A stretch of 64,000 nucleotides of DNA from Spirobacillus cienkowskii (GTDB taxonomy: Bacteria > Bdellovibrionota_B > Oligoflexia > Silvanigrellales > Silvanigrellaceae), in assembly GCF_037081835.1 (NCBI RefSeq), contig NZ_CP146516.1:1821501-1885500 (forward strand), read 5' to 3'. Below the pieces are notes generated by a model that saw only the letters and a list, made by a program, of their open reading frames with translations, searched no databases and was not told where the DNA came from. How positions within the stretch are numbered: position 1 is the first letter of the stretch; each line of letters begins with the position of its first letter. The position numbers and the translations under genes are program-made. Positions 1 to 64,000 of this stretch are shown here, piece by piece.

Positions 1-167
1 GATGCTAAATCTGCTAAAAAAAGATGCGGAGCTGCAATTCCCACTTCAAGCTTTAACTTCTGAGAAGACAATAAATTTGCTAACTGCAAAAAATCAGTGC
101 TTGCTGATGATGGCGTTTTAAACATTTTCCAATTGCCAATAATTATTTTTTCTCTTACCAAAGACAT
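1..167 (-). CDS. tpiA: Triosephosphate isomerase, N-terminal part (runs off the window)
   Basis: Glycolytic enzyme interconverting dihydroxyacetone phosphate and glyceraldehyde 3-phosphate in the cytoplasm. Reading the complement from the ATG at 167 gives MSLVREKIIIGNWKMFKT and continues open to the window edge for 55 codons. The IIGNWKMFK segment is the N-terminal TIM signature and carries the catalytic Asn and Lys. An AGAGGT ribosome-binding site lies just upstream. It follows pgk on the same strand after a 56-base gap, the common pgk-tpiA glycolytic order, so the two are probably co-transcribed. The catalytic His and Glu regions lie outside the window, so only the start is seen. Confidence 0.88.
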   Translation of the reverse strand, partial: MSLVREKIIIGNWKMFKTPSSASTDFLQLANLLSSQKLKLEVGIAAPHLFLADLA

Positions 168-223
168 GCAGACCTCTAAAATTTAAAATAAATATTTTTA
201 AAATTTACAAACCAACCAAGCAG

Positions 224-1432
224 TTACTTAACTCTTAAGACACGAATTCCAGGTAACTCTTTACCTTCTAATAATTCCATACTGGCACCACCACCCGTCG
301 AAACATGTGTGACTTTGTCTGCTAATTTGAATTTGGTAATTGCCGCAGCAGAATCTCCGCCACCAACAATTGTGGTACCAACACATTCGCTGAGCGCTTT
401 TGCCACTTCTTTTGTGCCATTTGCAAATGCATCCATTTCAAACACACCCATTGGACCATTCCACACAACGACTTTGCTATTTTTTATCACTTCGGCAAAA
501 TTTTGTGCACTGCGTGAACCAATATCTAACCCCATTAATCCATCAGGAATATCAGCAGTATTAATGACAACTGGTTTGGAATTTTCTGAAAACTCTGTGG
601 CACAAATATGATCTTCTGGCAAATAAATTTTTACATTTCTTTGTTCAGCCGCTTTAAAAATTTCTGCCACTAATGGCAATTTGTCCAATTCAACCCGAGA
701 ATTTCCAACATTTCTCCCTTTAAATTTTAAAAAAGTGTAAGCCATAGCTCCACCAATAATCATATTATTTGCAATCGTGGTAAATTTTCTTAAAATTTCA
801 ATCTTATCTGAAACTTTAGCGCCACCAAAAATTGCGGTCACAGGCGGTTTCGGAGCACGAAAAGCATCTTCAAGAAACTGAATTTCTTTTGTCACTAAAA
901 ATCCCGCGGCCCTGCGGTCTGCAGGAAAACATTCTGGAACAGCAAACATCGAAGCATCTGCCCTATGACTTGTGCCAAATGCATCATTGACATAAAAGTT
1001 TGCAAACTCTGCTAATTTATTCGCAAACGAAAGATTTCCTGCTTGTTCTTCTTTATAAAAACGCAAATTTTCAAGAAGAATCATTTGACTAGGTTTCATG
1101 TCATAAACAATTTTTTTAAAACCATCTTCCAAATAGTCTTGGCAAAAAATTACTTCAATATTTAATAGTTCTGCCATTCGCGCCCCAATAGGAGCGAGAG
1201 AAAATTCTTGTTCAAAGCCTGCACCTTTGGGGCGACCCAAATGTGAACATGCTATAATTTTAATATTTTTTTCTAGTAACCATTTTATCGTTGGTATGGC
1301 TGCCAAGATTCGCGTTTCGTCAGTAATTTTTCCGTTTTTTAATGGTACATTGAAATCAAGACGCAAAAAAACAACTGGCTGACTCTCTGTTGCAAACTTT
1401 AAATCTTCTAAAACACGAATGCGATTTTGCAT
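224..1432 (-). CDS. pgk: Phosphoglycerate kinase
   Basis: Transfers phosphate from 1,3-bisphosphoglycerate to ADP in lower glycolysis (cytoplasm). The 402-residue product has the usual family length. N-terminal substrate-binding motifs are visible: RLDFNVPL near residue 24 and the CSHLGRPKG loop near residue 61, then LLENLRFYKEE and NDAFGTSHRADAS. In the C-terminal nucleotide domain are FGGAKVSDKI, WNGPMGVFE and the glycine-rich VGGGDSAAAI segment, followed by STGGGASMELLEG. AGAGGA lies about 10 bases before the ATG. Downstream on the same strand is tpiA; the divergent neighbour is manC. Nothing looks truncated. Confidence 0.97.
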   Translation of the reverse strand: MQNRIRVLEDLKFATESQPVVFLRLDFNVPLKNGKITDETRILAAIPTIKWLLEKNIKIIACSHLGRPKGAGFEQEFSLAPIGARMAELLNIEVIFCQDYLEDGFKKIVYDMKPSQMILLENLRFYKEEQAGNLSFANKLAEFANFYVNDAFGTSHRADASMFAVPECFPADRRAAGFLVTKEIQFLEDAFRAPKPPVTAIFGGAKVSDKIEILRKFTTIANNMIIGGAMAYTFLKFKGRNVGNSRVELDKLPLVAEIFKAAEQRNVKIYLPEDHICATEFSENSKPVVINTADIPDGLMGLDIGSRSAQNFAEVIKNSKVVVWNGPMGVFEMDAFANGTKEVAKALSECVGTTIVGGGDSAAAITKFKLADKVTHVSTGGGASMELLEGKELPGIRVLRVK

Positions 1433-1607
1433 ATGTGAACATCCTCTTCAGTAAAACTCAAGCTCATAAAACCACAGAAAGTAAAGAACTGTTCATGCAA
1501 TTTGTCAAACAGTTGTGAATTAAGCTGCACTATGCGAAAACACTCGAGTACACCATGAATGTTAAAGCGAAACTGCTGAAAACAGCATGCTTTGGGAGGC
1601 TTTTAAA

Positions 1608-2714
1608 TTGAAACAAGAACTCTTTCAAAAAGATCCAAATGTTTATTCTTTAATTTTAAGCGGTGGCTCAGGAACACGGCTCTGGCCTTTATCGCGCAAA
1701 ACATTTCCAAAACAATTTTTAGCACTTGGCAATAACCAAAAAAGTCTTCTGCAATTAACGGTCGATCGCATTAAAAATATTACAATTCAAGAAAATCGTT
1801 GGCTTATCACTACTCAAGTGCAAGAAAAACTGTGTCATAAACAAGTTCAAAATCAAGTATCTCGTTTTATTATTGAGCCAGAGCCTCGCAATACGGCACC
1901 TGCAATTGCCTTAGGCGCCTGGGAATTACTAAAAGAAAATCCCAATTCTATTATGGTGATTATTTCCTCCGACCACTCCATTCAAAATGTTCGATCTTTT
2001 GAACAAACAATATTAGATGCCATACAACTTGCAAAAAATAACTTTTTTGTGACTGTAGGAATTCAGCCAACACATCCGGCAACGGGTTTTGGCTACATTG
2101 AAAAGGGTCTTCCTCTCGATAGCTCGGGAAATATTATTTCTCCACAAAAGCTGAACGAAGTTAATGCCGCAGGCTATAGCGTGAGAAGCTTTCGAGAAAA
2201 ACCCAATTTAGCCGCTGCTGAACAGTTTTTGCGCACACAAAAATATTTATGGAATGCAGGCATCTTTGTTTGGAAAACAAAAACATTTTGGAATGCGTTT
2301 TCTCATCTACAACCAGAAATTGCAAATGCAATTGAATCTATGACACCAACCAATGCAAAAGATGTTTATGCTTTAATAGACAAAATACCCATTGATGTTG
2401 CCTTTCTCGAACAAACAAGTCACGTTGCGTGTATTCCAGCGCATTTTGATTGGAACGACATTGGTTCTTGGTCTGCTGTGCGAGAATGTTTTGAACAAGA
2501 TAACGCTGGCAACAAAGTAACGGGCGATGTTTACACCCATGAAACTAAAAATAGTTTAATTCATACAACAGGTCCTTTTGTTTCGGTTATTGGCATGGAC
2601 AATGTCGCAGTGGTTGCAACCCATGACGCAATTTTAGTAATGCCGTTATCTCGAAGCGAAGACGTTAAAAAGGTTGTTCAACACCTAGAATTAAAAAATA
2701 AAAATCTACTTTAA
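1608..2714 (+). CDS. manC: Mannose-1-phosphate guanylyltransferase
   Basis: Makes GDP-mannose from mannose 1-phosphate and GTP for cell-surface polysaccharides. The nucleotidyltransferase signature GGSGTRLWPLSRKTFPKQF lies about 18 residues in; EPRNTAPAIALGAWEL, the SSDH metal-binding motif, FREKP, WNAGIFVW and DWNDIGSW follow in family order. About 368 residues long, so it is the single-domain form without the phosphomannose isomerase cupin of bifunctional ManC/AlgA. I chose the TTG at 1608 because GGGAGG at 1594-1599 is correctly spaced for it; an in-frame ATG at 1587 lies upstream of that site and lacks one. It is divergent from pgk and 24 bases ahead of hemE. Confidence 0.9.
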   Translation: MKQELFQKDPNVYSLILSGGSGTRLWPLSRKTFPKQFLALGNNQKSLLQLTVDRIKNITIQENRWLITTQVQEKLCHKQVQNQVSRFIIEPEPRNTAPAIALGAWELLKENPNSIMVIISSDHSIQNVRSFEQTILDAIQLAKNNFFVTVGIQPTHPATGFGYIEKGLPLDSSGNIISPQKLNEVNAAGYSVRSFREKPNLAAAEQFLRTQKYLWNAGIFVWKTKTFWNAFSHLQPEIANAIESMTPTNAKDVYALIDKIPIDVAFLEQTSHVACIPAHFDWNDIGSWSAVRECFEQDNAGNKVTGDVYTHETKNSLIHTTGPFVSVIGMDNVAVVATHDAILVMPLSRSEDVKKVVQHLELKNKNLL

Positions 2715-2738
2715 ATAATTGTGAATTTTGGAGATCCT

Positions 2739-3782
2739 ATGGAAAAAATCCTACTTGAAGCCGCTCAAGGAAAAAAAACCAAAAACATACCCATCTGGCT
2801 CATGCGTCAAGCAGGTCGTTATCTTCCAGAGTACCAAGAGTATCGCAAAAAATACAACACCCTAAAAATGTTTCAAACACCAGAAATTGCATCTGAAATA
2901 ACGTTACAACCTTTACGACGTTTTCCTCTAGATGGGGCTATTTTGTATGCAGATATTCTACTTATTCCCGATGCAATGGGGTTACAATTATCATTTGTCG
3001 AAAAAGAAGGACCACGGTTTGCCAAAACCATTCGCTCAAAAAATGATTTATTATCCATTCTTCCGCTTGCAGAAAATCTCGAAAAATTAATCACAAAGTT
3101 GAATTATGTTGCTGAAACGCTTGATATTGTAAAAAGCAAAATATCTTCTTCAACCACACTGATTGGCTTTGCTGGCGCTCCATTTACCGTTGCGAGCTAC
3201 ATGATTGAAGGAGGCGGTTCTGCAAAAAATGATTTTTTTCATAGTAAAAAATTAATGTTTGAAGACCCTGAGACCTTTCATCAATTGATGCAACTCATCA
3301 CCAATGCAACGATTGCCTATTTAAAAATGCAAATTGATGCAGGTGCCGAAGTTGTGCAAATTTTTGAAAGCTGGTCTGGAGCATTATCGCCCGCTCAATA
3401 CAGAGAATTCTGCTTGCCATATGCTCAAAAAATCATTTCTGAAATAAAACCAATGGTGCCTGTCATTCATTTTTTAGGCCAAGGGGCTGCGTTACTTCCT
3501 GAAGTGATTTTAACGCAACCAAGTGTCTACGGAGTCGATTGGCGACAAGATCTTGCTCAAGTTTCTTCTACCTTTAAAAATACCGGAATAGCGCTACAAG
3601 GCAATCTTGATCCATTGTTACTGTATGCACCCAAAAAACTTTTAGAACAAAATGCCAAGCACTGCTTAACAATAGGTGCTCAACATCCGCATGGTTATAT
3701 TTTTAATCTTGGGCATGGCTGTACACCCCAAACTCCTATTGAAAACGTTGAATTTCTGGTTAATTTGGTTAAAAATTTTTAA
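2739..3782 (+). CDS. hemE: Uroporphyrinogen decarboxylase
   Basis: Decarboxylates uroporphyrinogen III to coproporphyrinogen III in haem synthesis. The N-terminal PIWLMRQAGRYLPEYQ is the family signature with the substrate-binding Arg residues. It is followed by LQPLRRFPLDGAILYADIL with the key Asp, GFAGAPFTVASYMIEGGGS, VQIFESWSGALSP and a C-terminal FNLGHGCTPQTP motif with the conserved His. Starting from the ATG at 2739 gives 347 residues, typical for HemE; TTGGAG lies immediately upstream. A GTG at 2721 would add six residues before that binding site. No other haem genes are adjacent. Confidence 0.95.
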   Translation: MEKILLEAAQGKKTKNIPIWLMRQAGRYLPEYQEYRKKYNTLKMFQTPEIASEITLQPLRRFPLDGAILYADILLIPDAMGLQLSFVEKEGPRFAKTIRSKNDLLSILPLAENLEKLITKLNYVAETLDIVKSKISSSTTLIGFAGAPFTVASYMIEGGGSAKNDFFHSKKLMFEDPETFHQLMQLITNATIAYLKMQIDAGAEVVQIFESWSGALSPAQYREFCLPYAQKIISEIKPMVPVIHFLGQGAALLPEVILTQPSVYGVDWRQDLAQVSSTFKNTGIALQGNLDPLLLYAPKKLLEQNAKHCLTIGAQHPHGYIFNLGHGCTPQTPIENVEFLVNLVKNF

Positions 3783-3810
3783 ATTAAAGTCACTATTGAA
3801 AGGAAGTCTA

Positions 3811-5625
3811 ATGCAAAATGCTCAGCATATAAAAAAACGACACGAAGTGGCTACAGAAGAAACCTGGGATTTATCAGATTTATTTATAAATTTTGATGAC
3901 TGGGAAAAAAATTTTTTACAACTTCCAACTGAAATTGAATTAGAAAAAGAAATTCAAAATAAATATAAAAATAAGCTATCTTCTTCTCCAGATGTACTAA
4001 TAAATTGCTTAAAATTTCAAGAAACCTTATCACGAAAATTAGAAAATCTTTTTGTATATGCTTCACTCCGGGGCACCGAAGACACAGGTAACAACAAAGC
4101 AACCGAAGCCGTTGGTAAAATTGAAAATAAAATGGCTTTGTTAACTTCTAAGTTTGCGTTTCTAAACCCAGAAATTCTTAAAATTCAAAACCTAGAAAAG
4201 TGGATCTTAAAAGAACCGCTTTCTGATTATCATTTTCAATTGAGCGAACTCCTCAGAAACAAAAAACATATTTTGTCTGAACAAGAAGAAGCTATTCTTG
4301 CAAGAGTTTCTGTGCCATTAAATAATTTTAATGAAATTCACGGTAAGTGGAATGACGCAGACCTAAAGTTTATGCCAGCCTTAGACTCTTTAGGCAAAGA
4401 AAATATTGTGTCGAATTCTAGATATTCTTTAAATTTACAATCTCAAGATCGCACTCTGCGCCAAAATACGTTTCAGTCTTATTATCAAGAAATTGCAAAA
4501 TGGCGCAATACAATGACTTCAAATTATTATGGCAATATGCTTTCGGGGTCGACAGTAGCACGTATTCGAAATTTTACGGGATATCTTGAAGCAGAGCTAT
4601 TTCAAGACAATATCCCAGTTGCAATTTATGATAACCTCATTGCCGAAGTTAAAAAGAATTTAAGTTTACTGCATCGCAGTATGCAACTTAGAAAGAAAAT
4701 TTTAGGTATAGATGCTGTTTTTCCATATGACAGAAATGTTTCTTTATATGAAAGTAAAGAACAAAATACCTTTAGTTGGGAACAAGGCCGCGACTTGGTA
4801 CTGCAAGCCATTGCCCCACTTGGACAAGAATACGTTGACATTGCAACCAAAGGCTTAACGAAAGAACGGTGGATTGATCGTGCCGAAAACGAAGGCAAAC
4901 GCTCTGGGGCATTTTCTTGGGGTACTTATGATTCACGTCCCTACATTTTACAAACATGGAATGGAACATTAGGCGATGTCTACACGTTAGCGCACGAACT
5001 TGGGCATTCTATGCATACATATTTTAGTAACAAAACCCAACCTTATCATTGTGCGCATTATACAATTTTTGTTGCAGAAGTTGCAAGCACCTTAAATGAG
5101 GCTTTATTAAGTAGTTACATTATTAAAAATAAAAAGGGCAGCGAACTTGCTAAATGCGTTCTCTCCGAAAACCTCGAAAACTTTGAAGGCACAGTGCTGC
5201 GACAAACACTTTTTGCGGCTTTTGAAAGAGAAGCAGCAAAAATCGTTGACCAAGATGAAACTTTTACGCCTGAAAAACTCGAAAACATTTATTTTACTTT
5301 AAATAAAGAATGGTATGGCAAAGAGTCGGCTTACCCCGATTTCATAAAACACGAATGGATGCGCATTCCGCATTTTTATTCTGCTTTTTATGTTTATAAG
5401 TATGCAACAAGCTACTGCGCTTCATTAGCTCTTGCCGAAGAATTTGAAAAAAACGCTCTAAAAGCCAGAGAATCTGTGTTTAAAATCTTAACCGCAGGGG
5501 GATCTCAATCGCCGCTTGCTATTTTAAAAGATGCTGGAATCGATTTTCTCACTCCCCACCCTGTTTCAAATGCATTTGCAAACTACAAAAAAAATATTGA
5601 ACTTGCAGAAAGAGAACTCTGTTAA
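3811..5625 (+). CDS. pepF: Oligoendopeptidase F (M3 metallopeptidase)
   Basis: Cytoplasmic zinc peptidase that degrades oligopeptides. The zinc-binding HExxH appears in LAHELGHSMHTYF, about two thirds into the protein, with the downstream glutamate in VAEVASTLNEALL. The family segment GAFSWGTYDSRPYIL precedes it and HEWMRIPHFYSAFYVYKYA follows. At 604 residues it matches PepF length. The ATG at 3811 is preceded by AAAGGAAG; the reading frame is open further upstream but that part overlaps hemE and is not coding. No signal peptide is seen. It follows hemE by 28 bases and may be co-transcribed with it. Confidence 0.92.
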   Translation: MQNAQHIKKRHEVATEETWDLSDLFINFDDWEKNFLQLPTEIELEKEIQNKYKNKLSSSPDVLINCLKFQETLSRKLENLFVYASLRGTEDTGNNKATEAVGKIENKMALLTSKFAFLNPEILKIQNLEKWILKEPLSDYHFQLSELLRNKKHILSEQEEAILARVSVPLNNFNEIHGKWNDADLKFMPALDSLGKENIVSNSRYSLNLQSQDRTLRQNTFQSYYQEIAKWRNTMTSNYYGNMLSGSTVARIRNFTGYLEAELFQDNIPVAIYDNLIAEVKKNLSLLHRSMQLRKKILGIDAVFPYDRNVSLYESKEQNTFSWEQGRDLVLQAIAPLGQEYVDIATKGLTKERWIDRAENEGKRSGAFSWGTYDSRPYILQTWNGTLGDVYTLAHELGHSMHTYFSNKTQPYHCAHYTIFVAEVASTLNEALLSSYIIKNKKGSELAKCVLSENLENFEGTVLRQTLFAAFEREAAKIVDQDETFTPEKLENIYFTLNKEWYGKESAYPDFIKHEWMRIPHFYSAFYVYKYATSYCASLALAEEFEKNALKARESVFKILTAGGSQSPLAILKDAGIDFLTPHPVSNAFANYKKNIELAERELC

Positions 5626-5742
5626 TAATTGTGCTTGTCGTAATAGTAAAGCTAGTTTAAGGACAAGTATTCAGTTTCGTCTTTCGCTTGTGATATCTTG
5701 CAAGTTTAGGGCTCATTTTTAATAATAACTGGGAGATAAGTA

Positions 5743-6606
5743 ATGATGACACAAAGCAAATACCAAGAAAAAATAACTCAAAGCGTAAACTTTCTAAAAG
5801 AATGGCACAACTCTGTTCCTGAAATTGGCATTGTGCTTGGGTCTGGGCTTTCTGATGCAATTCCTGGACTTTCAGAGATGAAAGGCATTCATTATTCTGA
5901 AATCCCTGGTTTTAAAAATTCGACAGTATTTGGACATACAGGCGATTTGCGGGTTGGGACTGTTTCTACAAAACTTTCAAATGGCTCTGTAAAATCACGG
6001 GAAATCGCATTTTTAAGAGGGAGAAATCATGCCTACGAAGGTCATGATGTCGGAGAAGTGGTGCACAATGTCAGAACACTCATTTCTTGGGGTGTTAAAG
6101 GTATCATATTGACAAATGCAGCAGGTTGTCTAAATACAGAGTGGGAATTGGGCAAAATGATGATTTTAACTGATCACATTAATGGCACAGGTTTGAGTCC
6201 TCTCAATGGCGAGTTTGGAAGAGGCTTTGGCGCACAATTTGTCGATCTGACAAGTTGTTATGACAAGTCTTGGCAAAAACATATTCAACAAATTGCGACA
6301 GAATTAAATCAAACAATTTATAGTGGAGTTTATTATGGTGTGCTAGGCGCTCATTATGAAACTCCTGCAGAAATTAAAATGTTTAAAAATTTTGGAGCCA
6401 GTGCAGTTGGTATGAGCACTGTTTTAGAAGCCATTGCAGCTCGACAACTTAAAGTCAAAGTTGCAGCAATCAGCAGTCTGACAAACTATGGTGCTGGACT
6501 CAAACACGAAGAACTGTCTCACGCAGAGGTGATGGATACCAACCAACGTTTTGCCTCGCAAACTGCTCAAGTTATTGTAAAAGCTTTAGCAACTTTAGAA
6601 ATTTAG
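5743..6606 (+). CDS. punA: Purine nucleoside phosphorylase (trimeric PNP family)
   Basis: Phosphorolysis of inosine and guanosine to free base plus ribose 1-phosphate. Family landmarks are GIVLGSGLSDAI near residue 28 (phosphate-binding Ser), GHTGDLRVG, the FLRGRNHAYEGHD His-rich loop, LTNAAGCLN, and AHYETPAEIKMFKNFGASAVGMSTVLEA, which contains the base-recognition Glu and the Met-Ser-Thr motif. SLTNYGAGL near the C-terminus includes the conserved Asn. The 287 residues are typical of the low-molecular-mass trimeric type, not the hexameric DeoD type. GGGAGA precedes the ATG. The next gene is hpt, so the pair forms a purine salvage unit. Confidence 0.9.
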   Translation: MMTQSKYQEKITQSVNFLKEWHNSVPEIGIVLGSGLSDAIPGLSEMKGIHYSEIPGFKNSTVFGHTGDLRVGTVSTKLSNGSVKSREIAFLRGRNHAYEGHDVGEVVHNVRTLISWGVKGIILTNAAGCLNTEWELGKMMILTDHINGTGLSPLNGEFGRGFGAQFVDLTSCYDKSWQKHIQQIATELNQTIYSGVYYGVLGAHYETPAEIKMFKNFGASAVGMSTVLEAIAARQLKVKVAAISSLTNYGAGLKHEELSHAEVMDTNQRFASQTAQVIVKALATLEI

Positions 6607-6631
6607 TTTTGATACGTGGAGTTTTTTTAAC

Positions 6632-7180
6632 ATGCAAATTGATATCAATGGTCAAGCCATGAATGTGAGTGTTCTTTTTAGCGAAACCGCAATTCGCGAT
6701 CGCATTAAAGAGTTAGCACAACAAATTAATCAGGATTACGGCAAAGAAGAGACACTCATTATATTGATTGTATTGCATGGGGCACTGATATTTGGTGCAG
6801 ATTTGGTGAGAAATCTAGAAATGCCAACAGAAATAGAAACTGTTCGCTTAAAAAGCTACGAAGGCATGCAGAGTTCAGGAAAAATTCAGCTTGTTGGTCA
6901 ACTTCCTAAATCACTAGAAAATAATCATGTTTTAATTATTGAAGATATTATTGATACAGGACGCTCGATCCATTTTCTTTTAAATGAACTCAAAAATTTC
7001 AATCCTAAATCTGTTAAAGTTTGCTCTTTACTCAACAAACCAGAAGCTCAAGAGTTTTCAATAAAAGCAGACTACTCAGGGTTTGACATTCAAAAACATT
7101 TTGTCATTGGCTATGGACTCGATTTAGATGGAAAATACAGAAATCTCCCTTACATTGCCAATCTTTCCAAATCAAGCTAA
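6632..7180 (+). CDS. hpt: Hypoxanthine phosphoribosyltransferase
   Basis: Converts hypoxanthine or guanine plus PRPP to IMP or GMP. The PRPP-binding loop is visible as VLIIEDIIDTGRS near residue 100, preceded by LHGALIFGADLVRNLEM and the flexible-loop segment RLKSYEGMQSSG. The C-terminal part has the family-like VIGYGLDLDGKYRNLPYI. At 182 residues the length is normal. It lies 25 bases after punA, whose reaction supplies the free bases, so the two genes act in sequence. A short perfect inverted repeat follows the stop codon. Confidence 0.93.
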   Translation: MQIDINGQAMNVSVLFSETAIRDRIKELAQQINQDYGKEETLIILIVLHGALIFGADLVRNLEMPTEIETVRLKSYEGMQSSGKIQLVGQLPKSLENNHVLIIEDIIDTGRSIHFLLNELKNFNPKSVKVCSLLNKPEAQEFSIKADYSGFDIQKHFVIGYGLDLDGKYRNLPYIANLSKSS

Positions 7181-7188
7181 CCAAAATT

Positions 7189-7208
7189 GTTGTCAAACTG
7201 TTGACAAC
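7189..7208. repeat. Inverted repeat after hpt
   Basis: A perfect 8-base inverted repeat, GTTGTCAA and TTGACAAC, with a 4-base loop, 9 bases after the hpt stop codon. It could be a weak terminator (the following sequence is A-rich, then four T) or an operator-like site in the leader of the next gene. The right arm also contains a TTGACA hexamer, but no good -10 box sits at the right distance. Confidence 0.5.
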
Positions 7209-7331
7209 CAAAAAAGTTTTTCAGCCCTTGGAATAAAAAAAAATAAAAAATAGTTTTAATATAGTGAGAGTCTGCATTCAGGAGCATGCTTTAAGTTTTT
7301 GAGTGAGACCCTTGGCATTTTTTATTTTTTA

Positions 7332-7353
7332 GTCCGTTGGAAAAAACCCGGAC
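7332..7353 (+). promoter_or_regulatory. Hairpin in the 5' leader of the small secreted protein
   Basis: GTCCG and CGGAC flank an inner GG/CC pair and an A-rich loop, ending a few bases before the GGGAGA ribosome-binding site of the gene at 7369. It may stabilise the mRNA or modulate translation. Only the potential structure is seen; no function is claimed. Confidence 0.3.
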
Positions 7354-7368
7354 ATAGGGAGAACTGTT

Positions 7369-7578
7369 ATGAAATTGATACCAAGTCTTTTATCGTCTGC
7401 TCTCGTTTTATCTCTAGTTGCTCCTGCCCTGGCAGAAACTGTAGCAACCTCTTCTGAAACTGTCGCATCTTCTGCTCCAGCAGCAACTCCAGCCGCGGCA
7501 ACTGCTGATACTAAAAAAGAGAAAAAAGCTAAGAAAGAAAAAAAGAAAAAAGCTAAGAAAGAAGGCGAAGCAAAATAA
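7369..7578 (+). CDS. Small secreted Ala/Thr- and Lys-rich protein
   Basis: I do not recognise the family. The 69-residue product starts with a clear Sec signal peptide: a Lys near the N-terminus, a hydrophobic stretch and an ALA-E type cleavage site near residue 22. The mature part has an Ala/Thr/Ser-rich segment, then a C-terminal third made almost wholly of Lys, Glu and Ala in KKEKKAKKEK-type repeats. A mature protein of under 50 residues with such a basic tail may bind nucleic acid, peptidoglycan or lipopolysaccharide, but this is inference. GGGAGA precedes the ATG, the leader is long (nearly 190 bases) and contains hairpins, and a strong terminator follows, so it is probably a monocistronic, well-expressed gene. 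Confidence 0.75.
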   Translation: MKLIPSLLSSALVLSLVAPALAETVATSSETVASSAPAATPAAATADTKKEKKAKKEKKKKAKKEGEAK

Positions 7579-7604
7579 TTTTTTCAAAATAGTTGCATCA
7601 ATTC

Positions 7605-7636
7605 AAAAAGCCTACACAATTAATGTAGGCTTTTTG
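7605..7636 (+). terminator. Rho-independent terminator
   Basis: AAAAAGCCTACA pairs with TGTAGGCTTTTT around an 8-base loop, ending in a T run. It is 27 bases after the stop of the small secreted protein gene. Confidence 0.9.
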
Positions 7637-7732
7637 ATTATTTTAAAGGATATCTTATAAATTTGCCTAATTGTATACAAATGTTAACAATATAATATAA
7701 TAATTTTATAGTTAGCAAAAAAGGAAGCAAAC

Positions 7733-8497
7733 ATGAATCAAGCTTTAATGATAAAAGTCGGTGCAAATATTAAAGATAACAAAGGACTTTCGCCAATATT
7801 TAACGATGACACCTATGAATATATTCCATCTCTTCTAGAACCTGATTTTAACACGAGTAAACATCACAACCACAGACATTATTCAAATATGTTATGTCAA
7901 AATAAAAATCTTCAAGACATGCATATGAGTTCTTTTGTAAACGAAGGAACAGGACATGTTGACCCTGAGTTTTACACATTTACCTATGGAGAAACTCGCA
8001 AACCTTATATCAACCTTTTAAAAAAACTGAGGGATGGAGACTTATTAGTATTTTTAATTACTTTACAAAAATACCTGCTAAAACAAGACAACTTTATCTT
8101 AACAGGCAATCCTCAATTGTTTGTTTTTGGTTTTTTTACAATTCAGGACTGGCAAAAAAATCTTTGCGAATTTGATGGGGATCTCAGTAATTTTAACTTA
8201 AATAACTTTGAAAAAACGTGTAATGAGCATATTATATATTCTTCAAAACATATTAAAACCCCAGATAATAAAAAATTATTTCTAATCCAAGGACAAAAAA
8301 ATAACTCAGTTTTATTCAAACATCCATTAAAAATTTCTCAAGAAGAAAAAATTCTTAATAAATATGTAAAAAATTGGGGAATAGAACAAGTTAACAAATC
8401 TTTGCAAGCACATTGGTGTAAAAATTTTGAAACCGTTAAATCAGAACTTTTCAAACATGGACAAGAAAATCGATGGGTTGAATGGGCTATACCTTAA
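7733..8497 (+). CDS. Nmad3-like protein (putative nucleotide-modification associated domain)
   Basis: The N-terminal KVGANIKDNKGLSPIF followed by DDTYEYIP resembles the start of the Nmad3 domain, in which a short motif precedes a 'SPIF-D-x-YEYIP' segment. HVDPEFYTFTYGE, LRDGDLLVFLITL and the VFGFFTI strand also fit the family pattern, as does the C-terminal LFKHPLKIS. Nmad3 was proposed from comparative genomics as linked to modified nucleotides in phages and bacteria; its reaction is not known to me. The protein is 254 residues, has no signal peptide and no partner gene for base modification nearby. The assignment rests on memory of the pattern and needs a profile search. Confidence 0.55.
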   Translation: MNQALMIKVGANIKDNKGLSPIFNDDTYEYIPSLLEPDFNTSKHHNHRHYSNMLCQNKNLQDMHMSSFVNEGTGHVDPEFYTFTYGETRKPYINLLKKLRDGDLLVFLITLQKYLLKQDNFILTGNPQLFVFGFFTIQDWQKNLCEFDGDLSNFNLNNFEKTCNEHIIYSSKHIKTPDNKKLFLIQGQKNNSVLFKHPLKISQEEKILNKYVKNWGIEQVNKSLQAHWCKNFETVKSELFKHGQENRWVEWAIP

Positions 8498-8584
8498 AAT
8501 TTAAGCAACTAATAAGAAAACTCAATTGACTTGCACTCCTCTTTTAAAAAAAATAAAAGAAATTATCTGCTAGGAGGCGGCATT

Positions 8585-11293
8585 ATGATCATAGGTTCTT
8601 ACCTCGAAAAAAAGCTAAATTTTAGAATAAACGACAACAATAAAAATACAGGTTTTTTAAATTTTCCAGCAAATGGTTTAACTAAAAAAAATTATAGTCC
8701 TTCATACCAATTTGAACAAAAACATTTGTACCTAAAAATTGATTTTGATTTTGAGAAAAATTGTTTAGATGGAGAATGTTTTATTATTTTTCAACAAAAA
8801 GCGCATCAAGTATCAAATATAATTCTAAATTCATATGAACTTGAAATACAATCTGTTGCGTATTATAAATTTTCTTTGCAACCAACAAATTTTCCAGAGT
8901 TTAATGAAATTCAGAATCTTAAATTTCGTCACTGTGATTTTGAATTTGACAATCAAAATTTATTAGTTTCTTTACCACATCAAGAATTAAATAATGAATT
9001 TGTTATCCTAAAAATTAAATATAAAAAAAGCAATCCACGAGCAGGTGTTTATTTTGTGCATAAACATGAAAAAAGTCATGCTGATTATGATTGCATTTGG
9101 ACTCAAGGCCAAGACTGCGATTCTCCTTATTGGTTTCCTTGCCAAGATGATACAAGACTTAAATTTACATCAGATTTAATCTTTAGTTTCCCTAAAAGTT
9201 GGAATGGAATATCTAATGGAATTAAAATTTTTGAAGATATAAAAAATTCTAAAAAAATACAGCATTGGAAAATGAACAAACCACATTCTCCATATTTGGT
9301 TGCATTTGTAGCTGGAAATATGTCTATTTCTTATGACACATGGAGAAATAAAGAAATTTCTCTGCTACTTCCAAAAACATACAAAGAGTTAACTCAAGAA
9401 ATATTAGAACTTACAAAGAAAATGTTAGAGTTTTATTCTAATTATTGGAATTTTGAGTTTCCTTGGGAAAAATATGGACAAGCTTTTGTTGCCGATTTTT
9501 TGTATGGAGGAATGGAAAATACCTCTATTACTATTAATACCGACGAAGTTTTAGGTCCAAAAAATTTTTTACACGGTAATGAAAGAAGAGTCAGCCTAAT
9601 TATGCATGAAATGGCGCACCAATGGTTTGGTGACTTGTTAACTTGCAAAACGTGGGCAGAAGGATGGCTCAATGAAGGATTTGCCACCCATAGCGAAATG
9701 CTTTGGGATGAATATCAAAACGGCAAGATAAGTGGCATCTTTTATGCTCGTGAAGATTATCTAAAAAACTATCTTTCTGAATCAAAATCATATTTACGTT
9801 CTATTGTTTGTAACGTATATGAATTTCCATCAGAAATATTTGATTCACACCTTTATGAAAAAGCAGCATTGGTATTAAATTATATTAGAGATTTATTAGG
9901 TGAAAAAGATTTTTGTAAATCTGTTAATTATTATTTAAATACACATGCTTTTAAAGCTGTAGAAACTAAAGATCTTCTAAATGCAATAACAGAAACAACT
10001 GGAGTCAATTTACAATGGTGTTTTGATAATTTTATTTACAGAGCAGGCCATCCAGAATTAGACGTCACAATAGATTATAATTTTGAGGAACCTAATTTTA
10101 TCAATATTTCAATTAATCAAAAGCAAACCATAAATAATGAATTTCCCTTCTTTTATTTTGAAGCCTATCTTTATATAAAATATAACAATGATTCCTTTGA
10201 AGAAATTAAAATTGTAATTGATGAAAAGTTAAAAAAAATAATTATTCCTCTAAAAAATAAAATTTCATATTGTATTTTTGATCCTCGCTCTGCATTACCT
10301 GCTGATGTAAATCAAAAACTTCCAGAAAAATTTATCAAAGAAATTTTTAAGTCTCATGATCAAAATTTATCTTATTTTAAATATGTGGCAACAAACTCGA
10401 TTTGCAAATATTATAATACCGAAGAAAATTACCAACTTATTTTATCTTGGCTAAAACAAGAAAAAATACATCGCGTACGCAGCGCCACGTATTCTTTGCT
10501 TGCAGAACTTGCTCCATTGCATGCAAAACATGTTTTTTTACATATTGAAGAGCAACATCCACTTGCAAAGCCAAGCTTCTTAAATAGTTTTGCAGAAATT
10601 CTCCATGAAGAACCTTTAAATACTTACGAATTATTTTATAATATTGCAAACAATGAAAATGAGCCTTTAAGCACTCGAGATGCTGCAGTCCGCAGTATTC
10701 TTACACTTTCAAAAAAATATAGCTTGCTTAGAACTGAGAGTGCAAAACAAAAAACTCTTGCTTGGTGTTTTAATTTTTTAAAAAAACCTTCTTATAATGG
10801 AATTCTCGAAAACGCAGCACTGGCATTAATTGGCGAATTTGCAGATCCACAACATATTTCTATTCTCATTACGCATTCAGAACGCATCCAACAGCACTGG
10901 CGTATTAATTCGGGAGCGTTGCTTGCCCTTGCAAAAATTTCTGCAAAATTTTCAACCTATCGCTCAGAAATAAGGCCAACCCTACTGAAATTTACAGAAA
11001 CATTATTTCCAATTCGAGTTTCTGCAGCATTACCAGAAATCTGGAGTCAAACTAAAGATACCGCCTACGAAAACGCCTATCAAAAATTTATCAATCGAAA
11101 AAACTACGGAATTTTATCAATGCTGATCCCTCGTGCACGTCGGGCACGCAGCCGCTATCTAAAAAGCCTAGAAGACAATCAGATCAATGAAAAGTTAGTT
11201 GAAATTAAAGAATTAAAAGAAAAAATCAATTCTATTGAACAAGATCTTCAAGAGTTAAAAACTTTACTTGTAAAGAAAAAAAAGAAAAAGTAA
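8585..11293 (+). CDS. M1 family (aminopeptidase N-like) metallopeptidase
   Basis: Zinc aminopeptidase releasing N-terminal residues from peptides. The exopeptidase motif appears as GGMENTS (GAMEN equivalent) and the zinc site as HEMAHQWFGD with the third ligand in WLNEGFA, around residues 310-370. The N-terminal beta domain holds DCDSPYWFPCQDD. The C-terminal part is helical and HEAT-like, then a coiled segment (EIKELKEKINSIEQDLQELK) and a run of six lysines at the very end. AGGAGG at 8572-8577 decides the ATG at 8585 (902 residues); the frame is open a little further upstream. No signal peptide is evident. It converges with ruvC, only 7 bases apart. Confidence 0.9.
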   Translation: MIIGSYLEKKLNFRINDNNKNTGFLNFPANGLTKKNYSPSYQFEQKHLYLKIDFDFEKNCLDGECFIIFQQKAHQVSNIILNSYELEIQSVAYYKFSLQPTNFPEFNEIQNLKFRHCDFEFDNQNLLVSLPHQELNNEFVILKIKYKKSNPRAGVYFVHKHEKSHADYDCIWTQGQDCDSPYWFPCQDDTRLKFTSDLIFSFPKSWNGISNGIKIFEDIKNSKKIQHWKMNKPHSPYLVAFVAGNMSISYDTWRNKEISLLLPKTYKELTQEILELTKKMLEFYSNYWNFEFPWEKYGQAFVADFLYGGMENTSITINTDEVLGPKNFLHGNERRVSLIMHEMAHQWFGDLLTCKTWAEGWLNEGFATHSEMLWDEYQNGKISGIFYAREDYLKNYLSESKSYLRSIVCNVYEFPSEIFDSHLYEKAALVLNYIRDLLGEKDFCKSVNYYLNTHAFKAVETKDLLNAITETTGVNLQWCFDNFIYRAGHPELDVTIDYNFEEPNFINISINQKQTINNEFPFFYFEAYLYIKYNNDSFEEIKIVIDEKLKKIIIPLKNKISYCIFDPRSALPADVNQKLPEKFIKEIFKSHDQNLSYFKYVATNSICKYYNTEENYQLILSWLKQEKIHRVRSATYSLLAELAPLHAKHVFLHIEEQHPLAKPSFLNSFAEILHEEPLNTYELFYNIANNENEPLSTRDAAVRSILTLSKKYSLLRTESAKQKTLAWCFNFLKKPSYNGILENAALALIGEFADPQHISILITHSERIQQHWRINSGALLALAKISAKFSTYRSEIRPTLLKFTETLFPIRVSAALPEIWSQTKDTAYENAYQKFINRKNYGILSMLIPRARRARSRYLKSLEDNQINEKLVEIKELKEKINSIEQDLQELKTLLVKKKKKK

Positions 11294-11300
11294 CAATTTG

Positions 11301-11912
11301 TTACAACGCTTTTTGTTTTAACAAAGTTTTAAAAGTTACATTTGACTTTTTACGACGGCTTTTGTTCTGCCATTCTTCAAGAATGTGCGATTGCATTGAA
11401 TGACTATTTGATTTTGATGTTGCTGCTTGAAAACTAGAATCCCGCATCCGCATTGCATCTGCATACGCAATGGCTAACGCATCCGTGGCATCAAACGGCA
11501 AGTCCTTAAACTCAAACCCCAGGATAGCACTCATCAATTTCGCAATTGACAATTTATCTGCTCTGCCATTTCCAGAAATTATTTTTTTGGCTGACGTTGC
11601 ACTAATTTCACTAATAATGAGCCCACTTTGATACGCTTCCGACAAGATAACCCCTCTTGCGTGCCCAAGAAACAACGCTGTTCTTGGGTTATCTGCTAAA
11701 AAAGAGAGCTCTAAACAAAGATGAGAAGGATGGTATGCCTCAACAACTCTTCTAAATTCGATCGCTAAATTTGCTAAACGCTGAGCAAGTTCTCCTTTTG
11801 CATTGAGTTGCCACGCTCCCGCTGCAATGGCTTTTAACTTTCCAACGGTAGAAACTTCAATTAGCCCATAGCCAGCCATTCGCGTTCCTGGATCAATGCC
11901 AAGAATTAACAC
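11301..11912 (-). CDS. ruvC: Crossover junction endodeoxyribonuclease RuvC
   Basis: Resolves Holliday junctions with RuvAB during recombination and repair. The N-terminal ILGIDPGTRMAGYG holds the first catalytic Asp; LELSFLADNPRTALFLG holds the Glu; FDATDALAIAYAD near residue 145 has the C-terminal Asp pair. The first 160 residues match the full family; residues 165-203 are a basic, Ser-rich tail longer than usual. No ruvA or ruvB is adjacent. It is the first gene downstream of a small membrane protein and the rod-shape cluster on the same strand. Confidence 0.93.
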   Translation of the reverse strand: MLILGIDPGTRMAGYGLIEVSTVGKLKAIAAGAWQLNAKGELAQRLANLAIEFRRVVEAYHPSHLCLELSFLADNPRTALFLGHARGVILSEAYQSGLIISEISATSAKKIISGNGRADKLSIAKLMSAILGFEFKDLPFDATDALAIAYADAMRMRDSSFQAATSKSNSHSMQSHILEEWQNKSRRKKSNVTFKTLLKQKAL

Positions 11913-11943
11913 AAATTTTTCTCCAAAATATGATTCTTAAAAT

Positions 11944-12135
11944 TTAGTGCCATTTCTCAGCTGTTTTTGAGTTATTTTGCTGACTTTCCGAAGTTGCAAA
12001 TGCGTTAGGCGTATCGGGTTGTTGCGCAATCATAAATATAAAAACAACCGCACTTAAGAATGCAACAAATAAAGATCCTATTAAAAAAATAGTGATCCTT
12101 GTTTTTAAAACGTCTGATTTATTTTGAGTCACCAC
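11944..12135 (-). CDS. Small single-pass membrane protein, unknown
   Basis: A 63-residue product not assigned to a family. It has a short basic N-terminus, one hydrophobic segment (about residues 15-37, LIGSLFVAFLSAVVFIFMIA) and a polar tail, which predicts a cytoplasmic-in, single-pass inner-membrane protein. It lies 10 bases downstream of rodA on the same strand and 31 bases before ruvC, so it probably belongs to the mre-mrd-rodA transcript. A role in cell-wall elongation would be a guess from context only. Confidence 0.6.
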   Translation of the reverse strand: MVTQNKSDVLKTRITIFLIGSLFVAFLSAVVFIFMIAQQPDTPNAFATSESQQNNSKTAEKWH

Positions 12136-12145
12136 TCAAACCTCT

Positions 12146-13267
12146 CTAAAAAGAAGTTGTAGACAAATATCTCTTCCTTTCTATGGCAACAACAATTCCA
12201 ATGCAACTTAAAGCCGTTACCATATGAGTGCCTCCATAACTAAAAAAAGTCAGCGGAACACCCACAACAGGAAAAACACCGAGAACCATACTAATATTGA
12301 TAACAAAATGAAATAGAAAAAACCCGCCAACACCAACTGCAGCCAAAGCAGAAAAAGAATCCCTCGCACGATCTGCTGTTTGAAAAATTTGAATGATGAG
12401 GACAACAAAAAGAAATATTAACAACAAACATCCAAGAAAGCCATGCTCTTCAGCCCATACAGAAAAAGCAAAATCCGTGTGTCGTTCTGGCAAAAAATTA
12501 AGCTGGGCTTGAGTCCCTTGCGAAAAACCTTGCCCCCACATCCCGCCACTTCCCACTGCAATCATACTCTGAATTGAGTGATACCCCGAACCACGGGGAT
12601 CGAGCATTGGGTTGATAAAGGTTAAGACACGCTGCTTTTGATAATCATACAGAATAAAGTTCCAAGCAATCACTGCAAGTGTCAGAGTAATCGCGAATAC
12701 ATACAATAAACTTTTTCCACGAATTTTAATTGTTGAAATTTGTAAACTTGCAATTAAAAGTACTAAACTTGCTGTTCCTAAATCTGGTTGTAATAATATT
12801 AATACAAAAGGAATTCCAACATAAAAAATTTGTCGCCATAAACTTGTTAAAGTAAAATCAGAAAATCCTTTCATGATATTAAAACTTCGAGCAACAATTA
12901 AGATAATCATGAGTTTTGCAAATTCACTAGGCTGAATACGAATAGTTCCTAATACCAACCAACGTTCCGCTCCTTTTGCACTGCGACCAAAAATATCCAC
13001 TGCAAGCAACATAAGACAAACAATCACATAACCTAAAATAGTGAGCCTCTCGATATTTTTTAGATCGAGCATGATTCCCCAAAAGATTGCGGCTAAGGTT
13101 CCAAGAAGTACAAAAATCATTTGATCATAAAATCGAGCCGGAGTGTATGCGGCATTCGTCGCGCTATAAAGATTGTAAAGACCAATAAAGATTATTGAAT
13201 AGGCTGTTAATACAATTCCCCAAGGAGTTCCTTTAAATTTGTCTTTAAGAAAAGAGAGAAAGACCAT
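12146..13267 (-). CDS. rodA: Rod shape-determining protein RodA (SEDS glycosyltransferase)
   Basis: Polytopic inner-membrane peptidoglycan polymerase that works with PBP2 in cell elongation. The 373 residues carry about ten hydrophobic segments. SEDS-family landmarks are RIQPSEFAKL, LLQPDLGTASL (with the Asp), the periplasmic loop with SIQSMIAVGSGG and GQGFSQGTQ, and the C-terminal PLTFFSYGGTHM. The gene follows mrdA by 7 bases, the usual mrdA-rodA pairing; the two proteins form a complex. Hydropathy and spacing look intact. Confidence 0.95.
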   Translation of the reverse strand: MVFLSFLKDKFKGTPWGIVLTAYSIIFIGLYNLYSATNAAYTPARFYDQMIFVLLGTLAAIFWGIMLDLKNIERLTILGYVIVCLMLLAVDIFGRSAKGAERWLVLGTIRIQPSEFAKLMIILIVARSFNIMKGFSDFTLTSLWRQIFYVGIPFVLILLQPDLGTASLVLLIASLQISTIKIRGKSLLYVFAITLTLAVIAWNFILYDYQKQRVLTFINPMLDPRGSGYHSIQSMIAVGSGGMWGQGFSQGTQAQLNFLPERHTDFAFSVWAEEHGFLGCLLLIFLFVVLIIQIFQTADRARDSFSALAAVGVGGFFLFHFVINISMVLGVFPVVGVPLTFFSYGGTHMVTALSCIGIVVAIERKRYLSTTSF

Positions 13268-13274
13268 ATTTTTA

Positions 13275-15284
13275 TTACCTCATATTTTCAGGCACATTAA
13301 AATTGCTTTGATCATTTCTTTCTTTCTTAATTGTAACATCATCGTCATTAATATTAATTTGCTCTCTTTGATTTTCGTTTGATCGAGAAGAAACGCTAAT
13401 ATTTTTTGAAGCTTTTGTAAATTTTTCGGGATGTTTCTTACGCCAATAAGCTTCAATAATTTGCTGTGCAATAGGAGCCGCATTGGCTCCTCCACCACCG
13501 CCATCGTATTCACTAAAAACAACGACAACAATTTCTGGAGTATCACTCGGACTGTACGCAGCAAACCATGCGTGGTCGAGTGCTTTAAAGGCGACATCAT
13601 CCTGGCTTACGCCTTTTGTAAATTTTAGAGCAGAAGTTTGAGCAGTTCCTGTTTTTCCTGATACTGTAAACCCTTCTACCTTTGCTCTTTTTGCTGTTCC
13701 GTTAGTTCCTTCAACAACATCTTGCAATCCCTTTTTCACAATAGCTAGATTTGCAGGATTTAACTTAATTTTTCGTATGACATTTTGTTTTTCTTCAAAA
13801 ATTGTTTTGCCTTTGCTATCAACAATTTTTTTTAAAAATCGAGGTTTAAATAATGTGCCACCGTTTCCAACTGCAGCAAATGCATTTAAAATCTGAATAG
13901 GAGTACAAAGATTAAATCCTTGGCCAATTGAAGCGTTGATTGTATCACCACTTAACCAAGGCAAACCTTTTGATCTCAGTTTCCATTCTGTAGATGGAGA
14001 AATTCCAGGAAGTTCCATGTTTAAGTCAAGCCCTGTTCTTTCGCCAAGCCCAAAAAGCCTACCCCATTTTGAAATTCTATCAATTCCTATTAGGTTGCCA
14101 ATATTATAAAAATAAACATCACAGCTCAATTCTAATGCTGATGATAAATTAACAGGACCATGCCCCGTGTGTTTCCAGCATTTCCAACGACCATTTCCCA
14201 AAACAAAATAACCAGGGCAATTGAATTTTCGATCTGGAGTGACAACACCTTCTTCTAGAGCAGCTATTGCAACAATTATTTTGTATGTAGACCCAGGAGG
14301 ATAAGCTCCTCCTGTTACTTTATCTAACAATGGCTTAAATGGATTAGAGCGTAATGTTTGCCAATCTTCCATCGTTAAACCATCTTGATAAATTGATAAT
14401 TTATAATTTGGGTTAGACAAATAAACTAAAATATCACCATTATTTGGATCCATTGCACAAACTGCACCATTTTTATTTCTAAACGCTTCTGATGCCACAT
14501 TTTGTAAGTCAGAATCAATTGTTAAATGAACATCATTACCTCTTTGCGTAGGTCTACTTAAATTCATAGAGATTTCTAAAGAAGAATCTGCCTGCAAACG
14601 CCCCAAAGCATCAACCAATAATGCTTCGCGCCCTTCCCCTCCTCTAAGATAACGTTCATATTTTCTTTCTATTCCTGTTTTGCCAATTATTGAACCAACA
14701 CGATATTGATAATTTGAAACTTGGGAGTTTAAAATATCAAGTTCTTTGGAAGTTACTTCACCAAGATATCCAAATAAATGTGCCGATTCATTTCCTAAAT
14801 AGTCTCTACGTGGCGCAGAATCAACATCAACCCCAGGCAAAAAGAATTTATTTGACTCCAATGTTGCCACTTCATGCAACGATAAATTTCTTTTAATTCT
14901 AACTGGCACAAACTTAGGATTTGATTGTGACTCGCTCAGCTTTCGTTCAATTTGATCAAGGGGGATATGAAAAAGATCAGAGACAATTGCTAAGGTTTTA
15001 GGTCTATTTTGCAAATACTGAGGAATGACTATTAAATCAAAAAATAAACGATTAGAAAGCAATATTTTACTATATCGATCGTAAATCAAACCACGTGGAG
15101 CAGGTCTTGTAATTTCTCGAACTCGATTTCTTGCTGATGCAACAGAAAAATCTGAACCTTTTATAATTTGTAAATACCAAAGTCTAGCTGTAATTGCAGC
15201 AGAAACTCCTAAAAAACAAGTAATAATAATATTTCTTCTGTTTGGATCTGAGACGGATTCTTGTTTAGACCTATTATCAAGCAT
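13275..15284 (-). CDS. mrdA: Penicillin-binding protein 2 (elongation transpeptidase)
   Basis: Periplasmic D,D-transpeptidase that crosslinks peptidoglycan together with RodA. A basic N-terminus and one signal-anchor (about residues 18-38) are followed by RNRVREITRPAPRGLIYDR, the PBP2 dimerisation domain start. The transpeptidase motifs are PGSTYK (SxxK with the active Ser), SCD (SxN equivalent, in ALELSCDVYFYN) and VSGKTGTAQ (KTG). At 669 residues it is slightly longer than E. coli PBP2 because of a polar tail rich in Asn, Asp and Lys after the transpeptidase domain. It sits between mreD and rodA. Confidence 0.95.
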   Translation of the reverse strand: MLDNRSKQESVSDPNRRNIIITCFLGVSAAITARLWYLQIIKGSDFSVASARNRVREITRPAPRGLIYDRYSKILLSNRLFFDLIVIPQYLQNRPKTLAIVSDLFHIPLDQIERKLSESQSNPKFVPVRIKRNLSLHEVATLESNKFFLPGVDVDSAPRRDYLGNESAHLFGYLGEVTSKELDILNSQVSNYQYRVGSIIGKTGIERKYERYLRGGEGREALLVDALGRLQADSSLEISMNLSRPTQRGNDVHLTIDSDLQNVASEAFRNKNGAVCAMDPNNGDILVYLSNPNYKLSIYQDGLTMEDWQTLRSNPFKPLLDKVTGGAYPPGSTYKIIVAIAALEEGVVTPDRKFNCPGYFVLGNGRWKCWKHTGHGPVNLSSALELSCDVYFYNIGNLIGIDRISKWGRLFGLGERTGLDLNMELPGISPSTEWKLRSKGLPWLSGDTINASIGQGFNLCTPIQILNAFAAVGNGGTLFKPRFLKKIVDSKGKTIFEEKQNVIRKIKLNPANLAIVKKGLQDVVEGTNGTAKRAKVEGFTVSGKTGTAQTSALKFTKGVSQDDVAFKALDHAWFAAYSPSDTPEIVVVVFSEYDGGGGGANAAPIAQQIIEAYWRKKHPEKFTKASKNISVSSRSNENQREQININDDDVTIKKERNDQSNFNVPENMR

Positions 15285-15301
15285 CGCTCAACTCCATACT
15301 T

Positions 15302-15850
15302 CTAAAAGCTCATTGCTTTCTTTTTTTCGTTAGAATAAGTAAACTCAAAGAAAGAGTCTACATATGAAAACAATTTTAATAGTGGCAGTGTTATGATTGC
15401 TGTTATAATAAATCCTTTCCATGAAATACTCACTAACGACATTAAAGATAAAAAATCTCTTGGTGTTATTGACAAATATAGCAAGAAATATTTGAAAAAA
15501 AATATAATTAAAAATATAAAAAACCGACCAAATAAACTATGAAACAAAAATATTTTTGATAATAAGTTAGAAAAAACAAAAACCAGTAAAAAATACATTA
15601 CATAAAATCCGGACGGAACAGCTGAATGTACTTGCAACAATAATCCTGTGTAAATAATTTTAAAAAGAGCAAAAGGCATAAAATGCTCAATACTCAAGTA
15701 TATAACAGCAATTGTTATTAAATCGATATGAAACCATCTTGATTTTACATTTGCAAATAAACAAGACTGTAAATAAACAAAAAAAGTCATTACAAAAAGT
15801 GAAATTAAAAAATGCGAGCTTTTACTTCTTAAAAATCCTGTGTTACCCAC
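15302..15850 (-). CDS. mreD: Rod shape-determining protein MreD
   Basis: Small polytopic inner-membrane component of the elongasome. Five or six hydrophobic segments and little other conserved sequence, as usual for MreD; assignment leans on its place between mreC and mrdA. The start is uncertain: the frame is open to a TTG at 15874 and an ATG at 15865, but GGAGA is well placed for the GTG at 15850, which would overlap the mreC stop codon region by 8 bases and couple their translation. That start gives 182 residues. Confidence 0.85.
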   Translation of the reverse strand: MGNTGFLRSKSSHFLISLFVMTFFVYLQSCLFANVKSRWFHIDLITIAVIYLSIEHFMPFALFKIIYTGLLLQVHSAVPSGFYVMYFLLVFVFSNLLSKIFLFHSLFGRFFIFLIIFFFKYFLLYLSITPRDFLSLMSLVSISWKGFIITAIITLPLLKLFSYVDSFFEFTYSNEKKKAMSF

Positions 15851-16742
15851 CTGTTTTCTCCACATTTGCCTCAAGAAGTTTTTTCATCCAATCAACGCCA
15901 CCCACTTTTCGAATGACATCAACTTCACGATTTGGATTTAATAAAATCAATGCCTCTGAAATATCACTAAAATTTACTGCAGGTTTTACCTCAATTGTTT
16001 CTGTTACACCATCTGCACTTAATCGAATATCAGTTACCTTACCAACCAAAATTCCGCTTGGAAACGCGCCGGTTAAGCCACTAGTTACAATTTCGTCACC
16101 AACAAGAATGCTACTGCCTCTTTCAAGATATTTAAATCTCATTGATTCGGCCATACTCCCTTGCAAGACGCCGCGTCTTCTATTTCTAGCGACAATGACG
16201 TCTAAGTTACTATTTGGATCAATGAGCAATAATACATCAGAATAGTCAGAAGATACACGCATAATCACCCCAATAACACCATCCTCAGCAACAACGCCCA
16301 TACCTGGCTGCAAACCATTTTTTGAACCCTGATTTATTCTAACATTTTTATAAACAAATGAAGGATCAGAACTGGTCACTTCGCAGGTTAAAAATTTAAC
16401 AGACGTTTTTTCTGTTAAATTTAGCAATTGTCTTAATCGATTATTTTCTGTAATAATATCATCAAATGTTTTAATTTTAACTATTAATTCTGCATTTTCT
16501 TTACGTAAAATATCAACTTCTTTTTGTGCATCTTTTAAATCAATATAAGAATGGTATGTTGAATATAAAAAATGAGTTGTAGTTAAAAAAACAGCTTCTA
16601 CTGGTTTACTTAAATTGTAAGCAATTTTTTCGAGAATGCTTAATTCTTTTTTTGTGGGATGCGCAGATGAAAAAAAGTACATCGAAAAAACTAACGCAAA
16701 GATTGCAACAAGCCAAAACCCATATCTTCTGAATTGTAGCAT
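15843..16742 (-). CDS. mreC: Rod shape-determining protein MreC
   Basis: Periplasmic elongasome scaffold that activates PBP2. A basic N-terminus and one membrane anchor (about residues 8-25) lead into a coiled coil (YIDLKDAQKEVDILRKENAELIVKI region, residues 85-120) and the beta-barrel domain with GVVAEDGVIGVI, VLLLIDPNSNLDVIV and EIVTSGLTGAFPSGILVGKV, which are family hallmarks. The 299 residues are typical. This is the first gene of the minus-strand cluster mreC-mreD-mrdA-rodA; mreB, usually just upstream, is not here, and the upstream neighbour is the divergent ppiD-like gene. Confidence 0.95.
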   Translation of the reverse strand: MLQFRRYGFWLVAIFALVFSMYFFSSAHPTKKELSILEKIAYNLSKPVEAVFLTTTHFLYSTYHSYIDLKDAQKEVDILRKENAELIVKIKTFDDIITENNRLRQLLNLTEKTSVKFLTCEVTSSDPSFVYKNVRINQGSKNGLQPGMGVVAEDGVIGVIMRVSSDYSDVLLLIDPNSNLDVIVARNRRRGVLQGSMAESMRFKYLERGSSILVGDEIVTSGLTGAFPSGILVGKVTDIRLSADGVTETIEVKPAVNFSDISEALILLNPNREVDVIRKVGGVDWMKKLLEANVEKTGG

Positions 16743-16912
16743 TTTAAACCCATTAAAAATTGTCTAAATGAAAAGCGAGTTGAACCCATTAGGTTTTCAA
16801 CTAAAAGTGTACGCGCTCTTTTATCGAAAATAAAGATCATCCGGTTTCTGATTTGAAATTATCTTCAAAAAATGCGAGATAATGTTGACGGTTTTATTTA
16901 GAGGAGTTTACT

Positions 16913-18457
16913 GTGCGACTCGTTAGCAAAATTTTTTCATCTGTAAGTCCGAAATCACTCATACTCGGTTTCCTAATTGTTATGGCATGCATCGCCTTTA
17001 TCTTTACAGGTTTTGGCAGTTTAAACCCTGGCAGTTTATTTGGTCTCGATCCCAACACGGCTGTTCAAGTCGGTTCTGAAAAAATTGACATGCAGCAATT
17101 TTCTGAGGCAATTTCTTCTGCAAAAGGCTCAAAAGACATATCTCAAGAAGAATTAAGGTTAATAGCTCAAAAAGTCATGCAAGAGATGATAAAAAACAAA
17201 ATCATGGTTGAACAATCTCTCAAAATTGGCTGGAAAACAGACAACCCTGAAATTGCCTCTTACATTAAAGCAATTCCATTATTTCATGACCCTGTTACAA
17301 ATCAGTTTGATATCAAAATATTTAAAGATTTTCTTAGTAAACGTAATTTATCAGAATTAAATTTTTACAATATGCTAAAAGAACGCCTGGATATGCAAAA
17401 ATTTATCAACCTTACGTATCTTCCTGTCGTGTTGCCACAAGAACTGCTGAAAACACAATATTTTATGCAAAACACGCAATTTAACTATCAATATGCTTTA
17501 GTATCCATTCCTGAAGACGTGTTAAAAACTAAAATTGCAACGCAAGCACAAAATTATGCCGAAGATAAAAACAATGAATTAAACTTAAAAAATCTCTACG
17601 AAAATACAAAAAATCAATTTAACAAAAAGCCGCAAACCAAAGTTATGTCAATTTTAATTTCTTACAAAACTGCGCAAAGAGCACAAGGTGAAGCATTAAA
17701 TCGTACCCAAGAAGAAGCCAAAAGCGTAATAAATACGATGCTTAACCAAATTAAAAGTGGAACCGATTTTGCAAATTTAGCAGGTAAGACCAATGATGAC
17801 CCTGCCGCAAAAAATAATAAAGGAAACATAGGTTTTGTTGATGAAACCAATATTGATCCCGCTTCGCTTTACGCTGTGTCTACACTTTCTGCTGAAAAGC
17901 CGCTTTCAGAAATTGCTGAAACCCCTTTTGGATTTCGAATTTTTAAATTTGTTGAAGGGATACCAGGTGTGACTAAAAAATTTGAAGACGTAAAAATTCA
18001 GTTGGCAGAAAAAATTCTTGGCGAACAAATTAAACAAAAACTGGATGCCGAGCTACAACAAGATATTAGCAGTGCCATTGTTGCAAAAAATATCTCTAAA
18101 TTAAGCAGCATACTGTCTGAAAATAAAATTTCTTGGCAATATGCCACAAAACTTTATAAAATTTCAGACCCTTACATTAATGAACTTGGCATCGCAAACA
18201 AACTTGCTCCTTTAATTTTTTCGCTCAAGAAACCAGGCGATATTATTCCTCAAGTGGTTGATTTTGGCACTAAAAAGGCAATAATCAAGCTCGTTTCAAA
18301 AACTCCACCAACAACAAATACAATGCAATTTGAGACTGTAAAAAAGGACACAACAAATACTTTAAATGAAGAATTTGTGTCGGCACTGGAACAAAAGTTA
18401 GCAAAAAGTTACGAAAATAATGGTAAAATTAAAATTAATCCAGTTATTCTAAAGTAA
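16913..18457 (+). CDS. ppiD: PpiD-like membrane-anchored parvulin-type chaperone
   Basis: Inner-membrane-anchored periplasmic chaperone or peptidyl-prolyl isomerase assisting outer-membrane protein folding. It has a single anchor near residues 18-38 (LILGFLIVMACIAFIFTG), a SurA-N-like helical region with LIAQKVMQEMIKNKIMVEQSL, and a parvulin domain from about residue 240 to 350 with KSVINTMLNQIKSGTDFANLA, NIGFVDE and ISEIAETPFGFRIFKF-like strands. At 514 residues it is shorter than E. coli PpiD. The GTG start is supported by GAGGAG just upstream. The gene is divergent from mreC. Confidence 0.82.
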   Translation: MRLVSKIFSSVSPKSLILGFLIVMACIAFIFTGFGSLNPGSLFGLDPNTAVQVGSEKIDMQQFSEAISSAKGSKDISQEELRLIAQKVMQEMIKNKIMVEQSLKIGWKTDNPEIASYIKAIPLFHDPVTNQFDIKIFKDFLSKRNLSELNFYNMLKERLDMQKFINLTYLPVVLPQELLKTQYFMQNTQFNYQYALVSIPEDVLKTKIATQAQNYAEDKNNELNLKNLYENTKNQFNKKPQTKVMSILISYKTAQRAQGEALNRTQEEAKSVINTMLNQIKSGTDFANLAGKTNDDPAAKNNKGNIGFVDETNIDPASLYAVSTLSAEKPLSEIAETPFGFRIFKFVEGIPGVTKKFEDVKIQLAEKILGEQIKQKLDAELQQDISSAIVAKNISKLSSILSENKISWQYATKLYKISDPYINELGIANKLAPLIFSLKKPGDIIPQVVDFGTKKAIIKLVSKTPPTTNTMQFETVKKDTTNTLNEEFVSALEQKLAKSYENNGKIKINPVILK

Positions 18458-18492
18458 CCTTGATTCTAACTTTAAAGTGAAAGGTCATAACA

Positions 18493-19482
18493 TTGCAAAA
18501 TGATGTTGACGTTTATATTATTCAAAAGCAAACCACTTTGGAACGCTATACAAAACACAATTTAAAGTTTAATTTTTATGATTACCTCATTAAAGACAAA
18601 CAAACTCCTGCGCCACTCCAATTTGCACACAATGCTCATGTAAAAAGCCGCGATATTTTGTTAAAATCCCTTGAATCACTGGGATTGTCTTACAAACTGT
18701 TCCATTTGGAAGATCTGTTAAAAAATACTATTTCATATTATGACGAAGAAATTGTAAATTCTGGATTAAAGCCCAAACGCAACCTTGTCATTTCACTTGG
18801 GGGAGATGGCACCCTGTTGCATGCAAGCCATCATGTTGGTGGCGACGTTTGCTTGCTTGGGATCAATTCATGCCCAGAACATTCTATTGGTCATCTTTGC
18901 CCTGTAATACCAGATCATATTGAAAGTGCGTTAAAGTGTTTTATCAACCAAGAATTTCATAGTAAGTCATTACGCCGTTTAAAACTGAACTTATCACGGA
19001 AGGCATCTCTTCCTTTAGCATTAAATGATGTTTTATTATGCAATAAACATCCTGCTGCGACCAGTCGCTATCAATTATCAGTTTATAATCATGCTCAAAA
19101 TAAAGAACAGCTTCAGGAAAAACAACTCTCAAGCGGCCTTTGGATTGCAACCGCGGCAGGTAGCACAGCGGCCATCGCATCTTATGGTTTTGAGCAGATT
19201 GCACTTGATTCTCCAACAATTCACATTGCCGTTCGAGAACCCTACACACCACGACATGAAAAATTTAGCCTTGAAAAGGGGAGATTAAATGGCGATGAAA
19301 ATTCAATCACATTTTTCTCAAGAATGCGCCAAGGCCTTGTTTGTGTTGATGGTCCTGACTCCTGTGCACACCTAGGATTTGGTGACACAGTTCAGCTCAG
19401 CTTGCCAGAAAAATGCTCACTCAAACTCATTCTCGACTTTTTTGGCAAAGTTCCGACCTTTCCATTTGATAAGCATAAATGA
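18493..19482 (+). CDS. nadK: NAD kinase (ATP-NAD kinase family)
   Basis: Phosphorylates NAD to NADP. The catalytic GGDGT motif is in LVISLGGDGTLLHASH near residue 102, followed by LGINSCPEHSIGHLCP; the second motif LALNDVLLCNKHPAATSRY has the conserved Asn-Asp and Ser region, and SSGLWIATAAGSTAAIASYG is the glycine-rich element. The 329 residues and the long N-terminal segment resemble the NADK2-type branch more than classical bacterial PpnK. No ATG is in frame at the start, so I take the TTG at 18493, preceded by GAAAGG. It is 35 bases after ppiD and 43 before nuoB. Confidence 0.82.
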   Translation: MQNDVDVYIIQKQTTLERYTKHNLKFNFYDYLIKDKQTPAPLQFAHNAHVKSRDILLKSLESLGLSYKLFHLEDLLKNTISYYDEEIVNSGLKPKRNLVISLGGDGTLLHASHHVGGDVCLLGINSCPEHSIGHLCPVIPDHIESALKCFINQEFHSKSLRRLKLNLSRKASLPLALNDVLLCNKHPAATSRYQLSVYNHAQNKEQLQEKQLSSGLWIATAAGSTAAIASYGFEQIALDSPTIHIAVREPYTPRHEKFSLEKGRLNGDENSITFFSRMRQGLVCVDGPDSCAHLGFGDTVQLSLPEKCSLKLILDFFGKVPTFPFDKHK

Positions 19483-19525
19483 AATGATTAGTGTAAAAGG
19501 ATTGGAAGGGAGGGCTTTTTAAACA

Positions 19526-20017
19526 ATGAAGCACCATAATTACGGAAAAGAATATTACATTACAACAAAACATAAAGAACTCGTTGCTTGGGCACGAAAA
19601 AACTCACTATGGCCTTATCCATTTGGAACCGCATGTTGCGGAATTGAGCTCATGTCTGTTATGGGTCCTAAATACGATTTGGCACGCTTTGGTGCCGAAG
19701 TTGTGCGTTTTTCTCCCAAACAAGCCAATCTTTTGATTGTAGCTGGAACTATCACAGAAAAAATGGGACCAGTGATTAAAAGAATTTATGAGCAGATGCC
19801 TGAACCAAAATGGGTCATTTCAATGGGAGCTTGCGCATCGTCTGGAGGATTTTATAGAGCCTATCATGTGATGCAAGGAATTGATAAAATCATTCCCGTT
19901 GATGTTTATATTCCTGGTTGTCCTCCAACTCCCGAAGCGGTACTCGATGGCTTTATGCAACTTCAAGAAAAAATAAAAAATGAAGCCACCGAAACTGCAA
20001 CAGAGCCGGAAAATTGA
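19526..20017 (+). CDS. nuoB: NADH-quinone oxidoreductase subunit B (NuoB), solitary
   Basis: NuoB carries the terminal N2 [4Fe-4S] cluster of respiratory complex I. All four ligands are visible: the tandem Cys in [11 protein letters not shown], Cys in [10 protein letters not shown], and Cys in [27 protein letters not shown] and [11 protein letters not shown] are family segments, and the 163 residues are normal. No other nuo gene is adjacent: nadK is upstream and an OmpR-type regulator starts within its stop codon. GGAGGG lies about 12 bases before the ATG. Sequence looks fully functional, so either complex I genes are scattered in this genome or this subunit has moved. Confidence 0.93.
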
Positions 20018-20760
20018 TGAAGGACGAAAAACTTCGTATTTTAATTATTGAAGACGATCGTGATTTAAATAATCTACTCAAATATACGTTAGAATCCTCA
20101 AATGACTTTGAGGTTAAGTCCCATTTTGACGGGCAAGGCGCCTATGAAATGATTGTTCAATTTCAACCAGCCCTTGTTCTATTAGATGTTATGCTCCCTA
20201 ACATTTATGGTACAGAGATTCTAAAAAATGTGCGAGAAAATCCTACCACCTCTAGCGTTTTTGTAATACTCCTCACCGCACGTTCGCAAGAACAGGATAA
20301 AGTTGAAGGTTTTGAAGCTGGAGCTGATGATTATATTACCAAACCATTTTCGCCCAAAGAATTATTATTGCGCGTTAACGCTCTTTTGCGACGCTCACAT
20401 TCAAATAAAAACTTTGTCAATATCAATAAAGATAACCAGGATAAAATTGAAGAGAATGTTAACCATAAAATTATTTCTGTTGGTTCAATAAAAATTTACC
20501 CTGACGAATTTAGAGTGACTGTTCTTAACGAAACAGTTTCGCTCACCGCAACCGAGTACCAATTGCTGATATTTTTAGCTGAAAGAGTAGGAAAACTTCA
20601 AAGCCGAGACGCTTTATTGCAAAAAGTCTGGGGCTACGAAGGGCAAGTGAATACAAGAACTGTTGATACTCATATAAAACGTTTAAGGCAAAAACTTGGA
20701 ACCGCAGGCAGCATGATCGAAACAATTCATGGCTTTGGATATCAATTAATCGAAAGCTAG
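20017..20760 (+). CDS. OmpR/PhoB-family response regulator
   Basis: Two-component transcription factor. The N-terminal receiver domain has the acidic pair in IIEDDRD, the phosphoacceptor Asp in LVLLDVMLPNIYG, the Thr in LLTARSQ and the Lys in DDYITKPFSPKELLLRV. After a polar linker of about 30 residues comes a winged-helix DNA-binding domain with LTATEYQLLIFLAERVGKLQSR, VWGY and NTRTVDTHIKRLRQKLG, ending in HGFGYQL. The ATG overlaps the nuoB stop (TGATGA), indicating translational coupling. No sensor kinase is adjacent. A PhoB role is plausible from similarity but not shown. Confidence 0.9.
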   Translation: MKDEKLRILIIEDDRDLNNLLKYTLESSNDFEVKSHFDGQGAYEMIVQFQPALVLLDVMLPNIYGTEILKNVRENPTTSSVFVILLTARSQEQDKVEGFEAGADDYITKPFSPKELLLRVNALLRRSHSNKNFVNINKDNQDKIEENVNHKIISVGSIKIYPDEFRVTVLNETVSLTATEYQLLIFLAERVGKLQSRDALLQKVWGYEGQVNTRTVDTHIKRLRQKLGTAGSMIETIHGFGYQLIES

Positions 20761-20821
20761 AACATTATTATTTAATAATTTTTCTTAAATATAGCTATAT
20801 AGATTATTTATAAACAATTTT

Positions 20822-22234
20822 TTAAAGATTACCATTTTTTAAAGAATTATAATAAGGACAAAGCAAAGAACTTGTATAAGCCATACCAGAATATAAATTT
20901 TCTTTAATTAAGGTTTTAAATCCACTATTTTCAATGGCATATTTAATATCCTGGCTTTTACAATATACAGGAGCAATTTTTTTATACATATCATAGGTTG
21001 TGCGAAAAGAAGCGCTAGCAATTACACTATATACTGCCGCGATAGATATGTAGAATATAATTATTTTTTTATATTTATCTAAAAAATCAAATTTTAATTC
21101 AGAAAGCCTTCTAAACAAAATGTAAAACGAAACAAAAAACACACAGAGCAACGAATGGTTTGGAAGTTTTTTAGTAACAGAAAATAATGATAAAAAAACT
21201 ATTATTATTGGTACAATTAAGCAAATAATATCAAATTTATCCATAATAGTTAATTTATTATTTTTAGCAAGATTTCTTACATTAAAAAGAATTGACCATC
21301 TCTTTTTTGAAAAATAAAATGATACGTTAATAAAAATAATAATAAAAGACAATAGCTCAATAATAAACAATAAAGGTATTAGGTATAAATTATCAGATAA
21401 AAATCCTTTTTCAAACCTATTATAAAGATCTCCAGTTGAAAATGACATCAGCTTATAAAATGTGTGAGGAGCATTTAATAAATTATAAAAATCTAGTTTT
21501 AAATTCTTAGATGCAGAATCTAAAAAACCCCACGTTGGCTCATCTAATTTGACAAGATTTAGTTTTATTAAAAAATAAGGATATAAAGTTAATATTGCAG
21601 GTATCTGAGAAAAAACAAGAACATTTATTCTTGGAAATGGAAATAATTTTATTAAAAAAAGTACTCCTAATAATACAATTATAATTAAAAATTGTAAGTT
21701 AGTTTGCAACGCAAGTGGAGGTATCAATAAACATAAAAATACACCAAAATTTACATGTTTTTTGTAAAAAACCAAGGTTAATCCTAAAATAACAAACAAA
21801 GAAAAAAATGTTGCCAGAGATGCATTCCAAGCATTTGAAAAATAAATATTCCAAGGAGAAAAAATAATAAACGCAAAAACATAAATATTTTTAAATTGCT
21901 TAAATAAAAAAGTAATCCATAAATATAAAAATACACAAAATATTAAATTTAAAAATTGAATATAAACTATCATCGAAAAAGGAGAGGTTGAAAAAAACAT
22001 GGGAATGCTAGCAAATAACGATTGAAAATATCCTGGAATTAAAGAATTTGAATAAACTACAGGCATCCCATGATTAATAGGGCTCATATCCTTAAATGCA
22101 TAAAATCCTAATTGCCACAATCGCGCCTCATCTTCGGTATAATGAGAATAATAGCCACAAAAAATTCTTAAAACTAAACATATTAAAAACAAACAAATAT
22201 ACCAATTATATTTTTTAATAATATTCAAAAACAT
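20822..22234 (-). CDS. GT-C-like polytopic membrane protein (putative glycosyltransferase)
   Basis: A 470-residue, very hydrophobic protein with about ten to twelve membrane segments. The first periplasmic loop contains HYTEDEARLWQLGFYAF, where the acidic pair early in loop 1 resembles the catalytic Asp/Glu of GT-C glycosyltransferases (ArnT/PMT and related). The middle has SPWNIYFSNAWNASLATFFSLFVILGL, also typical of that fold. It would move a sugar from a lipid carrier to an acceptor in the periplasm; the substrate cannot be told. It stands alone, converging with the response regulator gene, and is more AT-rich than the genes to its left. Confidence 0.6.
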   Translation of the reverse strand: MFLNIIKKYNWYICLFLICLVLRIFCGYYSHYTEDEARLWQLGFYAFKDMSPINHGMPVVYSNSLIPGYFQSLFASIPMFFSTSPFSMIVYIQFLNLIFCVFLYLWITFLFKQFKNIYVFAFIIFSPWNIYFSNAWNASLATFFSLFVILGLTLVFYKKHVNFGVFLCLLIPPLALQTNLQFLIIIVLLGVLFLIKLFPFPRINVLVFSQIPAILTLYPYFLIKLNLVKLDEPTWGFLDSASKNLKLDFYNLLNAPHTFYKLMSFSTGDLYNRFEKGFLSDNLYLIPLLFIIELLSFIIIFINVSFYFSKKRWSILFNVRNLAKNNKLTIMDKFDIICLIVPIIIVFLSLFSVTKKLPNHSLLCVFFVSFYILFRRLSELKFDFLDKYKKIIIFYISIAAVYSVIASASFRTTYDMYKKIAPVYCKSQDIKYAIENSGFKTLIKENLYSGMAYTSSLLCPYYNSLKNGNL

Positions 22235-22325
22235 TTATTTTACACCTTAATATAAAAATAAAATCTAAATATAGGTAGATAATATAATTTTAAAATAAAA
22301 TCAATCAAATTTTTTCATTTAAAGA

Positions 22326-22424
22326 ATGCTAGCAAATAATGAAAAAGGCAAGATTTTTAGAAAGCTTCTTGCAAAAGATAGTAAAATTACAGATCATACA
22401 TATGGCAGACTAAACACATGGTAA
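22326..22424 (+). CDS. Doubtful 32-codon open frame in the gap 22235-22441
   Basis: The gap between the GT-C-like gene and the pilin gene holds one short open frame (MLANNEKGKIFRKLLAKDS..., ending GRLNTW). There is no convincing ribosome-binding site and no family resemblance I recognise. It may be a gene remnant or chance. Nothing else is visible in this gap. Confidence 0.12.
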   Translation: MLANNEKGKIFRKLLAKDSKITDHTYGRLNTW

Positions 22425-22441
22425 AAGTTTGATCACACTTC

Positions 22442-22984
22442 CTAATCATCTTTCAACAATTTTAATTTTTGTGCTTGTTCCATATCTTCTTTTGATGATT
22501 GTGGTGGGTAAATTTGAGATTCAGCACATTTTTCATGACCTTCTTCTACGCCATTAGACATATAGCAATATACTTTTTTTGAATTAACTCTTTGTATATC
22601 ATAATTTCCATTATTTAAAACACGAACAAATGCAATCGCAAATCGATGAGGATCGCTGACTAAAAACATTTTTTCATGATTATTTTTTAAATACACAAGC
22701 TCATCTTTAATATATGGAGACAATTCTGTTACATTAGACACCGCTATAACTTTATTTTTAGTATTAATAAATCCACCATTTTCAAGCTTATAAGCATACA
22801 TAAGTTTATAAACACGGAATAAATTAATTCTTGATTCGGATTGCTGACCCTTTGCTTTAAAAATACTCACTTTAGGAATCACAATAATTGATAACACGGC
22901 TAGAATTGAAATTATAATCAAAACCCCTGTTGTTGTATAACCTTTATTACATTTTAATTTTATTGAATTAATTTTTTTACTCAT
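22442..22984 (-). CDS. Type IV pilin/pseudopilin-like protein lacking Glu5
   Basis: The 180-residue product has a class III leader: a short basic N-terminus ending NKG, then YTTTGVLIIISILAVLSIIVIP, the long hydrophobic N-terminal helix of type IV pilins. Cleavage after the Gly would give a mature protein starting with Tyr. Position +5 is Gly, not the near-invariant Glu, which major pilins need for packing; minor pilins and GspK-type pseudopilins can lack it. The rest is a soluble domain with a C-terminal Cys pair (VYCYM and HEKCA) that might form a disulfide. No pilus assembly genes are nearby. Confidence 0.65.
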   Translation of the reverse strand: MSKKINSIKLKCNKGYTTTGVLIIISILAVLSIIVIPKVSIFKAKGQQSESRINLFRVYKLMYAYKLENGGFINTKNKVIAVSNVTELSPYIKDELVYLKNNHEKMFLVSDPHRFAIAFVRVLNNGNYDIQRVNSKKVYCYMSNGVEEGHEKCAESQIYPPQSSKEDMEQAQKLKLLKDD

Positions 22985-23057
22985 GAATCTTATCGCGACC
23001 CCACTCTTTAAACCACTTATCGCTAGACTTTTTCTAAAATTGAATAAATATTTTAAA

Positions 23058-23087
23058 AAATATCAATACATTTAAGTATTGATATTT
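23058..23087. repeat. AT-rich inverted repeat upstream of the pilin gene
   Basis: AAATATCAATAC and GTATTGATATTT form a perfect 12-base inverted repeat with a 6-base loop. It is in the divergent region between the pilin gene (minus) and the 64-residue gene (plus). A T-rich run follows on the plus side, but no gene would be ended there, so an operator-like or structural role is as likely as a terminator. Confidence 0.4.
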
Positions 23088-23238
23088 ATTGATTTTTTTT
23101 AAAATATTTAAATTAATACAGAAACACTATAAAAATAGAGCTAAAAATTTAAAAATCACTTATCTTCAATGCAAAACTTGCCGAGTGACTAATAGAACAA
23201 TAAGATCGTAACAGAGCCCTGATTAAGAAAGAAGTTTT

Positions 23239-23433
23239 ATGGGAAGTTTTGATCCAACTGGCGACGAATATAAAAAAATTAAGGAAGTATATTTAAAGTA
23301 TATTGAAAGTTACAAAGCTCTCAACAAAAATTCAACAAAAGGTGCGACTACTTTTGCAGATTTTTATATTTATAGAACTTACATTAGTAAATACTCAGAT
23401 CCTCGTAAATTTTTTATACATACAAACCGTTAA
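23239..23433 (+). CDS. Small hypothetical protein
   Basis: A 64-residue product, MGSFDPTGDEYKKIKEVYLK..., rich in Tyr, Lys and Asp, without signal peptide or membrane segment and probably helical. I recognise no family. It has a weak GAAAGAAG site before the ATG and ends 19 bases before the lipase-like gene, so the two may be co-transcribed. Existence as a gene rests on the open frame and its spacing. Confidence 0.4.
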   Translation: MGSFDPTGDEYKKIKEVYLKYIESYKALNKNSTKGATTFADFYIYRTYISKYSDPRKFFIHTNR

Positions 23434-23452
23434 TTGATGGACTAAAAAAACA

Positions 23453-24463
23453 ATGAAAAATCAAAACTCAATTTTTGAACAACTTGAGCATGAAAATAAT
23501 GAGACTAGTGTTTTAAATTATATAAATAAATACCAAAATATTTATCTCCCCTTTTACTCTTCTCAAGGTCAAGAATACAAATTTCAAGGCGCTAATAATA
23601 TTTCAATTTCTGCAAGAATTTTTATTCATAGCACACCAAAAGGAAAATTTTTATTAACCACAGGATACAATGAGTCTCATTTAAAATATGCGGAATTTAT
23701 TATGAATTTATTTGAAATGGGCTTTTCAGTTTATTGCTTCGATCACCGAGGACAAGGTTTTTCTGAACGATTTTCTGAACAATCTAAAAGAGGGTTCGTT
23801 GACAAATTTGAACATTATATCAAAGATTTAAGCCATTTTTTTGATTATGTATCTCGTCACGACAACCCCGTATTGCCTGTACATATTATTGCGCATTCTA
23901 TGGGAGGTGCTATCAGCCTTTTAGCTTTATTAAACCAAAAAATAACACCCAAAAGCCTTGTTCTAAGCGCCCCAATGCTTGAAATTGTTCTTGGACCAAC
24001 TCGTTTACTTGAACTGCCAGTACTTTATTTATCACATCTCATGTGCCTTTTAGGTAGGAGCAAAAATTATGTTTTTGGACAAACTGATTGTATTCCATTT
24101 CGACCATTTGAAGGCAATGATGTGACCAATTCTAAAGGTCGGTATACTGCGTGGCGGAATCATATTCATGATCTCGAAGAAATGCAGCTAGGTGGGCCTA
24201 CGTTTGGCTGGATGCAGCAAGCAATACTATTTTCTAAGAAAATAAGAAAAACAAAAAACGAAATAAAAACCCCAATTCTTATTTTGCAAGCAGAAAAGGA
24301 CACCGTTGTTGCCAATGATGCTCAAACAGCATTTTGCAAAAAGCTATCAAACTGTAATTTAATTTTAGTTAATCACGCTAAACATGAGGTTTTGATGGAA
24401 GCAGATTGCATTAGAAATCAGGTACTTGAAGATATTAAAAATTTTGTGATGGGAGTGAAATAA
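23453..24463 (+). CDS. Alpha/beta hydrolase, lysophospholipase/monoacylglycerol lipase type
   Basis: Likely serine esterase acting on lysophospholipids or monoacylglycerols. The nucleophile elbow is GxSxG-type HSMGGAISLL near residue 145. FDHRGQGFSERF and SEQSKRGFVDKFEHYIKDL upstream are characteristic of the PldB/YheT-like lysophospholipase group. The catalytic Asp is probably in ILQAEKDTVV and the His in NHAKHEVLMEAD near the C-terminus. The 336 residues match PldB. No signal peptide, so cytoplasmic or membrane-associated. It ends three bases before the bidirectional terminator shared with the 5S rRNA gene. Confidence 0.82.
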   Translation: MKNQNSIFEQLEHENNETSVLNYINKYQNIYLPFYSSQGQEYKFQGANNISISARIFIHSTPKGKFLLTTGYNESHLKYAEFIMNLFEMGFSVYCFDHRGQGFSERFSEQSKRGFVDKFEHYIKDLSHFFDYVSRHDNPVLPVHIIAHSMGGAISLLALLNQKITPKSLVLSAPMLEIVLGPTRLLELPVLYLSHLMCLLGRSKNYVFGQTDCIPFRPFEGNDVTNSKGRYTAWRNHIHDLEEMQLGGPTFGWMQQAILFSKKIRKTKNEIKTPILILQAEKDTVVANDAQTAFCKKLSNCNLILVNHAKHEVLMEADCIRNQVLEDIKNFVMGVK

Positions 24464-24465
24464 AA

Positions 24466-24490
24466 AAACCTCCTATCATCTAGGAGGTTT
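24466..24490 (-). terminator. Terminator between the lipase gene and 5S rRNA
   Basis: AAACCTCCTA pairs with TAGGAGGTTT around a 5-base loop. On the minus strand it is followed by a run of T, so it ends the 5S rRNA transcript; on the plus strand it can also act, less strongly, for the lipase gene. Confidence 0.85.
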
Positions 24491-24502
24491 AAATAAGATT
24501 AA

Positions 24503-24616
24503 GGCTGCACAGAGCTACTCTTCCACACCTAAAGGTGCAGTACCATTGCCGCTGGTAGGCTTGACTTCGGAGTTCGGAATGGGATCCGGTATTTCCCCAC
24601 CGCAATCAGCACAGCC
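24503..24616 (-). rRNA. rrf: 5S ribosomal RNA, isolated
   Basis: Read on the minus strand, the RNA begins GGCTGTGCTGATTGCGGTGG and contains the universal 5S core CCCATTCCGAACTC followed by GAAGTCAAGCC, then GGTACTGCA and GGAAGAGTAGC. Its ends GGCTGTGC and GCACAGCC (first eight and complementary last bases) form helix I, which fixes the limits to about 114 bases. There is no 16S or 23S gene on either side: an aminotransferase gene lies upstream and a lipase gene downstream. A promoter-like sequence and a terminator flank it, so it is a monocistronic 5S gene. Confidence 0.93.
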
Positions 24617-24641
24617 AAATCGAGGCTATAAACTAAACCAA

Positions 24642-24670
24642 TAGGTATGTGTTTTTAATTGATAAGTCAA
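24642..24670 (-). promoter_or_regulatory. Candidate promoter of the isolated 5S rRNA gene
   Basis: On the minus strand TTGACT (24665-24670) is followed after 17 bases by TACCTA (24642-24647), about 25 bases before the mature 5S end. The -35 box is good, the -10 box weak. Read-through from the aminotransferase gene is the alternative. Confidence 0.4.
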
Positions 24671-24710
24671 GAAAAAGTAGTAAAAAAATTATTCCTAAAA
24701 AATTAATCTA

Positions 24711-25922
24711 TTATATCAATTTATTACACAAACGAACTATCCGTCTTGCTGCGTCTTCGATATTTTCTTGCCCTTGAGTCAAAGACGCTCTAAAATATCC
24801 AGGACATCCAAATGCACTCCCCGGAACACATAAAACTCCAGCATGCACAAGTTCTTCACAAAACTGTCTATCATCTTTTTGTGGAGATTTAGGAAAAACA
24901 AAAAAACCTGCATCGGGGGTTTGAGTTTTCACCCCACATTCTTCTAAAATTTTAATAAAAGACAACACTCGTTTTTGATACACTGCGACATCGACTTTAA
25001 AGTCGTAGGCATAAGGAATAAGACGCTGCATCAATCGAGGAGCGCTGACAAAACCAAGTACTCGTGAAGAGTTTCTCAACGCTTGAGAAAGATCAAATGC
25101 AAATTTATCATTTTTCCATGCAATAAACCCAATTCTTTCACCAGCCAATCCCAAATCCTTTGAAAAAGAACGAACAATCCAAGTAAATGGGTAATTTTTG
25201 AGCAAAGAATAAGAACTTTTCGAATCATAAACAATACGATAATAAGGTTCATCAGAAATTATTTGAATAACTTGGTTATATTTCTTAAGGCGCAATTTAA
25301 GAATGTCAATAATTTTTTGCAATACCTCTTCTTGATAAGCAATTCCAGCAGGGTTATTGGGACTATTTAAAACAATTAATTTTGTTTTATGAGAAATTTT
25401 TTTTTCAAAATCTTTTAGTATAGGATTATGAAAAGAATTACTTTTTACAATAATGGGTTTTGCTCCAAAGTTGTGAGTATAGGGAATATACTCGGGAAAG
25501 TAAGGAGCAAAAATTATGACCTCATCATTAGGGTCCAAAAAAGTTCTAAATAAAATTTGCAAAGCACCCGCAGCTCCAACACTTAAATAAACAGAATCAG
25601 GCGAAACATCTATTCCTTCAGATTGCGATAATCGATTCGCTAAAAATTGTCTGACCTCCATGAGCCCTGCTGCATCCATATATCTGTGATTGCCTTTTTC
25701 TTTACTACTTACTAACTCTGTTAAAATTTTTTTTAACTCTTGGGGGGGTTCTAAATCAGGATTTCCTAAAGAAAGATCAATTAAATTAAGATCTGGATTT
25801 GTTTCTTTTAATTTTTGACCTAACATAAATATTCTACGTATGTCTCCACCCATTTGAGATAGTTTATCAAATTTCTTAGAAAAGCACTTAGCTATTTTTT
25901 GTTTTTTAAATTCATTCATCAT
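24711..25922 (-). CDS. Class I/II pyridoxal-phosphate aminotransferase
   Basis: PLP-dependent aminotransferase of fold type I. Landmarks are LSLGNPDLEPP near residue 47, the LSVGAAGALQ cofactor loop, LNSPNNPAG, the SDEPYY segment, and the Schiff-base Lys in SFSKDLGLAGERIG, followed by a C-terminal FRASLTQGQENIEDA with the substrate-carboxylate Arg. At 403 residues it fits the aspartate/alanine aminotransferase subgroup, but the amino acid used cannot be decided from sequence. It lies upstream of the 5S gene and downstream of flagellin on the same strand with gaps on both sides. Confidence 0.85.
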   Translation of the reverse strand: MMNEFKKQKIAKCFSKKFDKLSQMGGDIRRIFMLGQKLKETNPDLNLIDLSLGNPDLEPPQELKKILTELVSSKEKGNHRYMDAAGLMEVRQFLANRLSQSEGIDVSPDSVYLSVGAAGALQILFRTFLDPNDEVIIFAPYFPEYIPYTHNFGAKPIIVKSNSFHNPILKDFEKKISHKTKLIVLNSPNNPAGIAYQEEVLQKIIDILKLRLKKYNQVIQIISDEPYYRIVYDSKSSYSLLKNYPFTWIVRSFSKDLGLAGERIGFIAWKNDKFAFDLSQALRNSSRVLGFVSAPRLMQRLIPYAYDFKVDVAVYQKRVLSFIKILEECGVKTQTPDAGFFVFPKSPQKDDRQFCEELVHAGVLCVPGSAFGCPGYFRASLTQGQENIEDAARRIVRLCNKLI

Positions 25923-26028
25923 TTAAAAAATCCTTAAATTAAATTTAAATTGATAAATTATAAAATAAAAAAGATATTAACTTACATAATTAAGTTAATA
26001 TCTGAAATATTATTTAAATACAAACAAA

Positions 26029-27003
26029 TTAACCTAACAAACGTAACGCAGCTCCTGGAGATTGATTTGCTTGCGACAACACAGCAACACCTGCTTGTTT
26101 AAGAATATTACTTTGAGCATACCGTGTCGTTTCTTCAGCAAAATCTGTATCACGTATACGACTATTTGCAGCAGAAAAGTTTTCACTCATAATTGCTAAG
26201 TTAGCAACTGTTGAACCTAAACGACTTTGAATCGCTCCTAAATCTGCGCGAAAACCTGCTATGGTATTGATTGCATCATCAAGTTTCGCAATCGATCGTT
26301 GAGCTTTATTTTTTGAAACTGTTGAATCTTTTACACCTTCAACGTAAACACCTGTGGAATCCTTACTATCGTCGTTACCACGACCTAATTTTAAACCCAC
26401 AGTGCTTGTATCAATTTGATCAAACTTTACTCGAATAATATTGACTGGATTTCTACCAAATGGATCTTTTATACCAATTGCGTCAACTCCTTCATACCAG
26501 TTTTTACCAACTTGAATTTCAAAAGGAGGTGTATTGATCCGATTTAACATTTTTTCATCAGGTATCTTTTTGGCAGCATTTTGGCCAATTAGTAACAAGC
26601 TCCCATTATACTCTGTAGAATTTGTAATACGATCAATTTCATCTTTTAAAGCTGTATATTCTTTATTAATAAAATTACGCTCATTGTTACCTATTGTATC
26701 AGATGCGCCTTGCACAGAAAGTTCTCTTAAACGACTTAAAATGTTACTTATTTCGTTCATCCCACCTTCGGCAACCTGTACCATTGAAATACCATCATTA
26801 GCATTTCTTTTTGCCATATTTAAACCTCTGATGTCTGCTTTTAGTTTCTCACTAATTGCAAGACCAGCTGCATCATCTGATGACTTGTTGATTCTGTAAC
26901 CAGAACTGAGTTTTTCCATAGATAGATCATTTGCAGAAGTTGAAATAGCGAGTGATCTTTGTGAGTTTAGAGATTGTATATTGGTTTGAATTCGTAAACC
27001 CAT
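26029..27003 (-). CDS. fliC: Flagellin
   Basis: Filament subunit exported by the flagellar type III apparatus. The canonical start MGLRIQTNIQSLNSQR is followed by the conserved D0/D1 segments MEKLSSGYRINKSSDDAAGLAIS, NDGISMVQVAEGGM and LRELSVQGASDT. The C-terminal D1/D0 has FRADLGAIQSRLGS and ends in ANQSPGAALRLLG. At 324 residues the variable D2/D3 region is short. GGAGGA supports the start at 27003. The frame stays open upstream to another ATG at 27066 with its own GAGGA, which would add 21 residues that flagellins lack. No other flagellar gene is adjacent. Confidence 0.96.
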   Translation of the reverse strand: MGLRIQTNIQSLNSQRSLAISTSANDLSMEKLSSGYRINKSSDDAAGLAISEKLKADIRGLNMAKRNANDGISMVQVAEGGMNEISNILSRLRELSVQGASDTIGNNERNFINKEYTALKDEIDRITNSTEYNGSLLLIGQNAAKKIPDEKMLNRINTPPFEIQVGKNWYEGVDAIGIKDPFGRNPVNIIRVKFDQIDTSTVGLKLGRGNDDSKDSTGVYVEGVKDSTVSKNKAQRSIAKLDDAINTIAGFRADLGAIQSRLGSTVANLAIMSENFSAANSRIRDTDFAEETTRYAQSNILKQAGVAVLSQANQSPGAALRLLG

Positions 27004-27278
27004 AATCTGTTTCCTCCATGAAACAATAATTTCCCCGAAGGGATTAGCAGTCATCCTGACCGCCATATTCCTCGTTTAAAAATCAGCGTAAAAGATTTAG
27101 GTTCTTAGTACGGCGACAATTAAATTTGTTTTTCAAATTTATTATGTCATCATAAACAAGGATTAAATTTTAAATCGGAGAAACTAAGCATGACTTAACT
27201 GGGCAACGATTGCATATAGCAATAAAATAGACGATTCACATTTAATTTAAACCAAAAAATTTACTCAATGAGGATTAA

Positions 27279-28541
27279 ATGAAACCAGCAATTGATGAGA
27301 TTTCCCAAAATAGTAACATACTAAATCATTGTGGAAGAATTGGAGTTGTCGCAAATCAAACCTCTGTCAATTCTCAATTTGTTCCTTCAACAGATATTAT
27401 TTATGAAGCGGCAAAATTTGCACAAGGAAGTTCTGTAAGTTGTGTTTTTGGTCCTCAACATGGTTATTATCAAACAGAACAAGATAACATGAAAGAAACG
27501 CCAGATGATATTTATAAATTTAAAGACGGAAATTCTGTTCCACTGTTTAGTTTGTATTCAAATACTCGTGCACCAACAAAGCAACAAATAGATCTTGTAG
27601 ATACTTTTATTATTGATTTACAAGATATTGGATGTCGTGTTTATACTTACATGCTTACCTTAGCGGCATGTTTGCGATCTGCTGCGCAATACAATAAAAA
27701 AGTTGTCGTTCTTGACCGTATAAACCCTCTAGGATTATGCAATAAAGATACAAAAGGAAACTGGATTTTTGTCGAAGGCAACAAACTCGAAACAAAATGG
27801 CATAGTTTTGTAGGTTGGTATGATATTCCAATGAGACATGGATTGTCTTTAGGGGAACTGGGATATTATTTTATAAAACAAGACAAACTAAAAGTTGACT
27901 ATAAAGTTGTACCAGTAAAAAATTTAACACGTAAATTATCTATTGCCGCTCTCAAAACTACCAAATGGACAATGCCATCACCAAATATCCCATGCTGGGA
28001 ATCAGCATATTTTTTTCCGGCATTTGTGTTACTTGAAGGAACAAACATTAGCGAAGGAAGAGGCTCTACAATTCCATTTCAACTTATTGGAGCGCCATGG
28101 CTTGACTCTAAAAAATGTATAGAATTTTTAAATAATAATAAAGAAACTTACTTATATAATCCAAAAATTGATAATAATTTTGCAATAAGACAACACAATT
28201 TTAGACCAACCTTCAATAAACACATGGGTGCAATTTGCAATGGGATACAATTTCACATTGAAAATCCAGATAATGTTAATTTATTTGCATTAGGATTGAG
28301 TTTCTTATATTATTGTATTACAAACCATAGAAATGATTTTAAATGGACTTCTCCTGGATATGAGTACAACTATAAGGATCTCCCTATTAACTTAATTTTG
28401 GGTACAGATTCTTGGACGCATTTTTTTGAGTCAAGTTCAGAAGGTTCTTTTAAAACACTTAAGTCTATGCTGTTTAATTCGCAAGAAGAAGCTCAAAAAT
28501 TTATTAAATCTGTAGAGGATTTATTAATATATAGAGAATAA
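27279..28541 (+). CDS. namZ: DUF1343/NamZ-type exo-beta-N-acetylmuramidase
   Basis: NamZ removes terminal N-acetylmuramic acid from peptidoglycan fragments. Family segments are GVVANQTSVN near residue 22, FGPQHGYYQTEQDNMKETPD, LQDIGCRVYTYMLTLAACL, LDRINPLG, FVGWYDIPMRHGLSLGELG and PSPNIPCWESAYFFPAFVLLEGTNISEGRG. The 420-residue length fits. Most NamZ proteins are secreted; I see no signal peptide here, so it may act in the cytoplasm on recycled muropeptides. TGAGGA is just before the ATG. The next gene begins 3 bases after the stop, suggesting an operon with the two AT-rich genes that follow. Confidence 0.88.
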   Translation: MKPAIDEISQNSNILNHCGRIGVVANQTSVNSQFVPSTDIIYEAAKFAQGSSVSCVFGPQHGYYQTEQDNMKETPDDIYKFKDGNSVPLFSLYSNTRAPTKQQIDLVDTFIIDLQDIGCRVYTYMLTLAACLRSAAQYNKKVVVLDRINPLGLCNKDTKGNWIFVEGNKLETKWHSFVGWYDIPMRHGLSLGELGYYFIKQDKLKVDYKVVPVKNLTRKLSIAALKTTKWTMPSPNIPCWESAYFFPAFVLLEGTNISEGRGSTIPFQLIGAPWLDSKKCIEFLNNNKETYLYNPKIDNNFAIRQHNFRPTFNKHMGAICNGIQFHIENPDNVNLFALGLSFLYYCITNHRNDFKWTSPGYEYNYKDLPINLILGTDSWTHFFESSSEGSFKTLKSMLFNSQEEAQKFIKSVEDLLIYRE

Positions 28542-28543
28542 TT

Positions 28544-30265
28544 ATGTCTAAAAATAGCTTTTCAAATTTAATGATTTCAAATATTTCAAAGTTTTCAATA
28601 GATATAAAATATTTTTATTTTATTATTCCTGCTCTTTTTGTTTACACAGGGATCAAAACATCATCATTGATTTTAAATTGGGAAAAAAATTTATCTTATT
28701 ACTTACCAAAAAATATATTAATAGAAAATGCCGTAAACTTAAGTCTATTACAAATTTTTTATCTATCCGCCTTAGTATTTTTTTCACTTATAACATCTGC
28801 ATCTATTATTAGATTTTGCGCAGGTATTATTTTAATCAAATCGCAATTAAAAGTTCAACGATTTTTTAGTTTTATTACTACAATCATCTTTTTTATAACA
28901 GCTGAAAAAGATGGATTTTTTTTTGGGGATGAGGAATATAAAACAGGGTGGCTCATTGAGTTAGCAAAATTTTACAATATATTATTATTATTATTTATTT
29001 TTTTATCATTAATTCTATTATACATATCAATAAATAAAAATAAAGTATCGCGAAGAGTGAGAATATCTTTTATATTTCTTATTTTTATAATCTATTTATT
29101 TTATGATTTTAAAAGTATCAGAAGTTTTAGAGAAGAAACAAAAAATAATATTGAAAATATTGATATCAATTTCATACTACTTAACTATAATGAAAAAAAG
29201 ATCAAGGATCTTAAAAATAATGAATATTTTAAATATATACTAGATAAATTTAAAACAAAAGAAACAACAATTTCATTAGTATCAAATAATAATTTAAGCA
29301 ATATGACTTCTTTTTTAACAGGATTATATCCATTTGAAAGTGGCATAAGAAATGATTTACCAAACAACTCAACCATTGATTACTTAAATAGTTTTATAAA
29401 AAAATATAAAAATACCAAATACTATATATACACAAGCAATATTGCTAAACCATCTAGTTTAGGTGGAATAATTAAAAATTTTGACAATGGAATAGTATGC
29501 GATAACGATCTAAATTCTATGTTTACATATCTAAAAATAAAAGCTCTTAACTATTTTTTTATTTTTATTCCAAACAATTTTATTTTAAATAACTTTCCAA
29601 AAGTTTTATGTTTAAAAAATTACTCCAACTTTAATGACAATATTTTACATGACTTATATAGAGCCACAAATATCAATAGTAACAAAAAAATATTTCTATC
29701 ATTTATTGACGAAGATGAAAAATCATTTGATATTTTAAAGATAATCGAAAAATTTAACGAAACAATAGAAAGCAACAAAATAAAAATTAACTTAATATTT
29801 ATTGATTCACAATCACTTTATTCTAGAATTATTGAACTTACAAATGATAAAAAATTTGAGCCTACAAGAACAATAATAACTCAATTTTCTAATAAACAAA
29901 TTCTTTATTTTCCAATTTCAAATAAATTTGAATATCAAGAAACTTTAGATGAAAAAATTAATAAAATAAACACACCTATAGTTGTGGAAAAAAGAATCAC
30001 AATAAGCCAAAATTTAAATTTTATATCCTCTTTAAATTTAAAAAGAAAATACATTTGCTATGATAATGAAGGAAATATTCAATACAGCGGTATTTTTGAA
30101 AAAAAATCAAACAAAATACCTTTAGAAATATTAATTAACAAAATAAGTTTTGAGCATAGTTTATGTGAAAAATTTATTGAAAATAGCTTTATTAATGATA
30201 TTAATCTTCCTTTAAATAATAACACATTTAAAAAAATATTTTTATTTAATTTGGATAAAATATGA
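28544..30265 (+). CDS. AT-rich membrane protein with a degenerate sulfatase-like domain
   Basis: A 573-residue protein with about five membrane segments in the first 220 residues, then a soluble domain. SNNNLSNMTSFLTGLYPFESGIRNDL resembles the sulfatase/alkaline-phosphatase-superfamily segment in which 'TSFLTGLYP..HGIR' follows the nucleophile, but the N-terminal metal-binding Asp pair and the nucleophile Cys/Ser region (here INFILLNYNEKKIKDL) are not conserved. It therefore looks like a catalytically dead member. Its codons are extremely AT-rich compared with namZ before it. The stop overlaps the next start by 4 bases (ATGA type), so the two genes are coupled. Confidence 0.5.
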   Translation: MSKNSFSNLMISNISKFSIDIKYFYFIIPALFVYTGIKTSSLILNWEKNLSYYLPKNILIENAVNLSLLQIFYLSALVFFSLITSASIIRFCAGIILIKSQLKVQRFFSFITTIIFFITAEKDGFFFGDEEYKTGWLIELAKFYNILLLLFIFLSLILLYISINKNKVSRRVRISFIFLIFIIYLFYDFKSIRSFREETKNNIENIDINFILLNYNEKKIKDLKNNEYFKYILDKFKTKETTISLVSNNNLSNMTSFLTGLYPFESGIRNDLPNNSTIDYLNSFIKKYKNTKYYIYTSNIAKPSSLGGIIKNFDNGIVCDNDLNSMFTYLKIKALNYFFIFIPNNFILNNFPKVLCLKNYSNFNDNILHDLYRATNINSNKKIFLSFIDEDEKSFDILKIIEKFNETIESNKIKINLIFIDSQSLYSRIIELTNDKKFEPTRTIITQFSNKQILYFPISNKFEYQETLDEKINKINTPIVVEKRITISQNLNFISSLNLKRKYICYDNEGNIQYSGIFEKKSNKIPLEILINKISFEHSLCEKFIENSFINDINLPLNNNTFKKIFLFNLDKI

Positions 30266-32271
30266 AAAGAAAAAGAATCAATAAATTATTAAAATTTTTA
30301 TTTATAAGCATAATTACCCTTACAATAGTTATTTTTTTTAAGGAAAGAATTTATTATTTTTTAATTAACTTTAGTAGTTCTGAAAAAGCTATTGAACAGT
30401 TAAATATTAATGAATTTATTAAAATAAAATTATCAAATAATGATCTTGATTTATTTAAAATTACCAATAGAGTTAATGACAAAAACATATTTGAATTGTT
30501 TAATTTTGAGAAAAAACAAAAAAACAAAAATTTTGATTTTAATAATTACTTAGACTTTAATAAAAATATTATCGCCATCAATAAAATCAACGACAGCACA
30601 TTTAATATAAAAAGAAAACTTACTACCGATAAAAAATCTATAATTCAAAATCAAACCATGATATTACTTCCTGGAGATAGTATAATTTGTGACTGTTTAT
30701 CACTTATATCTAATAAGTTACTTGTATTTGAAAATACAGTGTCAGCTGCAAACAAAATAGACACTGTTGATACTATAACATTTATTTATGACGATGATAC
30801 TAACGAAAACTTTGAGATCAAAAGAAATATAATTTCAAAAGTAAAAATACCTAATAAAAAAAATAAAAAATCATTAAAAATCGTTTGGAAACAAACAAAT
30901 ACGGGATCACTAATATTTAAAGGAATTGAAGAAAATCAACCTGAAAAAAAATCAATTTTTATTACATTAAAGTCAGATAAAATTAACAAAGATATCATTA
31001 ATTATTTTAATAAAGAAAACATATTTATAAATTTTAATACATTTCCTGTATCAACTGAATACAAGCATAATTTAAAATCTTTAGAAGCATTAACAATTCC
31101 TATAAACATTGGATTATCATATGATTCAGAAGATATATTTAAAAATAAAATCAAAAAACTTTTTAATTTAATTAATGATAATAATAACGATTTTTTAAGA
31201 ATCAATATAAACCATAAATTAGAAGAAGATAATCAGATTGAATATGCTAATTCTTTAATAAATATTAAAAGGAACCGATCATTAAGATACATTCCTGAAT
31301 ACGTTAATCAAATTATTGAAAATACGAGTTCACACTTTATCAGAATTAATATTAACTCTAACTCAACAAAAAATTATAAGCTAATTGAAAAAATTATTAA
31401 AGATATTAACAAATCTCATAACTTACTTATTATTTCTGGGAATAATTTTGATTTTTACAATAATCATTTAATTTCAAAGCAAGCAACTATTCTTTATCTT
31501 CCTGGCACTGATGTTCAAACAACTATTGCAAAATTAAATCAATTTAATACTCAAAAATCTATTAACCATTTAGAAATTATGGATAATTTTTTAAAAGTAG
31601 TTTTACAAAAAAACGACAATATCATTGAAGAAGAAAAATTACTTTCTGTAAATGCAGAAAAACAAGAGTTTTTTATTCAAAATGATAAATATTATACTAC
31701 TAATAAATTTAATGTTCCATTTAATGAACTCAAGAATTTTGAAACCTTAATAAATAATTATCGTTCAAAGTATAGAATTAAAGACTTTAATTTTTCATTT
31801 ACAAAGTTTAAAAATTCAAAAATCAAACTCTATTCAAAAGATCCAATTATGCGCTGTTTTTCTAATTTGAATTTCACAAAACATTTTTTTACCTTTGATG
31901 AAAAGTTCAAATACTATCTTGCCGAACTCAAACTTGAAAGTGAAAAAATTATTGATAAATGGGATGTAAGTTGTTTTGTGTATAACAAAAATTTTTTCCA
32001 TGATTACAAAATTGAGGCAATTATAGATGAAAAAAAACTCCAAGGAATATCTCTTGGAGTTGGAGAGTTTTTGCTTTATCCTAGTAACGAAAACATTCAA
32101 AATAACACGCTATTTTTAAAAAATTATGAAAATTTATCTTTACTGTTTTCGCATGAAAAACCAATTATCAATTCTCTGATTCCAAATGTTGAAGCAATTA
32201 TTTGGTCTCATCACTACCCACACCGCATGTTGCATCTTAATCAATCTGTTGCTTCAAACGAAAAATTATGA
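30262..32271 (+). CDS. AT-rich single-pass protein, unknown, partner of the preceding gene
   Basis: A 669-residue product with a basic N-terminus, one membrane segment (about residues 9-26) and a large periplasmic part rich in Asn, Lys and Ile. I do not recognise a family. The middle (SIFITLKSDKINKDIINYF..., then FNTFPVSTEYKHNLKSLEALT) has the rhythm of a sulfatase-fold N-terminus without its metal ligands, so it may be a diverged relative of the gene before it; this is weak. Translation is coupled to that gene. The last 60 residues are less AT-biased. No enzymatic motif is visible. Confidence 0.5.
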   Translation: MKRKRINKLLKFLFISIITLTIVIFFKERIYYFLINFSSSEKAIEQLNINEFIKIKLSNNDLDLFKITNRVNDKNIFELFNFEKKQKNKNFDFNNYLDFNKNIIAINKINDSTFNIKRKLTTDKKSIIQNQTMILLPGDSIICDCLSLISNKLLVFENTVSAANKIDTVDTITFIYDDDTNENFEIKRNIISKVKIPNKKNKKSLKIVWKQTNTGSLIFKGIEENQPEKKSIFITLKSDKINKDIINYFNKENIFINFNTFPVSTEYKHNLKSLEALTIPINIGLSYDSEDIFKNKIKKLFNLINDNNNDFLRININHKLEEDNQIEYANSLINIKRNRSLRYIPEYVNQIIENTSSHFIRININSNSTKNYKLIEKIIKDINKSHNLLIISGNNFDFYNNHLISKQATILYLPGTDVQTTIAKLNQFNTQKSINHLEIMDNFLKVVLQKNDNIIEEEKLLSVNAEKQEFFIQNDKYYTTNKFNVPFNELKNFETLINNYRSKYRIKDFNFSFTKFKNSKIKLYSKDPIMRCFSNLNFTKHFFTFDEKFKYYLAELKLESEKIIDKWDVSCFVYNKNFFHDYKIEAIIDEKKLQGISLGVGEFLLYPSNENIQNNTLFLKNYENLSLLFSHEKPIINSLIPNVEAIIWSHHYPHRMLHLNQSVASNEKL

Positions 32272-32408
32272 CACTCCGCAAAAGTTTAAGCTTAAATTTG
32301 CTATTGATTGCGAAATACAACATATCCTTGTAAATGTTTCTATAATTGGAGTCACCCACTCCCAGAGGTTCCGCATACACAGAAAATAATTTGATAACCA
32401 GGATTTAT

Positions 32409-32525
32409 ATGTATAAAATTATGAACTTAAGCAATGTCACAGTATCAAATATTCTAGAACGCAACGTGCTTCTTAACAAAATCGCTAAAATTATAAGCAA
32501 AATACACTTTTCACAAAAAAATTAA
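32409..32525 (+). CDS. Doubtful 38-codon open frame before pyk
   Basis: In the 264-base gap before pyk, an ATG with AGGA six bases upstream opens a 38-codon frame (MYKIMNLSNVTVSNILERN...), ending 10 bases before the pyk ATG. It could be a leader peptide or chance in AT-rich DNA. The same gap has a small GGAGT/ACTCC hairpin near 32348. Nothing else is seen there. Confidence 0.2.
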   Translation: MYKIMNLSNVTVSNILERNVLLNKIAKIISKIHFSQKN

Positions 32526-32535
32526 GAGGAAAAAA

Positions 32536-33983
32536 ATGGATCTCAATAAGCTACCTCATACAAAAATTGTTTGTACTCTGGCGCCTCTTCGAGCACTAAA
32601 GACATGATCTCTAAACTTATTGATGCCGGAATGAATGTGGCACGCCTTAATTTTTCGCATGGAGAACATGCAACTCACGCAGCAAACATTGCAACAATTC
32701 GCGAACTCTCAAAAGAAAAAAATATTCCTATCGCTATTTTGCAAGATCTCCAAGGCCCTAAAATTAGAACAGGAAAACTCAAAGAAGGCGGTTTGCAATT
32801 AAAAAAAGGCCAAACCGTTACACTAAGATATGCAGCAGAACAAACAACACTCGATTTTATCCCAATTGATTATCGCGAATTGTCGACTGACGTTAAGATT
32901 GGAGCACGAATCTTACTTGACGATGGCTTGCTTGCCATGAAAATTACAGACATCAAAGGCTCCGATGTTGAATGCGAAGTGATCCACGGAGGATATCTAA
33001 AATCACGCAAAGGGGTTAATTTTCCTGAATGCCACCTATCAATCCCTGCGACCACTGAAAAAGATATCAAAGATCTTCTTTTTGGCGTTGCGCAAGGAGT
33101 CGACTACATCGCACTTTCATTTGTCCAAACTCCAACAGACATTTTAAAGTTAAAACAAATGCTCCGCGCATTAGGCGCTGATATTCCTGTTATTACAAAA
33201 GTAGAAATGCTTGGTGCAGTTCAATATATTGATGAAATATGCAATGTTTCTGATGGAATTATGGTTGCTCGCGGTGACTTAGGTGTTGAATGTGGATTTG
33301 CTAATGTTGCAGCATACCAAAAAAAGATTATTGAAACAGCCTTAAGCAAAGGAAAGCCAGTCATTGTAGCAACCCAAATGCTCGATTCTATGATTGAACA
33401 TCGAAGACCAACCAAAGCAGAAGTGTGCGATGTTGCCAACGCGGTGTTTGATCACGCCGATGCAACAATGCTTTCTGGAGAAAGTGCTTCTGGTAAATAT
33501 CCTGAGTTAGCTGTTGCAACAATGCGCAACATTCTAGATCGCGTTGATAAAAGTAAAAGAATAGCGCCTCTCGAACAAATTCCATTAACTATCCAAGAAG
33601 CAGAATCTTCTGCAGAAGTTTTTGCACGAACAACTGTAGAGTTGGCTGAAAAAATGAATGCAACTGCAATTATTTGTTTAACATTAACAGGAAGTATGGC
33701 GCGCTATGTCGCAAAATTTCGCCCACAAACTCCCGTTATTGCATTTAGTCCAAGACCCGATGTGGTTCGCAAGCTCAGTTTAGTGCGCGGTGTTTTAGGC
33801 GTTTTAAATAATATTTTTTATGATACTGATACTGCTTTTTCAGAAATTGCAAAATATCTTGCTAAAGAAGGCTACGTTAAAGAGGGGGATCTGTTACTGA
33901 TAACCGGCGGAATCCCTGTGAGCCAAATGCTCCCGACAAACACTATAAAAGTACATCGAGTGGCAAAGCTTGATCTTGCTTAA
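32536..33983 (+). CDS. pyk: Pyruvate kinase with a frameshift near the 5' end
   Basis: Catalyses phosphoenolpyruvate plus ADP to pyruvate plus ATP. From the ATG at 32536, with AAGAGGA five bases upstream, the frame reads MDLNKLPHTKIVCTL, the correct start of a pyruvate kinase, but then shifts; the rest (SSSTKDMISKLIDAGMNVARLNFSHG onward) is in another frame, open from 32571 to 33983. About four bases are missing where TIGPAS should be coded (around 32577-32583). Downstream all motifs are intact: LQDLQGPKIRTG, VITKVEMLG with the active Lys, ARGDLGVE, ATQMLDSM and MLSGESASGKYP. The TTG at 32571 has no ribosome-binding site. A sequencing error, a recent mutation or recoding are possible. Confidence 0.85.
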
Positions 33984-33988
33984 TATAA

Positions 33989-35032
33989 TTATAGGTAAGA
34001 GCGAAGACCTAAAGCATTGCGCGCTCGCTGCGTAACAGAGTCCGCATAGCGTTTTGCATTTTGGTAGCCTGGCTGTAACAATTCGCGAACCTCGGAATAA
34101 TGATTGCAGTAGTACTCATACAATTCTCGTTTTGTTCCAAACACACGTTCATGCTCATCAACAAAATCTTTTTTTGCGTGACCATAGCCATATCCAAACC
34201 CTTTTTCCAATCGATCCTTCATATAGTTGATAGCTTCTGTTGACGCAAACGTTTTGAATATTTGAAAAATCAAACAATCATCTGGGTTTTTGGGTTCGTC
34301 TAAGGTTTTAGAATCAGTTTTAATTTCTTTTACCTTTTTTTCGAGTTCTTTTTTAGTTGTAAAAATAGGTATTGTATTATTATAGCTTTTGCTCATTTTC
34401 CGATCGCCATCAATACCTAGTAATAAAGGTACGTCTTGAATAATAGGCGTCGGTTCAATAAATACATCTGTTGCAGTTAAGTTGTTAAATAATTTTACCA
34501 TATCAGAGGCATACTCGAGATGCTGTGATTGATCCTTACCAACAGGAACATATTGACTGTCAAAAGTGACAATATCGGCGCTCATTAAGGATGGGTAAAA
34601 AAACAAACCTGCAGTTGGCTGTTTCCCATTTGCAATCGCATCTTTATATGCGTGGGAGCGCTCTAACTGACCAACCGCTGTTGCACAGGATAGGTACCAC
34701 GCGTTTTCTTGAATTTGTCTAAAGTCACTTTGTAAAATAATTGCGTTTTTTGAAATTTCAAAACCAAGAGCAAGGTAAATGGATATCAAAGGGTGTGTCA
34801 ATTGTCCTGGCTTCGCAATTTCTCTCTTATTTGTCAAACCATGCCAATCGACGCACATTAAAATAACTTCATTTTTAGAATCTTTTGACAGCTCAATACA
34901 AGGTTTCACGGATCCAAAATAATTGCCAAGATGAACCTCACCAGTTGGCTTTACACCAGTTAAAAATCTTTTTTTTTCACTTAAAGTTTTTTGGATAGGT
35001 TTATTTGTCACATTTAGATCGAATTCTTGCAT
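33989..35032 (-). CDS. trpS: Tryptophan-tRNA ligase
   Basis: Charges tRNA-Trp. Class I synthetase signatures are visible: TGVKPTGEVHLGNYFGSVKP (HIGH equivalent, HLGN) and KMSKSYNN (KMSKS). SADIVTFDSQYVPVGKDQSQHLEYASDM is the conserved tryptophan-site region. The 347 residues are typical, with a polar N-terminal extension of about 20 residues. The gene converges with pyk, leaving 5 bases between stops. An AGGAGTCTCCTT palindrome precedes the ATG and may include the ribosome-binding site. Confidence 0.94.
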   Translation of the reverse strand: MQEFDLNVTNKPIQKTLSEKKRFLTGVKPTGEVHLGNYFGSVKPCIELSKDSKNEVILMCVDWHGLTNKREIAKPGQLTHPLISIYLALGFEISKNAIILQSDFRQIQENAWYLSCATAVGQLERSHAYKDAIANGKQPTAGLFFYPSLMSADIVTFDSQYVPVGKDQSQHLEYASDMVKLFNNLTATDVFIEPTPIIQDVPLLLGIDGDRKMSKSYNNTIPIFTTKKELEKKVKEIKTDSKTLDEPKNPDDCLIFQIFKTFASTEAINYMKDRLEKGFGYGYGHAKKDFVDEHERVFGTKRELYEYYCNHYSEVRELLQPGYQNAKRYADSVTQRARNALGLRSYL

Positions 35033-35288
35033 TTTAAGGAGACTCCTAAGTTCTTTAAAAAACTGAAAATACAGACAATACCAATATCATGTTAAAATTT
35101 TATTTACAATCCAGTGCATCTTTCAAAAAAAAATGGTAAGCAATAAAAGCTTCCTTTTTCCTATTTTTTGTCGTAAAGGCTATTGACCACAGGGGAAAAG
35201 TTGACACTGATGGGGATTGTGTTTGTCCAGAAGAATGTGAAAAAATAGAACTATAAAGTTCTTGCTAGCTATCTATAAGAGGGTAATT

Positions 35289-35630
35289 ATGACTCTAACC
35301 AAAGACAAGATTGTCGAATTAATTCGTTCCAAGACTCAGTTTTCTTCACAAGAAGCAAAGAACTTGGTGGAAAGTATTTTAGAATCCATTAAATCTAAAC
35401 TTGAAAATGGTGAAGAAGTTAAAATTTCCGGTTTTGGAAAATGGGTCGTACGTGAAAAGAGAAGTCGTCCAGGGAGAAATCCTCATACAGGACAACGTAT
35501 TGAAATCTCTGCGCGTAGAGTGGTGACCTTCCATCCTTCCGAGAAACTAAGAGAGGCTGTTAATAATGCTGACCTAGATGATAGTAAGGTTGTAATGGCA
35601 GGTACTCACGAAGATGACTACAACGAATAA
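35289..35630 (+). CDS. ihfA: Integration host factor alpha-type DNA-bending protein
   Basis: Nucleoid-associated DNA-bending protein. [31 protein letters not shown], then [52 protein letters not shown], is the full HU/IHF fold with the beta-arm and its conserved Arg-x-x-Arg-Asn-Pro tip. The sequence after the arm matches IhfA more than HU. The ATG at 35289 follows GAGGG; the frame is open upstream. The product is 113 residues with an acidic tail longer than usual. It converges with an HU-like gene. Confidence 0.88.
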
Positions 35631-35644
35631 AAGAAATAATTAAA

Positions 35645-35980
35645 TTATTTCTTTTTTGCAGAAGCTTTTTTAGCGACTCCAACTCTTTCTTTTAAAGATT
35701 TTGCAACACGAAAACTAATTTTCTTTGAAGCAGGTATTTTAATTTCTTCGCCTGTTTGAGGATTACGACCTTTGCGTGCTGCACGATCTTTACAAGTCAA
35801 AATTCCAACTTTATCAATACGAACCTTATGTCCTCCAGCAACATTATCTTCAATCGCTTCTAAGAATGCGGAGATAACTTCTTTCGTAATTTTTTTAGGT
35901 AACTGATCAAAACGCGCTGAAACATCAGCAATGATTGCGCTAGTAGGAACTGTTGTGATTGAACTTTTTGTCTTTGCCAT
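35645..35980 (-). CDS. HU/IHF-family DNA-binding protein
   Basis: Second DNA-bending protein of the HU fold, 111 residues. The N-terminal 20 residues (MAKTKSSITTVPTSAIIADV) are longer and more polar than in HU; then FLEAIEDNVAGGHKVRIDKVGILTCKDRAARKGRNPQTGEEIKIPASKKISFRVAKSLKERV shows the beta-arm with RKGRNPQTG. A Lys-rich tail (AKKASAKKK) follows. The ATG at 35980 has GGAG nine bases upstream. It faces ihfA with 14 bases between the stops. Confidence 0.88.
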   Translation of the reverse strand: MAKTKSSITTVPTSAIIADVSARFDQLPKKITKEVISAFLEAIEDNVAGGHKVRIDKVGILTCKDRAARKGRNPQTGEEIKIPASKKISFRVAKSLKERVGVAKKASAKKK

Positions 35981-36199
35981 AATATAAAACTCCATGTGTT
36001 AATTAAAGACACCGATTACCCGGAAATTTGTATTTACATTTCATTCGCTCATAATGCAAGATTTGCAGTAAAAAAATCTGATCCAATTTACCGAAAAGAA
36101 AATTCACAGTAGTTTATTAAAACAAAATTCTATTGGCGAGTACCAGAAAAGAAAGGCTGAACTAGAGAAGATTACAATAAATTAGGACAAGCGATAAAC

Positions 36200-54905: not shown

Positions 54906-55062
54906 TTTACGATAATTATGATAAAAATTAAATTTTCTATAGTTTTTAAATTTTAAAAACAAAAAAATTTATCGTTTTTTTGATATAAAATTAAAATTTT
55001 GGTTGCTTGACTAATTTTTTTGTAATAATTTGTTTTATGCAAAATAAACCTTGCAAAAAGCT

Positions 55063-55158
55063 AAAAAAATGGGAGCCCAAAAGCTCCCTAATTAGCATTA
55101 AATGCTTTCGAGCTTATCTCTTACTAAAACAAGCAGAGAATAAGACTTCTGATATGAT
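55063..55158 (-). ncRNA. tracrRNA of the type II CRISPR-Cas system
   Basis: The anti-repeat is 55123-55158; on the plus strand it equals the CRISPR repeat at 30 of 36 positions. Four differences are G to A (repeat positions 1, 4, 5 and 15), which keep G-U pairs only if the tracrRNA is the minus strand and crRNA the plus strand; the other two (TT to AA at 9-10) make a UU/UU internal loop, the expected bulge. After the anti-repeat come short hairpins (GCTCGAAAGC and GCATTTAATGC) and a terminator, GGGAGC-TTTTGG-GCTCCC then ATTTTTTT, ending near 55063. Predicted length is about 96 bases. It guides Cas9 and RNase III processing of crRNA. Confidence 0.87.
55150..55158 (+). promoter_or_regulatory. 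Extended -10 box in the anti-repeat, possible cas9 promoter
   Basis: TGATATGAT (TG-N-TATGAT, close to the extended -10 consensus) lies within the anti-repeat on the plus strand, with a predicted start near 55165, about 48 bases before the cas9 ATG. The same box ends each CRISPR repeat. The -35-like TTG of the repeat is AAG here, so the promoter may be weaker. Confidence 0.45.
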
Positions 55159-55164
55159 ATAAAA

Positions 55165-55193
55165 CTTTTACTTTAGTATAACAAAATTGTCAA
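55165..55193 (-). promoter_or_regulatory. tracrRNA promoter
   Basis: On the minus strand a perfect TTGACA (55188-55193) is followed after 17 bases by TAAAAG (55165-55170). The predicted start, about 7 bases on, falls at 55158, exactly the 5' end of the anti-repeat. This agreement supports both the promoter and the strand. Confidence 0.65.
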
Positions 55194-55212
55194 CACCAAA
55201 AGGAACTCTCTC

Positions 55213-58200
55213 ATGCTGCAAACAGAAACCACAAAAAAAACAACTGCAAATAATACGCTAGACACTAACAATTATACACTAGGCATCGACATGGGGGTTG
55301 CAAGCATTGGATATGCTATCATTGATGAATCCTCTAAAAAAATAATTCATATGGGAACACGTTGTTTTCCTTCTCCTGCAACCAATACCGACAACAATGC
55401 AGCGACAAGACGCCTTGCCCGGGCACAACGCCGAAACACAGCACGCAAAGTGATGCGGCGACATAAACTTTTTACTTATTTACAAAAACATTCTTTATTA
55501 CCTCCCTTTACTCAAACACAATTAGAAATGCTCCATGCGCCCATACCAACAGAATTTTGCACCGTTGCTTCTAAAAGACGCGAAATGGTTAGAAGGTATG
55601 CACAATTAAGAAATCAAATTATGACAAGCCTCGATGCAACCCTTTTTAAAGAGTGGTTAAATTTTTTAGAGCACCGCCCTCATTATGCAAAAACTTATTT
55701 AAAAAAACTTCCAAATATTTTTATATACTTTTTAAGATCTATTGCACTTGACGAACAAATTGATAAATATTCTTTAGGCCGTATTATTTATTTTTTTGGT
55801 CAAAGAAAAGGTTTTTTAAGCAACCGTAAAAATTTAGCAAAAGAATTAGAAGATGAGAAAAAAAATAAAATTAGCTCAGCAGTTAATAGTCTTGCAGGCC
55901 ACATACAAGAAACCAAATGTCGAACATTGGGGGAATATTTGGCCAAATATGTAGATATCAACAAAGAAACAATTAGAAAAAGATACACAGCAAGATCAAT
56001 GTATACCCATGAATACAATTTAATTATCAGTTCTCAAAATAGTTTAGTAAATAAAATAAAAAATGAATTTGATGACAATAGTGTTTTTGACACAATTTAC
56101 AAAATATTATTTTATCAAAGACCATTAAAATCTGTAAAAAAATTAATTGGAGGCTGTGAGTTAGAAGAGGTTTTATGTGGTAAAAAAAACATTAAAAGAG
56201 CAAAAAAATGTTTATTAACCTCGCAAGAATTTAGAATTTGGCAAAGTATAAATAACTTAAAAATTGTCTCAACGTCAAATGACCCATCAGAAAGAGAATT
56301 AAAACCTCATGAAAAAAATAGTATTTTTGATATTTGCCAAAAAAAGGCTGAAGTGAGTTTAGTTACATTAGCTAAAGATTTAAAACTTAAAAACGAAAAA
56401 TTTAAAAATGATATGTATTTTAATAAAAATAAGAAAAAAAGTGAAGATAAAAATGCTCCAACAGAAAGAAGAATTATAGGAAATAAAACCTTATCTAAAA
56501 TTGCGAGTACTTATAAAAAAATATTTGAATTAAGCAAATTAGAACAAGAAAAAATAATAAATGCAATTATAAGTTTTGATAACTCAGAAATTTTAAAAAA
56601 GTATTTTATAGAAAAAAAATCTATTCCAGAATTAGAGGCACAAAAACTCGCCAATATTTCTTTAGAAGATGGTTACTTAAACTATAGCAGCAAAGCAATC
56701 AAAAAACTTTTACCACATATGCAAAAAGGCGAAATGTTACACAAGGCTATAGTATCAGCAGGCTATGCAAACTCTAAAAATAATAAAATTCACGACCTTT
56801 TGCCTGCTTATGTCACAATAAACAAATATGGCAATAACCCTGCTGTGCTGCGATCTCTTTCGCAGTTGCGCCTTGTTGTGAATGCAATTATCAAAAAATA
56901 TGGCAAACCTAAAATAATAAGGGTTGAGCTTGCCCGAGATCTTAAATTATCGAATCAAGAAAAAAGTAAAATTTTTAAACAAAACAACGCAAATAAATTA
57001 GAAAATGAAAAAATTACTACAGAACTCAACGAAAAAAAAATTAATGTCTCTGCTTCTAACATAGAAAAATACAGACTTTGGCAAGAATGCAACTACCAAT
57101 GCCCTTATTCAGGAAATTGTATAGGATTTTTTGATTTATTTGGAGACAACCCAATATTTGATGTGGAGCACATTATACCACTGAGTAGAAGTTATGATGA
57201 CTCTTTTGCCAATAAAACACTTTGTCGAAATGATATAAATCGTAACAAAAAACAAAATTACACTCCATTTGAGGCTTTTTCAATCACAGATCCTGATGAA
57301 TACGAAAAAATTCTTATGCGTGTTGAAAAATTTAATTCTCCATTTAAATACAGAAAACTATTTCGCTTTAAAGAAAAAAATATTGATACAGAATTTATCG
57401 CCAGAATGCTCAATGACACACGGTATGCTTCAAAACTTGCAACGCAATATCTTGAGTTACTTTATGGTGGAATTGTTGATAGCGAACGCAGCCAGCGTGT
57501 TAGAGTTTCGTCGGGTCAGGTAACCGCAATTTTAAGAAAAAACTGGAAACTCAATAAACTGCTTTCGCAAGAAAATACCAAAACCAGACTTGACCACAGA
57601 CATCATGCCATTGATGCGTTGGTGATTGCGCTCACCAACGAAAGTGCAATAAAATTGATTAATAAATCAGCGTCTCGTGGCGAATTTAAGTATGAAAACA
57701 GATTTTCAAAAATTGAAATAATTTGGCCTGATTTATTGCAGCAAACCCAAAAACATCTTAATAAAATGCTAATATCTTTTTATATTTCTCCTAAAATTAA
57801 TGCGCTTCTCCATGAAGAGACAATATTAAGCAAAAAAAATGAGAATTTTTATTATAGAAAAAATATTAATGAAATTAAAAGCTATATAAATAATACAAAA
57901 AAATATGATAAATTTGTTTTAGATCCAGCTTTAACAAATATAATTAAAAATAAATACAACGAAAATATTTTAAGTCAAACCAAAATTACAAATACTAATA
58001 CAGTTATTTTTGATCAAACCAAAATTGACACTCTCCCCTATTTAACTGTTAAAAACTCTTCAAACAAAACAAGCCCATTTGCCAAAGAAGCAAATGATAA
58101 AATTTATGTTAAATCATTTCGTAATAAAACTGATAATACAGAAAATTCTGTACTTGAAATTGGCACAGGCATTCAAAAAAGATATGTTGCAAAAAATTAT

Positions 58201-58557
58201 TACCATCATATTTCTGTATTTTCTACTAATAAAAAAGACATACATGATATTATATTTAGCAAATATCTTGATGTTATGAACAGAAAAAAATCAGGACAAA
58301 AAATTATAGTAAAAAAACACCATAATGATCCAGAAGCAAAATTTTTATTTTATTTAAAAAAATCTGATATTTTTGAAATAGAAGAAAATGGAGTCAAACA
58401 ATATTATATAATCATAGGTTTTGAAGCAGATAATAGAATAAAATACTCTCACATATATGATGCTCAAAAAAAACCTACTAGAAAAAGCATCAATAATTTA
58501 TTAAAAATGAAATTTAAAAAACTTAAAATTTCGCCTTTAGGAGAAATTTTACAGTAA
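55213..58557 (+). CDS. cas9: CRISPR-associated endonuclease Cas9 (type II-C-like)
   Basis: RNA-guided double-strand DNA nuclease. The 1,114 residues match compact II-C Cas9 proteins. Catalytic residues are all present: RuvC-I Asp26 in TLGIDMGVASIGYA, an Arg-rich bridge helix (AATRRLARAQRRNTARKVMRR, residues about 60-82), RuvC-II Glu572 in RVELARDLKLS, the HNH His653 in FDVEHIIPLSRSYDDS with the following Asn in FANKTLC, and RuvC-III His797-798 and Asp801 in HRHHAIDALVIAL. HNH is preceded by CPYSGNCIGFFDLFG. AAGGAA precedes the ATG. tracrRNA lies divergently upstream and the array directly downstream; no csn2 or cas4 is present. Confidence 0.96.
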   Translation: MLQTETTKKTTANNTLDTNNYTLGIDMGVASIGYAIIDESSKKIIHMGTRCFPSPATNTDNNAATRRLARAQRRNTARKVMRRHKLFTYLQKHSLLPPFTQTQLEMLHAPIPTEFCTVASKRREMVRRYAQLRNQIMTSLDATLFKEWLNFLEHRPHYAKTYLKKLPNIFIYFLRSIALDEQIDKYSLGRIIYFFGQRKGFLSNRKNLAKELEDEKKNKISSAVNSLAGHIQETKCRTLGEYLAKYVDINKETIRKRYTARSMYTHEYNLIISSQNSLVNKIKNEFDDNSVFDTIYKILFYQRPLKSVKKLIGGCELEEVLCGKKNIKRAKKCLLTSQEFRIWQSINNLKIVSTSNDPSERELKPHEKNSIFDICQKKAEVSLVTLAKDLKLKNEKFKNDMYFNKNKKKSEDKNAPTERRIIGNKTLSKIASTYKKIFELSKLEQEKIINAIISFDNSEILKKYFIEKKSIPELEAQKLANISLEDGYLNYSSKAIKKLLPHMQKGEMLHKAIVSAGYANSKNNKIHDLLPAYVTINKYGNNPAVLRSLSQLRLVVNAIIKKYGKPKIIRVELARDLKLSNQEKSKIFKQNNANKLENEKITTELNEKKINVSASNIEKYRLWQECNYQCPYSGNCIGFFDLFGDNPIFDVEHIIPLSRSYDDSFANKTLCRNDINRNKKQNYTPFEAFSITDPDEYEKILMRVEKFNSPFKYRKLFRFKEKNIDTEFIARMLNDTRYASKLATQYLELLYGGIVDSERSQRVRVSSGQVTAILRKNWKLNKLLSQENTKTRLDHRHHAIDALVIALTNESAIKLINKSASRGEFKYENRFSKIEIIWPDLLQQTQKHLNKMLISFYISPKINALLHEETILSKKNENFYYRKNINEIKSYINNTKKYDKFVLDPALTNIIKNKYNENILSQTKITNTNTVIFDQTKIDTLPYLTVKNSSNKTSPFAKEANDKIYVKSFRNKTDNTENSVLEIGTGIQKRYVAKNYYHHISVFSTNKKDIHDIIFSKYLDVMNRKKSGQKIIVKKHHNDPEAKFLFYLKKSDIFEIEENGVKQYYIIIGFEADNRIKYSHIYDAQKKPTRKSINNLLKMKFKKLKISPLGEILQ

Positions 58558-58566
58558 GCAGTTTAT

Positions 58567-59131
58567 TTTATGTATTGTAGGGAATAAGACTTCTGATATG
58601 ATTGTAACGCTCTCCCTTAAAAACCCAATTTGGCTGGAACTTGCAGGGAATAAGACTTCTGATATGATTCAGAAACTATCGAATGATTTACAATCACCCG
58701 CTGGAACTTGCAGGGAATAAGACTTCTGATATGATTGCCATTATCAACTCTTCGACCGCTATCTGGCTGGAACTTGCAGGGAATAAGACTTCTGATATGA
58801 TAATTTTTAGTGAAAGCAGGAAGTGGACTTGGCTGGAACTTGCAGGGAATAAGACTTCTGATATGATTTTTAGACCAATCTGCTTGTCCTTTTTTTTGCT
58901 GGAACTTGCAGGGAATAAGACTTCTGATATGATTAAGCGCGTGATGCGTCTCTATCAACTTTAGCTGGAACTTGCAGGGAATAAGACTTCTGATATGATA
59001 CCAACTGTTAAGCTTCCTTTCTGTAGTTCGCTGGAACTTGCAGGGAATAAGACTTCTGATATGATTGTTGCTGTTTGATTAAAATCGCCTGTATCGCTGG
59101 AACTTGCAGGGAATAAGACTTCTGATATGAT
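58567..59131 (+). CRISPR. CRISPR array, 9 repeats and 8 spacers
   Basis: Repeats are 36 bases, GCTGGAACTTGCAGGG followed by AATAAGACTTCTGATATGAT. They start at 58567 (degenerate), 58633, 58700, 58766, 58832, 58898, 58964, 59030 and 59096. Repeats 2-9 are identical. Repeat 1 has lost its first 8 bases but keeps TTG-T/C-AGGG and everything after. Spacers are 30 bases, except the second (31). TracrRNA wobble pairs and a terminator after the last repeat place crRNA on the plus strand. The TTGCAG and extended -10 TGATATGAT in each repeat, 16 bases apart, form a promoter-like unit that would start each crRNA inside its own spacer, as in Neisseria type II-C systems. Confidence 0.97.
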
Positions 59132-59134
59132 AGA

Positions 59135-59170
59135 CCCGTCAATAACTTACTAATTATTGACGGGATTTTT
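59135..59170 (+). terminator. Terminator directly after the CRISPR array
   Basis: CCCGTCAATAA pairs perfectly with TTATTGACGGG around an 8-base loop, followed by ATTTTTTTATTTTT. It starts 3 bases after the last repeat and ends plus-strand array transcripts. On the minus strand the hairpin has no T run, so cas1-cas2 transcripts may read through into the array as antisense RNA. Confidence 0.88.
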
Positions 59171-59182
59171 TTATTTTTAGAG

Positions 59183-59524
59183 CTAAAAAAGGAGTATTTC
59201 GGGTAGTGGTTCTTCTGTTTTTTCTTTGTTTTTTCCAAAAAATACTTTTTGCTTACCAAATTGCCTGTCTGTCACCAGCAACAGCCTAACCTGCCCAGAT
59301 GGCGGTAATCGTTCTTCAATAAATTTTTGAGTACTTATACTTGCATCTTCGCTCGGAAAGTAAATTGCATACACAGAGTACTGCAACATACTAAATCCTT
59401 TTGATATGAGTAATTTTCTAAATTTTGCATAGGCTTTTCTTTGTTTTTTAGTTTTGGTTGGCAAGTCAAATAAAGCAAACAACCACACAGCAGAATACGC
59501 TCCAGAAATTTTTACCAAACTCAT
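59183..59524 (-). CDS. cas2: CRISPR-associated endoribonuclease/integration protein Cas2
   Basis: Structural partner of Cas1 in the spacer integrase. The ferredoxin-like fold is seen in AVWLFALFDLPTKTKKQRKAYAKFRKLLISKGF with the conserved Asp near residue 20, then MLQYSVYAIYFPSEDAS and VRLLLVTDRQFGKQKVF. Its 113 residues are normal for type II Cas2; the tail (EKTEEPLPEILLF) is acidic. It lies 33 bases after cas1 on the same strand and runs toward the array, ending 52 bases from the last repeat. Confidence 0.94.
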   Translation of the reverse strand: MSLVKISGAYSAVWLFALFDLPTKTKKQRKAYAKFRKLLISKGFSMLQYSVYAIYFPSEDASISTQKFIEERLPPSGQVRLLLVTDRQFGKQKVFFGKNKEKTEEPLPEILLF

Positions 59525-59557
59525 AATGTTATTTTCTTAATGTAATTTATTAAAATA

Positions 59558-60451
59558 TTATTTTATTAAATTCGGAAGAAATAAGCTTACTTGTCCTGTA
59601 ACAAATGCCTTGCTCAAAGATTGCGCTGACAAGGTAATAATATCCTGCAGCTGGCGCTCTTCTTGATCAACAGTAAATTTTTTATATAATACTGCAATCA
59701 GCCTTTGTTTAATGTCTTGCGTTAATTTATTTTCAGTAAAGTTTTCTGCTTCTACAATTAAAAAAACCTCTCGGTCAATAATAGGACGAAATGGTTCCAT
59801 TAAATCATCTGCCAAACAAAAAGGATTGTATTTCCCTTTATGAAATACACCAATTGATGGGTTTAATCCGCAAGCACACAAACTCCTCGCTACCACAGCT
59901 CTAAGCACGGCATACCCATAATTTAAAAACATATTTTCATTTTCTGCTGTAATATCTCTTTTAAATTGTTTATTTTTACAAATGTTTTTCCAGTATATAA
60001 TTGCTGCTTGCGCTTCTAAATTACCCTCGTCACCACTTTTTACTTTTTTACACAAATCTAAAAGCCCAAAATGCTCTTCTCTTCTGTTTAAAAGTAAATA
60101 GCCTTGGGCTTCAATTTTTTTAGCAATAATTTTTTTCCAAAGTTGCTTTTTAAAAGGAAGGGTTGCAAGAATTTGTTTAGCAAAACGCTGCGTTTGCACC
60201 GAGTGTGCCACCAAAGGTAACAGCATCCCAATAGGCATATGTTTGGTATCACAGCAAACAAATATACACCCGTATTCTGCTAATTTTGCTAATACAGCGT
60301 GCGTATAATTTACCGCTGGCGATGAGACAATAAGCGCAGAGATTTCTGCAAACGGGACTGTAACTTTATTACTGGATTCTATGACCAAAAGCTCACTAAA
60401 AGAAGAAAGCCTTACATTTTGTATAGAAATATCAATAATTCTCTTAATCAT
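59558..60451 (-). CDS. cas1: CRISPR-associated integrase Cas1
   Basis: Integrates new spacers at the array with Cas2. Type II Cas1 features are IDISIQNVRLSSFSELLVI at the N-terminus, LIVSSPAVNYTHAVLAKLAEYG, the catalytic Glu in EGNLEAQAAIIYWK near residue 150, and the His and Asp in NPSIGVFHKGKYNPFCLADDLMEPFRP. The 297 residues are standard. There is no Shine-Dalgarno sequence before its ATG; the stop of the upstream small gene is only 5 bases away, so cas1 translation probably depends on that gene. Order is small gene, cas1, cas2. Confidence 0.95.
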   Translation of the reverse strand: MIKRIIDISIQNVRLSSFSELLVIESSNKVTVPFAEISALIVSSPAVNYTHAVLAKLAEYGCIFVCCDTKHMPIGMLLPLVAHSVQTQRFAKQILATLPFKKQLWKKIIAKKIEAQGYLLLNRREEHFGLLDLCKKVKSGDEGNLEAQAAIIYWKNICKNKQFKRDITAENENMFLNYGYAVLRAVVARSLCACGLNPSIGVFHKGKYNPFCLADDLMEPFRPIIDREVFLIVEAENFTENKLTQDIKQRLIAVLYKKFTVDQEERQLQDIITLSAQSLSKAFVTGQVSLFLPNLIK

Positions 60452-60456
60452 TACAA

Positions 60457-60825
60457 TTAATGGGAAATTTTTTTAATAAAATGCGAGGAAATACTTTTAA
60501 CATTTGCCTCATCAAACACGTCGCAGGCCAATTGAAAATCATCAATATCTAAAAAACCTTTTTCATTGAGCACGTCTTTAAGTTTATGAAACGAATCCAC
60601 CAACATAGCATTTTGATCCAATAGACCGTCCATTTCGGCTCTTAGCTTGCACACCTCGCCACCTATTCTTGTAATGCTATCTAAAATTTGCTCTATTTGT
60701 TTGACCAAGTTTGAATTGAAACTGTGATCATCAGCAATATTAGTCAAAGTGTCCAAATCAAGAGCGTAGCCATCTAAATTTTCGTCTGCAAACTCATCAA
60801 ATAATTCTTGAGGGGTGTTAGACAT
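60457..60825 (-). CDS. Small acidic coiled-coil protein coupled to cas1, unknown
   Basis: A 122-residue acidic protein (MSNTPQELFDEFADENLDG...) I do not recognise. Residues 45-95 are helical with coiled-coil character (LVKQIEQILDSITRIGGEV, CKLRAEMDGLLDQ, then FHKLKDVLNEKG); the ends are acidic. No membrane segment or catalytic motif is seen. The ATG at 60825 follows GGAAGGA at ideal distance; a GTG 15 bases earlier is also in frame. It ends 5 bases before cas1, which has no ribosome-binding site of its own, so the two are very likely co-expressed. It may be an adaptation accessory or regulator, or a host gene that happens to drive cas1-cas2. Confidence 0.6.
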   Translation of the reverse strand: MSNTPQELFDEFADENLDGYALDLDTLTNIADDHSFNSNLVKQIEQILDSITRIGGEVCKLRAEMDGLLDQNAMLVDSFHKLKDVLNEKGFLDIDDFQLACDVFDEANVKSISSHFIKKISH

Positions 60826-61017
60826 TTCACTTCCTTCCACTTAGCGTCTACATTGTGCTCTATTTCAGATCTTTCTACTTGTCGGAAGGGAATAAATTGA
60901 AATAAGAGGAAAGAATTGGTTGTCTGTCTCTAAAATTGGCGCAGCTCCACAATGTATGTTAAATGTCTGTTGGTTTTTAGCTGTTTTTATTTTGTTTGAA
61001 AGGATAAATTCTGAATC

Positions 61018-63495
61018 ATGTTAAATATTCTCAAGTCTCTCTTTGGAACGAAAAACGATCGAGAATTGCGTAAAATTGCACCTATTCTAACAAAAATAAA
61101 CTTACTCGAATCTCATTTAGAAAAGCTGACAGATTCTGAGCTTAAAGCCAAAACAGATGAGTTTAAAACACGTCATAAAAGCGGTGAAAGCATTGATAGC
61201 CTTTTGCCAGAGGCTTTTGCTGTAGTCAGAGAGGCCAGTAAACGTAGCTTAGGAAAAAGACATTTTGATGTGCAGTTAATTGGCGGCTATGTTTTACATC
61301 AAGGCAAAATTGCCGAAATGCGCACCGGCGAAGGAAAAACTCTTACCGCTACGGCACCAGTTTACCTCAACGCGTTATCAGGAAAAAACGTTCATGTTGT
61401 CACAGTCAACGAGTATCTTGCCTCTACGCAATCTGAAGAAATGGGAAAATTATATAGTTTCTTAGGACTAACGACTGGCTGCATTTTTTCTGGAATGTCT
61501 GATGAAGAACGCCAAAAAGCCTATGCCTGTGATGTTACCTACGCAACCAACAATGAACTTGGTTTTGATTACTTACGAGATAATATGAAAGTTCGTTTAG
61601 AAGACTTTGTGCAACGCGGACATCATTTTGCCATTGTTGACGAAGTGGATTCTATTTTAATTGATGAAGCACGTACCCCACTGATTATTAGTGGCCCATC
61701 CGACACCTCATCAGACAAGTATGTTGTTGCCAATAATGCGGTGAGAGGATTGCGCAAAGAACTCGATTACACTGTTGACGAAAAATCACGTTCCTGTGCA
61801 TTAACCGAAGCCGGCATTGCAAAAGTTGAAAAACGCCTCAATATCGAAAATCTTTTTGATCCAGAAAATAACGAGTTGGTGCATGCTTGCAACAATGCGT
61901 TACGAGCGCTTGTCTTATTTAGACGTGATGATCACTATATTGTACAACAAGGTCAAATTATTATTGTCGATGAATTTACAGGCCGCTTAATGCAAGGCAG
62001 ACGCTTCTCTGATGGCCTGCACCAAGCCTTAGAAGCCAAAGAAAATGTACCAATTCAACCAGAAAACCAAACCCTTGCTCAAGTCACATTACAAAACTAC
62101 TTTCGTATGTATGACAAGCTATCAGGTATGACAGGAACAGCAGATACTGAAGCCGTAGAATTTCATAACATTTATAAACTCAACGTTGTGGTCATTCCAA
62201 CCAACCGCCCGATGGTTCGTAAAGATCATGATGATGTGTTATTTGTAAAACAATCTGTTAAATTTACAGCCGTTGCCGATGAAATTGAGCGCGTTCATAA
62301 AACAGGACAACCTATTTTGGTTGGTACAGTGAGTATTGAAAAAAGCGAACAGTTATCAAAACTGCTCAACGAGAAAAAAATCCCGCATCAAGTATTAAAC
62401 GCAAAACACCACGAACAAGAAGCTTTAATCATTGCGCAAGCAGGACAAAAAGGCAAAGTGACCCTTTCTACCAACATGGCAGGGCGCGGTACAGATATTA
62501 TTCTTGGCGCAGGAGTTGCAGAACTTGGCGGACTTTACGTCATTGGTACCGAACGCCACGAAAGCCGTCGTATTGACAATCAGTTGCGTGGACGTTCTGG
62601 ACGCCAAGGCGATCCTGGTGCTAGCAAGTTTTTCTTATCATGGGAAGATGAGCTCATGCGCCGCTTTAATAATAAAGCCAACCAATTTATTATGGAACGC
62701 TTTGTTGGTGACGAAGCCATTCATGATCCAAGGCTCACAAAAGTCATTAGCAAAGTGCAAAAACGGGTTGAAGGATTTAACTACGATATTAGAAAACAAC
62801 TTCTCCAATATGATGATGTGTTAAATCAACAACGCAAAACCATTTATGCAGCGCGCATGAGAATTTTACGCAAAGAAAATGTAAAAGACATTTTAACAGG
62901 CGAACCTGTTATAAAGTTTGCCCATACAATATGTGATGACTTTATACCGCCATCTGGCTTGCCAGGAGAAATGGTCACAATTGACTTTAAAAACTTGGAA
63001 CGCGTATTGTTTAGAAATTTTAATAAAGCTATCCCATTTTCAAATACAGAAAGAGCTAAAAACGAACTCACTCGCGAAGAGTTTTATCAGCTTATTACGC
63101 AAAAACTCATTCAAGAGTACGAAGAAAAAGAAAAACTGTTTGGCACTGAGCAAATGCGCGATATTGAACGCTGGGTCATGCTGCAAACAATTGACTCGTG
63201 GTGGAAAGATCATTTATTAAATATCGATCACTTAAAAGATGGTATTGGCTTACGTGGTTATGCACAAAAAGATCCGCTGCAAGAATATAAAAATGAAGCT
63301 TTTGAATTATTTATAAGACTTATTGCTGCTATAAAGCAAGATACTCTGCAAATGATTTATAGAGTGCAGCCTAATTTAGCTGAAAAATTTGTGGCAGAGG
63401 CGCGTGAAGAAGCTGAAAAAAAATCAAAAAATGAGCTTAAAAATTCGAACTTAAAACACGATGATCCCAAACGCTTAATGCAACCTACTACTTAA
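61018..63495 (+). CDS. secA: Preprotein translocase ATPase SecA
   Basis: Motor that drives unfolded preproteins through SecYEG. Nucleotide-binding motifs: EMRTGEGKTLTAT (Walker A, near residue 105), FAIVDEVDSILIDEARTPLIISG (DEAD region), TNMAGRGTDIILG and QLRGRSGRQGDPG in the second helicase domain; the scaffold helix and wing follow. MLNILKSLFGTKNDRELR is the usual N-terminus. At 825 residues it is shorter than E. coli SecA (901) and ends in a Lys/Asn-rich tail without the C-terminal zinc-binding Cys-rich motif, so SecB binding by that tail is unlikely. It is divergent from the small gene before cas1. Confidence 0.97.
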   Translation: MLNILKSLFGTKNDRELRKIAPILTKINLLESHLEKLTDSELKAKTDEFKTRHKSGESIDSLLPEAFAVVREASKRSLGKRHFDVQLIGGYVLHQGKIAEMRTGEGKTLTATAPVYLNALSGKNVHVVTVNEYLASTQSEEMGKLYSFLGLTTGCIFSGMSDEERQKAYACDVTYATNNELGFDYLRDNMKVRLEDFVQRGHHFAIVDEVDSILIDEARTPLIISGPSDTSSDKYVVANNAVRGLRKELDYTVDEKSRSCALTEAGIAKVEKRLNIENLFDPENNELVHACNNALRALVLFRRDDHYIVQQGQIIIVDEFTGRLMQGRRFSDGLHQALEAKENVPIQPENQTLAQVTLQNYFRMYDKLSGMTGTADTEAVEFHNIYKLNVVVIPTNRPMVRKDHDDVLFVKQSVKFTAVADEIERVHKTGQPILVGTVSIEKSEQLSKLLNEKKIPHQVLNAKHHEQEALIIAQAGQKGKVTLSTNMAGRGTDIILGAGVAELGGLYVIGTERHESRRIDNQLRGRSGRQGDPGASKFFLSWEDELMRRFNNKANQFIMERFVGDEAIHDPRLTKVISKVQKRVEGFNYDIRKQLLQYDDVLNQQRKTIYAARMRILRKENVKDILTGEPVIKFAHTICDDFIPPSGLPGEMVTIDFKNLERVLFRNFNKAIPFSNTERAKNELTREEFYQLITQKLIQEYEEKEKLFGTEQMRDIERWVMLQTIDSWWKDHLLNIDHLKDGIGLRGYAQKDPLQEYKNEAFELFIRLIAAIKQDTLQMIYRVQPNLAEKFVAEAREEAEKKSKNELKNSNLKHDDPKRLMQPTT

Positions 63496-63545
63496 TATCT
63501 AAAAAAAATTTATTATTTTAAATACTTTTAAAATTTTGTTTTTAC

Positions 63546-63590
63546 CAGAAACGAACGTAAAGCCCCGACTTCTAAAGTTGGGGCTTTATG
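63546..63590. mobile_element. Solitary IS608-type left end, probably used as the secA terminator
   Basis: TTTACCAGAAACGAACGTA at 63541-63559 is identical to the DNA at the left end of the IS element (51883-51901), including the TTAC target. It is followed by a similar hairpin, AAAGCCCCGACTT with AAGTTGGGGCTTT (63559-63587), whose differences from the IS copy are matched on both arms or give G-T pairs. No tnpA, tnpB or right end follows. It may be a remnant, a non-autonomous element or a REP-like sequence. By position, 50 bases after secA and 10 before a convergent gene, it can serve as a bidirectional terminator. Confidence 0.7.
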
Positions 63591-63596
63591 ATAAAT

Positions 63597-63974
63597 TTAA
63601 GTATAAAACACTCTTTGACTCCCTTTTGATTTACCACTCTGTAAAAACTGAATCAATTCTTTACTATTTAAGGCATTTGTTAAATTTTTTTTAATTAATG
63701 ATTCATTCGGATAATTAATATTAGTTTTTGTAAAATCTAAAAAACCAAAACTCAAATCACTTGTTTGATATTTGAGTTGGGAAGTATTCAAAGTAAATGA
63801 CATTGTAAAACAAATATTATTTTCTAACTTAACTTTAGAGCTATTGCTTTTATTTAAAATTTGATAATTTTCAAATAAATGAATGCAAATAAATAAATAT
63901 TCATGTGAGTTAGTTTTTTCTATAAATAAATATTTCATTGAAAAATCTAATTTAATATAATAATTAGAGGCCAT
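63597..63974 (-). CDS. Hypothetical protein
   Basis: A 125-residue product (MASNYYIKLDFSMKYLFIEK...) without recognised domain, signal peptide or membrane segment. It starts with likely beta strands and ends in a polar, Lys/Ser-rich helix (NALNSKELIQFLQSGKSKG). The ATG at 63974 has only a weak AGAG site nearby, and the true start could lie elsewhere. It converges with secA, separated by the solitary IS left end. Confidence 0.4.
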   Translation of the reverse strand: MASNYYIKLDFSMKYLFIEKTNSHEYLFICIHLFENYQILNKSNSSKVKLENNICFTMSFTLNTSQLKYQTSDLSFGFLDFTKTNINYPNESLIKKNLTNALNSKELIQFLQSGKSKGSQRVFYT

Positions 63975-64000
63975 ATATGAGTCTAAAAAAATCTCTAAAT

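Follow-up and report, generated by a model that had tools for sequence, protein, structure and literature searches.

A conserved host gene lies directly upstream of cas1-cas2 in a rearranged type II-C CRISPR locus of Spirobacillus cienkowskii

The stretch of Spirobacillus cienkowskii DNA analyzed here (64,000 nucleotides, hereafter the window) carries a type II-C CRISPR locus next to a small gene, termed X, and the divergently transcribed secA gene (Table 1). Cas9, a type II Cas1 and Cas2 were identified with the profiles TIGR01865 (595.6 bits, cut-off 100), TIGR03639 (266.5 bits, cut-off 120) and TIGR01573 (59.9 bits, cut-off 24.5), respectively, and profile searches gave no match to Csn2 or Cas4 among the locus genes tested. 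The initial sequence-only reading of the locus as type II-C-like was confirmed. The S. cienkowskii genome paper already reports one type I-F and one type II-C system (PMC12321486). A second CRISPR locus of the same genome, with its own Cas1 and array (L087, G000:C1:2322001-2342000), is presumably the type I-F system.

The locus resembles other type II-C systems in having cas9, cas1 and cas2 only, in the 36-nt repeats and spacers of about 30 nt, in a leader located between cas2 and the array, in a tracrRNA anti-repeat placed before cas9, and in repeats ending in a -10-like TATGAT that is transcribed against cas1-cas2 (PMC4607530; PMC6008519). The repeat end, TGATATGAT, is an extended -10-like box of the kind described for type II-C repeats (PMC4607530), and each repeat may therefore start its own crRNA. 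Unlike type II-C systems in general, the window locus has cas9 and cas1-cas2 converging on the array, the block of cas1, cas2 and array being inverted relative to cas9, and cas1 is located behind a host gene. The AbrB/MazE-type antitoxin-like gene between the lipoprotein-like gene and the tracrRNA has no obvious toxin alongside. An IS200/IS605-like end sequence beginning with ACCAGAAACGAACGTA recurs near position 63545, behind secA. An Rfam search of positions 54900-61100 gave no match.

Table 1. Positions of genes and other features at the type II-C locus and its flanks in the window.
Feature	Position	Strand	Remarks
ABC permease and ATPase	50283-51791	plus	Reach the 3' end of X in congeners (2-9 nt in four of five)
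IS200/IS605 element	51887-53795	plus	tnpA and guided TnpB; missing in second strain
Lipoprotein-like gene	53844-54578	plus	Part of inserted stretch
AbrB/MazE-like gene	54645-54905	plus	Part of inserted stretch
Probable tracrRNA	55060-55158	minus	Anti-repeat 55123-55158, then terminator-like hairpin near 55070 (by eye)
cas9	55213-58557	plus	TIGR01865; convergent with cas1-cas2
CRISPR array	58567-59131	plus	8 intact 36-nt repeats and 8 spacers; a further repeat, nearest cas9, is degenerate
Array leader side	59132-59182		From cas2 to the first intact repeat; no difference between the two strains in the compared part
cas2	59183-59524	minus	TIGR01573
cas1 (type II)	59558-60451	minus	TIGR03639; start ATGATT, no Shine-Dalgarno (SD) site
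Gap between X stop and cas1 start	60452-60456	minus	TTGTA, 5 nt; rearrangement junction
X	60457-60825	minus	122-aa acidic protein, predicted coiled coil, conserved host gene (open reading frame, homologues, AlphaFold2)
X/secA divergent intergenic region	60826-61017		Five congeners share the X SD site and several sequence blocks
secA	61018-63495	plus	Ancestral neighbour of X

Gene X is read from the minus strand, with an ATG at position 60825 and a TAA stop codon at 60459-60457, and encodes a protein of 122 aa with a pI of 4.29. The coordinates, length and acidic character first assigned to it were right. In the AlphaFold2 model the protein forms one long helix (residues 36-89, with a block of pLDDT 90-98 over residues 41-80) and a second helix (residues 94-117), and has disordered ends. 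The predicted long helix is consistent with a coiled coil and agrees with the first description of the protein. Five congeners carry X at full length with 73-75% identity, which identifies it as a real gene. The ribosome-binding site of X, AGTGGAAGGAAGTGAAATG, had a duplex energy of -5.5 kcal/mol; this is fair by the standards of the genome, and not excellent as originally claimed. The SD site is kept in the congeners together with the intergenic blocks, which argues that the expression signals of X are older than its CRISPR neighbour. A hairpin that would hide the SD site in the X leader (CCTTCC...GGAAGG) appeared in the alignment fold but was broken in one genome (G004) and was not consistently better than shuffles, the window fragment tested having cut off part of the stem; it was discarded.

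No match above cut-off was found for X in PADLOC, Pfam or NCBIfam, and we rejected the idea that it is a Cas or defence protein not yet named. A PDB profile search returned coiled-coil proteins of no family meaning. YabA (PF06156) and ZapB (PF06005) are, like X, short helical proteins with weak profile matches to some members of the X family. The best YabA match among family members was 0.0032, and the ZapB profile matched four of 22 homologues (best E 0.00025), with X itself not among the matches listed. All matches to X itself were far below the Pfam cut-off (for YabA 15.1 bits compared to 30) and the likeness is probably coiled-coil similarity only; the YabA identity was rejected, and the ZapB identity is improbable.

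X was found in 12 other Silvanigrellales genomes (five of the same genus, six of the same family and one of the same order) with 43-75% identity, and in 11 of these it adjoins secA divergently. The exception is a genome of the same family, G007, where X is located away from secA. No cas genes were present near X in the stretches fetched from the 12 genomes, two same-family contigs being shorter than 6 kb. Searching the phylum with a family profile identified X in 44 of 58 genomes, almost all of them with one copy. At least 33 of the 44 are without any Cas1, a count based on the 42 that were covered by both the profile search and the Cas1 survey. Outside Silvanigrellales, X is found in another conserved neighbourhood in most genomes examined. 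Common to the family are a central LGxE motif and a later EKG...DDF segment, and most homologues, down to about 25% identity, end in KKxx[HN]. The conserved C-terminus suggests a binding tip for some partner. The S. cienkowskii protein has the KKxxH end of its congeners, and its identity of 73-75% to them, compared to 64-98% among the congeners themselves, gives no sign of faster evolution. Judged from these comparisons, X is not a CRISPR gene but belongs to the host, being inherited vertically, as a single copy, in Silvanigrellales and the wider phylum.

The neighbourhood on the other side of X differs between the window and the congeners. In four congeners the stop codons of the ABC-ATPase gene and X are 2-9 nt apart, and the fifth has an extra gene between them. 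At the same junction in the window 8.7 kb intervenes, comprising the IS200/IS605 element, the lipoprotein-like gene, the AbrB-like gene, cas9, the array, cas2 and cas1. The IS200/IS605 element is missing in a second S. cienkowskii strain and is therefore a later addition.

We compared the gene order to that of type II-C loci with a related cas1. In 10 of 10 distant loci, from gammaproteobacteria and one Parcubacteria genome, cas9 and cas1 are in line, and a locus in the same-genus genome G003 (L085) also has the order cas9-cas1-cas2. Among these 11 loci cas1 overlaps the 3' end of cas9 by 4-20 nt in nine, and cas2 follows next after cas1 wherever the contig showed cas2 complete. X is absent from all 10 distant loci and from the G003 locus. 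The usual type II-C order of cas9-cas1-cas2, which is typical without being strictly defining, is not found in the window, where cas9 runs toward the array and cas2-cas1 run toward it from the opposite side and on the opposite strand.

The G003 locus is the closest comparison within the genus, its Cas proteins being 68% (cas1), 74% (cas2) and 40% (cas9) identical to those of the window. Its repeat is related and faces the same way as in the window with respect to cas1, and its cas1 starts with ATGA. It differs from the window locus by the normal gene order, by cas1 overlapping cas9 by 4 nt (ATGA) and by its location at another genomic site, and X of G003 stays beside secA without cas genes. 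Given this shared orientation of repeat and cas1, the whole cas1-cas2-leader-array block is inverted relative to cas9 in the window. The Cas9 C-terminus, ISPLGEILQ in the window and ISPIGEIYECSE in G003, differs only where the breakpoint would lie, and this fits an inversion breakpoint. By this comparison cas1 has exchanged its upstream partner, losing cas9 and gaining X. Either the block or cas9 may have been flipped, before or after arrival of the locus.

A cas1 search identified the same locus in the second strain, Candidatus Spirobacillus cienkowskii QOVW01000063.1, and the X-cas1 junction is letter-for-letter identical in both genomes. The arrays have only the degenerate repeat at the cas9 end and the adjoining, oldest spacer in common, whereas all remaining spacers (seven in the window strain, four in the second strain) are different. 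Since the arrangement is the same and only the oldest spacer is common, acquisition has probably continued after the arrangement was formed. New spacers probably enter at the cas2 side, which is where they enter in the type II-C system of Riemerella (PMC6008519). The turnover could include loss and recombination and not acquisition alone. Cas9 of the two strains (L074 for the second) is about 95% identical at the amino acid level, compared to 99.7% for cas1 and 99.9% for secA. The Cas9 differences are concentrated at residues 481-540 and 901-1080, of which the second stretch is probably the PAM-interacting end; they could have arisen by recombination or by selection on target recognition.

At the junction (TAA-TTGTA-ATGATT) the stop codon of X is located 5 nt before the ATG of cas1, and the cas1 start shows no SD pairing (+2.9 kcal/mol); the sequence-only reading was accurate on both points. 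Weak SD sites were also found for cas2 (-0.1 kcal/mol) and for several ordinary genes in the window, so the absence of an SD site alone is no proof of coupling. No terminator was found between X and cas1. A promoter search upstream of cas1 gave matches at chance level only, among them one 9-of-12 match within X (60755-60727).

We consider it likely that X is a host gene, and that cas1-cas2, inverted relative to cas9 and now behind X, use the transcription and perhaps the translation of X. On this reading, a type II-C locus settled between X and the ABC-transporter genes in the S. cienkowskii lineage, and the cas1-cas2-leader-array block became inverted relative to cas9. The inversion moved cas1 from the cas9 end, where genes usually overlap and cas1 can do without a strong ribosome site, to 5 nt behind the X stop codon. 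A single transcript from the X promoter most likely covers X-cas1-cas2, and ribosomes finishing X may re-initiate on cas1, at least partly. Coupling is suggested by the 5-nt gap, the missing SD site and terminator, the chance-level promoter matches and the ancestral position of cas1 directly behind a coding sequence. The proposal that cas1-cas2 exploit a host gene is therefore supported in its anatomy and by the comparison with relatives, while co-expression is the part that we infer.

It is unlikely that X is a mere bystander alongside which cas1-cas2 landed, with a weak promoter and start of their own and no coupling. A missing SD site is not rare in the window, so cas1 could be translated alone, and there is the weak promoter-like site inside X; however, the genes are a mere 5 nt apart with no terminator between them, and cas1 starts without any SD site. 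With cas9, its ancestral partner, cas1 had likewise overlapped, which suggests a start dependent on an upstream ribosome. We regard it as highly improbable that X is a new protein of the adaptation module, aiding or regulating spacer acquisition in place of Csn2 or Cas4 as the sequence-only reading had proposed. Its position and probable co-expression with cas1 are what speak for such a role. Against it, X is phylum-wide, found mostly without Cas1, located beside secA in relatives as a host gene, missing from related type II-C loci and without a match to any PADLOC model; it evolves no faster in S. cienkowskii, and the type II-C system of Riemerella acquires spacers without Csn2 or Cas4 (PMC6008519). 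Homologues beside secA in CRISPR-free relatives had been named as evidence against a helper; X was found beside secA in relatives with no cas genes nearby, and at the level of sequence this refutes it. We infer no part for X in spacer acquisition itself.

Very doubtful, too, is a secondary recruitment, in which X would keep its host role and in addition interact with Cas1-Cas2, or in which its regulation would tie acquisition to the growth or secretion state of the cell. If co-transcribed, the acquisition genes would follow the regulation of X, but X shows no sequence sign of change and its KKxxH end is that of the congeners. There is similarly little probability that a chance placement was kept because it let a housekeeping gene beside secA control acquisition, or that X touches Cas1-Cas2 in this one species.

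What is new here is modest, namely an inverted type II-C architecture and the exchange of the upstream partner of cas1. It illustrates that adjacency to cas1 can mislead, since a gene that looked like a new Cas candidate proved, on comparison with relatives, to belong to the host. The S. cienkowskii locus represents a natural case of adaptation genes that are without their usual partner cas9, located behind a housekeeping gene and apparently still acquiring spacers. It offers a way to test whether cas1 needs an upstream ribosome for its expression, and whether uncoupling from cas9 alters the level of acquisition.
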